In this document: piece after piece, positions 1 through 64,000 of the stretch | Numbering within the stretch: position 1 is the first letter of the stretch | Layout of the letters: the number at the start of each line of letters is the position of its first letter | From: an uncultured Myxococcales bacterium | GTDB taxonomy: Bacteria > Myxococcota_A > Polyangia > Polyangiales > Polyangiaceae | Direction of reading: 5' to 3' | Assembly: GCA_937902985.1 (NCBI GenBank) | Contig: CALFNG010000256.1 | Span: forward strand, 1-64,000 | Length of the DNA: 64,000 nucleotides | Program-made: the position numbers and the translations under genes | Notes under the pieces: generated by a model | The model's input: only the letters and a program-made list of their open reading frames with translations | What the model was told of the DNA's origin: nothing | Database searches by the model: none

Positions 1-1051
1 ACGACGGAACGGGCGCGTACTCGCCCGTCTCCTGTTCGTCGACGGGGGGGTCGACCGCCTCGACCGGCGGTTCGCTCACCGCGGCGGCCGCCCGGAGGCG
101 CGCGGCGCTGTCGCGCACCGCTTGCATCTGCTCGGCCGATGGAGCCGACTGCACCCATCGAACGAGGGCGCCGAGCTCGGAGCGCGCCGCCGCCGGGTTG
201 GGGTCGAAGGGCGCGAGCGCGTCGCGCAGGGCCGCCGCCGTGGGGAAGCGCGCCGCAGGGTCTCGCGCGAGCGCGCGCTCGAGGACAACGAACATTCCCG
301 GGGGCAGCGCGGAGCGCGCTGCGCGAAGGGGCTCGATCCGGCAATCGCGTATCGCGAGGAGCACCGCGAGCTGCCCGCTCCCCGCGAAGAGGGCGCGGCC
401 GATGAGCATCTCGGTCACCACGACCGCGCTGGCGAAGAGATCCGCGCGCTGGTCGAAGGGCTCCCCCGCGACCTGCTCGGGCGCGAGATACGCGAACTTT
501 CCCTTGAGCACGGGCCCCGCGCTGGTGCTCAAGGTCGCGCGGTTCGCCGAGCGCGCGATGCCGAAGTCGCCGAGTTTGACGCGCCCGTCGGCGGAGAGAT
601 AGATGTTCGACGGCGTCACGTCGCGGTGGATGATCACCATCGGCTGCCCGGCCGCGTCGCGAGCGGTATGGACGCTCTCGAGCCCGCGAAGGAGCTCGCG
701 CGCGACGTAGGCGCACATCCCGCGCCCGAGGGTCTGCTGGGTGCTCGACATCCGGCGGAGGAGCCGGAAGAGATCGCAGCCGTCGACCCACTCCATGGCG
801 AGCCAGGGCTCGTCGCGTTCGACGCCTGAGCCGTAGACCTGCACGACGCTGTCGCAGACGACCGCCGCGTGGAGCGCCGCCTCGCGCTCGAACATCGTGC
901 GCCCCTCGGGGTCGGCCACGAAGTGGGGGAGCAGGCGCTTCACGACGAGCTTGCGCGGCTGCGCTTGGGGGTCGATCGGCCGCGCCAGATAGACCTCGGC
1001 GGTGCCGCCCACGGCCAGCCGCGCCTCGAGCCAGAACGGGCCGAATTTCAT
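1..1051 (-). CDS. Serine/threonine protein kinase (C-terminus outside window)
   Basis: This is a eukaryote-like (Hanks-type) Ser/Thr kinase that phosphorylates proteins in the cytoplasm. Read on the minus strand from the ATG at 1051 it gives MKFGPFWLEARLAVGGTAEV, with the glycine loop, VVKRLL carrying the ATP-binding lysine, the catalytic loop HRDVTPSN, the DFG magnesium site and an APEQ segment. All key residues are present, so it should be active. After the kinase domain (about residue 280) the chain is Ala/Pro-rich and still open at base 1. The ORF track misses it because it has no stop in the window. It diverges from the cytochrome gene at 1230. Kinases of this kind are numerous in Myxococcota; the substrate cannot be told. 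Confidence 0.93.
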   Translation of the reverse strand, partial: MKFGPFWLEARLAVGGTAEVYLARPIDPQAQPRKLVVKRLLPHFVADPEGRTMFEREAALHAAVVCDSVVQVYGSGVERDEPWLAMEWVDGCDLFRLLRRMSSTQQTLGRGMCAYVARELLRGLESVHTARDAAGQPMVIIHRDVTPSNIYLSADGRVKLGDFGIARSANRATLSTSAGPVLKGKFAYLAPEQVAGEPFDQRADLFASAVVVTEMLIGRALFAGSGQLAVLLAIRDCRIEPLRAARSALPPGMFVVLERALARDPAARFPTAAALRDALAPFDPNPAAARSELGALVRWVQSAPSAEQMQAVRDSAARLRAAAAVSEPPVEAVDPPVDEQETGEYAPVPS

Positions 1052-1229
1052 GGCTCCACCCGTGAGCGGGCGCGGCACGCCCCTTCCTCTTGGGTTTTCG
1101 CCCGACGACATCGAAGAGAGAGTGTAACTATGCGGAGGCGTCGACGCACAAGATCACGGAGCCACGCCCCTGCGCCACCTCGCCGCTACAGTCTTTCGCC
1201 TGGCGTCGCTTCCGGTCTTTGCCCTCGGA

Positions 1230-2825
1230 ATGGCCGCGTGTGAGGGGTGTCGATCGTCGGCGCCGGTCGCTTCCGAGCCGGGCCCCGACGTGGGACCGCC
1301 AACCGCGCGCCTCTACCTCGTGACGGATCTCGCCGGCGCCCTCGAGCCTTGCGGTTGCACGAAGGACCAGCTCGGCGGCGTCGACCACTTCGGCGCCTGG
1401 GTTCGGCAGAACGGCGCGGGCGCGCCGGCCGCCGTCGTCGCTTCGGCCGGGCCGCTCTTCTTCATGGACCCTTCGCTCGACACCGACCGCGCCGAGCAGG
1501 ACCGCGCGAAGGCCGAGACGATCGCGCTGGTCTTGAAGGGCCTCGCTCTCGCCGCCTTCGCGCCGGGGGTAAACGACTGGGCCGACGGCACGGGGGGGCT
1601 CGTCAAGCTGGCGGGCGTGTCGGGCGCGGCGGCGATTGTTCCGACGACGGGGCCGGGCGTTCCATCGCCGCCGTTCGTGACGGTGTCGGTGCGCGACGTC
1701 GGGCCGCTCAAGATCGGCTTCGTGGGCTACGGGCAGCCGGGCGCCCTTGCCGGAGGCACCGGCGGTGCGCCCTTGCAGATGCCGCAAGACGCCGTGAAGC
1801 AAGGCGTCGACGAGGCGAAGCGGCAGGGGGCGAACGTGCTCGTCGCCCTCGCCGCAGTCGGCCGCGGCGAAGCCAAGCGCATCGCGGATGCCGTCCCCGA
1901 GCTGACGGCCGTGGTCGTGGGGTCGGCCAGGTCGAACGGCGACGGAAACACCGAGTCGCCCCAGGGCGAGCGGGTGGGGAACGTCCTCATCGCGCAGGCG
2001 GCGAACCACCTGCAGAGCGTCGCGGTGCTCGACCTCTACGCGCGCGAGCCGCTCGCGCCGGGTCAGCTCGTGAAGTTCGCCGACGGAACGGGGCTCGAGC
2101 TCTCCCGACAGCGCGAAGACGTCGCGCGACGAATCGACGAGCTCCACCAGAAGATATCCGCGTGGGAGCGCGACAGGAGCGTCAGCGCCAGCGATCTCGA
2201 CGCGCGCCGCCACGACCTCGCGAAGCTCGAAGCGGAGCACGACAGCCTCGACAGGAAGGCGCCACCCGCCAAGGGAAGTTTCTTACGGTACGCGCTCAAG
2301 GAGATCCGCGACTCGCTCGGAAAAGACCCCGCGATCGATGCGGAGATGGCCTCCTATTACAAGGCCATCAACGAGCGTAACCGCGTCGCTTTCGCGGATC
2401 GGTTGCCGCCGCAAGCCGCACCCGACCAGGCGCACTATGTCGGCATCGACGTGTGCTCGTCGTGCCATCCCGACGCGCGGCAGGTGTGGAACACGACGCG
2501 CCACACGCACGCGTACGCGACCCTCTCGACGCAGTTCAAAGAGTTCAACCTCGAGTGCGTCGGCTGCCACGTGACCGGCTACGACCGGCCCGGCGGGAGC
2601 ACGGTGGCGCACGTCAAGGGCCTCGAAGACGTGCAGTGCGAGGTCTGCCACGGACCCGGATCGCGGCACGCGACGAATCCCGCGGACCGGACGCGCATCG
2701 TCGCCAGCCCCGCGCCGTCGAGCTGCCTGGACTGCCATCATCCGCCGCACGTCGAGGGCTTCGACGCGGTGGCGAAGATGAAGGACATCCTCGGGCCCGG
2801 ACACGGTCGACCTCTGAAGCCATGA
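1230..2825 (+). CDS. Tetraheme cytochrome c554-type lipoprotein with UshA-like N-terminal domain
   Basis: The N-terminal half carries LVTDLAGALEPCGCTKDQLGG, the signature of a degenerate 5'-nucleotidase/UshA-like domain common in front of multiheme cytochromes. A coiled-coil-like charged stretch lies near residues 285-350. The C-terminal 130 residues contain four CxxCH heme sites (CSSCH, CVGCH, CEVCH, CLDCH), as in the cytochrome c554 family. The track start (ATG 1230) falls inside what looks like a lipoprotein signal: the frame upstream reads LASLPVFALGMAAC with no ATG or GTG before a TAA near 1125. A CTG at 1170 preceded by GGAG may be the true start. Expected location is the periplasmic face of a membrane, in electron transfer; the redox partner is unknown. 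Confidence 0.85.
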   Translation: MAACEGCRSSAPVASEPGPDVGPPTARLYLVTDLAGALEPCGCTKDQLGGVDHFGAWVRQNGAGAPAAVVASAGPLFFMDPSLDTDRAEQDRAKAETIALVLKGLALAAFAPGVNDWADGTGGLVKLAGVSGAAAIVPTTGPGVPSPPFVTVSVRDVGPLKIGFVGYGQPGALAGGTGGAPLQMPQDAVKQGVDEAKRQGANVLVALAAVGRGEAKRIADAVPELTAVVVGSARSNGDGNTESPQGERVGNVLIAQAANHLQSVAVLDLYAREPLAPGQLVKFADGTGLELSRQREDVARRIDELHQKISAWERDRSVSASDLDARRHDLAKLEAEHDSLDRKAPPAKGSFLRYALKEIRDSLGKDPAIDAEMASYYKAINERNRVAFADRLPPQAAPDQAHYVGIDVCSSCHPDARQVWNTTRHTHAYATLSTQFKEFNLECVGCHVTGYDRPGGSTVAHVKGLEDVQCEVCHGPGSRHATNPADRTRIVASPAPSSCLDCHHPPHVEGFDAVAKMKDILGPGHGRPLKP

Positions 2826-2827
2826 AG

Positions 2828-2963
2828 CGCGGCTGCATCGATCGCTCGAGCAAGGCGAGCGAAACCCCGCCCCGATCTGCCGGCACTCGCGCGGCCCAAG
2901 GGGGGGTCGAGGGCACGTCGAGGTTCGGAGTCTGGGGCGGGCGCTCCGATCGATGCAGCCGCG
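2828..2963. repeat. Branched inverted-repeat element
   Basis: A perfect 17-bp inverted repeat (CGCGGCTGCATCGATCG at 2828-2844 and its complement at 2947-2963) encloses about 100 bp. Inside the left arm a second hairpin forms (CGCTCG...CGAGCG), and an inner CCGCCCC block pairs with GGGGCGG near 2936. The result is a branched foldable element. It starts at the stop codon of the cytochrome gene. The rest of the 2826-3190 gap shows no convincing gene. It may be a terminator, a small structured RNA or a MITE-like repeat; a genome-wide copy count would decide. Confidence 0.6.
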
Positions 2964-3190
2964 TCGAAGGGTCATCGCATCCCGCGTACCCGAACGCCCG
3001 CCGGTCCAAGTACATGAATTCATTGGTTCCAGCGCGCGCACCGGGTGTCCGAGGTCGATCGGCCCGCGTCGGCGGACGCTGCCGGCAGAGCAAGCTCGGG
3101 CGCGGACGCCGACACGATCGCCGAATGCGCGGGCAGCAGGGGTAACCGTGTCGCGGTCGGGTGCGTATTCACGCCATGGAGATCGCGTTC

Positions 3191-3910
3191 ATGAAGTCGG
3201 CTCGCGCAGCTCGCCCCGTCGGGTACCTGTCGGCTCGATCGCCACGCGGCCTTGCCGCGGCGCTCCTCGTGGGAGCCGTGGCGACGTCGATCGCTTGCCA
3301 CCCGGCATCGATGGCGCTGGCCGACACGGGGCCGTCGCCCGGGTCGTCCACGACGGCATCGGTCGGGGCCGTCGGAGCGAACCCGGGAGGCGCGGGCGCC
3401 GGCACTCCCCTCGTTCCGGCCCAGGGTGACGAGCTCGCCGCGTTTGCCGAGGGGTGCTTCTGGGGCTCCGAAGACACCTTTCGTCACGTCGCCGGCGTCG
3501 TCGCGACGGCGGTCGGTTACTCGGGAGGCCACACATCGAACCCCACGTATCCGGAGGTCTGCGGCCACGACACCGGTCACGCCGAGACGGTGCTCGTCGA
3601 GTTCAATCCGAAGAAGGTCACGTACGCGCAGCTCCTCCGCACGTTCTGGGATTCGCACGACCCGACGACGCCCAATCAGCAAGGGCCCGACATCGGCGAT
3701 CAGTACCGGAGCGCCATTTTCACGTTCGGCCCCGAAGAAGACGCGGCAGCCCGCGCGTCGATGGCCGCCGAACAGAAGCAGTACAGGTCGAAGATCACGA
3801 CCGAGATCCAGCCCGCGGCCCGCTTCTGGAAGGCCGAGGTCTACCACCAGCAATACGACGAAAAAACCGGCCGTCACTCGTGCCCGCTTCCCGTGCGCAA
3901 AGGCGCCTGA
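3191..3910 (+). CDS. msrA: Peptide-methionine (S)-S-oxide reductase, lipoprotein form
   Basis: MsrA reduces the S-epimer of methionine sulfoxide in proteins. The catalytic motif GCFWG is intact (AEGCFWGSEDTF), as are the family blocks GYSGG, PTYPEVC.H.TGHAE and HQQY. Total length is 239 aa because a signal peptide with a lipobox-like ATSIAC and a Pro/Ser/Gly linker of about 60 residues precede the usual domain, so this copy should be anchored outside the cytoplasm. I chose ATG 3191 (GGAG nine bases upstream) over the track's GTG at 3161. The GHSCPL-type C-terminus (RHSCPLPVR) is present. It likely repairs envelope proteins next to the cytochrome gene. Confidence 0.93.
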   Translation: MKSARAARPVGYLSARSPRGLAAALLVGAVATSIACHPASMALADTGPSPGSSTTASVGAVGANPGGAGAGTPLVPAQGDELAAFAEGCFWGSEDTFRHVAGVVATAVGYSGGHTSNPTYPEVCGHDTGHAETVLVEFNPKKVTYAQLLRTFWDSHDPTTPNQQGPDIGDQYRSAIFTFGPEEDAAARASMAAEQKQYRSKITTEIQPAARFWKAEVYHQQYDEKTGRHSCPLPVRKGA

Positions 3911-4306
3911 GCGGTGCCTGACCACCGCGCCTGAGCGCGGTGCCTGGCCGAGTTGCTCGAGCGTGCGTAACGGCGCCTGACGACACGCGTAAACCGTGCC
4001 GGCGGCGCCTCATTACCTTTGCGGCGAAGCGCTCGTTGCGCTACCGTGTGGGCTGTTCACGAACGTTTCTCAGAGGGGACCACGCTCTCTCGGCGTTACG
4101 GGATTGGCGGGTCGCGGCGGATCGAGTCCGGCGCGATGCAAGGGCATCCAGCGGTTTCCGCGGAGATGCTCGCCGCCAAACGAGTCGAATCCATGGTCCT
4201 CGCTCCGAGAGGCCCGTGACAAGAAGAGAGCTCATCATGCGATCGCGTTTCAACCTCAACCTCTCGCTCGGCTGCGTAGCCGGCGGTCGTTGGTGAGCGC
4301 CGCGCC
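3911..4306. other. Intergenic region with short direct repeat and possible 19-codon ORF
   Basis: No convincing long gene is seen here. Just after the msrA stop, GCGCCTGAGCGGTGCCTG recurs 22 bp later with two extra bases, a local duplication. At 4237-4296 a short ORF (MRSRFNLNLSLGCVAGGRW) has an AAGAGAG element eight bases ahead of its ATG. It could be a small peptide or chance. The region otherwise shows no promoter or terminator I can support. Confidence 0.3.
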
Positions 4307-4621
4307 GTGAGCTCGCGCCGCAGCGTCCTCGAGCAGGCCGCGCTGGATACAGCGAAAGCATGGGCGGACAGCCGCATCGATGAGCTCCGCGCCGAAGGGC
4401 GTGAGGTCGCCGGTGGCTGGCCAGGTACGCTGAGCGAGGCGCGTCACTTCGTGCGAGCGAGCCTCGTGCGAAAGGGCGTCTCGTTCGTCACGCACGACGA
4501 GCTCGAGCAGGCGGCGCGGGCCACCTACGCGCGGGCCCGATCGACGTGGCTGGCGAACGCCGAGAGTGAAGACGACGCGAGCCGGGACGGGGAGGGTCTC
4601 GATGAACGGCCGCTCGCGTGA
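4307..4621 (+). CDS. Conserved-looking hypothetical protein, 104 aa
   Basis: I do not recognise the family. The GTG start has a weak ribosome-binding site. Codon usage is like the neighbours (strong third-position GC), and the product is an acidic, helical, soluble-looking protein with no signal or membrane segment. Its 3' end overlaps the next gene by 20 bp, which suggests co-transcription and translational coupling. The pair may act together, but nothing in the sequence shows a function. Confidence 0.6.
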   Translation: MSSRRSVLEQAALDTAKAWADSRIDELRAEGREVAGGWPGTLSEARHFVRASLVRKGVSFVTHDELEQAARATYARARSTWLANAESEDDASRDGEGLDERPLA

Positions 4622-4979
4622 AGCTCACCTCCGGTTCGCCGAGCGCCGCCGTCGCGAAGACGAAGCGCGCCGTCTGCGCGAAGAGTTCCCCCTCCTCCGC
4701 ACGCTCAAGCTCGAGGTCGAAGAGCACCGCCGCGAGGCGACCATCGCCGAGACGAAGCACGTGCGGCACATCATCGTCGACCGCGCGCCCGCTCTCTTCG
4801 CGATGCCGTGCAACGATCCGGCATGCCGAGATGGCGGTCACGACATGACCGACCCGATGGCGCAGCGCCTGCGAGACAAGTCCACCGACTTCGTTCTCGA
4901 GGACGTGTGCATGGGCGACGTCCGGGGCGCCGCGTGCGGCCGCGTGATCCGCGTCATCGCGTCCGCCACGTACAGCTGA
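4602..4979 (+). CDS. Hypothetical protein with four paired cysteines
   Basis: The start ATG 4602 is preceded by GGGAGG seven bases away, a better choice than the track's ATG at 4566. The N-terminus is an Arg/Glu-rich helix (about residues 10-45). The C-terminal half carries MPCNDPAC and later VCMGDVRGAAC, two cysteine pairs that could bind zinc. The function is unknown. It overlaps the preceding gene and was probably transcribed with it. Confidence 0.7.
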   Translation: MNGRSREAHLRFAERRRREDEARRLREEFPLLRTLKLEVEEHRREATIAETKHVRHIIVDRAPALFAMPCNDPACRDGGHDMTDPMAQRLRDKSTDFVLEDVCMGDVRGAACGRVIRVIASATYS

Positions 4980-5012
4980 CGCGAGCCCCTCGGTCGCGTC
5001 GCCGCAGCGACG

Positions 5013-5801
5013 TCAGGTCGTGAAGAGCCCGGGGACCGCGTCGCCCGCGAGGCCCAGTCGGCACTCGTCGAACATCGCCGCGTTGTCGGGCTCTTCGGGA
5101 CCGACGTAAAGCGTGGTGGCCGGTTTGCCGTCGCCCGAGACCCTCGCCCGCACGGCGCGCACGAACCCCGCGGCGGGGTAGACCGCGCCGCTGCTGCCGA
5201 TGGTCACGAAGACGTCGCACGCGTCGAGCGCCTGCTGGATGCGGTCCATCGCGAAGGGCTCTTCGCCGAACCACACGATGTGCGGCCGGATTCGCGCGCC
5301 GCACTCGCAGCGCGGCACCGCGGCGTAGGGCTCGACGTCGTCGAACGGCGCCCGCGAGCACGACTCGCATCGGCTCTTCATCAGCTCGCCGTGCATGTGG
5401 ACGACGCGGCCGTGGCCGGCCTTCTCGTGCAGGTCGTCGACGTTCTGCGTGCAGAGGAAGAGCCGAGCGCCCAGCGTGCGCTCGAGATCGGCGAGCTCGC
5501 GGTGAGCCGGGTTCGGCTGGCACGCGACAGCCTGCGCGCGGCGCTCGGCATAAAAGCGCCAGACGAGCGCCGCGTCGGCGTTCCAGCCCTCCGGCGAAGC
5601 GACGTCTTCGAATCGATGCTGCTCCCAGAGTCCGTTGGCGTCCCGAAAGGTGCGAATGCCGCTCTCGGCGCTGATCCCGGCTCCCGTCAGCACGAAGACG
5701 CGCGCCCGCGGCGTCAACGCGACCGGCGCGAACGCGGCGAACGGCGCCGTGCGCGGCGAGCGGGTGCTCGAGCGCGGCGAGGTCGGCGGAGCCATCCTCA
5801 T
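5013..5801 (-). CDS. SIR2-family NAD-dependent protein deacylase
   Basis: Sirtuins remove acyl groups from protein lysines using NAD. Visible motifs are GAGISAESGIRTFRD (NAD pocket), TQNVDDLHEKAG, the catalytic HMHGE, two Cys pairs of the zinc site (CESC and CECG), IRPHIVWFGE, and GSSGAVYPAAG. The zinc module is short but has all four cysteines. The ATG at 5801 was preferred over the GTG at 5843. It is convergent with the small gene before it and divergent from the DUF362 gene. Whether it prefers acetyl or succinyl groups cannot be fixed from what I read. Confidence 0.92.
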   Translation of the reverse strand: MRMAPPTSPRSSTRSPRTAPFAAFAPVALTPRARVFVLTGAGISAESGIRTFRDANGLWEQHRFEDVASPEGWNADAALVWRFYAERRAQAVACQPNPAHRELADLERTLGARLFLCTQNVDDLHEKAGHGRVVHMHGELMKSRCESCSRAPFDDVEPYAAVPRCECGARIRPHIVWFGEEPFAMDRIQQALDACDVFVTIGSSGAVYPAAGFVRAVRARVSGDGKPATTLYVGPEEPDNAAMFDECRLGLAGDAVPGLFTT

Positions 5802-5850
5802 CAGGATAGAGGTCGCGGCCGCCCTTCGCGAGAGCCGCGGCACCTCGGCC

Positions 5851-5890
5851 GCAGTGTGTAGGAGTGTGTAGGAGTGTGTAGGAGTGTGCA
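5851..5890. repeat. Four tandem copies of a 10-bp repeat
   Basis: The unit GGAGTGTGTA occurs four times head to tail, with small changes in the first and last copies. It sits in the divergent region between the SIR2 gene (start 5801) and the DUF362 gene (start 5994). A change of copy number would alter promoter spacing by close to one helical turn per unit, so a regulatory effect is possible but not shown. Confidence 0.85.
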
Positions 5891-5993
5891 GGTGAGCGAA
5901 CGTGAGCGGCCGGCGCGCCGGGGGGTGGATGCCAGCTAAGGCTCTGGCCTCCCCTATTTGCCGATCCCTCGCTCCGCGAGGTATGGATCCAGG

Positions 5994-7046
5994 GTGAAGC
6001 TCGGATCGAAAGCCCCCGAGCCGGCCACCCCGGCAGACGTCGAGCGCCCGTCACGACGCGAGATGCTCACGCGAGTCGGCTCCATGGCGGGCGTGCTTGG
6101 CGCGGCCGCTGTCGGCGGGCGCGTGGCGTGGGATCGCGGGGGCTTCGGCCTCGTCGAGTCCCGGGCGACGCGTCAGGTGCGCGACTACCGCCTGGCCGAG
6201 CGCGACGCGGAACACGCCGAGCTCGCGATCGCGCGTGCGCCCGCCCGGGAAGTGGGAGACCTGTCACCCGAGCCCACGGCCACTCCCGAGCAGCTCGTTC
6301 GGCGAGCCCTCGAGGCCATGGGCGGCATGGGAAGGTTCGTGTCGCGCGGAGACGTCGTCGTGGTCAAGCCGAACATTGGCTGGGACCGGATGCCGATCCA
6401 CGCCGCGAACACGAACCCCGACGTCGTCGCGGCCGTGGTGAAGCTCGCGTTCGAGGCCGGCGCGAAGAAGGTCGTCGTGGCCGACGGGTCGTGCAACGAT
6501 CCGAACCGCTGCTTTCAGCGCTCGGGCATCTGGGGCGCCGCCTACGCCGTCGGCGCCGACGTGGTGCTCCCGCAAGAGCATCGCTTCCGCTCGATGCGCC
6601 TCAAGGGCGACGTGCTCGATGAGTGGCCGATCTTCACGACGCTGGTCGACGCCGACAAGGTGATCAACGTCCCCATCGCCAAGCACCACAACCTCGCGAA
6701 GTTCACCGCCGCCATGAAGAACTGGTACGGCGTCCTCGGCGGACGGAGAAACCGGCTGCACCAGAACATCGACACGTCGATCGCCGATCTCGCGACCTTC
6801 ATGCGCCCGACGCTCGTCGTGATGGACGCCTGGCGCGTGCTCATGCGAAACGGCCCGCAAGGCGGCAACATCGACGACGCGAAGGACATGCACACCGTGA
6901 TCGCGTCGGTCGATCAGGTCGCCGCCGACGCGTTCGGCTGCACGCTCATCGGCCAGAAGCCGGAGAACCTGCCGTACCTCGCGATGGGCGAGAAGCGCGG
7001 CCTGGGCACGACGCGCTGGGAGAGCCTGCGCGTCAGGCGGGTGTGA
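5994..7046 (+). CDS. DUF362 family protein with Tat-type signal
   Basis: The N-terminus carries SRREMLTRVGSMAGVLGAAAVGG, a twin-arginine-like export signal followed by a hydrophobic stretch. The body has the DUF362 hallmarks GDVVVVKPNIGWDR, ANTNPDVVAAVVKLAFEAGAKKVVVADGS and NVPIAKHHNLAKFTAAMKNWYG. DUF362 proteins are often found beside ferredoxin-type proteins, and here the polyferredoxin at 7150 follows. The biochemical role is not established. The start is uncertain: GTG 5994 gives a compact Tat signal, while the track uses TTG 5958. Confidence 0.85.
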   Translation: MKLGSKAPEPATPADVERPSRREMLTRVGSMAGVLGAAAVGGRVAWDRGGFGLVESRATRQVRDYRLAERDAEHAELAIARAPAREVGDLSPEPTATPEQLVRRALEAMGGMGRFVSRGDVVVVKPNIGWDRMPIHAANTNPDVVAAVVKLAFEAGAKKVVVADGSCNDPNRCFQRSGIWGAAYAVGADVVLPQEHRFRSMRLKGDVLDEWPIFTTLVDADKVINVPIAKHHNLAKFTAAMKNWYGVLGGRRNRLHQNIDTSIADLATFMRPTLVVMDAWRVLMRNGPQGGNIDDAKDMHTVIASVDQVAADAFGCTLIGQKPENLPYLAMGEKRGLGTTRWESLRVRRV

Positions 7047-7078
7047 TCGTGCGGGGCCGGCTGAGCGTGGTGAGTGTG

Positions 7079-7147
7079 GTGAGCGGCGTGGCCGGCGGTG
7101 CCCGCGTGAGCGGCGTGGCCGGCGGTGCCCGCGTGAGCGGCGTGGCC
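7079..7147. repeat. 27-bp direct repeat, 2.5 copies
   Basis: A 27-bp unit starting GTGAGCGGCGTGGCCGGCGG is repeated at 7079 and 7106, with a partial third copy from 7133 that runs into the start codon of the polyferredoxin gene at 7150. The copies are essentially identical, so the duplication is recent. It occupies the leader of that gene and could affect its translation start. Confidence 0.85.
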
Positions 7148-7149
7148 CG

Positions 7150-9222
7150 ATGACGCAGCCGGCTACGCCGCAGCACGCGGGCGTGCGCATCGATCTGGCG
7201 CTCGTCACGGGTGGCGCGCACGACGCGGCTCACGCTGACGTCGACCCCATCCCGTGGCGGACCGGCAAGGTCGGCGTCGTGCCGGCGATCGACGCGGTCA
7301 CGTGGTCGCCGATCGCGCCGATCGCGCCGGCGTCGCCGGTCTCGCCCCGCCCGCCGAGCGTGGCGCCGACGACGTGTGCGTCCGGCTCGGGCGCTCCCTG
7401 CGCGTGCTCCACGACCGCGGCCGCGTCCACGTCCACGATCGCGGCGGCTACTGCGGTGGCGAGCGCGCCGTCCGTGCCCGTTGCGCCGGCCAAGAAGGCG
7501 AAGAAGAAGCTGCCCGGGAGCGGCATTCCGGCGCGGCGGATCGCGGTGATCCTCAAGTGGGCGCGGCGGGCCTGCCAGGTCGGGTTCTTCGCGCTCTTCA
7601 TGTACTTCCTCTTCCAGACGGGCTTCCGCGGCAGCTTCGCGGCGCGCGCCGATGCGCCCGTCCGGCTGCCGCTCCCCGTCGAAGGGTTCTTGCTCGCCGA
7701 TCCATTCGTCGCCGCGATGACGGTGCTCTCGACGCATACGATCTACCGCGGGCTCCTGTGGAGCGTCGGCCTGCTCGGGCTGACGATGGTCTTCGGCCGC
7801 GTCTTCTGCGGATGGATCTGCCCCTTCGGCACGCTGCACCACTTCTTCGCCTGGCTGTTGCCCAGCAAGAAGGGCCGCGGAGCCTCGCGCGTTGAGGCCA
7901 ACCGGACGCACACGTACCAGCGGGTGAAGTACTACCTGCTCTACGCGTTTCTCGTCGCGGGGGTCTCTGGGAGCGCCATCGGCGGCCTCTTCGACCCGAT
8001 CTGCATCGCGGTGCGATCCATCGGGCTCGGCGTCATTCCCGGCATCCAGTACCTGTCGCACCGCGGGCTCGGCGCCGCGCAAGACGTGCAGTCCCGCGCC
8101 GTGCAGGGCGCCGCCGACCACGCGCAAGATTTCCTCGCGCAGACGGTCTGGCAGAGCAAGCAGTTCTACTTTCACCAGACCTGGTTCATCGTCTTCTTGC
8201 TCGTCGCGATCCTCTTCGCGAACCGCTTCATCCCTCGCTTCTGGTGCCGCGTCCTCTGCCCGCTCGGCGCATTCCTCGGCGTCTTCTCGCGCTTCGCCCT
8301 CTTCGGGATGACGAAGGACCACGCGAAGTGCACCGACTGCAACTTGTGCATCGTCAACTGCCAGGGAGCCGACTCGCCCCAGGGCGGCGTCAAATGGCGC
8401 CAGGACGAGTGCCACATGTGCATGAATTGCGAGAACGCGTGCCCCGAGGACGTGATCAAGTTCACGTTCCTGCCGAACCGCCGGAGCACCGTCGTCGCGC
8501 CCGACACCGAGCGCCGGACCGCGCTCGCGGCCCTCGGGGCGGGGGCGGTCTTCTTGCCTGCGGCGCGCGTCGCCGACTCGCTCGACGTCAACTACCAGTC
8601 GAAGGTCATCCGCCCGCCGGGGGCGGTCGAGGAGCGCGGGTTCCTCGAGCGGTGCATCCGCTGCGCCGAGTGCATGAAGGTGTGCCCGAACAACGCGCTC
8701 CACCCCGCGTTCTTCGAGGCGGGCGTCGAGGGGCTATGGACGCCGATCTTGATCGCCCGCATCGGCTACTGCGAGTTCTCGTGCGTGCTCTGCGGGCAGG
8801 TCTGCCCGACCGGAGCCATCCAGAAGATCAGCGAGAAAGAGAAGATGGGGGAGGGCCAGCCCCCAATCAAGATCGGCACGGCGTTCTACGACCACGGCCG
8901 GTGCCTTCCGTGGTCGATGCAGACTCCCTGCATCGTCTGCGAAGAGTTCTGCCCCACCTCGCCCAAGGCGATCTGGGTCGAAGAGGTCGACGCGACCGTC
9001 CGCGACAGCAAGCCCGCCGCCGACGGCGGCCCCCCCGCGTACCACACGGTTCATCTCCAGCGCCCCCACGTGGACCCCTCGCTTTGCGTGGGCTGCGGCG
9101 CTTGTGAAAAGGTCTGCCCCGTACAGGACCAACCGGCCGTCTACGTGACCAACGTCGGCGAGACCCGCAGCAAGACCAACGTCATTCTCCTCGAAAACAC
9201 CAACTACAACCAGAAGATCTGA
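7150..9222 (+). CDS. Membrane polyferredoxin (NapH/RdxA-like 4Fe-4S electron-transfer protein)
   Basis: About 115 N-terminal residues are Ala/Pro/Thr-rich. They are followed by roughly four to five membrane segments (for example QVGFFALFMYFLF, GLLWSVGLLGLTMVF, FIVFLLVAILFANRF) with the paired CGWICPFG and CRVLCPLG motifs of the NapH/RdxA/CcoG class. The C-terminal part adds several ferredoxin-type cluster sites: CTDCNLCIVNC, CMNCENACP, CIRCAECMKVCP, CVLCGQVCP, CIVCEEFCP and CVGCGACEKVCP. It should pass electrons across or along the inner membrane. With the DUF362 protein upstream it forms a likely two-gene redox unit. The donor and acceptor are unknown. Confidence 0.9.
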   Translation: MTQPATPQHAGVRIDLALVTGGAHDAAHADVDPIPWRTGKVGVVPAIDAVTWSPIAPIAPASPVSPRPPSVAPTTCASGSGAPCACSTTAAASTSTIAAATAVASAPSVPVAPAKKAKKKLPGSGIPARRIAVILKWARRACQVGFFALFMYFLFQTGFRGSFAARADAPVRLPLPVEGFLLADPFVAAMTVLSTHTIYRGLLWSVGLLGLTMVFGRVFCGWICPFGTLHHFFAWLLPSKKGRGASRVEANRTHTYQRVKYYLLYAFLVAGVSGSAIGGLFDPICIAVRSIGLGVIPGIQYLSHRGLGAAQDVQSRAVQGAADHAQDFLAQTVWQSKQFYFHQTWFIVFLLVAILFANRFIPRFWCRVLCPLGAFLGVFSRFALFGMTKDHAKCTDCNLCIVNCQGADSPQGGVKWRQDECHMCMNCENACPEDVIKFTFLPNRRSTVVAPDTERRTALAALGAGAVFLPAARVADSLDVNYQSKVIRPPGAVEERGFLERCIRCAECMKVCPNNALHPAFFEAGVEGLWTPILIARIGYCEFSCVLCGQVCPTGAIQKISEKEKMGEGQPPIKIGTAFYDHGRCLPWSMQTPCIVCEEFCPTSPKAIWVEEVDATVRDSKPAADGGPPAYHTVHLQRPHVDPSLCVGCGACEKVCPVQDQPAVYVTNVGETRSKTNVILLENTNYNQKI

Positions 9223-9247
9223 CCGCCACGCGCTCGAGGGAAAACTC

Positions 9248-9350
9248 AAAGGCGCAGAGACGCGAAGGCTGTGCTTGCGTCGCGACGTTCCCGTTCGGAT
9301 CGAAGCGTCCCCCGCGACCGCCCAACCCCAAAACTTCGCGTCTTTGCGCC
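9248..9350. repeat. Dispersed inverted-repeat family, copy 1
   Basis: The left arm GGCGCAGAGACGCGAAG (9251-9267) is matched by CTTCGCGTCTTTGCGCC at 9334-9350, which is complementary at 16 of 17 positions. It lies between the polyferredoxin and hemE. Five relatives occur in the window at 23866, 42613, 54174, 58472 and 62431. A terminator or REP-like role at gene ends is plausible. Confidence 0.8.
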
Positions 9351-9411
9351 TTCGCGGTTTCTCCCCCTCTCGAGTGAGGCGAGTGAGGGGATGACGGGCT
9401 AGGCTTGCGGC

Positions 9412-10431
9412 GTGAACGACCTTTTCTTGCGGGCGTGTCGTCGGGAACCGGTGGAGCGGACGCCGGTGTGGTTCATGCGCCAGGCCGGGCGCTACATGGC
9501 CGAGTACCGGAAGATTCGCGAGACGCGGACGCTCATCGAGATCTGCAAGACGCCGGAGATCGCGACCGAGGTCACGCTCCAGCCCCTGAAGTTCGGGTTC
9601 GACGCGGCCATCCTCTTCGCGGACATCCTGTTGCCGCTCGAGCCGATGGGCGCCTCGTTCGAGTTCGCCAAGGGCGAGGGGCCGGTCATTCACGAGCCCG
9701 TCGTGAGCCGCGCGCAGATCGACCGCCTTCGCGTCATCGACCCCGAAGAGTCGCTCCCGTACGTCCTCTCGACGATCAAGCTCCTCAAGCGCGAGCTCGA
9801 GGTTCCGCTCATCGGCTTCGCCGGGGCCCCCTTCACGCTCGCGAGCTACCTCATCGAAGGCGGCAAGAGCGCGAACTTCGCGAAGACCAAGAGGCTCATG
9901 TTCGGCGCCCCCGACGCCTGGGCGGCGCTGATGACGACGCTGAGCGAAGTCGTGCGCCGCTACCTGCGCGCGCAGGTCGCCGCCGGCGCCGACGCCATCC
10001 AGGTCTTCGACTCGTGGGTCGGCGATCTGGCGCCCGCCGACTACGCGGAGTTCGTGCACCCGTACGTGCACCGCATCCTCGCCGACGTACAGACCACGGG
10101 CGTGCCCGTCATTCATTTCGGGGTCGGCACGTCCACGCTCCTCGAGTCGATGCGCGACGCGGGCGGCACCGTCATCGGCGTCGACTTCTGCACCCCGCTC
10201 GACGAAGCATGGAAGCGCATCGGCTATGACCGGGGCGTGCAAGGAAACATGGACCCGTGCGCACTCCTCGCCACGCGCGACGTGGCGATCCGGCACGCGC
10301 AGCGCGCGCTCGACGCGGCCGGCAACCGTCCAGGGCACATTTTCAACCTCGGGCACGGAATCACGCCCGAGACGCCGGTCGACAACGTGAAGGCCGTGGT
10401 CGAGCACGTGCACCAGGCCAGCGCGCGATGA
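9412..10431 (+). CDS. hemE: Uroporphyrinogen decarboxylase
   Basis: HemE converts uroporphyrinogen III to coproporphyrinogen III by four decarboxylations. The N-terminal signature RTPVWFMRQAGRYMAEYR is intact, as are the FDAAILFADIL and GFAGAPFTLASYLIEGG blocks and the C-terminal FNLGHGITPETPVDNV. The length, 339 aa, is normal. The GTG start at 9412 fits the family N-terminus. It is the first gene of a hemE-hemH-hemG operon, and its stop overlaps the hemH start (ATGA). Confidence 0.97.
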   Translation: MNDLFLRACRREPVERTPVWFMRQAGRYMAEYRKIRETRTLIEICKTPEIATEVTLQPLKFGFDAAILFADILLPLEPMGASFEFAKGEGPVIHEPVVSRAQIDRLRVIDPEESLPYVLSTIKLLKRELEVPLIGFAGAPFTLASYLIEGGKSANFAKTKRLMFGAPDAWAALMTTLSEVVRRYLRAQVAAGADAIQVFDSWVGDLAPADYAEFVHPYVHRILADVQTTGVPVIHFGVGTSTLLESMRDAGGTVIGVDFCTPLDEAWKRIGYDRGVQGNMDPCALLATRDVAIRHAQRALDAAGNRPGHIFNLGHGITPETPVDNVKAVVEHVHQASAR

Positions 10432-11339
10432 GCGTCGAGGCGGTGGTCCTCGTCTCGCACGGCACCGTCGAGAATCTGGAAGACCTCGCGGGGTTCGTCA
10501 CCAACGTGCGTCGTGGTCGACCGGCCCCACCGGAGCTCATCGCCGAGCTTCGCCATCGCTACGAGGCCATCGGCGGCTCGCCTCTCAACCGGATCAACGC
10601 CGAGCTCGCAGGCAAGCTGGCGTCGCGCCTCGGGGTGCCCGCTGCCGCGGCCAATCGCCTCTGGCACCCGTACGTCCGCGAGGTCGTCGGTCCGTTCGTC
10701 GAAGCGGGCGTGCGCCGCGTCGTCCTCCTCCCGCTCGCGCAGCACTCGGTCCACGTCTACGCCGATGACGGGCAGCGCGCCGTCGAGGGGATGGGCGTCG
10801 AGCTCACGACCGCGCCGTCTTGGGGTGAGCGCGCCGATCTCTGCGAGGCGTTCGCGCGTCGTATCGTATCCACGCTCGGCCGCTCTCCGGAGCCGGCGTC
10901 ACCGACGACGCTCCTCTTGACGGCCCACAGCCTTCCGGTGTCGGTCGTGGCCGCGGGCGATCCCTACGAGCGCGACTTTCGCGCCGCCGCGTCGGCGGTC
11001 GAGCGGGCGGTGCGCGCTCGTGTCCCGACGGACTTGAACGTCGTCGTGGCGTTCCAGAGCCAGGGGATGTCGCCCGGCCCCGCCGCCATCGAGTGGCTGG
11101 GCCCGGACCTCCGCACTTCCCTTGACGCCGCGGCGGCGCGTGGCTCGGGGCGCGTCGTGATCGCGCCGATCGGCTTTCTCGCCGACCACGTCGAGGTGCT
11201 CTACGACCTCGACCTCGAAGCTCGGGACATGGCGGCGGAGCGCGGAATGGCGTACGCGCGCGTGCCCTCGCTCAACGCCGACGATGACTTCGTCGACGTC
11301 CTGGCGGCGGTCGCCCGTCCGCTCCTGGGTCATGGCTGA
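10428..11339 (+). CDS. hemH: Ferrochelatase
   Basis: Ferrochelatase inserts iron into a porphyrin. The track ORF begins at 10257, but the real start is ATG 10428, which overlaps the hemE stop and gives MSVEAVVLVSHGTVENLEDL. Family features are the catalytic-histidine region LLLTAHSLPVSVV, the block FQSQGMSPGP, and the C-terminal VVIAPIGFLADHVEVLYDLDLEA with its conserved Glu. Length is 303 aa. It overlaps hemG by 8 bp, so the three genes should be co-transcribed. Confidence 0.93.
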   Translation: MSVEAVVLVSHGTVENLEDLAGFVTNVRRGRPAPPELIAELRHRYEAIGGSPLNRINAELAGKLASRLGVPAAAANRLWHPYVREVVGPFVEAGVRRVVLLPLAQHSVHVYADDGQRAVEGMGVELTTAPSWGERADLCEAFARRIVSTLGRSPEPASPTTLLLTAHSLPVSVVAAGDPYERDFRAAASAVERAVRARVPTDLNVVVAFQSQGMSPGPAAIEWLGPDLRTSLDAAAARGSGRVVIAPIGFLADHVEVLYDLDLEARDMAAERGMAYARVPSLNADDDFVDVLAAVARPLLGHG

Positions 11340-12573
11340 ACGCAAGCGCCTCGTCGTCGTCGGGGGCGGCGTCACCGGGCTCGCCGCCGCGCACGCCGCG
11401 CTCGCCCGGGCGCGCGAGCTGCGCCGCGACCTTGCCATCACCGTCATCGAAGAGATGCCGCGCTTCGGCGGCAACATCGTGACGGCGCGGGCCGGCGGCT
11501 TCTTGCTCGACGGCGGCGCCGACTCGTGGGTCGCGAGCAAACCGCACGCGTCTGCCCTCGCGCGCTAGCTCGGCCTCGGCGGCGCGCTCATCGGAACGAA
11601 CGAGGCCAACCGCCGCTATTACATCGCGTGGAACGGCGCGCTGCATGCGGTGCCCGAGGGCCTCGTGCTCGGCGTCCCCACGAAGCTCGCGGCCCTCACG
11701 CGGACGCAGCTCTTTTCCCTGCCGGGCAAGCTCCGGATGGCGCTCGAGCTCCTCGTCCCGGTCCGTCGCGACGACGCGGGCGACGAGTCGATCGCGGACT
11801 TCGCGCGGCGCCGCCTGGGCCGCGAGGCGGCCGACCGCCTCGTCGCGCCGCTCCTCGGGGGCATCTCGGCGGGAGACGCGAGCGATCTCTAGGTGCGGTC
11901 CGCGTTCCCCAAGCTCGTGGCGATGGAGCGCGAGCACGGGTCGCTCGTTCGCGGCATGCGCGCGCAGCAGCGGGCGCGCCGCGCGTCGAACGGCGACGGC
12001 CGCGAAGGGAGCGCGTTCGTGTCGCTCGGCGGCGGCGTGGGCGAACTCCTCGACGCCATGGTGGAGCGCCTTCGCGCCGAAGGCGTCGAGCTGCGCCGCG
12101 GCGCGGGCATTCGAGCGCTCGCGCGCGCGGGCAGCGGATGGGCCCTGTCGACGCACGGCGGCGGCGCGCTCGAGGCCGACGCGGTGCTGCTCGCGATCCC
12201 CCCGTACGCCGCGGCGCGTGTGGCGGGCACCCACGACGAAGCCCTCGAGCGAATGCGAGTCTTCGTGGGCGGGCCGCTCGCCACGGAGCACCTCCGCGGC
12301 GACGACGCCTCGCTCGTTGCCCTCGCGCGCAGCGAACTCCAGTCGCTCATGGGCCTCACTGCCGAGCCCGTGCTCTCCCGCGTGTTTCGATTCGAACGGG
12401 GGAGCACGCAGATGCGCGTGGGCCACGCCGGCATCATGCTCGAACTTCGCCGGCGTCTCGCCGCCGTCGCGCCCGGGGTCGCGATCGCGGGCGGCGGCTA
12501 CGACGGCATCGGGATCCCCGACTGCATCCGGCAGGGTCAGGACGCGGCGCGGACGCTCATCGAGGGTCTTTGA
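11332..12573 (+). pseudogene. hemG: Protoporphyrinogen/coproporphyrinogen oxidase gene with two in-frame TAG codons
   Basis: One reading frame runs for 414 codons from ATG 11332 to TGA 12571-12573. It is recognisable end to end as the FAD-dependent HemY/HemG oxidase: VVVGGGVTGLAAAHAAL near the start, GGFLLDGGADSWV, REAADRLVAPLLGGISAGDASDL, and the C-terminal GYDGIGIPDCIRQGQDAARTL. It is cut by TAG at 11566-11568 and TAG at 11890-11892, with no frameshift. From the family, the first should be Glu (ARELGLG) and the second Ser (DLSVRSAFP), each one base from TAG. TAG serves as an ordinary stop elsewhere in the window (the gene ending at 12592). Either the gene is recently inactivated or the stops are read through. 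Confidence 0.85.
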
Positions 12574-12591
12574 GGAGTGGTTCTGGAACCT

Positions 12592-13410
12592 CTAGAACCC
12601 GACGCCGACCACGCTGCGCACCCAGATCGGGCCGTAGTTGTCGTTTGGCGCCGCCGTGTGATCGAGCTCGGTGACGCGGGCGTAGACCGCCGTCGACCAC
12701 CAGATCTTCCCGAAGTCGAACATGACCGCCGGGCCCACGAAGGCTTGCGGCCGGAGGGAGAAGGGCCGAGTCGGCGGCGGAGAGCTCGGGAACTCGTCGC
12801 GGAGCCAGGAGTCGATGCCGACGCTGAAGAGGGGAGTCACCTGATAGGTCGCGCCCAGGGTCGGGTTGATGACCCAGTCTTGCTGGTTCGCCGAGTAGAG
12901 CCACTCGCGCTCGGCCCAGAGATTCGCCGCGACGCGGAGGTCGCCGATCCGCTTTTGCAGGATGATCTTCGCCTCGAGCTCGAACTCGTCTTCGTACTCC
13001 ACGACCTCTCCGTAGAGCGCGACGTCGATCGGCCAGGCCCCCTCGTCGGCGAGGCGAAGGCGAAGGCGCTCCTTGAGGCCCGTGCCCTCCGTGAGCACCG
13101 CGGTGTTCACGTATTGCTCTCCGGGTCGGGGCGCGATCGCGCCGTAGATGGCCATCTCGAGGCGGTCGGTGATGCCGTATTCGAGCTCGGTCTGGAACTG
13201 CGTCGCGGTGTACCAGACGTTCGCTCCCGAGATCTGCGACTCGGCCTTGACCGGCACGAGGTCGACGTATTGCTCGACCTCGGCGTCGCCCTCGGGCAGC
13301 GTCTCGTAGTTGTACGTGAACGGGAGCGGGCGTGGATTGGCGCGCGCGAACACGGACGACGAGCAGACGGCTACGACGATCGCGGGGGCAATCCACCTGG
13401 ACTTATGCAC
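12592..13410 (-). CDS. Outer-membrane-like protein, last gene of the di-heme/imelysin operon
   Basis: The product is 272 aa with a signal peptide (IAPAIVVAVCSSSVFARA). Its body has alternating beta-strand-like segments (YTATQFQTELEYGITDRLEMAIYGA, IDVALYGEVVEYEDEFELEAKIIL) and ends in VGVGF, the terminal phenylalanine typical of outer-membrane barrels. The start is the GTG at 13410, preceded by AAAGG; the track start at 13650 lies inside the previous gene. It ends in TAG. It lies 10 bp after the P460 gene on the same strand, so it probably belongs to that operon. No precise family is recognised. Confidence 0.75.
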   Translation of the reverse strand: MHKSRWIAPAIVVAVCSSSVFARANPRPLPFTYNYETLPEGDAEVEQYVDLVPVKAESQISGANVWYTATQFQTELEYGITDRLEMAIYGAIAPRPGEQYVNTAVLTEGTGLKERLRLRLADEGAWPIDVALYGEVVEYEDEFELEAKIILQKRIGDLRVAANLWAEREWLYSANQQDWVINPTLGATYQVTPLFSVGIDSWLRDEFPSSPPPTRPFSLRPQAFVGPAVMFDFGKIWWSTAVYARVTELDHTAAPNDNYGPIWVRSVVGVGF

Positions 13411-13420
13411 GGCTGACCTT

Positions 13421-13999
13421 TCAGAACGACGAGAGTTCGAATCCCATTGTCCACACGAAATCGTTAGTCTTGGCGCCCGCGTGGCAATCGTTGCAGGTGG
13501 CGGGGTTGCCGCCGTACGTCTCGCCGTTGGGGGGCCCGTTGCCGCGCCAAACGATCCGCACGTTGTCGGCGTCGAGGTTCTGGAGCTCGAACCACTCCCA
13601 GTCAACGGCGCCGCCAGGATCGAAGCCTCCGCCGCGCTTCTGCATCGCAAAGATCTTGCGCGTCGTGAGCTCGCCGACGTTGACCTCCTTCACGATGATC
13701 GTCCCGACCGGAAACGAGGTGCTCCCGGGCGGCGGCCTCGCGTTGATGTACGCGGTCATCGGGCCCATCGAGTGCGCTCCGCCATCGACCGCGGCGAGGA
13801 GATCCGCCGCGGCGTCGGGGGGGCCGACGCCGGGCGTGGAGGCCCACGAGTGAAAGTCCTTGAAGGCCGGCGCGTACACCGGGACGCCGGCGCCGGCCGT
13901 TCCTCCGTCGCTCGCATCGGCCCCGCCGCCGCAGCCGGCGACGAGCGCCGAGACGACGAGTGCGGGCAACGCGCGGGAGATGCCGGCGGTCGGGCTCAT
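13421..13999 (-). CDS. Cytochrome P460-type lipoprotein
   Basis: The start ATG 13999 gives MSPTAGISRALPALVVSALVAGCGGG, a lipoprotein signal with lipobox LVAGC. The body matches the cytochrome P460 fold by its layout: PVGTIIVKEV strand, GGFDPGGAVDWEWFELQ, and a single heme-binding CNDCH close to the C-terminus. P460-family proteins oxidise small nitrogen compounds or bind NO, but many members have unknown substrates. The usual crosslinking residue cannot be confirmed by eye. It begins 2 bp after the imelysin stop, so translation is coupled. Expected location is the periplasm, lipid-anchored. Confidence 0.8.
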   Translation of the reverse strand: MSPTAGISRALPALVVSALVAGCGGGADASDGGTAGAGVPVYAPAFKDFHSWASTPGVGPPDAAADLLAAVDGGAHSMGPMTAYINARPPPGSTSFPVGTIIVKEVNVGELTTRKIFAMQKRGGGFDPGGAVDWEWFELQNLDADNVRIVWRGNGPPNGETYGGNPATCNDCHAGAKTNDFVWTMGFELSSF

Positions 14000-14001
14000 G
14001 A

Positions 14002-15081
14002 TCACTCGGTGAACGTCGGTAGCCCGCAGAGGGCCGCCGCGTCGTTCATCTCGGAGACGGTAGAGTCGGCCTTCGTCGCGTCGACCGCCGAGTCGGCGGC
14101 CGTATAGAGCTGGCCGAACGGCGTCATCAGGTCGGCGGCGCTCGGCGTGACGTCGCTCCAGTCGGCGGGCGGCTTGGGGAACGCGTCGCCGGCGTACGCG
14201 GCGCTGTCGTAGACCGACTTGAGGCCGACAAAGCTCGCGTTCACCTTGGCGTCGACGTCGCTGCCCCCGGCCTTCGACTTGATCCAGGGCGAGAAGACGG
14301 CATAGATGATCGTCGTCCCGGCGAGGTTCTGGCGAAGGTCGTCCATCGTCCGCTGCGAATAGCGCGACTCTTCCTGGTCGAGGCCCGCCTTCGTGACCTT
14401 CTCCTTCTGCTCGTTCATCAGCGACGTGAGGCCGCTGAACGCGCTCCCGATGTCGATCATGGCCGGCGTCCACCCGTTGAGCAGATCGGTGGCGTCGGTG
14501 ATGATCTTCGCGCAGAGCTTGTTCTTGAAGTCGTCGGCGTCTTGCTGCGTCTTCGGGTACGACTGCGGCGGCACGTAGCCCAGCCCCGTTTCATAGGCGA
14601 CCACCGAGGCCGGCGTGACGCTCGCGTAGAGGATGCGCTCGACCGCGTGCAGCCCGGTCATCCCCTGGTCGCTGAACATGTCGCTCGTCGCGTTGAGCGC
14701 GCCGGTGCCCGCGCCCATCGAGAAGTCTTCGACGCGGCCATCGATCGAGATGTCGATATCCGGAAAGACCGGCGCGGTGGCGCCCTCGACGTGCTCGTAC
14801 GCGTGGCGCGCGGCGATCCAGGCGGCCTCCATCACCGGCACGGCGGGATCGGTCTCGTCCCAGGGGTGGTCCGGCGCCGCCGCTTGCATATCGGTCGCCG
14901 CTTTCACCAGCGCCTTGAGGTCCGTCTGCAGCGAATCGTGCATTCCCTGCGTCGCTTCCTGCTGGAACTGCGCGTCGGTCTTCGGCGCGCTCGCGGCGCC
15001 GCTGCTCGAGCTGCACGCGGTCACCGCCCCCATGACCGGTGTCATCGTGACCCCGAGCGCGCACTTCATCCATCCCTTCAT
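14002..15081 (-). CDS. Imelysin-family (peptidase M75-like) lipoprotein
   Basis: The signal peptide ends in GAVTACSSSS, a lipobox. The mature part is helical and carries GLHAVERIL, a version of the imelysin GxHxxE motif, and a second helical repeat (residues about 200-350) as in the two-bundle imelysin fold. Imelysins are often iron-regulated and are thought to act in iron uptake; peptidase activity is unproven. It sits between the di-heme oxidoreductase and the P460 genes, an association seen elsewhere for imelysin and di-heme proteins. The Fur-box-like site upstream of the operon agrees with iron control. Confidence 0.87.
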   Translation of the reverse strand: MKGWMKCALGVTMTPVMGAVTACSSSSGAASAPKTDAQFQQEATQGMHDSLQTDLKALVKAATDMQAAAPDHPWDETDPAVPVMEAAWIAARHAYEHVEGATAPVFPDIDISIDGRVEDFSMGAGTGALNATSDMFSDQGMTGLHAVERILYASVTPASVVAYETGLGYVPPQSYPKTQQDADDFKNKLCAKIITDATDLLNGWTPAMIDIGSAFSGLTSLMNEQKEKVTKAGLDQEESRYSQRTMDDLRQNLAGTTIIYAVFSPWIKSKAGGSDVDAKVNASFVGLKSVYDSAAYAGDAFPKPPADWSDVTPSAADLMTPFGQLYTAADSAVDATKADSTVSEMNDAAALCGLPTFTE

Positions 15082-15113
15082 CTGTCGTCTCCTCGCGAAT
15101 CAACGTCACTTCG

Positions 15114-16361
15114 TCAAAGAGCCTGGACGTAGGCGACCAGGGTCGCCCGGTCGGCGGCCGAGAGCTGCTGGAAGGCCGCGACGGACGCCGTTGCTTCGCC
15201 TCCGTGCATCGCGATCGCGTCCTCGATCGTGTGGGCCCGTCCGTCGTTCAGATAGGCCTGCATGTACTTGAGCGCGATGAGCGGCGTCGTCCGGAAGTCG
15301 GACGACCTGGCCATGCCATCGGGCATGCCGTCGGCGAGCGCGGGGCCCATGTCGTGCAGGAGGAGATCGCTGTAAATCGGGGCATCGATCCCCGCGAGCT
15401 GCGTGACGGGGTAGTCCGAGCGCGTCTTCAGCGTCTGCACGTGGCACACGCTGCACTGGACCTGATCGAAGAGCGCGCTCCCCGCCGGCGTCAGGTTCAC
15501 GCGCGTCGGAATCGCCGTGAGGCGCATGTACGTCGCGATCTGGTCGATGATGCTCGCCTCGATGTCGACGCCCGGCTTGGCGTCGTCGGTCAGCCCGTCC
15601 GGGTTCGGGAGCTCGACCGGGCGCAGCGGGCTCGTGATGCCCATGTCGTTCTGGAACGCATCGGCCGCGAAGTCGTCGAGCGTGGAAATGCGGGCCTTGA
15701 GGCCGAAGCGGCCGATGACCGTGTCGCCGAAGGCGTGCGGGTTGAATGCAGCGTTCGCGGTCGTCTTCGAGCTGTACGTGACGTAGTTGACCCGCCCGTG
15801 AATCGCGTCGGTGCGCGTGGACTGCTCGGCGGCGACCCGAACGATCTCGCTGTCGAGAACGGCCTCGACGTATCCGCGACCGACGATCGCCGGCGGCGTG
15901 CGGATCGTGACCTTCACGTCCGGCAGGTCGGGCGGGTTCACGAGCGTCGTCGCACCCGCGCTCAGTCGTGCCCGGATCTCGTTGCCGTAAAGGATCGGTG
16001 ACTGATCGGCCGCGGTCGTGAAGCCGTCGGCCTCGACCATCACCATGCGCTGGTCGAAGCCGGGGCCGCGGAGGCCGTTGTCGTGGCACAGGCCGCAGGA
16101 GACGTTCACGTAGAGCGGGCCGAGCCCGTCGACCTCGGCGAACGGGAGATCGAAGAAGCCGTCGCCCCTGGTGAAGCTGTCGAACTGCTCGGTGGTGGCG
16201 CCGGAAAAGATCTGGTCGAGGCGCGCGTTCGTGATCGGCGCCGGCCCCGCGTCCGGCGACGGCGGGCTGGCCGCGGGCCCGGAGGAGCCGCAAGAGCCAA
16301 GGAGCAAGGCGAGGGTAACAAGGCCGACCGCGCGAAGCGGCAACACGGCAACGTCCAGCAC
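15114..16361 (-). CDS. Di-heme oxidoreductase (DUF1111-type) lipoprotein
   Basis: The GTG start at 16361 gives a lipoprotein signal (VTLALLLGSCGSS). Two heme sites are visible, CGLCH near residue 90 and CSVCH near residue 305, together with the family blocks LPFAEVDGLGPLYVNVSCGLCH, GRFGLKARISTLDDFAADAFQNDMG and DMGPALADG. This is the 'thiol oxidoreductase'/DUF1111 di-heme group, commonly partnered with imelysin. Its substrate is unknown. It is the first gene of a four-gene operon (16361 down to 12592), with 32 bp to the imelysin gene and a Fur-box-like palindrome 20 bp upstream. Confidence 0.87.
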   Translation of the reverse strand: MLDVAVLPLRAVGLVTLALLLGSCGSSGPAASPPSPDAGPAPITNARLDQIFSGATTEQFDSFTRGDGFFDLPFAEVDGLGPLYVNVSCGLCHDNGLRGPGFDQRMVMVEADGFTTAADQSPILYGNEIRARLSAGATTLVNPPDLPDVKVTIRTPPAIVGRGYVEAVLDSEIVRVAAEQSTRTDAIHGRVNYVTYSSKTTANAAFNPHAFGDTVIGRFGLKARISTLDDFAADAFQNDMGITSPLRPVELPNPDGLTDDAKPGVDIEASIIDQIATYMRLTAIPTRVNLTPAGSALFDQVQCSVCHVQTLKTRSDYPVTQLAGIDAPIYSDLLLHDMGPALADGMPDGMARSSDFRTTPLIALKYMQAYLNDGRAHTIEDAIAMHGGEATASVAAFQQLSAADRATLVAYVQAL

Positions 16362-16380
16362 CCTAAGACTCTACTCGAAC

Positions 16381-16395
16381 TGATATTCACTTTCA
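16381..16395. promoter_or_regulatory. Fur-box-like palindrome
   Basis: On the minus strand the site reads TGAAAGTGAATATCA. This agrees at 13 of 15 positions with a TGAAAATGATTATCA-type Fur site and forms a 7-1-7 inverted repeat. It is in an unusually AT-rich patch just upstream of the di-heme gene start. Iron repression of the di-heme/imelysin/P460 operon is the natural reading, though this is inferred from the match alone. Confidence 0.5.
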
Positions 16396-16484
16396 AGTTC
16401 AAACGTCAGTGCGGGTCGCTCAAGTGTCCCGGTGTCTCCCTGGCGTGGGGAGAGCGCCGTCCGGGCCCATGGAAACGCCGGGCG

Positions 16485-16848
16485 TCAGGGGCAGTTCTGC
16501 GGGAGGCCCACGTAGGTCTTGCCGAGATCGGTCAGCGAGCTGTCGCTGTTCGTGAGCTCCGCGCTCGCGATGGGGCCCGCGCTGAACCACGAATACCGGT
16601 AGAGTGCGGTAGCGTCGTCGGAGCCGGCTCCGACGGCCCCCGCGTCGTCGCCCGCGGCGAGGCCCCCGCTCGAACTCGAGCCGTGACCGTGCTGTCCCGC
16701 TCCGGCCCTGGTTGCGCGCGGGTTGCGGGTCGTCGTACCCGCACGCCGCCAGAACGACCAGGCCGGCGCCAAGGTATCGCCGCGCGCGGCTGAGGGTGGC
16801 GAGGCTAGCGAGGGTGGCGAGGGTGGCGAGGGTGGCGAGGGTGCCCAT
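16485..16848 (-). pseudogene. Small lipoprotein gene broken by one frameshift
   Basis: From ATG 16848 the frame encodes a lipoprotein signal (RRYLGAGLVVLAACGYDD) and then turns into an arginine-rich, out-of-frame-looking tail. The adjacent frame (track ORF ending 16485) gives a sensible mature region: HGSSSSGGLAAGDD, then ALYRYSWFSAGPIASAELTNSDSSLTDLGKTYVGLPQNCP. Joining them needs a one-base change near 16690-16735. Codon use in the tail frame is strongly GC3-biased, which supports it as the true one. The function is unknown. It precedes the di-heme operon on the same strand. A sequencing indel is an alternative. Confidence 0.6.
16792..16845. repeat. Six tandem copies of a 9-bp repeat inside a signal-peptide region
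   Basis: The unit GAGGGTGGC is repeated six times with two imperfect copies. On the minus strand it encodes LAT-type tripeptides directly after the start codon of the frame-disrupted lipoprotein gene. Since the unit is a multiple of three, copy changes lengthen the N-terminus without shifting frame. Confidence 0.85.
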
Positions 16849-16953
16849 GCTCGTTGGTCACGCGCGGGCGCCTGATCTGCTCAGGTTTCGCGCTCGCCGG
16901 CGCGGCGTGGCAGGCGCTGGTCGGCGGGCGAGCCCGGCGGCGGAGCGCGCCCG

Positions 16954-18690
<1,737 letters not shown>

Positions 18691-18743
18691 CCGAGAAGCG
18701 TAGCGCCGTTCGGCGCGCCTGGCCGCCGGCCGGATCCTCGAGC

Positions 18744-19448
18744 TCAGTCGATCGGCGACGTGCCGCCCTCGGCCTTGTAGTGCCGGTAGACCTTGTAACG
18801 CGACCAGGCGAAGTACGCAGCGGCCCCGAGGATGGCGACCGCGATGACCGCGTCGAACTTGTGCATGAAGCTCTTCAGCGGCGAATGCTCGTCGAGGAGC
18901 TCGAGCCCGAGGCGCTGCCCGGCATAGCCGAGCGCCAGGCACCACGGGAGCGATCCGATGAACGTGTAGGCGTGAAATTTCGCCCGGTTCATCTTCGCGA
19001 CGCCGGCAGGAAAGGCGATGAACGTGCGGACCACCGGAAGCATGCGCGCGAGCAGGATGATGATCTCGCCTCGCCGGGCGAACCAGCGGTCGCCCAGCGC
19101 GAGCTCGTGCTTCGAGATGAGCAGGTAGCGACCGTATCGCTCGATGGCGGGCCGGCCGCCCTTCGCGCCGACCCAGTAGGCGACCTCGCTGCCCAGGTTG
19201 CAGCCCAGCGCCCCCGCGATGGCGGCGAGGATCAGATTGAACGCCGGGACCTCGACGCCGTAGAGATCTTGCAGCGCCGCCGCCACCGCCGGGTGCGACA
19301 TCGCCCCCGCGTACGGCATGATGAGCTCACTCGGGAGCGGGATGCAGGCGCTCTCGATCGCCATCAAGAGGGCGACCCCGAAATAGGAGAGCGCGGCCAT
19401 CACGTGGACGCAGAACCAACCGAGCGCGCCAACGATCACTTGAACCAT
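18744..19448 (-). CDS. DedA-family membrane protein
   Basis: The protein is 234 aa with about five hydrophobic segments. It includes the DedA/SNARE-associated signatures [36 protein letters not shown] and [27 protein letters not shown], with the conserved Glu and Arg residues of the family. DedA proteins act in lipid (undecaprenyl phosphate or phospholipid) translocation and membrane homeostasis. It is on the same strand as the phosphatase upstream and the mutase downstream, but gaps of 30-50 bp leave operon status open. Confidence 0.93.
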
Positions 19449-19481
19449 TCGGCCCCGCAGTACCTTTTCGTCAGGAGACGG

Positions 19482-20348
19482 TCAAGCGTGCGCCGGACGG
19501 GTGTCGTCGTCTTCGGTGGTTTCACCGTTGGCGCCATTGGCTGGGCCAGCGCGGCTCTCGGACTTGTCGGCCGTGGCGTGCTCGGGGTCTTCGAGCTTGA
19601 TGAGAACGGCGGTGATATTGTCTTCCCCGCCGCGCTCGTTGGCTCGCTGGATGAGCTTCCGGCAGGCCTCGCGGATGTCGGTGGCGACCGTGACGATCTG
19701 CTCTATGTCGCCGTCGGACACCATGCCGCTGAGACCGTCGGAGCAGAGGACGTACACGTCGCCGGGGCGGGGGTCGTCGTGCTGGAGGTCGACCACCACG
19801 TGGTCCTGCATGCCCAGCGCACGGGTGATGACGTTCTTCGGGAGCTCGCTCTTTTGCTCGTCGGTCAGGTCGGGCATGGCGAGCAGGTAGTCGTTGATGA
19901 GCGAGTGGTCGCGGGTCAGAAGCTGGATGTTGCCGGCACGAACCCGGTAACACCGAGAGTCGCCCACATGGCCAATGTACATGCGCCCCTTCTGTGCGCT
20001 GAACATGGCCCCGACGACCGTCGTTCCCATGCCGTGATACTCGCGCGATCGGGTCGATCGCTCGTAGATCTGGCGGTTGGCGACCCGGATCCCGGTGAGG
20101 AGGCGGTTCTCTTCTTCGCTGAGGTTCGTGTCGAAGTGGAACGGCCACGTGACGTCTTCGTTCGCAGTGCTGCGAAAGAACTCCGAGATCGTCTCGGTGG
20201 CGATGCGCGACGCGACGTCGCCGGCGCGGTGGCCGCCCATTCCATCGGCCACGACGAAGAGGTCGTACTCCTTGAGCACGACGAACGAATCCTCGTTGTG
20301 CTCCCGCTGGAGCCCGACGTCGCTCAGCCCGGCCGCAAGTGCCCGCAT
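19482..20348 (-). CDS. PP2C-type Ser/Thr protein phosphatase (Stp1/PrpC-like)
   Basis: It removes phosphate from Ser/Thr, the counterpart of Hanks-type kinases such as the one at position 1. Metal-binding PP2C motifs are present in order: SDVGLQREHNEDSF, DLFVVADGMGGHRAGDVAS, MGTTVVGAMF, GHVGDSRCYRVRAG, DVYVLCSDGLSG and GGEDNITAVLIKL. The 45-residue tail is acidic and disordered-looking. The start could be ATG 20348 or the TTG three bases upstream, where a GGAGGA is better placed. Length is about 288 aa. Confidence 0.94.
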   Translation of the reverse strand: MRALAAGLSDVGLQREHNEDSFVVLKEYDLFVVADGMGGHRAGDVASRIATETISEFFRSTANEDVTWPFHFDTNLSEEENRLLTGIRVANRQIYERSTRSREYHGMGTTVVGAMFSAQKGRMYIGHVGDSRCYRVRAGNIQLLTRDHSLINDYLLAMPDLTDEQKSELPKNVITRALGMQDHVVVDLQHDDPRPGDVYVLCSDGLSGMVSDGDIEQIVTVATDIREACRKLIQRANERGGEDNITAVLIKLEDPEHATADKSESRAGPANGANGETTEDDDTRPAHA

Positions 20349-20614
20349 CAAGACGACGATTCCTCCAACGAGAAAAGAGTTTCACCCACCTCGGAGGGTG
20401 TCAAGCAGGTCATGGGCGGGGGATCCTCGGAGGCGGCGTCAAGTTTCGAAAAGATCGGTCGGATGCGCGGCGAGCAGCGTCGTGCCTGAGGCTGCGTGCG
20501 CGGGCGGGCGTGGGGCAGATGTTATCGGAGGTCTTGCTGCTGGGAGCGCTGGCGTGAGCGCGGGTTATCGCGACGACTCGTGACGAATCCCGACGTCTTC
20601 CGACCCTCGCCACA

Positions 20615-21172
20615 TCAGACCTCGAGGATGTCTTTTTCCTTGTGCGAGATGGTCGAGTCGACGTGCTTCACGGAATCTTGCACCAGCTCTTCCACCTTTT
20701 TCTTGCCGCGGTCGACGTCGTCGGCGCTCGATTCGCCGTCGTTCTCGATCTGCGTCAACATGTCGAGCGCGTCGTGGCGGGCCTTGCGGATCGCCACCTT
20801 GCAGTCTTCGCCGTACTTGCGCGCGATCTTCACAAACTCCTTGCGCCGCTCCTCGGTCAGAGGGGGGAGGGGAATGCGCACCACGTCGCTGTCGACCTGG
20901 GGGTTGAGACCGAGATCGCTCTCGCGGAGCGCCTTCTCGACGGCCTTGACCATCGTCTTGTCCCACGGCTTGACGGTGATGAGCCGGGGCTCCGGTATGT
21001 TGATGTGAGCCATCTGTCCGAGCGCCGTGGGCGTGCCGTAATAGTCGACCTTGATGCCCTCGAGCAGGCTCGAGTTCGCCCGACCGGCGCGCAGCTTGGA
21101 GAGCTCCCGCTTGAGGGCCTCGTGCGATTTCGAGAGCGCGCTCGCCAACTCTTTCTGGACGTCCTGAATCAT
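20615..21172 (-). CDS. frr: Ribosome recycling factor
   Basis: RRF splits post-termination ribosomes together with EF-G. The ATG at 21172 gives exactly 185 aa, the usual size, with LRAGRANSSLLEGIKVDYYGTPT, INIPEPRLITVKPWDKTMVKAVEKALRESDLGLNP, IPLPPLTEERRKEFVK and the C-terminal HKEKDILEV. The track ORF runs on upstream to 21682, but that part is antisense to the next gene. The usual partner pyrH is not adjacent. The 263-bp gap to the phosphatase start shows only a weak CACCC/GGGTG hairpin near 20385. Confidence 0.97.
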   Translation of the reverse strand: MIQDVQKELASALSKSHEALKRELSKLRAGRANSSLLEGIKVDYYGTPTALGQMAHINIPEPRLITVKPWDKTMVKAVEKALRESDLGLNPQVDSDVVRIPLPPLTEERRKEFVKIARKYGEDCKVAIRKARHDALDMLTQIENDGESSADDVDRGKKKVEELVQDSVKHVDSTISHKEKDILEV

Positions 21173-21365
21173 GTCGGTCTCCGCCGCCTGTTCGCGGCCC
21201 CGGGCCGGCGCATCGACGCCGCACCGCCGCGGGAACTTAGCGCCGGGCGCCAAAGCACGAAAGCGCCAATGTGAGCCGTCTCGCTCGCGGCGGGTAACTG
21301 GCTGGAGAATAAGCACGCGCCGGCCAACGTCATGATAGAGGCTTGCAGGAGCGAGCGGAGGAGCC

Positions 21366-22574
21366 GTGCCGCGACGAGAACTCAGGGAGCCGATGAACCC
21401 GCTTGAAGGGACAGGCGCCCCTCCCGCGGTCGCACGGGGCGCGAGGGCGTCGGCGAGGGCATCGGCATCGGCCACGGTGCGCGCGCTGACGGGCGTCATC
21501 GCGACGGTCGCCATCGCCCTGGCCAGCGCCACCTCGTCCGAGGCCGCGGGCGAGTCGCCGACCCCTGGTACCTCGCCTGGTACCTCGCCCCGCACCTCGC
21601 CGCCCTCCTTGCTCGCGGCGCCGGGGCCGCCTGATGCGGGCGTCGTCGCCGCGCCGTCGAGCGGGTCGAGCATCGCCTCCAACGCTCAGCGCAGCCAGGT
21701 CGTGCCTCCCGACATCAGCGCCGTCGAGCGAATGTGCGCCCTCCTGACGTCGTGCGACCGCCTGCCCATCCCGTCGTCGCTCATTCCGGACGACTTCGGC
21801 TCCTGCGTGAAGAAGATGTCCGAAGAGATGAGCTCCGCCTCCGCGGTCAACTTCTCCCTCACGATCCGCGAGTGCGGGCTCCAGTCCGATTCGTGCGCGA
21901 GCTTGCGATCGTGCGCCCTGCACGGAGCAAGCCCCGACGCGTGCGTCGGCCGCGGCAAGCAGGGGATCATCAGCTTCTGCGACGTCGACGGGCGGGCGCT
22001 CACGTGCTGGCATGACCAGACTCTGGCGGTGCGCGATTGCCCGCGCGGGGGCGAGCAGTGCCTCGTGCAAAGCGGCCAGGCTACGTGCTCGCTGGGCTCG
22101 TGTCCGACCACCATCGTCGAGGGCGACAAGCCAAGGTGCTCGGGGTCGGGGACGCACCTCCTGCACTGCGAGAAGGGCAAGCTGGCGAGCCTCGACTGCG
22201 CAGCGTTCGGCCTGCGCTGCGCCGTCGGACCCGACGGCGCAGCCGGGTGCGCGACCAGCGGTCCGCCGTGCGGCGCGGGCTCGAGTCGCTGCGATGCCAA
22301 CGCGGCGGTCGGCTGCTTCAACGGCCATGAGGTGAAGGTCGAGTGCAGCGCCGCCGGCCTGGCGTGCAACCAGGCGCCGGGAGCCGGGGCGGCGGTCGGA
22401 GCCTGCGTGGCGTCGCCGTTGCCGAGCGGCGCCTGCGATCCGAACGATCGTGTGCGCTGCGACGAAGGCGTCATCAAGTACTGCGCGGCTGGCCGCCCCC
22501 GCTCCTATTCGTGCAAATCGGCGGGGTTCGGGCGCTGCGAAGGCTCGAAGACCGGCATCCACTGCGCTCCCTGA
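21366..22574 (+). CDS. Secreted cysteine-rich protein of unknown function
   Basis: The GTG start is preceded by GGAGG. A signal-like segment (VRALTGVIATVAIALASATSSEAAG) lies near residues 35-60, followed by a Pro/Thr/Ser linker with SPGTSPRTSP-type repeats. The mature domain (about 120-402) has more than 25 cysteines in repeated C-x-G-D-x-x-x-C-type spacing (for example DPNDRVRCDEGVIKYCAAGRPRSYSCKSAGFGRC), suggesting small disulfide-rich modules on the cell surface. I do not recognise a named family. A 24-bp palindrome (22627-22650) sits just after it. Confidence 0.8.
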   Translation: MPRRELREPMNPLEGTGAPPAVARGARASARASASATVRALTGVIATVAIALASATSSEAAGESPTPGTSPGTSPRTSPPSLLAAPGPPDAGVVAAPSSGSSIASNAQRSQVVPPDISAVERMCALLTSCDRLPIPSSLIPDDFGSCVKKMSEEMSSASAVNFSLTIRECGLQSDSCASLRSCALHGASPDACVGRGKQGIISFCDVDGRALTCWHDQTLAVRDCPRGGEQCLVQSGQATCSLGSCPTTIVEGDKPRCSGSGTHLLHCEKGKLASLDCAAFGLRCAVGPDGAAGCATSGPPCGAGSSRCDANAAVGCFNGHEVKVECSAAGLACNQAPGAGAAVGACVASPLPSGACDPNDRVRCDEGVIKYCAAGRPRSYSCKSAGFGRCEGSKTGIHCAP

Positions 22575-22709
22575 GCTGAGAGCGCGGCCGTGCGTCGCCT
22601 CGGCTGCGGGTCACGCTGGTCTCGTGTCGGTGGCGTCGACGTCGCCGACGCGATCTTGACCGAGGGGGTCCGCATGGGGGGCGGGTTGTTCTAAGCTCCC
22701 GCGCTGCCC

Positions 22710-23828
22710 ATGTCCGCCGCCGATGTCGTGCTCGTGACCGGTTTTCCGTCGCTCCTCGCGCGGACTGTCTGCACCGAGATTGTCCAGAGCGACCCGCGGG
22801 CGCGCGTCCGCGCGGTCGTTCGCCCCAAGTTCCTCGCGGACGCGAGCGCCTTTCTCGAAGACTTGCCGGCCGAGCAGCGCGACCGCGTGGGGGTCGTCGA
22901 AGGCGACGCCGCGGCGATCGACCTCGGTCTCTCGGGCCTCGAGTTCAAATCGCTGGCGCGCGAGGTCACCCACATCCACCACTGCGCCCAGGTGACGCAC
23001 CTGGGCGTCGATTCCGCGGCCGCCGAGCGCGTCAACGTGGGCGGCGCGCGCGAAGCCATCGAGATCGCGGCGAGCTGCGATCATCTCGAGTCGCTGGTAT
23101 TTCACTCGACGGTCCACGTCTCCGGTGACCGGACGGGTCTCGTACGCGAAGCCGATCTCAAGGCGGGGCAGTCGTTCCGGACCGTGGTCGAGGAGACCAA
23201 GGCGCGCGCCGAGAAGATCATGCGGAGCGCGATGGACCGCGTACCGATCTGCGTCGTGCGCCCGGCGACGATCGTCGGCGACTCGCGGACCGGTGAGGTC
23301 GATCGCTTCGACGGGCCGTATCTGCTCATCTTGCTCGTCGTCACGTCGCCTCCCGATCTGGCGTTGCCGCTGCCGGGACCGGGCGACGAGGCGCTCAACC
23401 TGGTTCCCATCGACTGGGTGGCGCGGGCGTCGGTGGCGCTCGGCCGGGACCCGCGCTCCCGAGGTCGAACGTTCCACCTGGTCGATCCTCAACCGTTCAC
23501 GACCCGCAAGGTCTTCGAGCTCGTCGCTCGCGCGGGCGGTCGGCGAAGCCCGCGCGGCTCGATTCCCGCCAACCTCGCGAAGGCGCTTCTGCGGGCGCCG
23601 GGCCTCGAGCGCATCGCGAAGAGCCCCCGCGTGCTCCTCGACACGCTGACCACCAACGTCACCTACGATGCGCACGACGCCGACGAGCTCCTCGTCTCGC
23701 TCGGGGTCTCGTCGTGCCCGCCGCTCGAGTCGTACGTCGAGAAGCTCGTCGAGTACGTGAAGGAGCACGTCAAGCGGCGCCGGGCGACGAAGGTCGAGCC
23801 GGTCGAGGTGGAGGACCCTCTTGTCTGA
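22710..23828 (+). CDS. SDR-family, thioester-reductase-like protein lacking the catalytic tyrosine
   Basis: The protein starts with a Rossmann nucleotide-binding segment (VVLVTGFPSLLAR) and resembles extended SDR/male-sterility NAD-binding proteins: HIHHCAQVTHL, RVNVGGAREAIEIA, VFHSTVHVSGDRTG, CVVRPATIVGDSRTGEVDRFDG and LNLVPIDWVARA. The usual YxxxK pair reads VEETK here, so the tyrosine is replaced by valine while the lysine stays. This suggests altered or lost reductase chemistry. The length is 372 aa. A hairpin TGGCTC-TAG-GAGCCA follows the stop. Confidence 0.85.
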   Translation: MSAADVVLVTGFPSLLARTVCTEIVQSDPRARVRAVVRPKFLADASAFLEDLPAEQRDRVGVVEGDAAAIDLGLSGLEFKSLAREVTHIHHCAQVTHLGVDSAAAERVNVGGAREAIEIAASCDHLESLVFHSTVHVSGDRTGLVREADLKAGQSFRTVVEETKARAEKIMRSAMDRVPICVVRPATIVGDSRTGEVDRFDGPYLLILLVVTSPPDLALPLPGPGDEALNLVPIDWVARASVALGRDPRSRGRTFHLVDPQPFTTRKVFELVARAGGRRSPRGSIPANLAKALLRAPGLERIAKSPRVLLDTLTTNVTYDAHDADELLVSLGVSSCPPLESYVEKLVEYVKEHVKRRRATKVEPVEVEDPLV

Positions 23829-23865
23829 ACGTGGCTCTAGGAGCCATGCCGCTCACTTAGGACCC

Positions 23866-23917
23866 TCTCACGGCTCTGCGCTCTCTGCGCCTCTGCGGGC
23901 CATCTCCTCCCCTCTCA
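23866..23917. repeat. Dispersed inverted-repeat family, single-arm copy 2
   Basis: This segment contains CTCTGCGCCTCTGCGGG, the right-arm type of the repeat family seen at 9248 and elsewhere. No matching left arm is evident. It lies between the SDR gene and the DUF4911 gene and ends at the latter's start codon. Confidence 0.65.
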
Positions 23918-23918
23918 A

Positions 23919-24233
23919 ATGAGCAGCAGTGGCTCTAGTAGTGGCTCCAGGGCCTCGCGTGGTTCCGGTAGCTCCGGCGGCCCGAGCGGAACGAAGCGAA
24001 CGCCGGTGACGCCGTGCCTGGGCGATGGGCTGGTCGTGCGCCGCCTCGTCATCCGGTCCCGCGACGTCGTCTTCTTCAAGGGCGTCATCGAGGCGAGCGA
24101 GGGGCTCGCGGCGGTCTTCGCCGAGCACGGGGGAGACCTCACCGTCGCGGCGCCCGTCTCCCGAGCGCCCGAGCTCGACGCGGTGCTGGGGGAGCTCTGC
24201 GTCGAGCTCGGGGCGGTCCGGGTCGACTCCTGA
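23919..24233 (+). CDS. DUF4911-domain protein
   Basis: After a Ser/Gly-rich head of about 25 residues the sequence reads VVRRLVIRSRDVVFFKGVIEASEGLAAVFAEHGGDLTVAAPVSRAPELDAVLGEL. This matches the small DUF4911 domain, whose role is unknown. The N-terminal Ser/Gly run comes from a simple-sequence stretch (AGCAGCAGTGGC-like), so the true start could lie downstream, for example a GTG near 24007. It has no signal or membrane segment. Confidence 0.7.
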   Translation: MSSSGSSSGSRASRGSGSSGGPSGTKRTPVTPCLGDGLVVRRLVIRSRDVVFFKGVIEASEGLAAVFAEHGGDLTVAAPVSRAPELDAVLGELCVELGAVRVDS

Positions 24234-24280
24234 CGACTTCGTAGCGACCGCGCGCCGAATTCGGATATCGTGAGGGTTCG

Positions 24281-25186
24281 ATGGCCGAGCTCGTTCGTTG
24301 CGACAACTGCGGCGCGACGATGGCCCCGCAACGAGACGGGCGGGATGGGCGCCTCTACGCCTGTATATACTGCCGTGCGCAGGTCCAGGTGGCCATCGGC
24401 GCCGATCAGATCGCTGCGGGTATGGCCCTCGACCTGACCAACGTCGACGCCTTCCTCTCGCGCCTCGCGTCGAGCCCGTCGAGCTCGTGCTGTCGTCGAG
24501 CTACTTCCACATCGGGTGGCAGTCCGCGTCGTGGACGACGAACACCGAGCTCGAAGCCGTCTCCGCGCTGATGCTCCGTGCCCGGCACACCGCCATCCAT
24601 CGCCTCGTGAGCCAGGCCAGCGCCGCCGGCGCCGACGGCATCGTCGGCATGCGCTTCGATATCGAGCGCGACGGCCACAGCGCGGAGTTCACGGCGATGG
24701 GCACCGCCGTGCGACGCCGCGCAGGAGACGGCAAGGCCTGGCGACGGCCACGGCCGGCCCTTCACCAGCGATCTCTCGGGGGTCGACTTCTGGGCGCTCG
24801 TCCGCGGCGGCTTCCGTCCGGTGGCGCTGGCGCACGGCGTGTGCGTGTACCACGTGGCGCATCGCTCGCTCGCGGGCTGGCTGTCGGGCACGGGCCAGAA
24901 CATGGAGATGCCGGCGTTCACGCAGGGGCTCTACGAGGCGCGCGAGCTGGCGATGGATCGCATGCAGACCGAGGCGCGCGCGGCGGGCTCCACGGCGGGC
25001 ATCGTCGCCGTCGACGCGCGCGAAGGGAGCCACGGCTGGGACTCGCACGTGATCGAGTTCGTGGCGGTAGGCACGGGCGTGGCGCCGATCGTCGATCCCG
25101 GCCACGAAGTCCACGGCGAGCCGGGGCTCGTGCTCGGCATGCGAGACGACGACGACGACGAGCGACAGGATCTGGACGACGCGTGA
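24281..25186 (+). pseudogene. Zinc-ribbon plus heavy-metal-binding (YbjQ-like) gene with two frame changes
   Basis: Three consecutive pieces in different frames belong together. Frame A (from ATG 24281) has a zinc ribbon, CDNCGATMAP...CIYCRAQ, then ADQIAAGMALDLTNVDAFLSRLA. Near 24465-24480 coherent sequence moves to frame B (VELVLSSSYFHIGWQSASWTTN...ADGIVGMRFDIERDGHSAEFTAMGTAV). Near 24715-24740 it returns to frame A (GRPFTSDLSGVDFWALVRGGFRPVALAHGVCVYHVAHRS...) and ends at 25186 with an Asp-rich tail. The middle and last parts resemble YbjQ-type heavy-metal-binding domains. It is either a decayed gene, a deletion fusion of two genes, or a sequence with two indel errors. Confidence 0.65.
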
Positions 25187-25207
25187 CTGCTGCCGAAGAC
25201 CGCGTCG

Positions 25208-27172
25208 TCAACGCTTGACGCTCGACCTCGCGGCCGCGGCGAGCACGGCCTCGAGGTCGCCGGCCAGCGGGGCTTCGAAGACGACCGCCGCCCCGGTGTC
25301 GGGGTGGACGAGCTCGAACCGCGACGCGTGGAGGAACGTGCGATCGAGGCCGCACTTCTCTTCGAAGTAGCGATTGGTAGGCGCGTGGCCGTAGCGCTCG
25401 TCGCCGAGCACGGCGTGCTCGATCGAGGCCAGGTGCCGGAGGATCGGATGCGTGCGGTGCCCCGGGTGCGGCTCCGGCACGACCCGCAAGACGCTGTGGC
25501 CGCCGACGATCGACGCGCGTCGATAGCGCGTGCGCGCCCTGACGAGGGCGCCGCCTTCCTGGAGCGCGCGGGCGATGGAGCCCTTCGACGGCGTCACGCC
25601 CCGCACGGCGGCGACGTAGATCGTGCGCGCGGTCGCGGCGCCGAGCGCACGCTGCCACTTGACGACGTGCTCGGGGCGGCGAGCGAAGATCGTGACGCCG
25701 CTCGTTCCCGCGTCGGGCCAGTGCACGGGGACCGCTTCTTCGGCGCCCGCGAGGGTCCGCACGCGCGCCTGGAGGGAACCCGCGAACCTGGCGTCCGCCG
25801 CCGTGGGCTCGTGGGGACCCTTGTCGACGACGAGCACGGCGTCGTCTTCGTAGACGACGCGGGGCGCCGGGATGACGACGATGACGTCCCGGTGGAGGAC
25901 GGCGACAGTCTCGACCTCGTCGGTCAGCGGGATCATGTCGATCGGGCGAAGGGCGCCGGGCCGGTATCCGAGGCGCGCGAAGTGCGCGAGGTCGCGCGCC
26001 AGGGTGTCGGGCTCGCACGAGACGTAAGCGATGACGGCCGGCGCCAGCCGAGCGAGGGCCTCCCGCGCCGCCGGGCTGGTTCCCCGCCGGGGCGGGTTGA
26101 CGACAGCGGCGTCGAAGCGTTCGCCTCTCTCTCCGAGCGCTTTCAGGGCCGCGGCGGTGTCCGCGCACACCGCGTCGACCTCGAGGTTCTGAGCCTGGGC
26201 GGCGGCCGCGGCTTGCTGGGCTGCCGGCGCGAACGACTCGACGAGCACGACGCGCGCCCCCGCGGCGGCCAGCGCCAGGGCGATGGAGCCCGAGCCGCCG
26301 TAGAGATCGAGCACACGGGGAGGGCGGGTCCGCGACACGCCGACCGCCTCTGCGAGGAGCGCGTGCACCCGCTCGGTCTGGCCGCGGTGCGCCTGGACGA
26401 ACGAGCCGAACGTCGCGAAATGAACCGAGGCTCCGACGCGGTCGGGGGCGCGCGCCACGCCCGCGAGCGCGCGCGTCTCGCTGCCGAGGATCTGCGGTCC
26501 GTCACGGCCGTCGACGCTCGTGTGGAAGTTCGCGGCGACGCCAGCGACCTGGGGCAAAGCCCGCATCAGCTCGCGAGCGGCTCCCCCGAGGGCGGTGAGA
26601 TCCCCCGCGCGCGCTCGCTCGACGACGAACGTGACCAGCACCCTCGCCCCGGAGGCGTCAGGGCCCTCGCGGACTTCGCGCAGGTCGACCGCGCGAAGGC
26701 TCCCGCCCCCGTCGGGTTCGAAGGGCGCGAGCGCGCCGCCCGTGGCCTTCGCTGCCCGGATGCGCTCGCGCAGGGCTGCCGAGACGGCGGAGAGCGCTGG
26801 CGTGAGGACGCGGCAACGTGGAATGTCGACGACGTGATGGCCGCCGCCCTTCGCGAAGAGGCCGACCGAGCCGCCCCGCGCGACGATGAGCTTCGCTCGC
26901 GTGCGGTAGCCGACGACCGGAAGCGCCGCGGCCACGGGCTCGGGAGCCGCGAGATCGAGCCACGGATAGCGCGCGAACGCGGTCGCGACCCGCGCTCGCT
27001 TGTGAACGAGCTGCTCGCCGTATGTCAGGCCGAGGAGCGGACAGCCGCCGCAGCGCTCGGCGTGGTCACAGTTGACGCGCAGCGCCAGGTCGCGTTCGAC
27101 GTCGCCGGGCGTCGACGGACGTTCGGCGGCCCGAGGCGCGGCCCGGGCGACGAGATCATGCGGGGCGGCCAT
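25208..27172 (-). CDS. Fusion of RNA m5U methyltransferase (RlmD/RumA-like) and RluA-type pseudouridine synthase
   Basis: Residues 1-430 form a TrmA/RumA-type SAM-dependent uridine methyltransferase. They include the CxxxxxCGGC cluster site (CDHAERCGGC) and PRC, SAM motif LDLYGGSGSIALAL, VNPPRRG, and the catalytic cysteine in YVSCEPDTLARDL. Residues about 440-654 form an RluA-like synthase with HWPDAGTSGVTIFAR, GHRTHPILRHLASIEHAVLGDERYG and a typical C-terminus. The synthase motif is normally HRLDxxTSG; here the catalytic Asp is kept but the Arg-Leu before it is Trp-Pro. The protein probably modifies two uridines in rRNA or tRNA. The target is unknown. Confidence 0.9.
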   Translation of the reverse strand: MAAPHDLVARAAPRAAERPSTPGDVERDLALRVNCDHAERCGGCPLLGLTYGEQLVHKRARVATAFARYPWLDLAAPEPVAAALPVVGYRTRAKLIVARGGSVGLFAKGGGHHVVDIPRCRVLTPALSAVSAALRERIRAAKATGGALAPFEPDGGGSLRAVDLREVREGPDASGARVLVTFVVERARAGDLTALGGAARELMRALPQVAGVAANFHTSVDGRDGPQILGSETRALAGVARAPDRVGASVHFATFGSFVQAHRGQTERVHALLAEAVGVSRTRPPRVLDLYGGSGSIALALAAAGARVVLVESFAPAAQQAAAAAQAQNLEVDAVCADTAAALKALGERGERFDAAVVNPPRRGTSPAAREALARLAPAVIAYVSCEPDTLARDLAHFARLGYRPGALRPIDMIPLTDEVETVAVLHRDVIVVIPAPRVVYEDDAVLVVDKGPHEPTAADARFAGSLQARVRTLAGAEEAVPVHWPDAGTSGVTIFARRPEHVVKWQRALGAATARTIYVAAVRGVTPSKGSIARALQEGGALVRARTRYRRASIVGGHSVLRVVPEPHPGHRTHPILRHLASIEHAVLGDERYGHAPTNRYFEEKCGLDRTFLHASRFELVHPDTGAAVVFEAPLAGDLEAVLAAAARSSVKR

Positions 27173-27209
27173 CCGGGGGAGCCGCGGACCTTAGCACGCG
27201 CGTCGCCGC

Positions 27210-27878
27210 TCAGAATTTCACCCGGGCAGCGAGAAAGCCGCCCCAGAGGGCCGACGTGTGGATCCACAGCGCATCGCTCCGGGCCGGGTTGATCACCGTG
27301 CACTCGCCCTCCACCGCGACCGACGCGAGGCGGGTCAGGCGAAGCTCGGCCCCGGCCCCGAGCTGGGCCGCCAGCACGACGTCATGCGGAATGCCGGGCA
27401 TGTCGGGGTCGACCCGCCATTGACCCAGCCCGAGCTGCACGAACGGCACGAGCGGACCGTCGGCAAGGCGCCGCCGCATGAGCACCATGCGCTTCGAGCG
27501 CTCCCGCAGCACCTCGTCGATTGGCGACAGGTGACCAAGGAGGAGCTGCGCGGCGTCCCAGTCGCGCGCGATGAGCGAAAGGTGAGCGGCGCGCTCGATG
27601 CTGTCGAGGAAACCGTCGAAGAACCCGCCGAGGAGCCCGTCGAGCCCTTCGACCAGCGGGCTATGCGCGGAGAGCGGCCGCTTCTGCGGGGCCGCCGGGG
27701 CGCCGGTCTCTTGTGCCCCGACTCGCAGGGCGGCGAGCATGATGACCACAGCGAGCGAGGCCGCGAGCCCCCGGGCAAGGCCGGAAGGAAGGCGCCCTCT
27801 CTGCGCATTTTGAGGCGCATTTCGAGGGCCATTTCGAGGCGCGTTTCGAGGCGCGTTTCGAGGAAGTGGGTCGCTCAT
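27210..27878 (-). CDS. Exported protein with beta-barrel-like C-terminus
   Basis: The N-terminus has a tetrapeptide repeat (PRNA x4-5), then a hydrophobic signal (GLARGLAASLAVVIMLAALRVGAQE). The C-terminal 90 residues look like outer-membrane strands (PFVQLGLGQWRV, VVLAAQLGAGAELRLTRLASVAVEGE) and end in LAARVKF with a final Phe. No family is recognised. I prefer ATG 27878 over the track's ATG 27926, though neither has a strong ribosome site. It ends 37 bp before the methyltransferase gene start on the same strand. Confidence 0.65.
   Translation of the reverse strand: MSDPLPRNAPRNAPRNGPRNAPQNAQRGRLPSGLARGLAASLAVVIMLAALRVGAQETGAPAAPQKRPLSAHSPLVEGLDGLLGGFFDGFLDSIERAAHLSLIARDWDAAQLLLGHLSPIDEVLRERSKRMVLMRRRLADGPLVPFVQLGLGQWRVDPDMPGIPHDVVLAAQLGAGAELRLTRLASVAVEGECTVINPARSDALWIHTSALWGGFLAARVKF
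27804..27863. repeat. Five tandem copies of a 12-bp repeat in coding sequence
   Basis: Units of the type CGCGTTTCGAGG repeat five times without gaps. On the minus strand they encode Pro-Arg-Asn-Ala repeats near the N-terminus of the exported protein. The two copies closest to its start are identical, so expansion is recent. Confidence 0.85.
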
Positions 27879-28053
27879 CCTGTCCGTAGACACGAACCTG
27901 AGCAACGCTCGTGCCTCTTCGTGCATCGCCCGGTGAGGCTACCCCGGCGGCGAGCCCTCGTCGTCGTCCTGCGCCAGCCAGGCAAGGGTCGAAACCCCGG
28001 TTGGCCGCGGTCGCATGCGAAACTCGAGCCGTTTCGGCACGTAGTCGTTTTCA

Positions 28054-28737
28054 ATGAATGCGCGGGCGATGACGCTCCCGTCGAGAGCGCCCGCGTCGGC
28101 GGTGGCCGTCACGGCCTTGGCGCCGGTGGCGGCCCCTTGGCCGCTGCGTGGTACAAGCAGCGTCGTGCATCCGCGCACGGACGCCGATTTCGCGATGGAG
28201 CGATACGCCGGGGGAGACACGGCAGCCTTCGGTCAGCTTTACGATGCCCTCTCCCCACGCCTATTCGGTTACCTCCTACGACAGACACGCGACCGCGCTC
28301 GTGCCGAGGATCTCTTGCAGCAGACGATGCTGCAGATCCACCGCGCTCGCGACCGGTTCATCGCCGGCGCCGAGGTCACACCCTGGGCCTTCGCCATCGC
28401 CCGGCGCCTCCTCGTCGACGACATCCGGCGTAACCGCCGGGTCATTCTCTCGGACGACGGCGACCCCGACCCCGGCGTCTCGAGCCTCGACCGCGCAGAC
28501 GACCTGGTCCACGCCGGCGAGCTTGCGGTTCGCGTTCAGCACATCCTCGCGCGGCTGCCTCACTCGCAGCGGGCGGCGTTCGAGTTGATCAAGCAAGAAG
28601 GTCTCACCGTGGCCGAGGCGGCACAAGTCCTCGGGACGACCGTGGCGGCGGTCAAGCTTCGCGCCCACCGCGCGTACGAGTCGCTCCGGGCGGCGCTCGG
28701 GGACCTCGATTCCAGTCTCGAGGGGCGCAAGCCGTGA
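28054..28737 (+). CDS. ECF-type RNA polymerase sigma factor
   Basis: The sigma-2 region is MERYAGGDTAAFGQLYDALSPRLFGYLLRQ...AEDLLQQTMLQIHRARDRF, and the sigma-4 helix-turn-helix is LPHSQRAAFELIKQEGLTVAEAAQVLGTTVAAVKLRAHRAYESLR. The first 36 residues of the track ORF are Ala/Pro-rich and may be non-coding; GTG 28163 or ATG 28195 are alternative starts. Its stop overlaps the start of the membrane gene at 28734 (GTGA), the arrangement of a sigma/anti-sigma pair. The signal it answers to is unknown. Confidence 0.92.
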   Translation: MNARAMTLPSRAPASAVAVTALAPVAAPWPLRGTSSVVHPRTDADFAMERYAGGDTAAFGQLYDALSPRLFGYLLRQTRDRARAEDLLQQTMLQIHRARDRFIAGAEVTPWAFAIARRLLVDDIRRNRRVILSDDGDPDPGVSSLDRADDLVHAGELAVRVQHILARLPHSQRAAFELIKQEGLTVAEAAQVLGTTVAAVKLRAHRAYESLRAALGDLDSSLEGRKP

Positions 28738-29399
28738 GCAGCCTGCCCCCTCCGGACCTCCGCTCCCGGATCCTCGACGCCATCGAGCGCGAGCCCGTAC
28801 CGTCGCGCGCCGCGAGGTCGCGCCGGAGAGCGCTCGCCGTCGTGATCGGGTTCGCCTCTCTGCTCACGGCGCTGGCCGTCGTCGGGCCGAAGATGCACGC
28901 TCGCCCGGCGGCCTATGTCGCCGCGCTCGTCTTCGCCTGGCTGCCCATCGCCGCGCTGGCCACCTGGGCGGGCGTCACCCCCGGCCGCTCGATGCTCGGG
29001 CGCCCGGTCGCATGGCGCGTCGCCGTCGTCACGCTCACGCCCGTGGCGCTGATGGCCGCGTGGGCGGGAGTGGCGATGATCTGGCCCGCGATGCTCCAGG
29101 ACACGTCCACCATCAAGCGTCACTTCATCTGCGACGCCGCCACGCTCGGTTTCTCGATCGGTCCGCTCGTCGCGTTCACCATCGTGCGCCGCGCGAGCGA
29201 TCCGGTGAACCCGCGGCTGACCGGCGCGGCGATCGGCACGGCGGCGGCCACCTGGGCGGCGGTCGTTCTGCACCTGATCTGCGGGTATACGTCGGGGGCG
29301 CACATGCTCTTCGGGCACGTGGCGCCCGTGGTGCTGCTGGCGCTCATCGGCTCGGTCCTCACGGCGCGAACGGTGGCGATCCGAACGAAGACGGGGTAA
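28734..29399 (+). CDS. Six-helix membrane protein, probable NrsF-like (DUF1109) anti-sigma factor
   Basis: A soluble N-terminal helix (about 30 residues) is followed by six hydrophobic segments, for example ALAVVIGFASLLTALAVV, AYVAALVFAWLPIAALAT, and LTGAAIGTAAATWAAVVLHLICGYTSGAHMLFGHVAPVVLLALIGSVL. The layout and the last block resemble DUF1109/NrsF proteins, which hold ECF sigma factors at the membrane. The GTGA overlap with the sigma gene supports this. The assignment rests on topology and context more than on close sequence identity. Confidence 0.7.
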   Translation: MSSLPPPDLRSRILDAIEREPVPSRAARSRRRALAVVIGFASLLTALAVVGPKMHARPAAYVAALVFAWLPIAALATWAGVTPGRSMLGRPVAWRVAVVTLTPVALMAAWAGVAMIWPAMLQDTSTIKRHFICDAATLGFSIGPLVAFTIVRRASDPVNPRLTGAAIGTAAATWAAVVLHLICGYTSGAHMLFGHVAPVVLLALIGSVLTARTVAIRTKTG

Positions 29400-29415
29400 A
29401 CGCCGCAGTCTGTCC

Positions 29416-30939
29416 ATGGCCTCGGGCTCCGTCCGCGTCTTGATGGTGTCGTCCGAGGTCGAATCGCTCGCCCGGACCGGAGGCCTGGGCGACGCCGTCG
29501 AGGCCCTCTCGAGAGCGCTGGGCGTGCTCGGCGCCGACGTGGTCGTCGTCACGCCGAAGTACGGCGTCACCCGCGTGCCCGCCGACGCGCGGTTGTGGCC
29601 ACGGTCCGTCTTCGCGCCCCTCGGCCTCGGGCACACGCGCGAGCTCGGGGTCCTCGAGACGCACCTCGCCGATCCTTCCGCGGCACCCGTCTCCAGCCGC
29701 CGGTCGGCCCCGCCGAAGGCGAGCGGAGCACCCCGCGTTTGCCTGCTATGCGACGGCGAGCTCTTCGAACGCGACGGGATCTACGGCGACCGTCGCGGCG
29801 CCTTCACCGACAACCCCTTTCGCTTCGCGACCCTCGCGAGCGGCGCGCTGTCGGTGGCCGAGCGCGCCTGGGACGGCGCGCTGCCCGACGTGGTCCATGC
29901 CCACGACTGGCACGCGGCCCTCGCGGTTCTCTACGCGCGCCGCACCCGCGGGGCGGCGTGGGCTCGCGTCCCCACGGTGCTGACCATCCACAACCTCGCC
30001 TTCCAGGGCGTCTTTCCGTCGTCCGAGCTCGACTACCTCGCGATCCCGCGCGACGCCTGGGACGGCGGCTCGATCCGCCACGACGGAGCGGTCAACGTGA
30101 TGAAGGGCGCGATCGACGTCGCTGACCGCGTGACCACGGTGAGCGAAAACTACGCGCGAGAGATCCAGCGCTGGCCTCACGGCTTCGGCCTCGAAGGGCA
30201 CCTGCGCTGGAATTCGAGCAAGCTCCTCGGCATCGTCAACGGCATCGACACCGTGTCGTTCGATCCGAAGACCGACGGCGCCATCGCCCGGCGCTACGGC
30301 GCGGCCGACGCTCCGCAGGGGAAGCGCGCGTGCAAAGAGGCCCTCTGCGCCGAGCTCGGGCTCTCGAGCGACGGGCCTCTCTTTGGCGTGGTCTCGCGGC
30401 TGCAATGGCTCAAGGGGATCGACTTGCTCCTCGGGATCTTGCCGGCGCTCGTCGAGCGCGGAGCCCGCTTCGCCTTCGTCGGCACCGGCGATGCGGACCT
30501 CGAAGGCGCGCTGCGCGAGGCGGCGGCGCGCTGGCCCGGTCGCGTCGCGTCGCGCGTCGCGTTCGATCCGACGCTCGCGCGCCGGATCTTCGCGGGCACC
30601 GACTTCCTCGTGGTCCCTTCGCGCGACGAGCCGTGCGGCCTGACGCAGATGTACGCGATGCGGTACGGCGCGATCCCCGTGGTCACCCCGGTGGGGGGGC
30701 TGCGCGACACCGTCGAGCCCGTCGATGTGGCGCACGCGACGGGCACGGGCATCGTCGCGGCCGCGAGCGACGCGTCGTCGCTGCTCCTCGCATGCGAAGA
30801 CGCGCTCGGCCTCTGGCGCGAGTCCATCGGCTTCGAATCGCTCGTCGCGCGGGCAATGGCCCGCGACAGCTCCTGGGACGATAGCGCTCGAAAGTATCTC
30901 TCGATGTACGAGGCTCTGCGCGGGAAGCTCGGCCCATGA
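29416..30939 (+). CDS. glgA: Glycogen synthase, GT5 family
   Basis: It transfers glucose from ADP-glucose to growing alpha-1,4-glucan. The N-terminal donor motif reads VSSEVESLARTGGLGDAVEAL, a variant of KxGGL with Arg for Lys. The C-terminal domain shows GVVSRLQWLKGIDLLLGILPAL and SRDEPCGLTQMYAMRYGAIPVVTPVGGLRDTV with the catalytic Glu region. The length of 507 aa is normal for the family. It may be transcribed with the FAD enzyme after it (27-bp gap). Confidence 0.94.
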   Translation: MASGSVRVLMVSSEVESLARTGGLGDAVEALSRALGVLGADVVVVTPKYGVTRVPADARLWPRSVFAPLGLGHTRELGVLETHLADPSAAPVSSRRSAPPKASGAPRVCLLCDGELFERDGIYGDRRGAFTDNPFRFATLASGALSVAERAWDGALPDVVHAHDWHAALAVLYARRTRGAAWARVPTVLTIHNLAFQGVFPSSELDYLAIPRDAWDGGSIRHDGAVNVMKGAIDVADRVTTVSENYAREIQRWPHGFGLEGHLRWNSSKLLGIVNGIDTVSFDPKTDGAIARRYGAADAPQGKRACKEALCAELGLSSDGPLFGVVSRLQWLKGIDLLLGILPALVERGARFAFVGTGDADLEGALREAAARWPGRVASRVAFDPTLARRIFAGTDFLVVPSRDEPCGLTQMYAMRYGAIPVVTPVGGLRDTVEPVDVAHATGTGIVAAASDASSLLLACEDALGLWRESIGFESLVARAMARDSSWDDSARKYLSMYEALRGKLGP

Positions 30940-30966
30940 GCGCGAGCCGGCTCGATTGAGCGAGTC

Positions 30967-32181
30967 ATGAGCGTCACTTCGCGCGACATCGTCGTCGTCG
31001 GCGGCGGCCCGGCGGGAACGACCACCGCGCTGGCCCTGGCCCACGCCGCCCCGGGGCTCGCCCGGCGCGTCGTCGTGCTCGAGAAGGCGCGTTACCCGAG
31101 GGAGAAGCCGTGCGCGGGCGCACTCGGGGGTCGCGGAGACGCGCTGCTCGGAGACCTCGGCGTGACGATCGACGTCCCGAGCGCCCATGTGGACGGGATC
31201 TCGTTTCATGGCGCGCGTGGCGCCGCGGAGGCAAGTCCAGGGCGGATCGGGCGCGTCGTCCGCCGCGTCGAGTTCGACTACGCGCTCGCGCGCGCGGCCG
31301 CGTCGCGGGGCATCGAAGTGCGCGACGGCGTCGGCGTGGAGCGGCTACACGACGACGACGGCGCGATCGTCGTGGCGACCACCGCCGGCGAGCTCGCCGC
31401 GCGAGTCGTCGTGGGGTGCGACGGCGTCGGTAGCGTCGTGCGCAAGTCGATGGGCCTAGGGGCGGGCGAGCTTCGTGCTCAGGTCATCGAGGTCGACACG
31501 GAGCCGGTGCCGGGCGACCGCGATCGTGCGCTCCTGCACTTCGACTCGGCCGACCGGCGCATCGCCGGTTACGCGTGGGACTTTCCGACCGTGGTCGACG
31601 GGCGCGCCCTCGTCTGCCGCGGGCTCTATCACTTGAAGACGCCTCGGGACGCGTCACGCGACGGGCCGGACCTCGGCGCGCTGCTCGCCGAGCGCCTGCG
31701 CGGACTCGGAATCGACCCCGCGCGCTGCCAGAATAAGCGGTACGCAGAGCGCGGCTTCGAGCCCGCGGCGCGGCTGGCGCAGGGCCGTCGCATGCTCGTG
31801 GGCGAGGCCGCGGGGATCGACCCCGTGACGGGCGAGGGGATCGCCCAGGCGATCGAGTTCGGCGTGTTGGCGGGTCGCTTTCTCGCCCGGACGCTCGGGA
31901 ACGGGCGCGAAGGTCCCGGCGAGCTCGAAGGCTGGCAGCACGTGGTGGCGGCGTCGCGGCTCGCGAGGGACCTTCGCCTCCGCGTCCGTCTGATGGGGCT
32001 CTTTTACGGACCGTGGCGTGCGGAGGTCGAGGCCTTCCTCGCCGAGACTCCGGCCGCTCTCTTCGTCGGCTGTCAGCATTTCGCCGCACAGCCTCGCGAC
32101 TGGGCGAGGGTCGGAGAAGTCGCGGGCCACGCCGTCGCGCGGGTCACCGCGGCGCGCATCGCGGCGCTGCTCGCGCGGTGA
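30967..32181 (+). CDS. FAD-dependent oxidoreductase, geranylgeranyl reductase-like
   Basis: The N-terminus has the FAD dinucleotide motif VVVGGGPAGTTTALAL, then KARYPREKPCAGALGGRGDALL, which is the PCAG block of the geranylgeranyl reductase/lysine-epsilon-monooxygenase-like group. A second FAD contact, GRRMLVGEAAGIDPVTGEGIAQAIEFG, follows. These enzymes saturate isoprenoid chains or hydroxylate aromatics. The substrate here is not evident. Length is 404 aa and there are no membrane segments. Confidence 0.88.
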   Translation: MSVTSRDIVVVGGGPAGTTTALALAHAAPGLARRVVVLEKARYPREKPCAGALGGRGDALLGDLGVTIDVPSAHVDGISFHGARGAAEASPGRIGRVVRRVEFDYALARAAASRGIEVRDGVGVERLHDDDGAIVVATTAGELAARVVVGCDGVGSVVRKSMGLGAGELRAQVIEVDTEPVPGDRDRALLHFDSADRRIAGYAWDFPTVVDGRALVCRGLYHLKTPRDASRDGPDLGALLAERLRGLGIDPARCQNKRYAERGFEPAARLAQGRRMLVGEAAGIDPVTGEGIAQAIEFGVLAGRFLARTLGNGREGPGELEGWQHVVAASRLARDLRLRVRLMGLFYGPWRAEVEAFLAETPAALFVGCQHFAAQPRDWARVGEVAGHAVARVTAARIAALLAR

Positions 32182-32212
32182 CCGTCGTCGGCCAATCTCG
32201 CTCAGGCTCAGC

Positions 32213-33898
32213 TCATACGTGAATGCCGGGCTTGACGACGCGGGAGGCTCCGATGCGCTCGAGGTGCCCGGCCACCGCGAGCACCGTGGCCTCGTCCCAC
32301 GCGTCGCCGACCAGTTGCAGGCCAATGGGCATGGCCTGCACATCGATGCCGACGGGCGCGTTCATCGCCGGCAGGCCGGTGAGGTTGCCGAGGAAGTTGT
32401 GCCGACACATGGCGTCGATGGCCTGCGGATCGATGAACCCGCCGTCGAACTCCGCGTCGGTCACGGGCGTCGCGGTGGTCACTGTCGTAGGGAGCGCGAG
32501 GAGGTCGACGCCGAGCATCGTCTTCGCGACCTCGCGACGAAGCCCGGCCCGCAGCCGCTGCGCCTGGATCGCCTCGATGGCCGTCGCGCGGCTCAGCGCG
32601 GCGTGCGAGACGGCGAGATCGGGGTTGAACACCGCGCCGTTCGTGAGCCAGTTCCAGCACGACGCCAGCGCTTCGAGCCCGATCGTGAGGTAACCCACCG
32701 GAGCGGCGAACCGTGCCAGCTCGAGCCGGACGTCGACGAGAACGGCGCCCTCGCGCTCGAGCGCCCGCAACGCCTCGCGGCCCGCCGCGGCGATGGCCGG
32801 CGACGTATCGGCCCACTCGCCGGCCTCGACGCCGATCCTGAGCCCCCGGACGCCCCGGGCGAGGGCGCGCGTCAACTCGCCTGGGGCCAGCGGCGGTGCG
32901 AGCGCCGTCTGTTCGTCGCCGTCATCGAGGCCGCAGATCACGTCGAGGGAGCGCGCGAGGTCGAGCGTCGACGACGCGATCGGCCCGAGGTGCCCCACGG
33001 TTCCCGGGAGGACGTCTCCGTGGCGGCTGACGCGGCCCCACGTCGGCTTGATGCCGAAGACGCCGCACAGCGCCGAGGGAATGCGGATCGAGCCGCCGCC
33101 GTCGCCGCCGAGCGCCAGGGGAACGACCCCCGTCGCCACGGCGACCGCCGAGCCGGTCGACGATCCCCCTGCGACGTGCCCGCCGCCGTGCGGGTTCCGA
33201 GGCATCACGCGCTTTGGATTGAAGCCGAGTGGCGTCATTCCGAACTCGGTCATCGGCGTCGTGCCGATGACGATGGCACCCACGGCGCGGAGGCGCGCGA
33301 CGCAGGTGGCATCGCGCGCGGCCGGACTCGCGTCGGTGAGATCGCTTCCGGCCCGGACAGGCAGCCCGGCCACGGCGGTCTGCTCCTTCACGACGAACGG
33401 AACGCCGTCGAGGGGCCCGAGCGGTGCACCGCGACGCCATCGGTCAGCCGAGGCCGCGGCCTCCGCGAGTGCGGCGTCGTCGCAGAAGTCGAGAATGGGG
33501 CCCATGCACGGGCGCTTCGAGGCCAGGTGGCGCGCCGCATCGAGGGCGTGGCGCACGGCGGCGACCGGAGTCGTCGTGCCCGCCGCATAGGCTGCCGTGC
33601 GCGTGGCAGAAGTACCGCCCCACGGCGGGGGCGGAAATGGCAGGCTCGCGTCTCCGGCATGACGCGGCGGTCGCCCGCCGATCGGGGTGTTGTCGAGCGG
33701 GACGTCGCCGAAGTGACGTGGCGCGATCTTCGGGAGCTCATCGATGCGCAGGTCGCCGCGCGTCACGCGGTAGATGATCGCGGAACCGGCCCTCGTCTTG
33801 CCGAGCGCCGCGAGGGACTTGAGGAATCGGCCGGAGATACGCGGAGGAGAAGTCATTCGTCGAACGTTCTCGAATGCCACGGGGAAGGAAATTGCCAC
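32213..33898 (-). CDS. Amidase signature-family hydrolase
   Basis: The Ser-cisSer-Lys triad region is visible: LDGVPFVVKEQTAV (Lys), AGGSSTGSAVAVATGVVPLALGGDGGGSIRIPSALCG (both serines). It also has FGIKPTWGRVSRHG and GHLGPIASS. These enzymes cleave amide bonds of varied small molecules. The 561-aa length is longer than GatA because of an N-terminal extension of about 120 residues. No GatC is adjacent, so it is unlikely to be GatA. The track starts at GTG 33898; ATG 33856 is an equally good start. Confidence 0.9.
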   Translation of the reverse strand: MAISFPVAFENVRRMTSPPRISGRFLKSLAALGKTRAGSAIIYRVTRGDLRIDELPKIAPRHFGDVPLDNTPIGGRPPRHAGDASLPFPPPPWGGTSATRTAAYAAGTTTPVAAVRHALDAARHLASKRPCMGPILDFCDDAALAEAAASADRWRRGAPLGPLDGVPFVVKEQTAVAGLPVRAGSDLTDASPAARDATCVARLRAVGAIVIGTTPMTEFGMTPLGFNPKRVMPRNPHGGGHVAGGSSTGSAVAVATGVVPLALGGDGGGSIRIPSALCGVFGIKPTWGRVSRHGDVLPGTVGHLGPIASSTLDLARSLDVICGLDDGDEQTALAPPLAPGELTRALARGVRGLRIGVEAGEWADTSPAIAAAGREALRALEREGAVLVDVRLELARFAAPVGYLTIGLEALASCWNWLTNGAVFNPDLAVSHAALSRATAIEAIQAQRLRAGLRREVAKTMLGVDLLALPTTVTTATPVTDAEFDGGFIDPQAIDAMCRHNFLGNLTGLPAMNAPVGIDVQAMPIGLQLVGDAWDEATVLAVAGHLERIGASRVVKPGIHV

Positions 33899-34042
33899 GC
33901 GTCGCGCGGCTCGCCCGTGTGCAAGGCCGGACCGAGTAGCGGTCGCACGAGCGGCTCAGATGCCACTTGGCTGGGGGTTGCTTTTTCGGTGGCCATGTTC
34001 ATCATCCTGCCGGAGTGACGCCGAACGCCGAACGCCGAGCCG

Positions 34043-35341
34043 CTACGGCGCGAGCCGGTTGAGCATGCGCGGGAACGGAATCGTTTCGCGCACGTGCGGA
34101 AGACCGCAGAGCCAGGCGACGGTTCGCTCGATGCCGAGGCCGAAGCCCGCGTGCGGGAAGGTCCCGTAGCGGCGCACGTCGACGAACCACTCGAAGGCCT
34201 CGGGCGGCAGCTCGTGCGCGGCGATCGCGGCCTCGAGCTTGCCGAGATCGTCTTCGCGCTGGCCGCCGCCCACAATCTCGCCGTAGCCCTCGGGCGCGAG
34301 CATGTCCATGTTGAGCGCGAGAGAGGGGTCGGTGGGGTCTGTCTTGAAGTAGAATGCCTTGAGGTCCATCGGATAGCGATGAACGATCACGGGGCGGTCG
34401 AACTGCGACGAGATCACCGTTTCTTCGTCGGCGCCGAAGTCGTCGCCCGCCTTCGCTTCGGCGTGGCCGTTCTTCTGGAGGAGGGCGATGGCCTCGGCGT
34501 AGGTGATCCGCGGAAAGGGCGCGACGACGCGTTCGAGCTTGGTGACGTCGCGTTCGAGGACCTTCAGCTCTTCGCGCCGCGCTTCGAGCACGCGGGCGAC
34601 GACGAACGCGATGAACTCCTCGGCTAGCTGCATGTCCCCGGCGAGATCCATGAACGCGACCTCCGGCTCGACCATCCAGAACTCGGCGAGGTGCCGGCGC
34701 GTCTTGCTCTTCTCGGCGCGGAACGTGGGACCGAAGCAGTAGACGCGGCCGAAGGCCGCGGCCGCCGCTTCCATGTAGAGCTGCCCCGACTGGGTCAAAT
34801 ACGCCTTGTCGCCGTGGTAGTCGGTCTCGAAGAGCGTGCTCGTGCCCTCGCAGGCGTTCGGCGTGAAGATCGGTGCGTCGACGAGCGTGAATCCGCGGCC
34901 GTCGAAGAAGTCGCGGACGGCCTTGATGATCGTGTGCCGGATCCGCAAGATCGCGTGCTGCCGCTTGGAGCGGAGCCAGAGATGACGGTGGTCCATCAAG
35001 AAGTCGGTGCCATGCTCTTTCGGCCCGATGGGGTACTCGCGGGTCACCGCGGCGAGGACGCGCACGTCGGCTGCGTCGATCTCGAACGTGCCCTTGATCC
35101 GGCCGTGCTCCTTGACGACGCCGGTGACCTCGATCGACGACTCTTGCGCGACGCGGTCGGCCTGCGCGAACGCGTCCGGTGTGACGTTCTGCTTCGCCAC
35201 GACGCATTGCACGATTCCGCTGCCGTCGCGCACCTCGAGGAAGTGAAGCTTCCCGCTGGAGCGGCGATGATAGAGCCACCCACGCACCGTGACCGTCTCG
35301 CCCACGTGCTTTGCCAGCTCGTCGACCCGCACGTCCGTCAT
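34043..35341 (-). CDS. asnS: Asparaginyl-tRNA synthetase
   Basis: A class II synthetase that charges tRNA-Asn with asparagine. The N-terminal OB domain ([25 protein letters not shown]) is followed by motif 2 ([24 protein letters not shown]), [13 protein letters not shown], which favours AsnRS over AspRS, and motif 3 ([15 protein letters not shown]). Length is 432 aa. The organism also has gatB (39569), so the amidotransferase may serve tRNA-Gln rather than tRNA-Asn. Confidence 0.96.
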
Positions 35342-35392
35342 GACGAGAGGAAATCACAAGAACGCCGCGGCGTCTCGGGGGCCGTCGTGAGG

Positions 35393-35863
35393 TCACCGCT
35401 TGGCGAGGCGTTGCCGCCGGCGCTCCGCGGCGCCGACATGAGCGTCGCGTTCGGCGTCGGAGTCGAGGCGCAGCGGCGGCACGGCCGTGGGCCGGAGCTC
35501 GTCGCTCATGGCCACGAAGGTGATCCGGCACTCGAGCGTCGGCCATTGCTCTCCGGTCACGGTGTCTTCGCCGAAGACGCTGACCTCGATCTCCATCGAC
35601 GTCCCGAACGCCGCGGTCATCTGCGCGCGAAGGCGCACGACCTGGCCGATGCGCACCGGACGCTTGAAGAGCAGGTCGTCGACGAACACAGTGACGCAGG
35701 GCCGCCCCGAGTGCCGCTGCGCGCAGATGACCCCGCAGAGGTCGACCCAGGCCATGACCTGCCCGCCGAAGACGGTGCCGTAGAGGTTCGCGTGCTGCGG
35801 GAGGACGTACTCGAGCATCTCCGTCGCCGACGCCACGCGCGACTTGGGGAGGAGGGTGTTCAT
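35393..35863 (-). CDS. Acyl-CoA thioesterase, hotdog fold
   Basis: It hydrolyses acyl-CoA esters. The start ATG 35863 overlaps the stop of the upstream M61 peptidase gene (ATGA). The product is 156 aa, with the hotdog signature LPQHANLYGTVFGGQVMAWVDLCGVICAQRHSG followed by VDDLLFKRPVRIGQVVRL, as in the YciA/cytosolic acyl-CoA hydrolase group. The chain-length preference is not readable. Confidence 0.93.
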   Translation of the reverse strand: MNTLLPKSRVASATEMLEYVLPQHANLYGTVFGGQVMAWVDLCGVICAQRHSGRPCVTVFVDDLLFKRPVRIGQVVRLRAQMTAAFGTSMEIEVSVFGEDTVTGEQWPTLECRITFVAMSDELRPTAVPPLRLDSDAERDAHVGAAERRRQRLAKR

Positions 35864-37719
35864 GGCCTCGCTCCGGTCTTTGGCCGCGACGAGGGGGGCG
35901 CTGTTGCAGAGCCGTCGCTGCGGCTGCTGCTCCACGCCGAGTGAGGCTGCCCGAGCCACGAGGCGAACTCCGCGCGGGCACCGGCAGACGCCTCGGCCTT
36001 GGCCACCAGCTTCACGCGGTCTTGCCTGGGCGCGTCGAGCGAGACGGTCTTCGTCTGGAGGCGTCCGTCGCGTGCGACGAGCACGTCGACCGCTTCGCCC
36101 GGGGCGCGTCCGCGGAGCTGCGCCTCGAGGCTCGCGCCTTCGACGCGCATTCCGCCGATGGCGATGAGCTCGTCGCCGGCGTCGATGCCGGCGCGCCAGG
36201 CGCCCGACCCGCGCGCGACGGTCGAGACGACCGAGCGCCCGCTATCGGCGCGCACGCGGACCCCGAGCGAGCAAGGCGCCGCGTCGTGTCGTGCCGTTCG
36301 TTCGATCGCGAGCCCCACGGTGGCCAGGGTGCGACCGTAGTCGATCTCGAGGGGCGCGCGGATCCAGGCGTCGAAGAGATCGCCCATCGGGGCCCCCGCG
36401 ACGCGCTCGAAGAGCTCTTGCATCGCGTCTTCGGGGACGGCATGTCCGGCCGCGCCGTACTCCCTCCAGAGGCGACCGAGGACGGTGTCGAGCGAGCTCT
36501 TTCCGCTGCTCCGCGCCCGGATCTCGAGGTCGAGCAGCGCGCAAACCACCTCGCCTTTGCGGTAGTAGCTCACGCTGCTGTTGAGCGAGTTCTCGTCGGG
36601 CCGATAGAGCTTGATCCAGGCGTCGTAGCTGGCGTCTTCGAGCGCGTGAACGAAGCGCCCCGGCGTCTGATCGAGGTACGCGATCTCGGCGGCGAGGTGG
36701 TCGAGGTATTCGTCGATGGTGCAGAGGCGCGCGAGCGTAAGCACGCGCCAGTCGTAGTAGCTCGTGCCGCCCTCGAACCACCACAGCAGGCGCGTGTAGC
36801 ACTCGTGACCGTAGCGGTACGGGGTGAGCCCTGCCGGGCGAATGCGCTTGATGTTCCAGGCGTGAAACGCCTCGTGGGCGACGAGCGAGAGGAGATCGAG
36901 GTACGCATCGCGCGTCGCGAAGCTGCCGGGCGACGCGATCAGAGCCGCGCTCGCGTTGTGCTCGAGGCCGCCGCGGCCGCGGGGCGACAGGTGCAGGAGA
37001 AGGTCGTACGCGTCGTAGGGCAGCTCCCCGCCGAAGAGGTTCGCTTCGGTCTCGAGGATCGTCTTGGTGTCGGCGACGAGACGCCGCACGTCGGCGTCGC
37101 TCGCGACCTTGGCCGGCCAGATGGCGTAGCCGTGCGGCTTGCCGCAGACCTCGAAGCGCTCTTCGCGGTGGACGCCGAGCTCGATGGGGCAGTCGACCAG
37201 CGTGTCGAAGTCGGGGGCATCGAAGCAGAGCACCCCGGCCGGCCCGCGCGCCGACGTGGCGACCTGGGCAACCGGCAGCGACGTGGCCGCCCGCCACCCC
37301 TGGGGGGCGGCGATCTCGACGCGCGCTCCGAGCTGTTCGTGGCCCTCGACGCCCATGAACAGGGCGGCGCCGACGAGAAACGCGTGGCTCTCGTCGACAT
37401 GGTTGGTGCGAACGGTGAGCTCGCCGCCATAGACCTGATAGCGAACGACCGCGGTCTTGGCCCGGCCGGTCTGGACGCGCCAGGCGTTCTTACGGATCTT
37501 CGTGGCGACCGCGGGCGACTCCGCCGCGAGGCCCTCGACGTGCCGCGCGTACTCGCGCACGAGGTACGAACCCGGGGTCCACACCGGCATGAAGAGGACC
37601 ACGGAGTCCGGGAGAGCGCCAGCGTGTCCACCCGACGCGGACAGCGTGATCTCGACATGAACGAGGTGCGTCTGGGGCGCCGGGATCGAGACGCGATGAA
37701 CGATGGAGAGCGACGTCAT
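35860..37719 (-). CDS. M61 family metallopeptidase with PDZ domain
   Basis: The glycyl-aminopeptidase group is recognised by the zinc site HEAFHAWNIKRIRP (residues about 285-298) and the downstream Glu in LLWWFEGGTSYYDWR. The N-terminal beta domain covers residues 1-170 and a PDZ domain about 490-580 (DSGRSVVSTVARGSGAWRAGIDAGDELIAIGG). I see no clear signal peptide, so the enzyme may be cytoplasmic. It is translationally coupled to the thioesterase gene that follows, though a shared pathway is not obvious. Confidence 0.93.
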   Translation of the reverse strand: MTSLSIVHRVSIPAPQTHLVHVEITLSASGGHAGALPDSVVLFMPVWTPGSYLVREYARHVEGLAAESPAVATKIRKNAWRVQTGRAKTAVVRYQVYGGELTVRTNHVDESHAFLVGAALFMGVEGHEQLGARVEIAAPQGWRAATSLPVAQVATSARGPAGVLCFDAPDFDTLVDCPIELGVHREERFEVCGKPHGYAIWPAKVASDADVRRLVADTKTILETEANLFGGELPYDAYDLLLHLSPRGRGGLEHNASAALIASPGSFATRDAYLDLLSLVAHEAFHAWNIKRIRPAGLTPYRYGHECYTRLLWWFEGGTSYYDWRVLTLARLCTIDEYLDHLAAEIAYLDQTPGRFVHALEDASYDAWIKLYRPDENSLNSSVSYYRKGEVVCALLDLEIRARSSGKSSLDTVLGRLWREYGAAGHAVPEDAMQELFERVAGAPMGDLFDAWIRAPLEIDYGRTLATVGLAIERTARHDAAPCSLGVRVRADSGRSVVSTVARGSGAWRAGIDAGDELIAIGGMRVEGASLEAQLRGRAPGEAVDVLVARDGRLQTKTVSLDAPRQDRVKLVAKAEASAGARAEFASWLGQPHSAWSSSRSDGSATAPPSSRPKTGARP

Positions 37720-37758
37720 GGCTCGCGATCGAGCGTAGCGTCTGCCGCGCTCCGCGTC

Positions 37759-39099
37759 TCACGCGCTTTTCTCACGGCGCTCGCGAAGCAGGCGACCGAG
37801 CGCGTCGCCTGCGGCGCGCGCGAGGACGCCGACGCGCTCGAGCGCAGCGGGCGCCTGGCCGATGCCGTCGGCGAAGACCACCGCGATCGGCTTGCCCTCG
37901 GCCACCACGGCGGCGACGATCACCTGGCCCGACGGCGGCGAGCGCATGACGGCGACCAGCGGCGCGTGGGCGACGTCCGCGGGGATGCGCGTCAGGCTCG
38001 GGCCGCTGCGATCGAAGGCCTCGTGAAACACCGTACGCAGCGCGTTGGGCAGGCGGACGGCGCGAAGCGCGTGCCGTTCCGCGAGATCGCGGGAACCGGC
38101 CCACCCCGTGAGCGCATCGCGGCGAACGGCGAAGACGCCCGCTCGCCGGGCCACCGCGCACGTTCCTTCCACGAGGAGGTCGAGGATCTCGTCGCGGTCC
38201 TGGGTCTCGCGCATCCGACCGACGACGGCGGCCAGCGCGTCGGGCTTGACGGCGCCTGGGGAGGCCGCGGATGGGGCCGTCGCCGCCTCGCCCGGGAACG
38301 GACCTCGTGCGGTCAGCGGCGGCGACGCGTGGTCGGGCATCGGAAGGGTGCTCGTGGCTTTGCGTCGCCTCAGATCGAGGATCGGGTCCGCGTCGGGCGG
38401 GTCCGAGCGACCGCGCATGCGCCCCCGGTCGGTCGCCTTCTCGATGGCCGGTGGCCCGACGTCGATGACGCGCTGCCAGCCGAGGTTCCGCCGCGTGAGG
38501 GGGATCGCGATGTCGAGATCGTCCGTGGGGACCTCGAGCGCGGCCACCGCCGCGTCGAAGGCGCTCGAACCGTACATGGGCGTCTGAAAGAAGCTCGGCG
38601 GGATCGGGCTGGGCGCGGGCGTCCAGATGGGGGCCGCGAGGGCTCGCATCCCCGGGTCGGGCTCCGGCTCGGAGTCGACGCGGGCCACGATGCGCAGGAG
38701 CGCCGCTTCCATCGTGGCGATCGACGTTCGCACCACCCGGACCGGGGCCTTCAGCCAGTAAGCCAGCTCCTCGACGGGGTGGGGGTCGCGCGCGTCCACC
38801 ACCGCGACGTCGACCGTCCCCGTGCGCGGATCGCTGCGAACGGGGATCGCCAGCAGGCGGTCGCAGAGCCCCGGAGGCAGTCGGTCCACGAGGGCGGTCA
38901 CGGGAGCGATGTGACGCATGTACGGCGCTTCGCCGCGCTCGAGCACCTGTTCGAGCCGCAGCGTGTCAATGGCGCGGGCCGCGAGCAGCGTGCGAACGAG
39001 CGACGTCCCTCGCGTGGCCGACAGAAAGAGCGCCTCGGCCAGCGCCGCCGGGGTCACGGCATCGGCGAGGAGCAGCGAGCGCGCGAGGGCGAAGGTCAC
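37759..39099 (-). CDS. MshEN/GspE N-terminal-domain protein with GAF-like C-terminus
   Basis: Residues 1-150 resemble the GspE/PilB N-terminal domain (LADAVTPAALAEALFLSATRGTSLVRTLLAARAIDTLRLEQVLE, then YMRHIAPVTALVDRLPPGLCDRLLAIPVRSD), which in other proteins binds cyclic di-GMP. No Walker A/B ATPase domain follows. Instead there is a Pro-rich linker (150-280) and a GAF-like domain (about 290-446). A regulatory or adaptor role for secretion or pilus-type machinery is inferred. The start is GTG 39099; it is divergent from the ftsB-like gene. Confidence 0.75.
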   Translation of the reverse strand: MTFALARSLLLADAVTPAALAEALFLSATRGTSLVRTLLAARAIDTLRLEQVLERGEAPYMRHIAPVTALVDRLPPGLCDRLLAIPVRSDPRTGTVDVAVVDARDPHPVEELAYWLKAPVRVVRTSIATMEAALLRIVARVDSEPEPDPGMRALAAPIWTPAPSPIPPSFFQTPMYGSSAFDAAVAALEVPTDDLDIAIPLTRRNLGWQRVIDVGPPAIEKATDRGRMRGRSDPPDADPILDLRRRKATSTLPMPDHASPPLTARGPFPGEAATAPSAASPGAVKPDALAAVVGRMRETQDRDEILDLLVEGTCAVARRAGVFAVRRDALTGWAGSRDLAERHALRAVRLPNALRTVFHEAFDRSGPSLTRIPADVAHAPLVAVMRSPPSGQVIVAAVVAEGKPIAVVFADGIGQAPAALERVGVLARAAGDALGRLLRERREKSA

Positions 39100-39173
39100 T
39101 ACAGCCGAGATTACCTTATAAATTGGGAAGAAAGTGGGACGCGCAGGGTCTGCCGTGGCAAGCTCGCCGCTGC

Positions 39174-39497
39174 GTGTCGAACGTCGAGCCTCAGTCCACG
39201 TCGCCCGTCACGTGGCGCGACCTCGTCGAGCGAACGCTCCCGATCGCGATGCTCTGCCTCGCCCTCATTGCGGTTCCGGTGCTCGTGCTCGAGCCGGCCG
39301 GGCTGCCGCGCCTCCGCGGGCTCGAGAAAGAGCTCGACGACGTGACCGCCGAGAACGCCGACAGCTATCGCGAGGTCGAGCGCCTGCGGGCCGAAGTGCG
39401 CGAGCTGCGCGACGACCCCGCCGCGGTCGAGCGCATCGCGCGAGGCGAGCTCGGGATGGTGCGCAAGAGCGAGGTCGTCTTTCAGTTCGGCAAGTGA
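39174..39497 (+). CDS. FtsB/DivIC-type septum formation protein
   Basis: A short protein of 107 aa with a cytoplasmic head, one membrane segment (TLPIAMLCLALIAVPVLVLE) and a coiled coil rich in Leu/Glu/Arg (LRGLEKELDDVTAENADSYREVERLRAEVRELRDDPAAVERIARGELGMVRKSEVVFQF). The last part matches the FtsB/DivIC family, which links FtsL and FtsQ at the division site. GTG 39174 is preferred; the track TTG at 39123 has no support. It is followed by gatB after 71 bp. Confidence 0.85.
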   Translation: MSNVEPQSTSPVTWRDLVERTLPIAMLCLALIAVPVLVLEPAGLPRLRGLEKELDDVTAENADSYREVERLRAEVRELRDDPAAVERIARGELGMVRKSEVVFQFGK

Positions 39498-39568
39498 CGC
39501 GGCGGCCGCGGGCGGAACGCGGCGACGGTCGTCGAGACGTGCACCGAGACGTGCTAGACGCATGCCCG

Positions 39569-41026
39569 ATGCGGTACGAAGCCGTCATTGGGCTCGAAGT
39601 CCACGCGCAGCTACTCACGAGGACGAAGGCGTTCTGCGGCTGCTCGACGGCGTACGGCGCGCCGCCGAACACGCAGGTGTGCCCCGTGTGTCTCGGCCTG
39701 CCGGGGGCGTTGCCCGTCCTCAATGGGGAGGCCGTTCGGCTCGCGGTCCGCACGGCGCTCGCGCTCTCTTGCGGGATTCGGCCGGCGAGCCGCTTCGCGC
39801 GTAAGAACTACTTCTATCCCGACCTCCCCAAGGGCTACCAGATCAGCCAGTTCGACGAACCGTTCAGCGATCGGGGCGAGCTCGAGATCGAGGTCGGCGG
39901 CGTCAAGAAGACGGTCGGTATCACGCGCGTCCACATGGAAGAAGACGCGGGCAAGAGTCACCACTCCGCTCCGCACTCCGTGGTCGATCTGAATCGGTCC
40001 GGCGTCCCGCTCGTCGAGATCGTCGGCGAGCCCGATCTCCGCAGCGGCGCCGAGGCGGCCGAGTATCTCCGCACGCTCCGCGAGATCCTGGTCTTCATCG
40101 GCGTGAACGATGGCAACCTCGAAGAGGGGAGCTTTCGCTGCGACGCGAACGTGAGCATCCGGCCCGTGGGCGAGACCCGGCTCGGAACGCGCGTCGAGCT
40201 GAAGAACATCAACTCGTTTCGTTTCGTCGAGAAGGCCATCGCCCACGAGATCGTGCGGCAGGCCGAGGTGCTCGACGCCGGGGGTCGCATCGTTCAGGAG
40301 ACCCGCGGCTGGGACGAGGACACCGGGACCACGTTCAGCATGCGCAGCAAGGAAGAGGCGCAAGACTACCGCTACTTCCCGGACCCGGACCTCCCGCCGC
40401 TCCGGCTCGACGACGCCTTCGTCGCCGAGGTGCGCGGCTTGATGCCGGAGCTTCCCGAAGCCAAGCGTCGCCGGTTCACGGGCGAGATGGGTCTCACCCC
40501 CTATGCGGCGCAGGTGCTGACGGTGCATCCCGGAGTCGCCGCCTTCTTCGAAGAGGCGGCGAAGCGCCACGCCGGCGCAGGCCACGGGCCCGCCGGGGCG
40601 ACTTCGAACGCGACCAAGGTCGCGAACTTCATTCAGAGCGAGATCCTCGGCGACGTCCAGACGCACGGGCTCGACGCGAAGATTCCGGTGAGCGCCGATC
40701 AGGTCGCCGCCCTCCTCGGGCTCGTCGATGGGGGGACCATCAGCGGCAAGCAAGCCAAGGAGGTCTACGCGGCGATCGCCGGGACCGCCGAGGCGCCCGC
40801 GGCGGTGGTCGCCCGGCTGGGGATGCAGCAGGTGAGCGACGCGGGCGCGATCGAGAGCCTCTGCAAGCGGCTCATCGAGCAGCACCCGAAGCAGGCCGAC
40901 CAGCTCCGCGCGGGCAAGGTGAGCCTCACGGGCTTCTTCGTCGGTCTCGCGATGAAAGAGACGAAGGGGTCCGCGAACCCGCAGCTCGTCAACGAGGCCC
41001 TGAAGAAGCTCCTCGGACCCGGCTGA
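39569..41026 (+). CDS. gatB: Aspartyl/glutamyl-tRNA amidotransferase subunit B
   Basis: GatB is the tRNA-binding kinase subunit of the GatCAB complex, which amidates Glu-tRNA-Gln or Asp-tRNA-Asn. The track ORF starts at 39134, but family alignment places the start at ATG 39569 (MRYEAVIGLEVHAQLLTRTKAFCGC). Motifs include CPVCLGLPGALPVLN, ARKNYFYPDLPKGYQISQ, EEGSFRCDANVSIRP and the C-terminal YqeY domain (about 360-485). Length is 485 aa. gatA and gatC are not nearby. Confidence 0.97.
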   Translation: MRYEAVIGLEVHAQLLTRTKAFCGCSTAYGAPPNTQVCPVCLGLPGALPVLNGEAVRLAVRTALALSCGIRPASRFARKNYFYPDLPKGYQISQFDEPFSDRGELEIEVGGVKKTVGITRVHMEEDAGKSHHSAPHSVVDLNRSGVPLVEIVGEPDLRSGAEAAEYLRTLREILVFIGVNDGNLEEGSFRCDANVSIRPVGETRLGTRVELKNINSFRFVEKAIAHEIVRQAEVLDAGGRIVQETRGWDEDTGTTFSMRSKEEAQDYRYFPDPDLPPLRLDDAFVAEVRGLMPELPEAKRRRFTGEMGLTPYAAQVLTVHPGVAAFFEEAAKRHAGAGHGPAGATSNATKVANFIQSEILGDVQTHGLDAKIPVSADQVAALLGLVDGGTISGKQAKEVYAAIAGTAEAPAAVVARLGMQQVSDAGAIESLCKRLIEQHPKQADQLRAGKVSLTGFFVGLAMKETKGSANPQLVNEALKKLLGPG

Positions 41027-41030
41027 GCGC

Positions 41031-42587
41031 GTGGCGTCCATCGCGCGCCTCCAGGCAGCCTCCGCGCGCTCGCGGCTGCTGATCCTCGACGACAACGTCG
41101 AGCTCGTCGGGTCGCTGCACGCGGTCATCATGAGCGCCGAGCTCTCCGACGGGAGGGCGGCGTCGAACACCATCGAGGTCGTGACCGCGTCGCGCGGCGA
41201 CGAGGGCCTCGCCATCGCCCGGACGCAGGGGTTCGACGTGGCCATCGTCGACGTGAAGCTCCCCGACATGAGCGGAGTCGATCTGATTCCCCTGCTTCGT
41301 GCGGCCTGCCCCTTCGGCGAAGTCGTGCTCATCACCGGCTTCGCCACGATGGACGCGGCCATGGGGGCGCTGAGGTCGGGCGCGTACGCGTTCATCCCGA
41401 AGTCGTTCCGGCCGGAGGAGCTCATCTCGACGGTCGAGCAGGCGCTGACCAAGGTGCGCCTGGCCCGCGAGCGCGAGGAACTCGAGCGCCGCTATCGCGC
41501 CCTCGTCGAGCTCACCGACGTGCTCGTCGTGGGCCTCGAAAAGGGGGGTCGCGTGGCGCTCTTCAACCGGAAGGCGGCTCTCTTCGCGGGGGTCGAGCCG
41601 GCGGCCGCGGCCGGCTGGCCGTTCGTCGACCGGTGGATGCCCGACGAAGACAAGGCGCGGATGCGCGAGGCCATCGGCAACGCGCGGAGCGGCAAGACGC
41701 AGGAGATCGAGACGGGGTTCACTGACGCCGAGGGCGGGCACGGGCCGGTGCGGGTCTCGTCGCGCGAGCTCAGAGAAGCGCCCACGCGCCGGCGCGTTCG
41801 CTGGCATCTCTCCATGGCGCGCGGAGCCGGCGACGAGGCCGCGCTCGTTTACGGGTTCGGTATCGACGTCACCGAGCGGCGCGCCCTCGAGAAGCGCGCC
41901 GCCGACGCCGAGGCGCTCTCGGCGATGGGCACGCTCGCCCTCAACCTGGCCCACGAGGTCCGCAACCCGCTCAACGCCGCCGTCTTGCAGCTCCATCTGC
42001 TGGGGCGGCAGGTCGACAAGCTCGCCATCGACGAAGAGTCGCGGGCGGCCCTCCGCCGCAAGGGCCAGATCGTAGGCGACGAGATCCAGCGACTCAGCCG
42101 GCTTCTCACCGAGTTCCTCGAGCTTGCGCGGCCGAGGGCGGCCGTGCGCGAGCTCGTTCACTTCGGGAAGCTGGTCGACGACGTCCTCGATCTGGAGCAG
42201 GGGTCCGCCGCGGCCCGGCGGGTGACCGTCGAGCGCGATCTGTCGAGCGAATGCGTTCTCGTGGGCGACCCCGAGAAGCTCAAACAGGTGATCTTGAACC
42301 TCGTCGTGAACGCGCTCGAGGCCATGAAAGACGGCGGCGCCCTCCGCGTGCGGGTCGCATGCGGTCCAGACGAAGTGCAGCTGACCGTGGCGGACACCGG
42401 CACCGGCATCGACGCCGCGAGCCTCAGCCAGGTCTTCGACCCGTTCTTCACGACGAAAGAGGCCGGCACGGGCCTCGGCCTCTCCATCGTGCGAAAGATC
42501 GTCGATCAGCACGGCGGCGAGATTCGCATCGAGAGCGAATCCTGCGTCGGCACCCAAGTAACGGTCTCGCTACCTCGCGGTCGCTAG
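41031..42587 (+). CDS. Histidine kinase with N-terminal receiver domain (REC-PAS-HisKA-HATPase)
   Basis: The receiver domain is at residues about 15-130, with the phospho-acceptor Asp in VAIVDVKLPDMSG and the conserved Lys in YAFIPKSF. A PAS domain follows (about 150-280), then HisKA (LNLAHEVRNPLNAAVLQLHLL, phospho-His) and HATPase (NLVVNALEAMKDGG, DTGTGID, GTGLGLSIVRKIVDQHGG). The receiver in front suggests it is itself controlled by another kinase. There are no membrane segments, so it is cytoplasmic. It starts with GTG 41031, four bases after the gatB stop. Confidence 0.94.
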   Translation: MASIARLQAASARSRLLILDDNVELVGSLHAVIMSAELSDGRAASNTIEVVTASRGDEGLAIARTQGFDVAIVDVKLPDMSGVDLIPLLRAACPFGEVVLITGFATMDAAMGALRSGAYAFIPKSFRPEELISTVEQALTKVRLAREREELERRYRALVELTDVLVVGLEKGGRVALFNRKAALFAGVEPAAAAGWPFVDRWMPDEDKARMREAIGNARSGKTQEIETGFTDAEGGHGPVRVSSRELREAPTRRRVRWHLSMARGAGDEAALVYGFGIDVTERRALEKRAADAEALSAMGTLALNLAHEVRNPLNAAVLQLHLLGRQVDKLAIDEESRAALRRKGQIVGDEIQRLSRLLTEFLELARPRAAVRELVHFGKLVDDVLDLEQGSAAARRVTVERDLSSECVLVGDPEKLKQVILNLVVNALEAMKDGGALRVRVACGPDEVQLTVADTGTGIDAASLSQVFDPFFTTKEAGTGLGLSIVRKIVDQHGGEIRIESESCVGTQVTVSLPRGR

Positions 42588-42612
42588 CTGTTCTTTCTCT
42601 CGAGGAGAGAGG

Positions 42613-42761
42613 ATTGGCCGCAGAGACGCAGAGGGCGCAAAGAGGAGGGTCGAAGCCGCCCGACCAGAACGGTGGACGCAAGAGCCCCTCGCCGCTCTCC
42701 ACGGACCGGAGCGCGCACAAAACCGCTCTTCCTCTGCGCCCTCCGCGGCTCTGCGGCCAAT
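42613..42761. repeat. Dispersed inverted-repeat family, copy 3
   Basis: Left arm ATTGGCCGCAGAGACGCAG... (42613-42645) and right arm CCTCTGCGCCCTCCGCGGCTCTGCGGCCAAT (42731-42761) are near-complements enclosing about 85 bp. The element fills the gap between two converging genes, a natural place for a two-way terminator. Confidence 0.8.
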
Positions 42762-42772
42762 CTCGGGCGCGA

Positions 42773-43405
42773 CTACCTGCCGGGCGGTCGCATGGGAAGG
42801 GACGTGGTCGACGGGGGCGGGGGCGGCATCCGCGGGGAGCTTTCGGAGGACTCGCCGGCCGTGTCGATCGCCTGGATCGCCGTGAAGAGCCGCTCCATCC
42901 CCAGCTCGAGCGCGCCCTCTTTCTGAAAGAGGCCGGCCACGCGAACGAGGCGAAGCGACGTGGTCTTCCCGAGGTCGATCTCGCGCTCGACGAACGCTTC
43001 GAACGAGGGAAAGCGCTTGGCCTCGTAGAGGCGGCGCGTCTGGATGTCTTTCAAGACGACGCCGATGTCGAAGAACGTCTTGTTGAGGTTCTTCCGGAAG
43101 GTCTTGATCTTCGACAGCGCCGAGTGGAGATCGCTGACGCGCTGCTTGATGTCCTCGGCATCGACGGGGGTGCGAATGGTCGCCCGCGCGCTGCCCGGGA
43201 GCGGCGGCTCGGCCGCCCGAGCACGGGCCTCTGCAGCATGCTTGGCCGCGTGGCGAGCCGCCCAGGGGGCCGCGCCTCGGAGGCCGAGCTTACGTTTCAC
43301 CCCACCCGCCTCTTCCTTGCCCGCGGCCCCCTTGGCTCCCGGCTTGGCCGGCGCCCCCGGCCGCATCGAGCCCTTCGTCACCGCAGACTTCTTCGTCTTC
43401 GCCAT
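42773..43405 (-). CDS. Hypothetical protein with basic Ala/Lys/Pro N-terminus
   Basis: The start ATG 43405 gives 210 aa. The first 70 residues are Lys/Ala/Pro/Gly-rich, like nucleic-acid-binding tails. Residues 75-165 are a conserved-looking helical region (VSDLHSALSKIKTFRKNLNKTFFDIGVVLKDIQTRRLYEAKRFPSFEAFVEREIDLGKTTSLRLVRVAGLF) resembling small DNA-binding or DUF3102-like proteins. The C-terminus is Pro/Ser-rich. A nucleoid or DNA role is an inference from composition only. Confidence 0.7.
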   Translation of the reverse strand: MAKTKKSAVTKGSMRPGAPAKPGAKGAAGKEEAGGVKRKLGLRGAAPWAARHAAKHAAEARARAAEPPLPGSARATIRTPVDAEDIKQRVSDLHSALSKIKTFRKNLNKTFFDIGVVLKDIQTRRLYEAKRFPSFEAFVEREIDLGKTTSLRLVRVAGLFQKEGALELGMERLFTAIQAIDTAGESSESSPRMPPPPPSTTSLPMRPPGR

Positions 43406-43592
43406 ATCGATCTCGGTTCGGGACAAGCCCCTGAAAAGCTACGGCTTCGTGCCCGTTTTCCCCCGGCCAGGCTTGGGCGGCTTGCGGGGGTGACTCGCGC
43501 AAAAACGCCAAGGGCCAATTACCAGAGTTGTCTGCTGCGCGTCTACTCGTGAAATGCAGCGCAGGGCGTGAGAGGCTACGATTCGCCCGCCG

Positions 43593-44558
43593 ATGGCAGT
43601 CCTCACCCCGATGAACGACCACGACGCGCGCGAACTCCTCGCGCATTACGGCCTCGGGCCGCCCCGAGCGCTCGTCGGCCTCACCGCGGGAAGCGTGAAC
43701 TCGAACTTCGCGATCGATCTCGACGGACGCCGCCTTTTCCTGCGGGTCTATGAAGAGCGCGACCGGCGCGGCGCCGTCTCCGAGACCGCGATGGTCGAGC
43801 GGCTCGCGGGCGCGGGCGTCCCCACCCCGGCGCCGCTGCGACGCATCGACGGGGGGCTCGTGTCGGACATGCGCGGCAAACCGGCGGCGCTCTTTCCGTG
43901 GCGCCCGGGCGCGATGCGCTGCCAGGCCAGCGTGACCGTCGACGACGTCTTGCAGCTCGGCGAAGCGCTGGCGCGCGTCCACGTGGCGGGGGCCACGGAG
44001 GTCCGCGACGAGAGCCGCTTTCGCTACGAGGACCTCGACGCCCGGCTCGACCGCATCGCGGCGAGCGGCGACGCGCGCTTCGCGCCGAGGGTCCCGACGC
44101 TGCGGGACGCTCTGGCGACCGCGCACGCGGCGCGCGATATCGGGCTGCCGCGGGGGCTCATTCACGGCGACCTGTTCCGCGACAACGTGCTCTGGGAGGG
44201 CCCGCGGCTCGCCGCCCTGCTCGACTTCGAGAGCGCTTCGGACGGAACCTTCGCCTACGATCTCATGGTGACCGCCCTGGCCTGGTGCGTGGGCGACGAC
44301 CTCGACGTCCGCCTCGCCCGGGCCCTTCGTGAGGGGTACGAGCGTGTCCGACCCCTCACCCTCCGGGAGCGCGAGGGGCTCGCTTCCGAAGGTGCGTTCG
44401 CGGCGCTCCGCTTCGCCGTCACGCGCATCACAGACTTCGCGATGCGCGCGCCGTCGGGCGGCCCTCCGCCGGCCAAGAACTGGCGCCGCTTCATGATGCG
44501 CTTCGATAAGCTTCGCTCGCTTGGCTCGGCCGGCTTGCGCGACGTGCTCGGCGACTGA
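43593..44558 (+). CDS. thrB: ThrB-like homoserine kinase / APH-family phosphotransferase
   Basis: The APH-type fold is shown by GSVNSNFAIDLDGRRLFLRVYEE (nucleotide lobe), the catalytic loop GLIHGDLFRDNVLWEG and LAALLDFESASDGTFAYDLMVTALAWC. The beginning (ELLAHYGLGPPRALVGLTAGSVNSNFAI) is typical of the ThrB-type homoserine kinase used by many proteobacteria in threonine synthesis. Length is 321 aa. A related choline/aminoglycoside-type kinase cannot be fully excluded. It ends 34 bp before the SEC-C gene. Confidence 0.85.
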   Translation: MAVLTPMNDHDARELLAHYGLGPPRALVGLTAGSVNSNFAIDLDGRRLFLRVYEERDRRGAVSETAMVERLAGAGVPTPAPLRRIDGGLVSDMRGKPAALFPWRPGAMRCQASVTVDDVLQLGEALARVHVAGATEVRDESRFRYEDLDARLDRIAASGDARFAPRVPTLRDALATAHAARDIGLPRGLIHGDLFRDNVLWEGPRLAALLDFESASDGTFAYDLMVTALAWCVGDDLDVRLARALREGYERVRPLTLREREGLASEGAFAALRFAVTRITDFAMRAPSGGPPPAKNWRRFMMRFDKLRSLGSAGLRDVLGD

Positions 44559-44592
44559 ACCACCGGCGGAGACCACGGGAGCACCCCCCGAG

Positions 44593-45978
44593 ATGGGCCA
44601 CGACGAGCACTTCCTCGAGCGCCTCGACCGGGTTCACCGGGACCAGGTGGAGCTCGCGCTCGGCCTCTATCGGGACCACGAGCTCGTCCGGGCCATCCTT
44701 TCGGACGCGCGCCTGCCGCCCGACGCCGAGCGGGTCGCGCTGGCCCTCGAAGACGGTGGCGGCGGCCCGCACGTGGTGGTCGCGCGCAACGGCGCGTTCG
44801 TCACGTGCCTCGGCGAGGGGATGAGCACGGGCTCGCTCCCGATCATCTCGCGCGCCCACCTCGAGGGGCTCGCGGTCAAGACGGAGCGCGTCCGCGAGGG
44901 CCTCGCCCTAGCTCGCAAGCGGGGAGTGAACGAGTCGCAGCTCCTCGAGCGCCTCGAGCAGGCCGGCCCGGCGGTGTCCCGCGAAGACTTCGTGAGCGCC
45001 TCCGCGCTGCTCGGCCCCGCGGTGCCGTTGCTCACCGGGATCTACGTCTCGTGGGCGCAGGCGCTCGAAGAGATCTTTCCGCTCCTGCACTCGTCGCGCA
45101 CCTGGGCTCCGGCGATCCGGAAGCGCTCGGAGGAGTCCATCGCGCGCGGCGCGTGGGCGATGGCCCACTCGGCCATGGTCCTCGTCAACTCCGCGACGCG
45201 CGAGTGGGTGCGCGAGTGGGCCGAGCTCCCGGCGCACGAGAACCTCTCGCCCTGGTCGTTCCTGACGATGACGTCCGCGTTCCCGTTCGTCATTCGCGCG
45301 GCCTGGCTGGCGGGGCGGCTCGGAAAGCCGATGATTCACTCGTACAAGACGCGCTTCACGAAGGCGATCAACTCGATTGACCTGCGCGAGGCGGGATGGG
45401 GGCTCGCGTGCATGGGCCTCCGACACGCGTCGCTTCGCGCCGAGGCCTTTCGCGCGCTGCAGGCGCCGGTCGCTTCCGGCGGATCCGGGCGCGAGGCGTG
45501 GGTCGACCAGGGCTACACGTACTTCGCGGAGATCGCGCGCATCCTCGAGGCGAAGGAAGACGAGCTCCGCGCCGAGGGCAATCAGCTCGGGCGCGACTTC
45601 GTGCTCGTGCGCACCGACTGGCTACCCGAGACGTCGCGTTACAGCTTCAGGAAGCGCGAGCGGGTGCCGGATGACCTGGTGCTGCCGGGCCTCTTCGACG
45701 GGTGGCACGACGCGAACAACGGAGAGCGGAGCGCCGACCTCATGCTGCTCGGGGTCGTGGCGGCGGCTCGAGCCCGGGCCGAAGACTTCTACTTCCCCGC
45801 GTCGATGCTCCACGCGATCGGGCCGCCGGACCTGGCGGTCGACGGCGAGTCGATGGTCAAGATGCGGCGCAAGCTCCAGGGGATCTCGAACACGGTGCGT
45901 CACGGCGAGCGCCCCGGTCGAAACGACCCGTGTCCGTGCGGCGGCGGCAAGAAATACAAGAAGTGCCACGGCCGCTGA
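44593..45978 (+). CDS. SEC-C zinc-motif protein of unknown function
   Basis: The last 20 residues are RPGRNDPCPCGGGKKYKKCH, the SEC-C zinc-binding motif known from the SecA C-terminus. The preceding 440 residues are mostly helical and unrecognised, without signal or membrane segments. ATG 44593 with GGAG upstream is preferred over the track TTG 44521. It converges with the dynamin-like gene with only 3 bp between stops. A chaperone- or ribosome-linked adaptor role is one possibility, based only on the SEC-C tail. Confidence 0.75.
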   Translation: MGHDEHFLERLDRVHRDQVELALGLYRDHELVRAILSDARLPPDAERVALALEDGGGGPHVVVARNGAFVTCLGEGMSTGSLPIISRAHLEGLAVKTERVREGLALARKRGVNESQLLERLEQAGPAVSREDFVSASALLGPAVPLLTGIYVSWAQALEEIFPLLHSSRTWAPAIRKRSEESIARGAWAMAHSAMVLVNSATREWVREWAELPAHENLSPWSFLTMTSAFPFVIRAAWLAGRLGKPMIHSYKTRFTKAINSIDLREAGWGLACMGLRHASLRAEAFRALQAPVASGGSGREAWVDQGYTYFAEIARILEAKEDELRAEGNQLGRDFVLVRTDWLPETSRYSFRKRERVPDDLVLPGLFDGWHDANNGERSADLMLLGVVAAARARAEDFYFPASMLHAIGPPDLAVDGESMVKMRRKLQGISNTVRHGERPGRNDPCPCGGGKKYKKCHGR

Positions 45979-45981
45979 CGG

Positions 45982-47814
45982 TCACGACGCGGCGGCGGGC
46001 GTCTCGTCGGCGACGCGCAGGCGCCCCAGCGGCGTCCGCAGCTCGGCCCGCAGCTTCTCGAGATTCGCGGCCACCCTGGCCAGCGCCGCGGCCTGGCCCT
46101 CGACCGCCGCCCTGGTCGTCGCTTCGTCTTCGTTGCCCGAGCCGCGCGCGTCTCTTGCGGCGCGCAGGACCTCGACCACCTCGCGGTGCAGCTCTTGCCC
46201 GGCGCTCACCACCCAGGCGTCGAGCTTCTTCGCGAAGTCTTCGATCATCTCGTCGAGCTTGGGGGCGACCTTCTTCGCCGTCTCGCGCATGGCCTCGGGG
46301 CCGAGTTCGTTCGCCCGCTTCTTGAACTCTTCGTGGATCTTGCCGCGGGCGAACATCGCGAAGATCGCCGGCCCCGCCACGGCGAGGACGCCCCCGACCA
46401 TCAGGTTCACGGCCATCAGCGCGACCCCGCCGAACATCAGGGCCACGACGCCGACGTCGTACTTGATGGTGTCGATCCGGACGTCGAGCCGCGTCGCGTC
46501 GTTCCCCAGGAGCGTCGCCACGCGGCGCGCGTCGTCCTGCGCGTCTTCGCGAACGAGCGCGATCGTCTTTTCGCCGAGCTGCTCGAGCTTGGTCGCGATC
46601 TCCTTCGTCTCGGCCTCGGCCCACTGCTTGAACGCGTCTTCGAGGAAGGCGGGGAGGAATTGCTTGAGCTCTTGAGCCTTGGCCGATTCGATGACGTTCG
46701 GGAGCTGCCGGCAGATGTCGTCGACGAAGCGGTCGAGATCCTTCCGGGCCCCCGTCTTGATCGCGCCGACCTCTTCGCGGATCTGCACGCGCCGCTGCTC
46801 GATGCTGCCCGACTTGCCTGCGAGGTCTTTTTCGAGGGCCTCGATGCGACGGTCGATCTGCTCGCCGTTCATCATGATGCTTCGCCGCCGCGCGTCGACC
46901 CCTTTGGAGAGGAGCTGCGCGACGCCGAGCCCCTCGCCGAGCGCGTTGTCGAGGAGGATTCGCCCTCGCTCTTCGGCGAGGAATCGCGTCAGGTGGGCGA
47001 TGAGCTCGGGGAGGCCGCTCCCGGGCGTGTTCGGGCCGTCGCCGCTCAGCGCCGCCTCGGCGCTCACCGGAAAGACCACGGGGTCCTTCACGAGCGCCGA
47101 CAGGTGATGCTTCGCGTACGCGAGGGCCTCGGCCTGCTCGTCGGCCGAAAGGAGGTCCCACTTGGTGATGACGAAGATGATCTTGTCGCGCGACGCCTTG
47201 AGGAGCTTGTCGTTGAGGAAGACGCGCTCGCTCTCCTTCAGGATCTGCCCCGCGTCGAGGAGGAAGAGCACGGCGTCGGCGCGCGGAATGTAGCTGTACG
47301 TGATGTCCGCGCGCTGGAGGGAGAGGTCGTTCACGCCGGGTGTGTCGACGAGGAGAATGCGCTCGCTGAGGAGCGGGGCGGGGTAGCCGATCTCGAGGTG
47401 ATCGACGTCGTCGGTCGCCGCGCCGCCAACGGCGAAGCGCTTGGCCTCGTCGAAGGGAATCGGGCGGCGGTCGCCGTTGGGCGCGACCACGAACGCTTCG
47501 GGCTGCGCCGCCCACCGAATGTGGTGGATCGTCGCGGTGGTCGGCGTGACGCCGACGGGGAGCGCGTGCTTGCCGAGCAGCGCGTTCACGAACGTGGTCT
47601 TGCCGTGGTTGAACTCGCCCACGACCACGAGGTGAAATCGATCCTCGACGAGCTTCTTCACGAGCTCGCGATCGACCCGCTCGCGCAGGCTCTTCGTCCC
47701 GAGGGACGTGGCGATGTCGCCGAGCCCCTGCAGCGCGCCGACGATCTCGTCGCGCTTCGTGAAGAACGCATCGAGCGCGGGCCTGGCGGCGCCGGTCTGA
47801 CCGTTTGCGGACAT
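45982..47814 (-). CDS. Bacterial dynamin-like GTPase
   Basis: The GTPase domain has G1 VVVGEFNHGKTTFVNALLG, the switch threonine in VTPTTATIHHI, G3 LLVDTPGVND and G4 VITKWD. The stalk is long and helical. A hydrophobic pair near residues 460-500 (VGVVALMFGGVALMAVNLMVGGVLAVAGPAIFAMFA) could be the membrane-inserting paddle. Dynamin-like proteins remodel or protect membranes. The start is ATG 47814, giving 610 aa; it overlaps the stop of the M48 peptidase gene by one base (TGATG), so the two are translationally coupled. Confidence 0.9.
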   Translation of the reverse strand: MSANGQTGAARPALDAFFTKRDEIVGALQGLGDIATSLGTKSLRERVDRELVKKLVEDRFHLVVVGEFNHGKTTFVNALLGKHALPVGVTPTTATIHHIRWAAQPEAFVVAPNGDRRPIPFDEAKRFAVGGAATDDVDHLEIGYPAPLLSERILLVDTPGVNDLSLQRADITYSYIPRADAVLFLLDAGQILKESERVFLNDKLLKASRDKIIFVITKWDLLSADEQAEALAYAKHHLSALVKDPVVFPVSAEAALSGDGPNTPGSGLPELIAHLTRFLAEERGRILLDNALGEGLGVAQLLSKGVDARRRSIMMNGEQIDRRIEALEKDLAGKSGSIEQRRVQIREEVGAIKTGARKDLDRFVDDICRQLPNVIESAKAQELKQFLPAFLEDAFKQWAEAETKEIATKLEQLGEKTIALVREDAQDDARRVATLLGNDATRLDVRIDTIKYDVGVVALMFGGVALMAVNLMVGGVLAVAGPAIFAMFARGKIHEEFKKRANELGPEAMRETAKKVAPKLDEMIEDFAKKLDAWVVSAGQELHREVVEVLRAARDARGSGNEDEATTRAAVEGQAAALARVAANLEKLRAELRTPLGRLRVADETPAAAS

Positions 47815-48719
47815 CAAGCGTCTCCCTTGAGGAGCGACGCGACGCGTTCGTCGACCTCGGTCATCGTGAGGCCCGGCCGCTGCCCGAGCTCGGCGACGCC
47901 GACCGCCTCGCGAAAGAGCTGGCTCTCGCCGAACACCCGCATGGCGAGGACGCGCTTGGGCAGCCAGGGGTGGGTGGCGAAGACTTCCAGGTACCTGCCG
48001 ATGCCGTGGCTGCCCTCTTCGTGTTGCTCGAGGAACGCGTCGAGGTTGAATTCTTCGTAGAGCTTCCGCGACCCGACCGCGAGCTTGGTGATGGCGCGCT
48101 CCGCGGCGTGCTGATCGCGGCTGACGAGCATGCCGGCGCGGTCGCAGGTGATCTCGGCGCGGCGCGACCACGTCCGGAGCGCGACGAGCGCCGGCTGCAG
48201 GATCCAGGGCACGAACATTCCCGCCATGTACGTGAGGTAGTGGAGCGCGGTCAGGTAGGAGACGTGCGAGTTGTGGATGTGACCGCACTCGTGCCCGATG
48301 ACGGTGAGGAGCTCCTCGTCCGTGTACTGATCGACCAGCGCCGAGTGCACCATGATGAACGAGTCGTCGTTCGTTCCCAGCGTCCCGGCGTTGAAGACGG
48401 GGCTGTTCACGACGAAGACCTGCGGCATCGTGATCTGGAGCGTGTCGCACGCCGTCTTCGTGATCCGGTGGATCCGGGAGAACTGCCGGTCGCTCACCTT
48501 GACGGCGTGGCCGAGGAGCTGATGCTTCCCCAGCTGCTTGAAGAGGCGCACGCTCGCCTCGACCGCCAGAGCCACCGGTTTGGTGTTCTCGAATGCGATG
48601 CGCGACTGGCGATCGAACGAGTAGGTGTACTCGTGCCCGGTCGCCAGGGCTCCGCCGGAGCGTTCGGCCTTCTTTCGGGCAACGAAGGCATCGAAATCGA
48701 GGTTGGGTGCTTGCGCCAT
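47814..48719 (-). CDS. M48 family metallopeptidase
   Basis: The zinc motif is HECGH (TVIGHECGHIHNSH) with the third ligand Glu in RRAEITCDRAG. A hydrophobic stretch follows the HExxH (YLTALHYLTYMAGMFVPWILQPALVAL). The start ATG 48719 gives 301 aa; the track extension to 48821 is not conserved-looking. Most M48 members are membrane proteases for quality control. Coupling to a dynamin-like GTPase suggests both act on the same membrane process, which is inference. Confidence 0.92.
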   Translation of the reverse strand: MAQAPNLDFDAFVARKKAERSGGALATGHEYTYSFDRQSRIAFENTKPVALAVEASVRLFKQLGKHQLLGHAVKVSDRQFSRIHRITKTACDTLQITMPQVFVVNSPVFNAGTLGTNDDSFIMVHSALVDQYTDEELLTVIGHECGHIHNSHVSYLTALHYLTYMAGMFVPWILQPALVALRTWSRRAEITCDRAGMLVSRDQHAAERAITKLAVGSRKLYEEFNLDAFLEQHEEGSHGIGRYLEVFATHPWLPKRVLAMRVFGESQLFREAVGVAELGQRPGLTMTEVDERVASLLKGDA

Positions 48720-48822
48720 GTCGTTTCTGAGGCTCCGTACCTCAGAGCCTAAGCACCTGGGCTTCGATCCGCAATTCGCGGCGTATCGCGGCGTCGGCGC
48801 GCCCGATTCGTTCGGAGGCACT

Positions 48823-49974
48823 TCACTGACTTTTCAGGCCGCCCGTGACGAAGCGCGTGCCGGTCGGCGCTGGCAGAAGCGCGCCCGAGGCCACGACGAC
48901 GACCCCCGCGGCGAGGGCCACGCCCGCGCCCGCGAGGGCCCAGCTGGCCCACGCCGGCCAGCGGTGTGCGCCGGTCTTGGCACCTTCGACCGCCGGCGCG
49001 GGAGGAACGCGCGTCCACGCGGGCGCGACGGGCCCGTCGGCGAAGGGACCGCAGACGTCGGCCTCGCACTGCGCGACGCGAACCGTGCCCGGCTCCTTGC
49101 CCGCTGCCACGGCGAGCCACGAGGGGCAGGCGACGGCCCCCGCGTTCACGGACGGCACCGCGGTGCCCGCGGCCGGCGCGATAGCGCCGACGCTACCGAT
49201 CGTGCCGGCCACCCCACCGGCGACCCCACCGCCAACCGTCGCATGTCCGAGATCGGCCAGGGAGCAAGGCACGATCGTGGGCGCGTCGATCACGATGCTC
49301 GAGCTCCCCGCGGCGAGCTCGAGCCACCCGGCCCAGACCGGCGCGCCATCGGCCGTGACGACCAGCACGTGGGGACCCGCGATCGTGACGACGGAGACGA
49401 AGGAGCGAGTCGTGCCGCGCCGCGTCTCGGCGGTTGCCTGCAGCGCGCGCTCGATGGGGCGCCCGTCGAGCCGCGCCGCGTCGTCTCCGGGGAGCGAGAG
49501 CGAGACGGTCACGGGCACCGCGCCTGCGGACGGACCTGCGGCTGCGACCTCCCCGATTCCCGCCACGCGCCCGCCGTCGAGCGCCTCGGCGCGGAGCCAC
49601 GCGCGCTCCGAGGCTTCGATGTCCTCGGGAGGCACTCGCCGCCAGCGCGTCGCGCGCGCGCGCTCGACCTCCGCCATGAGCCACGCCGATTGTGGAAGCT
49701 CCGGGTGGGCGCGGAGCAGCGCCTCGGCCGCGGCCGTCGCGCGCTCGACGCCCTCGCCGTCGCGCGCGGCGATTGCGTCGCGCGCGCGGTCGAGCAGGTC
49801 TTCGATCGAATCGGCCTTCGCGAGGTCGACGGCGATCGCCGCCGGGTGCCTCTCGGCCGGCGGCGCCACCGCCAAGCCGCGCGTCCGGGCCCAGCTCGAC
49901 AGCGCTCGAAGCTCCGCGGCGCCCGGCGGCTCCGGCGAGATCCAGACGAACGTCACGGGAGCCTCTCCGATCAC
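48823..49974 (-). CDS. Hypothetical protein with C-terminal membrane segment
   Basis: The protein is 383 aa. Residues 60-130 look like helical repeats (TPR-like: ARDAIAARDGEGVERATAAAEALLRAHPELPQSAWLMAEVERARA). The middle is beta-rich with VPVTVSLSLPGDDAARLDGRPIE, and one hydrophobic segment near the end (WASWALAGAGVALAAGVVVVASGALL) should anchor it. The GTG start overlaps the stop of the Bcp gene (GTGA). The function is unknown; a cytoplasmic or periplasmic sensor anchored at the tail is possible. Confidence 0.7.
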   Translation of the reverse strand: MIGEAPVTFVWISPEPPGAAELRALSSWARTRGLAVAPPAERHPAAIAVDLAKADSIEDLLDRARDAIAARDGEGVERATAAAEALLRAHPELPQSAWLMAEVERARATRWRRVPPEDIEASERAWLRAEALDGGRVAGIGEVAAAGPSAGAVPVTVSLSLPGDDAARLDGRPIERALQATAETRRGTTRSFVSVVTIAGPHVLVVTADGAPVWAGWLELAAGSSSIVIDAPTIVPCSLADLGHATVGGGVAGGVAGTIGSVGAIAPAAGTAVPSVNAGAVACPSWLAVAAGKEPGTVRVAQCEADVCGPFADGPVAPAWTRVPPAPAVEGAKTGAHRWPAWASWALAGAGVALAAGVVVVASGALLPAPTGTRFVTGGLKSQ

Positions 49975-50513
49975 GGCCGCGCTTTCTTCTTCGCCTTCGG
50001 TGCCGCCGGCTTCTTGCCCGCGCCGGCCGCGTCAAGCTCGCGGATGGCGTCGATGACCGCGTCGGCGTGCCCGTCGACCTTCACGCTCCTCCAGATCCGG
50101 GCGAGCGCCCCGTCGGGCGCGATGAGGAACGTCGACCGAAGGGTGCCTTCGATCTCCTTTCCGTACATCATCTTCTTGCCCCACGCCCCGTACGCCTTGT
50201 GCGCGACAAGGTCGGGGTCGCTGAGGAGCGGGAACCCGATCTTGATCTTGTCGCGGAACGAGCCGTGGCTCTTCACGGAGTCTTTCGACACGCCGACCAC
50301 AGCCGCGCCGAGCTTGCGAAGACGAGGGAGCGCGGCCGTGAAATCCTGGGCTTCGCGCGTGCAGCCGGGCGTATTGTCCCGCGGATAGAAGTAGAGAACG
50401 AGCCACTTGCCCTCGAAGTCGCCGAGCGCCTTGGGCCCCTCGGCGCCCCCGGCGTCGCTCTCGAGGGCGAACTCCGGCGCCGCTGCGCCTACAAGAGGGG
50501 TGATGGCGGTCAT
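49971..50513 (-). CDS. bcp: Peroxiredoxin, BCP type, without the usual resolving cysteine
   Basis: Bcp/PrxQ reduces hydroperoxides. The peroxidatic site is LYFYPRDNTPGCTREAQDF; the resolving cysteine that normally lies five residues on (GCTxEACxF) is Gln here, so it would act as a 1-Cys enzyme. Other family blocks are VGVSKDSVKSHGSFRDK and ERTLRSTFLI-like EGTLRSTFLIAPDG. The C-terminus is Lys/Ala-rich (KKPAAPKAKKKARP). ATG 50513 (180 aa) is preferred. It is coupled to the unknown gene that follows and divergent from the MglA-like gene. Confidence 0.92.
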   Translation of the reverse strand: MTAITPLVGAAAPEFALESDAGGAEGPKALGDFEGKWLVLYFYPRDNTPGCTREAQDFTAALPRLRKLGAAVVGVSKDSVKSHGSFRDKIKIGFPLLSDPDLVAHKAYGAWGKKMMYGKEIEGTLRSTFLIAPDGALARIWRSVKVDGHADAVIDAIRELDAAGAGKKPAAPKAKKKARP

Positions 50514-50572
50514 GCGGGAGAGTCTACTGCCCATGGCGCAGTCCGAAAAGATTGGCGAGTATTGGAGGCTCC

Positions 50573-51319
50573 GTGCAGATCAATTTCGGCGGCCGCGAGA
50601 TCGCCCTCAAGCTCGTTTACTACGGCCCCGCCCTCAGCGGGAAGACGACCAACCTGCGGTCGCTTCACCAGCTGACGACCGAGGGCGCGCGCGGGCGCCT
50701 CATGACGCTCGAGACCAAAGACGACCGCACCCTCTTCTTCGACATGCTGCCTCTCGCCCTTCGCGCCGAGGGCGCGCGAGGCGCCCCTTCGACTGGGATG
50801 ACGCTCCGGATCAAGATCTTCACCGTGCCGGGGCAGATCCTCCACGCGTCGACCCGCCGGCTCGTCTTGCAGGGGGCCGATGGCGTCGCCTTCATCGCCG
50901 ACTCGCAGATCAGCGAGACGGAGCACAACGCGGCGTCGTTCTTCGACCTGCGCCAGAACCTCAAAGAGATGAGCTTGAACATCAAGGCGCTGCCGCTCGT
51001 CATTCAGTTCAACAAGCGGGACCTCGAGCGCGTCCGCCCCGACCAGGAGCTCGCGGTGCTCGCGAGCCGTGGCCGCGAGCCGGTCTTCAAGGCCAGCGCG
51101 GTGAACGGTCAGGGCGTCCTCGAGACGTTCTTCGGCCTCTTGCACCAGACGTGGGCCAAGCTCGACGGCGAGCACCAGATCGCCAAGATGATCGGCGTGC
51201 CGTCCGACCAGCTCCTGCCGATGGCCGCGCGCCAGCTCGGGATCAAGACCGACGTGCAGACGCTCCTCGCGTCGTGCGTCGGCGGCGCCCTCGTTCGCGC
51301 CCCGCAGGTGACCCCGTGA
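50573..51319 (+). CDS. MglA-like small GTPase
   Basis: The GTG at 50573, five bases after GGAGG, gives MQINFGGREIALKLVYYGPALSGKTTNL. This closely follows MglA, the Ras-like switch that sets polarity in gliding myxobacteria. Walker A is YYGPALSGKTT, with DRTLFFDMLP in switch I, VPGQ in switch II and QFNKRDL for guanine recognition. At 248 aa it is about 50 longer than classical MglA, with an extra C-terminal region. No MglB/roadblock partner is adjacent. It overlaps the PocR kinase gene (GTGA), so the two probably work together. Confidence 0.9.
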   Translation: MQINFGGREIALKLVYYGPALSGKTTNLRSLHQLTTEGARGRLMTLETKDDRTLFFDMLPLALRAEGARGAPSTGMTLRIKIFTVPGQILHASTRRLVLQGADGVAFIADSQISETEHNAASFFDLRQNLKEMSLNIKALPLVIQFNKRDLERVRPDQELAVLASRGREPVFKASAVNGQGVLETFFGLLHQTWAKLDGEHQIAKMIGVPSDQLLPMAARQLGIKTDVQTLLASCVGGALVRAPQVTP

Positions 51320-52743
51320 CCGCGCAAGCGCCGGACGTCAGCGTCGACGACCTGCTCCTCGACGGCAGGATCAGCCTCGAAGACATGGTCGACCGCGACG
51401 CGCTCGACGAGCTCTGTCGGAGCTTCGCGTCGCTCTTCGGAATCTCCGTACGGATCTACTCGAAGGAGGGCGCGCTCGTCGCAGACACGGCGGGCGAGCA
51501 AGAGCTCTGCGTGTACGTGAACACGACCACCGATGGGCGGCGGGCGTGTTCGTCGACGGTCGCCGCCGTGCGCTCGCGAGACGCCGGGCCTTCGGGCGAC
51601 GTGATGCACCCGTGCTTCACGGGCGCCGCGTATCGCATCATCGCGCTCGAGTACGACGGCCGGGTCGTCGGCCGCCTGATCGTGGGGCCGTTCCTGCCAG
51701 CGAACGTGACCGACGCCCCGGCCACGCTCCTCGACATTCCGGGCATCGCCACGGAGCGCGCGGCGACCCTGCTCGCCAAGATGCCGCGCGCGAAGCTCGA
51801 GACGGTCACCCGGATCGCCGCGCACCTCAAGGCGTCACTCGACCTCATCTTGTTCAGCGGCCACAAGGCCTTCGTGACGAGCAAGATGCACCTCATGAGC
51901 GTGCGCGAGAGCTATCGCCAGCTCGAAGAGAAGACGGCGCGGCTCCAGGAGGCGTTCGATCGCCTGAAGGAGCTCGATCGGCTCAAGAGCAATTTCCTCG
52001 CGACCGTCAGCCACGAGCTCCGCACGCCGCTCACCTCGATCATCGGCTACAGCGAGATGCTCGGCGAGGGGTTCGCCGGGCAGCTCACCGCCGAGCAGCT
52101 CGACTTCGTGAAGACCATTCACGGCAAAGGCGATCAGCTCCTGTCGCTCATCATGAGTCTGCTCGACCTGAGCAAGCTCGAGAGCGGCACGATGCGCATG
52201 ACCATGGGAACGATGCGCCTCGAGCCGGTACTGGCCGAAGTGGTCTCCACGCTCGCGCCGACCGCCCGCAAGAAGCGGGTCAAGCTCGCCCTCGCGCCGT
52301 CGGGGCTGCTCGCCGAGCTGCGGGGCGACCCCGAGCGCCTCCGGCAGGTGTTCTTGAACCTGGTCGAGAACGCGATCAAGTTCACCCCGGCAGACGGCAC
52401 GGTGACCTTGAGCGCCGCCATGATCGACGACGACGGCACTTCACCCGACGACGGGAGCGAAGGCGACGACGACTCCGGCCTCGCGCTGCTCGCGCCCGTA
52501 CGGACTCTGGTCGAGGTTCGCGTCGCGGACACCGGCATCGGTATCGCGGCGCGGGAGCGACCGCGCGTCTTCGACCCGTTCTATCAGGTCGACTCGTCGA
52601 GCACGCGCGAGTACGGCGGCACCGGCCTCGGCCTGTCGATCGTGAAGCGCCTCGTCGAGGGGCACGGCGGCTCGATCCGGATCGAAGACAATCGCCCCAC
52701 GGGGACGGTGTTCGCCGTCCGCCTGCCCCAGGCCCCGCCGTGA
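51316..52743 (+). CDS. PocR-domain sensor histidine kinase
   Basis: The N-terminal domain (about 20-200) fits the PocR sensory fold: LDELCRSFASLFGISVRIYSKEGALVADTAGEQELCVYVN...SGDVMHPCFTGAAYRIIALEYDGRVVGRLIVGPF. Such domains bind small hydrocarbon ligands. A short coiled coil leads to HisKA (FLATVSHELRTPLTSIIGYSEML) and a full HATPase (NLVENAIKFTPADG, DTGIGI, GGTGLGLSIVKRLVEGHGG). There is no membrane segment, so it is cytoplasmic. It lies in an overlapping trio between the MglA-like GTPase and thiL. No response regulator is adjacent. Confidence 0.9.
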   Translation: MTAQAPDVSVDDLLLDGRISLEDMVDRDALDELCRSFASLFGISVRIYSKEGALVADTAGEQELCVYVNTTTDGRRACSSTVAAVRSRDAGPSGDVMHPCFTGAAYRIIALEYDGRVVGRLIVGPFLPANVTDAPATLLDIPGIATERAATLLAKMPRAKLETVTRIAAHLKASLDLILFSGHKAFVTSKMHLMSVRESYRQLEEKTARLQEAFDRLKELDRLKSNFLATVSHELRTPLTSIIGYSEMLGEGFAGQLTAEQLDFVKTIHGKGDQLLSLIMSLLDLSKLESGTMRMTMGTMRLEPVLAEVVSTLAPTARKKRVKLALAPSGLLAELRGDPERLRQVFLNLVENAIKFTPADGTVTLSAAMIDDDGTSPDDGSEGDDDSGLALLAPVRTLVEVRVADTGIGIAARERPRVFDPFYQVDSSSTREYGGTGLGLSIVKRLVEGHGGSIRIEDNRPTGTVFAVRLPQAPP

Positions 52744-53711
52744 ACGAGGCCGGCCGCGTCGCGATGCTCTCGCGGATCCTCGCGGCGTCGGCCGGCGGCA
52801 TCGCGACCGGGATCGGCGACGACGCGGCCGTCCTCGAGGTCGCCGGCGCGGCTGCGGAGCGCGGCCGTCTGGTCTGGACGATCGACGAACAGGTCGACGG
52901 CTCTCACTTCCGCCGCGACCTGGCGTCGTGGCGCGACGTCGGCTGGCGGAGCTTCATGGCCGCAGCCAGCGACATCGCCGCGATGGGCGCGGTTCCGTGG
53001 TGCGCGCTCTCGTCGCTCGTCGTTCCCGACGATGTCGACGACGCCGCGCTCGAAGAGCTCGCCCGGGGCCAGCGGGCCGCCGCGGAGACCCTGGGCGCTC
53101 CCGTCGTCGGAGGCAACCTCGCCAGGGGTCCCGCGCTTTCGGTCGCCACGACCCTCCTGGGCACGTGCGAGACCCCCGTCCTCCGGCGCGGCGCCCGTCC
53201 GGGAGACGGGCTCTGGCTGGCAGGCCGCGTCGGGCTCGCGGCGGCGGGCCTGCGCGCTCTCGAGGCGCGGAAGGGGGGGGAGGCTCCTCTCTCTGTGGCC
53301 ATCGACGCGTGGCGCACGCCGCGAGCGCTCGTGGCCGAGGGTCGCGCGATGCGACCGGTCGCGCACGCCGCCGTCGACGTGTCCGACGGGCTCGCGCGCG
53401 ACGTGGGCCACATCGCCGAAGCGAGCGGCGTGCGAGTCGTGCTCGACGCCGGCGCGCTCCTCTCTGACGGCGTGCTCGCCAGCGTCGCCCTCGCGCTCGC
53501 GGCCGAGGCGCTCGAGTTGGCCCTCTACGGCGGCGAAGACTACGCGATCGTCGCCGCGAGCCCGGTCCCGATCGCGGGCTTCCGTCGCATCGGAGACGTG
53601 ACGTCAGGCCAGGGGGTCGCGCTGCGAGGCTCGAACGGAGAGGATCCGATCGAGCCGCGCGGCTTCGACCACTTCACATCTGGCAAGCCGAGGGCAGCTT
53701 CACGCTCTTGA
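52740..53711 (+). CDS. thiL: Thiamine-monophosphate kinase
   Basis: ThiL phosphorylates TMP to thiamine diphosphate. GTG 52740 overlaps the kinase stop and gives 323 aa with GIGDDAAVLEV, TIDEQVDGSHFRRDLASWRDVGWRSFMAAASDIAAMGAVP, VGGNLARGPALSVATTLLG, DVSDGLARDVGHIAEASGV and ELALYGGEDYAIV, all PurM-like ThiL hallmarks. Its 3' end overlaps the convergent lipoprotein gene by 38 bp. No other thiamine gene is nearby. Confidence 0.94.
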   Translation: MNEAGRVAMLSRILAASAGGIATGIGDDAAVLEVAGAAAERGRLVWTIDEQVDGSHFRRDLASWRDVGWRSFMAAASDIAAMGAVPWCALSSLVVPDDVDDAALEELARGQRAAAETLGAPVVGGNLARGPALSVATTLLGTCETPVLRRGARPGDGLWLAGRVGLAAAGLRALEARKGGEAPLSVAIDAWRTPRALVAEGRAMRPVAHAAVDVSDGLARDVGHIAEASGVRVVLDAGALLSDGVLASVALALAAEALELALYGGEDYAIVAASPVPIAGFRRIGDVTSGQGVALRGSNGEDPIEPRGFDHFTSGKPRAASRS

Positions 53712-54123
53712 GGATCTGACGGAGCTGGTTGAGCTCGGGCGCGTTGCCGGCGGGACCCACCTGGGACGCGAACATGTCGCACTGCGCCGCCAGCGCGTTG
53801 ATCTGGAACCCCTCGGGCGACGACCCGAGCGACTTGGCCTGCGCGCGCATCGCGTTGCAGCACTCTTTGATCTTGAGCTGGTTGGTGTTGTAGCCCCCAC
53901 CGCCGCTGGCCTTCTTGCCAGCCTCGGGCGCTGCGTCTGCATCCGGACCCCCGTCGTCGGTCAGGGGTGCAAGCTCCGTGACCGTGGGCGTGCTCGCGGG
54001 CGGCGGCGGCGCGCCTGCGTCTTCCACCGCGGGCTCCTTCTTTGGGCAGCCCGTGACGAGCACCGGAAGGAACACGGAAAACGCCAAGAAGACGAGGGTG
54101 CGGCGAACGGGCGATCGCGTCAT
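53674..54123 (-). CDS. Lipoprotein of unknown function
   Basis: ATG 54123 gives 149 aa with a lipoprotein signal (RRTLVFLAFSVFLPVLVTGCPKK, lipobox VTGC), then a Pro/Ala/Asp linker and a small domain with four cysteines (KECCNAMRAQAKSLGSSPEGFQINALAAQCDMFASQVG...LPSACQM). A similar short Cys-containing C-terminus is common in myxobacterial lipoproteins, but I know no function. It converges on thiL with a 38-bp overlap. Confidence 0.78.
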   Translation of the reverse strand: MTRSPVRRTLVFLAFSVFLPVLVTGCPKKEPAVEDAGAPPPPASTPTVTELAPLTDDGGPDADAAPEAGKKASGGGGYNTNQLKIKECCNAMRAQAKSLGSSPEGFQINALAAQCDMFASQVGPAGNAPELNQLRQILKSVKLPSACQM

Positions 54124-54173
54124 AGCGGCCGAGACTACTGCGTCCTCCGGGGGATCGCGCAATTTTCGAAGCC

Positions 54174-54286
54174 GAGGAGAGCCGCGAAGGCGCAGAGACA
54201 CGAAGGATTTTGGGTTCGGCGCAAGCGTGCCCGAGCTTGCATCGATCCTGTGAGTCCTCCGCGTCTTTGCGGTCTCTCGGTTCTCT
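54174..54286. repeat. Dispersed inverted-repeat family, copy 4
   Basis: The left arm GCGAAGGCGCAGAGACACGAAGG (within 54174-54206) and the right arm CCTCCGCGTCTTTGCGGTCTCTCGG (54256-54286) are imperfect complements. The right arm ends 8 bp before the nrdJ stop codon, so it would lie in the 3' end of the nrdJ transcript. Confidence 0.75.
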
Positions 54287-54294
54287 GGTTTGTT

Positions 54295-57200
54295 TTAGGA
54301 GCAGCCCATGGAGTTGCCGCAGTTGAGGCACTTGTAGCAAGCGCCGTTGCGGACGGTGATGTGGCCGCAGACGTCGCAGACGGGCGCGTCGCCCATCATC
54401 GTGTCGAGCTGGGCGTCGAGGGGGGAGCCGTCGACGCGGGCGCCGTCGAGTATTCGCACTTCGGGCCGTGCTTCGTTGAGGGTCTCGCTCATGGCGGCGC
54501 TTCGCGCCGTGGCCTCGCGCGTGTGGGGGAGCGGCCGGGAGTCGGCGACCGCCGGGAGGGGCCGCAGGCTCGGCGGCTCGGGCGGGGTTCCCTGGTGGTG
54601 CGCCGAGTCGAGCGGCGACGAATCGATCTCCGGCTTGATGTGCGCGAGATCGTGGCGGTGCAGATACTCGACGCCGAGCGACCGGAAGATGAAGTCGACG
54701 ATCGACGTCGCGAACTTCACGTAGGGGTGCCCCTCGACCGGGCCCTGCGGCTCGAAGCGCGTGAACGTGAACTGATCCACGTACGTCTGGAGCGGCACGC
54801 CGTATTGCAGGCCCACGCTCACGCTCATCGCGAAGCAGTTCATGAGGCTGCGGAAGGCGGCGCCCTCCTTGTGCATGTCGATGAAGATCTCGCCGAGCGT
54901 CCCGTCTTCGTACTCGCCGGTCCGGAGGAAGATCTTGTGACCGCCGACGCGGGCCTCTTGCGTATACCCATGGCGACGCTTCGGCAGGCGGATGCGCTGG
55001 CCGTACATTCGCGTGTTCGGCGTCATCTGCAGCGAGAGCTGGGCGCTCTCGGTGGCGGTGCTCTGCGGCAGCGGCGCGAGCAGCGGCTCGGGCGCGTTCG
55101 CGACCGTCGCTGCCTTCTTTTCGCTCTTCTCGCTCTTCTCGCCGGAGCTCGAGAGCGGCTGGCTCGCCTTGCACCCGTCGCGGTACAGGGCGACGGCCTT
55201 GAGTCCGAGCCGCCAGCCCTGCTCGTAGATCGTCTGCACGTCGTCTACCGACGCGTCGTTCGGGAGGTTGACCGTCTTCGAGATGGCGCCGCTCAGGAAG
55301 GGCTGCGTCGCCGCCATCATTCGAACGTGCGCCATGGGCGCGAGATAACGGACGCCCTTCTTGCCGCAACGGTTCGCGCAATCGAACACGTTGTAGTGCG
55401 CCTCTTTGAGATAGGGCGCGCCCTCGATCGTCATGTGGCCGACGATCACGTCCTGCGCTTCTTCGATCTCGGAGCGCGAGAAGCCCACGTGCTCGAGCAG
55501 CGAGAAGCCCCTCTTCGAGCGGAGCTCCTTGGTCGCCCCGAGGCGCTCGTAGGCCTCTTCCCCGAGGATCCATGCGGCGAACGCGCTGTCGAGGTCGAAG
55601 ACGCCGGGTATGGCGTTCTCGACCTTCCCCAGCTCGGCGTCGGTGAACCCTTTGGCCTTCAGGGTGCGGCGGTTGATGTTGGGGGCCGTGAGGAGCGTGT
55701 TCGTACCCGAGACGAAGGCGACGATCTCCTGGACCTCGCGCTCTCCGTACCCGAGCCGCCGGAGCGCGTGCGGGACGGTCTGGTTCACGATCTTGAAGTA
55801 GCCGCCGCCGGCGAGCTTCTTGAACTTCACCAGCGCGAAGTCGGGCTCGATGCCCGTCGTGTCGCAATCCATGAGCAAGCCGATCGTTCCCGTCGGCGCG
55901 AGCACCGTGGCCTGCGCGTTCCGGTAGCCGTGCGCTTCGCCGAGCCGAACCGCCTCGTCCCAGTCTTCGCAGGCCGAACGATAGAGATCGCCGGGGATCG
56001 CCAGCGTCTCGCCGGGGAGACGGCACGCCTCGCGATCGATGCCGTACGCAGCGTCGCGGTGCATGCGCATGACGCGGAGCATCGGCTCGCGGTTCTTGGC
56101 GTAGCCGGGGAAGGGCCCCGTCACCTCGGCCATCTCGGCGCTCACGCGGTACGCGTGGCCGCACATGATCGCGGTGAGCGCCGCGGCGATCGCGCGGCCC
56201 TCGCGGCTGTCGTAGGAGACGCCGACCGACATGAGGAGGCTGCCGAGGTTCGCGTAGCCGAGGCCGAGGGGCCGGTAGTCGTGGCTGTTACGCGCGATCG
56301 TTGCGGTCGGGTAGCTCGAGAGATCGACGAGGATCTCCTGGGCGATGAAGAACACGCGGCACGCGTGGCGATAGCCTTCGATGTCGAACGACCCGTCCTC
56401 GTGCAAGAACTTGGTGAGGTTCACGCTCGACAGGTTGCAGGCCGTGTCGTCGAGGAACATGTACTCGGAGCACGGATTCGACGCGTTGATGCGGCCCGAG
56501 TTCGGGCAGGTGTGCCAGCGGTTGATGGTCGAGTCGTACTGCACGCCGGGGTCGGCGCAGTTCCACGCGGCGTCGGCCACTTGCCGCAAGAGGTCCTTCG
56601 CGTCGAGCGTCTCGCAGACCTCGCCGGTCGTGCGAAAGCGCGTCTGCCATTTGCCGCCGGCGAGCGCCGAGTGCATGAACTCGTCGGTCACGCGCACGCT
56701 GTTGTTCGAGTTCTGCCCGCTGATCGTGTGGTAGGCCTCGCCGTTGAAGTCCGAGCTGTAGCCGGCGGCGATGAGGGCGTGCGCCTTCTTCTCTTCGCTC
56801 GCCTTCCAGCCGATGAAGCCGGAGATCTCCGGGTGGTCCATGTCGAGGCACACCATCTTGGCCGCGCGCCTCGTGGTCCCGCCGCTCTTGGTCGCGCCCG
56901 CCGCGCGGTCGAGGACCTCGAGGAACGACATGAGACCCGACGACGTGCCGCCTCCCGAGAGCTTCTCCTGCTTGCCGCGGATCGCGCTGAAGTTCGAGCC
57001 AGTGCCCGAGCCATACTTGAAGAGGCGCGCCTCCGACTTGCAGAGGTCGTAGATGGACATGAGGTCGTCCTTCGCCGACTGGATGAAGCACGCCGAGCAC
57101 TGGGGCCGCTCGTACGCCGTCTTCGTCTCGAGGACCGTCTCGGTCTCGTCGTCCCAGGCCCAGTTTCCCCCCGACCCGGGGATCTTGTACTCGTGCCAGA

Positions 57201-57795
57201 GCCCGAGGTTGAACCAGACCGGCGAGTTGAACGCGCCGAACTGATTGACGAGCAGGTACGAGAGCTCGGCCTCGAACGTGTCGGCGTCGGTCTTCGTGGC
57301 GAAGTAGCGGCTGCCCGCGGTTCGGATCGTGTGCGAGAGGCGATGCACGACCTGGCGAACGCTGGTCTCGCCGAGATCTTTGTCGCCGTAGAGGCCCGCC
57401 TTGCGGAAGTACTTCGAGATGAGGATGTCGCTCGCGAGCTGGCTCCAGCTCGCGGGGACCTCGGCGCCGTCCATCTTGAACACGACGCTGCCGTCGGGGT
57501 TCGAGATCGTGCTCGATCGCCGCTCGTAGACGACGGCGTCGAGAGGATCGTTGCCGGGGGTGGTCAAGCGACGATCGACCCTCACGCCCCTCGAGGAGCG
57601 TTTCTTCGCGGACTTCTCGGGCGCTTCCGCGTGCGTCTGAACGTCGCCGTCGGCGGGGCGTCGCTTGGCGGCGGGTTTCGGCGGCGCGTCGTTCTTCGCT
57701 TTCGCCTCTTTCGCTTCCTTCGCGATCGAGCGCGTCAGCTTGGCGTGACCGTTGCGCATTCCCAAACCATTCCCATTGAAGTCCGAATTCGCCAT
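54295..57795 (-). CDS. nrdJ: Vitamin B12-dependent (class II) ribonucleotide reductase
   Basis: It makes deoxyribonucleotides with adenosylcobalamin. The ATG at 57795 has an excellent AAGGAGG eight bases upstream and gives 1166 aa. Motifs seen are the finger-loop region NPCSEYMFLDDTACNLSSVNL, GSGTGSNFSAIRG, APTGTIGLLMDCDTTGIEPDFALVKFKKLAGGGYF, and a Cys-rich C-terminus (CDVCGHITVRNGACYKCLNCGNSMGCS) with likely redox-active and zinc cysteines. The first 90 residues are a Lys/Ala-rich extension. The upstream 900 bp carries the hairpin-rich candidate leader or RNA. No consensus B12 box or NrdR box was found by eye. Confidence 0.96.
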   Translation of the reverse strand: MANSDFNGNGLGMRNGHAKLTRSIAKEAKEAKAKNDAPPKPAAKRRPADGDVQTHAEAPEKSAKKRSSRGVRVDRRLTTPGNDPLDAVVYERRSSTISNPDGSVVFKMDGAEVPASWSQLASDILISKYFRKAGLYGDKDLGETSVRQVVHRLSHTIRTAGSRYFATKTDADTFEAELSYLLVNQFGAFNSPVWFNLGLWHEYKIPGSGGNWAWDDETETVLETKTAYERPQCSACFIQSAKDDLMSIYDLCKSEARLFKYGSGTGSNFSAIRGKQEKLSGGGTSSGLMSFLEVLDRAAGATKSGGTTRRAAKMVCLDMDHPEISGFIGWKASEEKKAHALIAAGYSSDFNGEAYHTISGQNSNNSVRVTDEFMHSALAGGKWQTRFRTTGEVCETLDAKDLLRQVADAAWNCADPGVQYDSTINRWHTCPNSGRINASNPCSEYMFLDDTACNLSSVNLTKFLHEDGSFDIEGYRHACRVFFIAQEILVDLSSYPTATIARNSHDYRPLGLGYANLGSLLMSVGVSYDSREGRAIAAALTAIMCGHAYRVSAEMAEVTGPFPGYAKNREPMLRVMRMHRDAAYGIDREACRLPGETLAIPGDLYRSACEDWDEAVRLGEAHGYRNAQATVLAPTGTIGLLMDCDTTGIEPDFALVKFKKLAGGGYFKIVNQTVPHALRRLGYGEREVQEIVAFVSGTNTLLTAPNINRRTLKAKGFTDAELGKVENAIPGVFDLDSAFAAWILGEEAYERLGATKELRSKRGFSLLEHVGFSRSEIEEAQDVIVGHMTIEGAPYLKEAHYNVFDCANRCGKKGVRYLAPMAHVRMMAATQPFLSGAISKTVNLPNDASVDDVQTIYEQGWRLGLKAVALYRDGCKASQPLSSSGEKSEKSEKKAATVANAPEPLLAPLPQSTATESAQLSLQMTPNTRMYGQRIRLPKRRHGYTQEARVGGHKIFLRTGEYEDGTLGEIFIDMHKEGAAFRSLMNCFAMSVSVGLQYGVPLQTYVDQFTFTRFEPQGPVEGHPYVKFATSIVDFIFRSLGVEYLHRHDLAHIKPEIDSSPLDSAHHQGTPPEPPSLRPLPAVADSRPLPHTREATARSAAMSETLNEARPEVRILDGARVDGSPLDAQLDTMMGDAPVCDVCGHITVRNGACYKCLNCGNSMGCS

Positions 57796-57924
57796 TGTAC
57801 CGCCCTCCTTCGACCCGATCCGCCGCGCCTCGTTGTCTGCATCTGCCTGAGCTGCCCTGCCAAAGCCTCTGCCTGGGACACCACGCGCCGACACACCACG
57901 CGCGAGCCACCTCCCGGCACGCCG

Positions 57925-57938
57925 GCATCAGCTGATGC
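57925..57938. promoter_or_regulatory. Perfect 14-bp palindrome upstream of nrdJ
   Basis: GCATCAGCTGATGC is a perfect palindrome 130 bp upstream of the nrdJ start codon. It has the size and symmetry of a dimeric repressor site, but the binding protein is unknown and it does not match the NrdR consensus. Confidence 0.4.
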
Positions 57939-57971
57939 GGGCGCCGAGAGAGGTCGTCAGGTTGTCGAGCC

Positions 57972-58276
57972 GTTCAGTGTCGGCCGGGCCTGAACAAGCC
58001 CAGCCAAGAAAGATGCCAATAGCCTGCTATCTCGTTCAGCTTCTCCGCCGCGCGGAGCCCGCGCAGAACACAAAGAAACCCCCCCGCCCGGACTGCCGAT
58101 GCAGTCACTCGGGAGCTCATCCACTGCTCTCTGGATACCGCCAACCACCCGCTTCCGGCCTTGCGGCCGGTCAGCTGAGTCAGTCGTTCTAACCCCAACA
58201 TCTTGGGCCTGTCCAGCAAAAAGCCACCAACGATTGTGGTTACAGGGGTCTCCATTGTGGACGCCGTGTGGACCCC
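57972..58276 (-). ncRNA. Candidate structured RNA or long leader upstream of nrdJ
   Basis: No convincing protein is encoded in 57.8-58.7 kb. Within about 300 bp there are eight hairpins: GTTCAG/CTGAAC (57972-57995), CTCCGC/GCGGAG (58043-58057), GACTGC/GCAGTC (58091-58106), ATCCA/TGGAT (58119-58136), CCGGCC/GGCCGG (58155-58170), CCCAA/TTGGG (58194-58207), a bulged CCA-CAA/TTG-TGG (58224-58239) and GGGGTC/GACCCC (58245-58276). On the minus strand the 58155 hairpin is closed by a GCAA (GNRA) tetraloop, which favours that strand. GTTCAG or its complement occurs five times in 57.97-58.46 kb. GC content appears lower than in flanking genes. It could be a free ncRNA or the 5' leader of nrdJ. I do not recognise a known RNA class. 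Confidence 0.5.
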
Positions 58277-58471
58277 GGCGGCCCTTCGCGACCCCGTTTT
58301 TCGAGAGGAGTCCCCGACGCCCGCGAGGTCGACCGGGAAGGAAATTGTCCCCACCACCCCGAACCGCAGCAATCACTGAACTCCCGGCGACAGGTGAACG
58401 GCTGATACCCACAGCTCCAACACAGCTGACGCGCTGCTTCTCCGGCCCTTGTTCAGCGGTTCTCCCCAGGG

Positions 58472-58558
58472 AGGAGAAAGGCAAAGGCGCGAAAGGCGCA
58501 AAGCAGAGATCGCGGTTCGGGCTCTCGACGCCGTCACGCCTTAGCGCCTCACGCCTTC
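58472..58558. repeat. Dispersed inverted-repeat family, diverged copy 5
   Basis: GGCGCGAAAGGCGCAAAG on the left and CGCCTTAGCGCCTCACGCCTT on the right resemble the arms of the family seen at 9248 and 54174, but are more diverged. It lies between the hairpin-rich region and the long hairpin at 58606. Confidence 0.5.
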
Positions 58559-58605
58559 CGGCTAGCCATCCGAGACGGTCGACACCCCGTGCCCTCGATC
58601 TGCCC

Positions 58606-58731
58606 TAAATCAAGCGTCGGCTATGCGGAACGGGTCCGGCTCGACGGTCGCCGCGCGGAGGCGTACTTCCCGTACGCCGAGCACGGCGAGCGTCGAGACG
58701 GGCTCGTTCCGCGACGCCGGCGCTTAATTTA
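58606..58731. repeat. 126-nt near-perfect hairpin overlapping the hemW stop codon
   Basis: The two 60-nt arms match at about 48 positions, several of the rest being G-T pairs. Blocks include TAAAT, AAGCG, GCGGAACG, CTCGACG, TCGCCG, and an apex GGCGTAC-TTCCC-GTACGCC at 58660-58678. The right arm includes the TAA stop of hemW (58729-58731). It may be a strong terminator, an RNase III-type processing site, or a mobile palindromic element (REPIN/MITE). Confidence 0.85.
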
Positions 58732-60060
58732 GAAGAGGCGGGCGGCTGTGTCGTCGGTCCAGAGCCAGGCGGCGCGGGGGACGCGAAGGCGCGGGCCGCT
58801 GCGCTCGAGGCGCCCGCGTTGCTCGAGCCACGCCACGGCGCGCTGGCGGTCGGTGCTCCACGGATCGACGCGCAGGTCGCGGGCGATGGCGTCGAGATCG
58901 ATGCCCTCTTCGACGCGGAGCCCGAGCATGATGCGTTCGCGGAGGAGCGTCTCGGCGTCGAGGCTCTCGACCGTCGCGCCGGGGCTCTGTGCTCCGCTGG
59001 CGACATAGCGGTCGGGTTGAACTTCGTTTCTCCAGCGCAGCCCCGCGGCTGGCGCGGTGGCCGACGCGCTCCGCACGAAGCCGTAGGCGCCGCAGCCGAG
59101 GCCCAGGTACTCGTCGCCGCGCCAGTAGCCCAGGTTGTGTCGCGCCTCCTCGCCCGGTCGCGCGTAGTTCGAGATCTCGTAGTGGCGAAATCCGAGCCCG
59201 CCGAGCGCCTCGTCGATGGCGAGGAACGCGTCGGCGACCTCGCCGTCCTCGGCGAGCGGCAGCCGCCCGCGGCGAGCGAGCTCCCCGAAGCGCGTCCCGG
59301 GCTCGATCGTGAGCTGGTAACACGAGAGATGGGCGACCCCGAGGTTCACGAGCTCGATGGCCTCGTCGCGCGCGTCGCTGGCAGACTGGCCAGGCAGACC
59401 GAAGATGAGATCCGCCGAGACCCGCGGGATGCCCGACGCGATGGCCCCCTCGACCGCGCTCCGCGCGCCGGCGGCGTCGTGCAGCCGGCCGAGGTAGCGC
59501 AGGCGGTCGTCGCGAAGGGACTGGACGCCAATCGAGAGCCGGTTCACGCCCGCGTCGCGGAGCCGGCGGGCTCGCTCGACGTCCAGCGACGTCGGGTTGC
59601 ACTCCACCGTCACCTCGGCCGTCGAGCGCGCGCCGAAGCGCGCGCGCAGCCCGTCGAGCACTCGCCCGAGCTCGGCCGGTTCCCAGAGGCTCGGCGTGCC
59701 GCCGCCGAAGAAGACGCTCTCGAGTCGCCTCTCGACGTGCCCCTCCATGAAGGCCGGCGCCCGGGCGTCGAGCTCCCTCAGCACCGCGTCGGCGTACCCG
59801 GCGTGATCGATGGCCGGCGCCACGTAGCTCACGAAGTCGCAGTAGGGGCACTTGGCGAGGCACCAGGGAAAGTGCACGTAAGCGCTGGCGGCGCGCCGCG
59901 CGGTCACGTTCGGCAGCGGAGCGGGGGGAGGGTCCGCCGCCGCGCCCGCTCCGGCCGCGCTCGCTCCCACCGTGCCGCCACCGGTCGAACCGGTGCGGGT
60001 GCTCGAGGGGGGGCTCGGGGGTGCGGTCGAGGTGGCGCCAAGAGACGAATCGAAGGTCAT
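58729..60060 (-). CDS. hemW: Radical SAM heme chaperone HemW
   Basis: The 4Fe-4S motif is CLAKCPYCDF, preceded by YVHFPW, followed by FFGGGTPSLWEPAEL, VECNPTSLDVERARRLRDAGVNRLSIGVQSL, ADLIFGLPGQ and HYEISNYARPGEEARHNLGYW. These identify HemW, formerly annotated as a coproporphyrinogen oxidase, which binds and delivers heme. A first cysteine motif of CxxxCxxC type is intact. The start ATG 60060 (443 aa) includes an 80-residue Ser/Pro/Thr-rich N-terminal extension that is unusual. Its stop lies inside the 126-nt hairpin. Confidence 0.93.
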   Translation of the reverse strand: MTFDSSLGATSTAPPSPPSSTRTGSTGGGTVGASAAGAGAAADPPPAPLPNVTARRAASAYVHFPWCLAKCPYCDFVSYVAPAIDHAGYADAVLRELDARAPAFMEGHVERRLESVFFGGGTPSLWEPAELGRVLDGLRARFGARSTAEVTVECNPTSLDVERARRLRDAGVNRLSIGVQSLRDDRLRYLGRLHDAAGARSAVEGAIASGIPRVSADLIFGLPGQSASDARDEAIELVNLGVAHLSCYQLTIEPGTRFGELARRGRLPLAEDGEVADAFLAIDEALGGLGFRHYEISNYARPGEEARHNLGYWRGDEYLGLGCGAYGFVRSASATAPAAGLRWRNEVQPDRYVASGAQSPGATVESLDAETLLRERIMLGLRVEEGIDLDAIARDLRVDPWSTDRQRAVAWLEQRGRLERSGPRLRVPRAAWLWTDDTAARLF

Positions 60061-60248
60061 CGGGTCGATTTCCTGAGGAGCCGCTTTACCTAGCACTCGC
60101 GGGCCCCGCCTCGGGGCCGTGGGGCAAAGCAGGGGCATGGCGGAGCGCCGCCGGACCCGTCCACGGGCGAGTCCGGTTGCGTGTGATTGCCCCTGCGAGG
60201 CACCGGTGTTACTTTTTTTGCACGGGTGACGGACACACGCACCCGCTA

Positions 60249-62411
<2,163 letters not shown>

Positions 62412-62430
62412 AGCGCTCGGGAGAGCGAGA

Positions 62431-62560
62431 GATTGGCCGCAGGGGGCGCAGAGGGCGCAGAGGAAAGAAGGGTCGTAGACTCGCGGCTGGCACGCGTGGC
62501 GAACGTCCCGAACCCACCTCCTCTCTGCTCTGTGCCCTCCGCGGCTCTGCGGCCCATCTC
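62431..62560. repeat. Dispersed inverted-repeat family, copy 6
   Basis: Left arm GATTGGCCGCAGGGGGCGCAG... (62431-62463) and right arm ...CCCTCCGCGGCTCTGCGGCC (62517-62560) are imperfect complements and close relatives of the copy at 42613. It starts about 20 bp after the rel stop, in a 259-bp gap with no gene. Confidence 0.78.
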
Positions 62561-62670
62561 GTCGCGAGCTTGAGGGCGCCTGACGCGCAACGTTAGTTTT
62601 CCTTGTTCGCCAGTGATTACGCGCGAATGGGCTTGCAACCGGCGCGGCTCTGGGGCATCCAGGGCTGAGC

Positions 62671-63261
62671 ATGAGAGCCCGATTTTCTGTCGTCGCCGTC
62701 TGCGCAATCGTCCTTTCCGGGGTCGCCGGCGCGGCCTGTGGAGGCGGCGAGCCGCCGCCCCCCGTCGCGCCGCCCGCTCCGAGCGAGGCGCCGGCCATGT
62801 CGAGCGCACCGGCGGCCAGCTCGGCGCCGGCCGAGAGCGCGGCACCGGTGGCGAGCGCAGCCCCGTCGGCGAGCGCGGGTCCCACGGGCGGTCCGCCCAA
62901 GGCCGGCGAGTGGGATTCGTGGTCCCACGATCAGAAGCTCGCGTACATGAAGACGGCCGTCTTGCCAAAGATGGGCGGTCTCTTCCACGACTTCGACGCC
63001 AAGCGCTACGCGGAGCCGAAGTGCGTGCTGTGCCACGGCGCCGGCGTCAAAGATGGCAGCTTCAAGATGCCCAACCCCGGGCTCCCCAAGCTCGACGTGA
63101 CACCCGCCGGCTTCAAGGCGATGCAGGCGAAGAAGCCCAAGGTCGTCGAGTTCATGATGAAGCAAGTCGAAGAGAACATGGCCGAGCTCCTCGGTGAGCC
63201 GGCGTACGATCCGGCCACGCAGAAGGGCTTCGGCTGCCTCGACTGCCACACGAAGAAGTAG
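62671..63261 (+). CDS. Di-heme c-type cytochrome lipoprotein
   Basis: The signal peptide ends in SGVAGAACGGG, a lipobox-like site, followed by a 60-residue Ala/Ser/Pro linker. The mature domain has two CxxCH sites, CVLCH and CLDCH, the second seven residues from the end, and conserved-looking WDSWSHDQKLAYMKTAVLPKMG. The product would be membrane-anchored in the periplasm and carry two hemes. The electron partner is unknown, and the family is not a named one I recognise. Confidence 0.85.
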   Translation: MRARFSVVAVCAIVLSGVAGAACGGGEPPPPVAPPAPSEAPAMSSAPAASSAPAESAAPVASAAPSASAGPTGGPPKAGEWDSWSHDQKLAYMKTAVLPKMGGLFHDFDAKRYAEPKCVLCHGAGVKDGSFKMPNPGLPKLDVTPAGFKAMQAKKPKVVEFMMKQVEENMAELLGEPAYDPATQKGFGCLDCHTKK

Positions 63262-63392
63262 CTCCGCGGGTGCGCCGGCTTGCTCGCCTCGCCCGATCCA
63301 GCGGAGCAGGGAAATGACGGAGAGAGCGGAAGATCGGGACGTTTCGATCCCGATCGACTGAACTTCTGATCTTCTGTCTCCTCTCTGGATCC

Positions 63393-64000
63393 ATGTCGAG
63401 CTCAGGATTTAGGGTTCCCGACCTTCTCTCGGCCGATCCTGCCGCGTCGCTCGAGGCGCGCATCGATCTCGCGACCCTCCGGCAGGGGCTCGTCTTCGGG
63501 TTCGCTGCGGGCGCGTCGCAAGAGGTGTTCGATGGCGCGCTGGCCAGGGCGAAGTTGCCCGGGTCGGCATGGAGGCGAGGGGGCTTCGCGCGAGACGTCT
63601 ATGCCGACGAGCTCGTGGCCAAGGGCTTCGAGATCCGCATCGACGGCGCGCGCTTCGAGCCGTGCGGGCGGTACGTCACCCGCGTGCTCACCGAGCCGCC
63701 TCTCGACGAGGGAGACATCGAGCTCCGGCGCGAGATCCTGCGCGAGCTCGCGGCGTCCGAGGGCGATCGCCGTTCGATCGAGCGCGTCTATGTGGCGATC
63801 GTACGGTTGCGGACGCTCCTCTGCGCGCCACGGCAGCCGTCGCCGCGCGGACGGCGGGTCGAGATCCTGCGCACCGCGCGCGAGATGTTCGAGCTCCTCG
63901 CGACCAGCTTCGCGAGCTCGCGCTCGGCGCTCGCCCGCCTGCGCGCCTTCGGCGAGGCCGTCGTCGCGGGACCGGGCTTCGGCCGCCTCGCGGCGCTGCT
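63393..64000 (+). CDS. N-terminal part of a large protein, possibly MutS-related (runs off window)
   Basis: An open frame from ATG 63393 reaches the window end with no stop (MSSSGFRVPDLLSADPAASLEARIDLATLRQGLVFGFAAGASQEVFDGAL...). It is soluble, charged and helical. The layout (short N-terminal helices followed by RRSIERVYVAIVRLRTLL) reminds me of the lever region of MutS-like ATPases of Myxococcota, but the diagnostic Walker motifs would lie outside the window. The ORF track omits it because it is incomplete. The function is open. Confidence 0.6.
   Translation, partial: MSSSGFRVPDLLSADPAASLEARIDLATLRQGLVFGFAAGASQEVFDGALARAKLPGSAWRRGGFARDVYADELVAKGFEIRIDGARFEPCGRYVTRVLTEPPLDEGDIELRREILRELAASEGDRRSIERVYVAIVRLRTLLCAPRQPSPRGRRVEILRTAREMFELLATSFASSRSALARLRAFGEAVVAGPGFGRLAAL

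Follow-up and report, generated by a model that had tools for sequence, protein, structure and literature searches.

For TruB, TrmA and RluD it is still open whether these RNA-modifying enzymes are kept for the mark that they leave or for their handling of the RNA itself. TruB and TrmA have reported non-catalytic roles as RNA chaperones, in which they help RNA to fold apart from catalysis. A gene from an uncultured bacterium of the Polyangiaceae (order Myxococcales), a family of the myxobacteria, which live in soil and water and have large genomes, raises this question within a single polypeptide. The gene lies in the window, the 64,000-nucleotide stretch of contig CALFNG010000256.1 that was analysed here, and encodes an m5U RNA methyltransferase followed by a pseudouridine synthase (PUS) domain of the RluA family whose catalytic motif is altered. 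What is the second domain retained for?

According to the open reading frame listing and its translation, the gene is a single ATG-initiated frame (Table 1). Like RlmCD, RlmD (RumA) and RlmC, its methyltransferase half possesses Fe-S cysteines, an AdoMet motif, the catalytic Cys and Glu, and the same overall fold (RlmCD, 5xj2); unlike them, the protein bears a C-terminal PUS domain and does not reach the cut-offs set for the named equivalogs. The Pfam model PF05958 matched this half at 30.2 bits (cut-off 23), and the best NCBIfam models were those of RlmC and RlmD. The RlmC equivalog NF002910 reached 152.6 bits against a cut-off of 558. The RlmD equivalog TIGR00479 reached 147.8-148.7 bits against a cut-off of 183.55, with a match that begins at model position 55 and leaves the N-terminal TRAM part uncovered. 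As judged by these profiles, the half is a member of the RlmC/RlmD/TrmA family yet neither of the named equivalogs. The PUS half matched TIGR00005, the RluA family model, with an E value of 1.2e-23; PF00849 scored 23.6-26.1 bits, just below its cut-off of 26.8, and the TruC model NF008321 scored 59.5 bits against a cut-off of 328. An AlphaFold2 model of the protein, built with 22 homologues as input, had a mean pLDDT of 84.7 and a pTM of 0.85. Foldseek placed its methyltransferase half closest to RlmCD (5xj2/5zq0; TM normalized to the target, 0.76-0.78) and its PUS half with RluC and RluA (0.72-0.76; E about 1e-14), so that both folds are confirmed at the level of predicted structure. Assembly intermediates of the trypanosome mitoribosome that contain a PUS fold were also among the Foldseek matches; our literature search found no paper stating that these are inactive, and they carry no weight in what follows.

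Table 1. Coordinates of the fusion gene and its features in the window (residues numbered along the encoded protein).
Feature	Position	Strand	Basis
Fusion gene, m5U RNA methyltransferase + RluA-family PUS domain, 654 aa	25208..27172	-	ORF/translation, Pfam/NCBIfam, AlphaFold2 model
Methyltransferase half, residues 32-428, TRAM-less, RlmC/RlmD-like	25889..27079	-	Profiles; Foldseek to RlmCD
Fe-S cysteines C35, C41, C44 (three of four; C120 is the fourth)	27041..27070	-	Presence across the fusion family
N359 within NPPRRG	26096..26098	-	Alignment with E. coli enzymes
Catalytic Cys386 (YVSC)	26015..26017	-	Invariant, 111/111 fused proteins
General base Glu421 (DEVET)	25910..25912	-	Invariant, 111/111 fused proteins
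RluA-family PUS half, residues 437-646	25235..25864	-	TIGR00005; Foldseek to RluC/RluA
PUS catalytic motif HWPDAGTSG, residues 484-492; canonical H-R-[LI]-D-x-G-T-S-G	25697..25723	-	Asp487 kept, R485W
Second altered PUS motif PEPHPGHRTHPILRHLA, residues 566-582; PEQGRTHQIRRHLA in relatives	25427..25477	-	Comparison with relatives
Stretch of about residues 549-615, most residues retained in Asp-less copies (RYRR, GHS, HP..GD, NR.F.E...LDR.F.H)	25328..25528	-	Columns, 55 intact vs 20 dead representatives

The fusion of an m5U methyltransferase with an RluA-like synthase, as proposed in the preliminary description, is confirmed by the reading frame, the profiles and the structural comparison; the two-domain match and the synteny with relatives lie far beyond chance. 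A search with the window protein yielded matches at E <= 1e-40 in 88 of the 108 genomes of its family (about 80%), nearly all of them covering both halves, and none at this threshold in the other 20. Outside this family, the fusion is present in further families of the class and in a few elsewhere in the phylum, and the named records that carry it include Labilithrix, Polyangiaceae and Sandaracinus. Fused proteins form one branch in the tree of either half (support of 95 for the methyltransferase half and 92 for the PUS half), which is consistent with a single origin. Neighboring genes are common to relatives, among them an NAD-binding SDR, a DUF4911-like gene, a gene for a 238-amino acid protein that matches no Pfam family and a glycogen-synthase-like gene, and the locus has therefore been inherited vertically; a horizontal origin is unsupported. 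The DUF4911-like gene, small and conserved, occupies 23919-24233 (+) in the window and is syntenic with the fusion gene across relatives. Like TruC, RluA, RluC and RluD, the second half adopts the PUS fold (TM to RluC/RluA about 0.75) and has an HRLD motif in intact relatives. Unlike these enzymes, it sits behind a methyltransferase, has often lost its Arg or Asp, and forms a branch of its own that falls beside TruC, at a weak support of 76, rather than grouping with RluA. A true TruC orthologue (L001) is encoded elsewhere in the genome of the window. In the open-access literature searched we found no paper describing the fusion, nor did the search return biochemistry for any of its members.

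The two active sites have fared differently across the family. The methyltransferase Cys and Glu are invariant, and the four Fe-S cysteines are present wherever the region is covered, except that a single copy has Ser in place of the first. The PUS catalytic Asp, by comparison, is missing in 27 of 111 fused proteins and either Arg or Asp in 56, whereas stand-alone TruC proteins of the same family, examined as a control, keep Arg, Asp and Tyr in 77 of 77 cases. On a tree of the methyltransferase half alone, a quick tree with many weak forks from which only rough counts can be taken, the Asp state changes 11 times, with at least 6 changes forced by well-supported branches, and the combined Arg and Asp state changes 18 times, at least 9 of them forced. 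The tree thus indicates at least 6, and probably about 11, separate changes of the Asp. The PUS active site is, by its residues, one that has been lost repeatedly across the family while the fold was kept, and the methyltransferase site one that has never been lost. The preliminary description had considered that the fusion might occur only here, with a degenerate synthase in all homologues; instead it is widespread, and 48 of the 111 copies retain an intact Arg-Asp-Tyr set, so that many lineages probably benefit from PUS catalysis.

The copy in the window belongs among the damaged ones. The preliminary description had read its motif as HWPDAGTSG, with the Asp kept and the flanking Arg-Leu lost, and had doubted the activity of the synthase; both points are borne out, Arg-Leu being replaced by Trp-Pro (R485W). 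It did not mention a second lesion. The GRTHQIRRH of relatives reads PHPGHRTHPILRH in the window, through a three-residue insert, Q576P and R578L, and G585E lies close by. Of the columns that are at least 95% conserved in intact relatives, 0 of 68 are changed in the methyltransferase half of the window protein, as against 4 of 44 in its PUS half (Fisher p = 0.022); these four changes, R485W, Q576P, R578L and G585E, all lie within or near PUS active-site motifs. Most close relatives have the canonical H-R-L/I-D, including those of the same genus, which read VHRLDVGTSG (L123) and LQRLDVGTSG (L119/L044), and HWPD is thus a recent, local change in the lineage of the window. From these substitutions we infer that the PUS half has little or no activity left. 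Because Asp487, Tyr519 and T490-S491-G492 are kept, residual activity is possible.

The domain persists after the loss of its Asp. Every Asp-less copy matches, at E <= 7e-18, a profile built from intact PUS domains and has a reading frame that is open across the domain. For pairs in which both copies are Asp-less, the dN/dS of the PUS half was 0.014 (L161/L162), 0.10 (L152/L158), 0.11, 0.21 (L027/L154), 0.21, 0.24 and 0.53, in every case below 1, and several of these domains are under strong purifying selection. In the four Asp-less pairs in which the rest of the domain is well preserved, the PUS half evolves more slowly than the methyltransferase half (dN ratio 0.15-0.77). Selection estimates for the lineage of the window itself are coarse, since its dS to the nearest relatives is about 0.8-0.9. 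A comparison of 55 intact with 20 dead representatives showed that the columns lost in dead copies are the catalytic ones: R485, D487, T490, Y519, the GRTH motif and H580. The columns retained are S491-G492, R549-R552, G558-S560, H586-P587, G590-D591, N600-R601, F603, E605, L609-R611, F613 and H615. In one clade (L026, L150-L167) the Asp is replaced, as is the Arg in most members, yet deviations are confined to 1-3 of the 45 conserved PUS columns, the picture expected of a pseudoenzyme.

We favor, with modest confidence, the reading that the protein is an active m5U methyltransferase whose C-terminal PUS domain is losing, or has lost, catalysis in this lineage and is kept as an RNA-binding or docking part. 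The ancestor would most likely have directed two activities at one RNA. The methyltransferase has been retained throughout, and in many lineages the PUS half may survive only to hold the RNA, perhaps in place of the absent TRAM domain, with the residues retained in Asp-less copies as putative RNA contacts. E. coli RlmC also lacks a TRAM domain (PMC6235398), and like RlmC the fusion has Asn in NPPRRG. In the nearest stand-alone homologues the frame is open for about 80-90 residues ahead of the Fe-S motif, at the position that TRAM occupies in RlmD. A second account, put forward only tentatively, is that the fused PUS became a non-catalytic RNA-docking part on many separate occasions, in place of the missing TRAM, and that intact members make the neighboring pair Psi746 and m5U747 with one chain.

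The candidate target in both cases is 23S rRNA. E. coli RlmC and RluA are annotated as the enzymes for m5U747 and Psi746, respectively, which are neighboring sites, and each of the 18 relatives with a readable 23S rRNA has U746-U747; the assembly of the window genome itself contains no 23S rRNA. TrmFO, which covers tRNA U54, is encoded in 105 of the 108 family genomes, that of the window included, and a separate, longer RlmD-like enzyme in 88 of 108, leaving U747 by exclusion. The target may therefore be U747, with Psi746 in intact copies. This assignment is weakened by one genome (G124), which encodes the only clear RlmC orthologue among the 108 (L077) as well as a fusion with a degenerate PUS. 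A role as a tRNA T-arm enzyme, making m5U54 and a TruC-type Psi65, is disfavored by this distribution of TrmFO and by the presence of the TruC orthologue. The residue at N359 was considered as a marker of the target, since E. coli RlmC also has Asn there and the aligned E. coli RlmD and TrmA have Asp; it is not diagnostic, as both NPPRRG and DPPRRG occur in stand-alone relatives and on several branches.

The adjacency of the two sites also speaks for a fully bifunctional enzyme, in which the PUS would be active despite HWPD and one chain would make neighboring m5U and Psi, for example m5U747 and Psi746. The retained Asp487, Tyr519 and TSG, the intact predicted fold and the full catalytic set in nearly half of the relatives are compatible with such an enzyme, but we regard it as unlikely. 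R485W, Q576P, R578L and the insert strike motifs that are intact in almost all active-looking relatives, the Asp is absent altogether from roughly a quarter of the family (the 27 copies above), the PUS half falls, with weak support, beside TruC and not RluA, and U746 persists where the PUS is dead (G068). This last genome also bears on the idea that the PUS was lost because its target U746 was lost, which is unsupported, since every genome read has U746-U747. The paired modification of neighboring sites suggested in the preliminary description is thus possible for intact copies and does not fit the many copies without a catalytic Asp.

A neutral passenger, in which the PUS half decays towards loss and the methyltransferase alone matters, is rather improbable. 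It would account for the gradient from intact to strongly eroded PUS domains among the fused proteins, for the three strongly eroded Asp-less pairs in which the PUS half evolves faster than the methyltransferase half (dN ratio 1.4-1.6), and for the 20 family genomes without a match. It is opposed by the open frames, the dN/dS below 1 in all Asp-less pairs tested, and the profile matches and fixed set of residues that Asp-less copies retain. An assembly or consensus error, with HWPD and the insert as artefacts in a canonical gene, is very improbable: the genome is a 563-contig assembly and an adjoining gene on the same contig is split by two frame changes, but the fusion frame is open throughout, its altered codons are substitutions and a 9-nucleotide insert without a frameshift at two separate motifs, unlike indel noise, and the methyltransferase half shows no deviation. 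The adjoining gene, at 24281-25186 (+), encodes a zinc-ribbon and YbjQ-like protein in frames 0, 2 and 0, and is either a pseudogene or the product of assembly indel errors.

If the docking interpretation holds, the family amounts to a series of natural experiments in which intact, half-lost and lost synthase domains are joined to the same methyltransferase, and it would allow a direct test of whether RNA-modifying enzymes owe their retention to the handling of RNA and not to their mark. Unlike TruB and TrmA, which are active stand-alone enzymes, the Asp-less members would be fused pseudoenzymes. TrcP of Vibrio cholerae, a C-to-Psi tRNA editor, is similar as far as its description goes, in that pseudouridine synthase activity and a second RNA-base activity reside in one enzyme; its partner activity is C-to-U editing, unlike the m5U methylation of the fusion (PMC9553926).

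Several genomes encode two fused copies each: L030/L066 (G182), L032/L065 (G147), L150/L156 (G198) and L160/L162 (G202). In the duplicates of genera g117 and g119 the PUS Asp has gone from one copy and HRLD persists in the other, and in those of g13 both copies are degenerate, a pattern that, by sequence, fits a division of labor after duplication. In a clade of seven proteins (L150, L152, L157, L158, L161, L162 and L167) the PUS domain is kept except for changes of the catalytic Arg to Lys/Glu and Asp to Glu/Gly, and 12-19 of the 68 conserved methyltransferase columns have changed.
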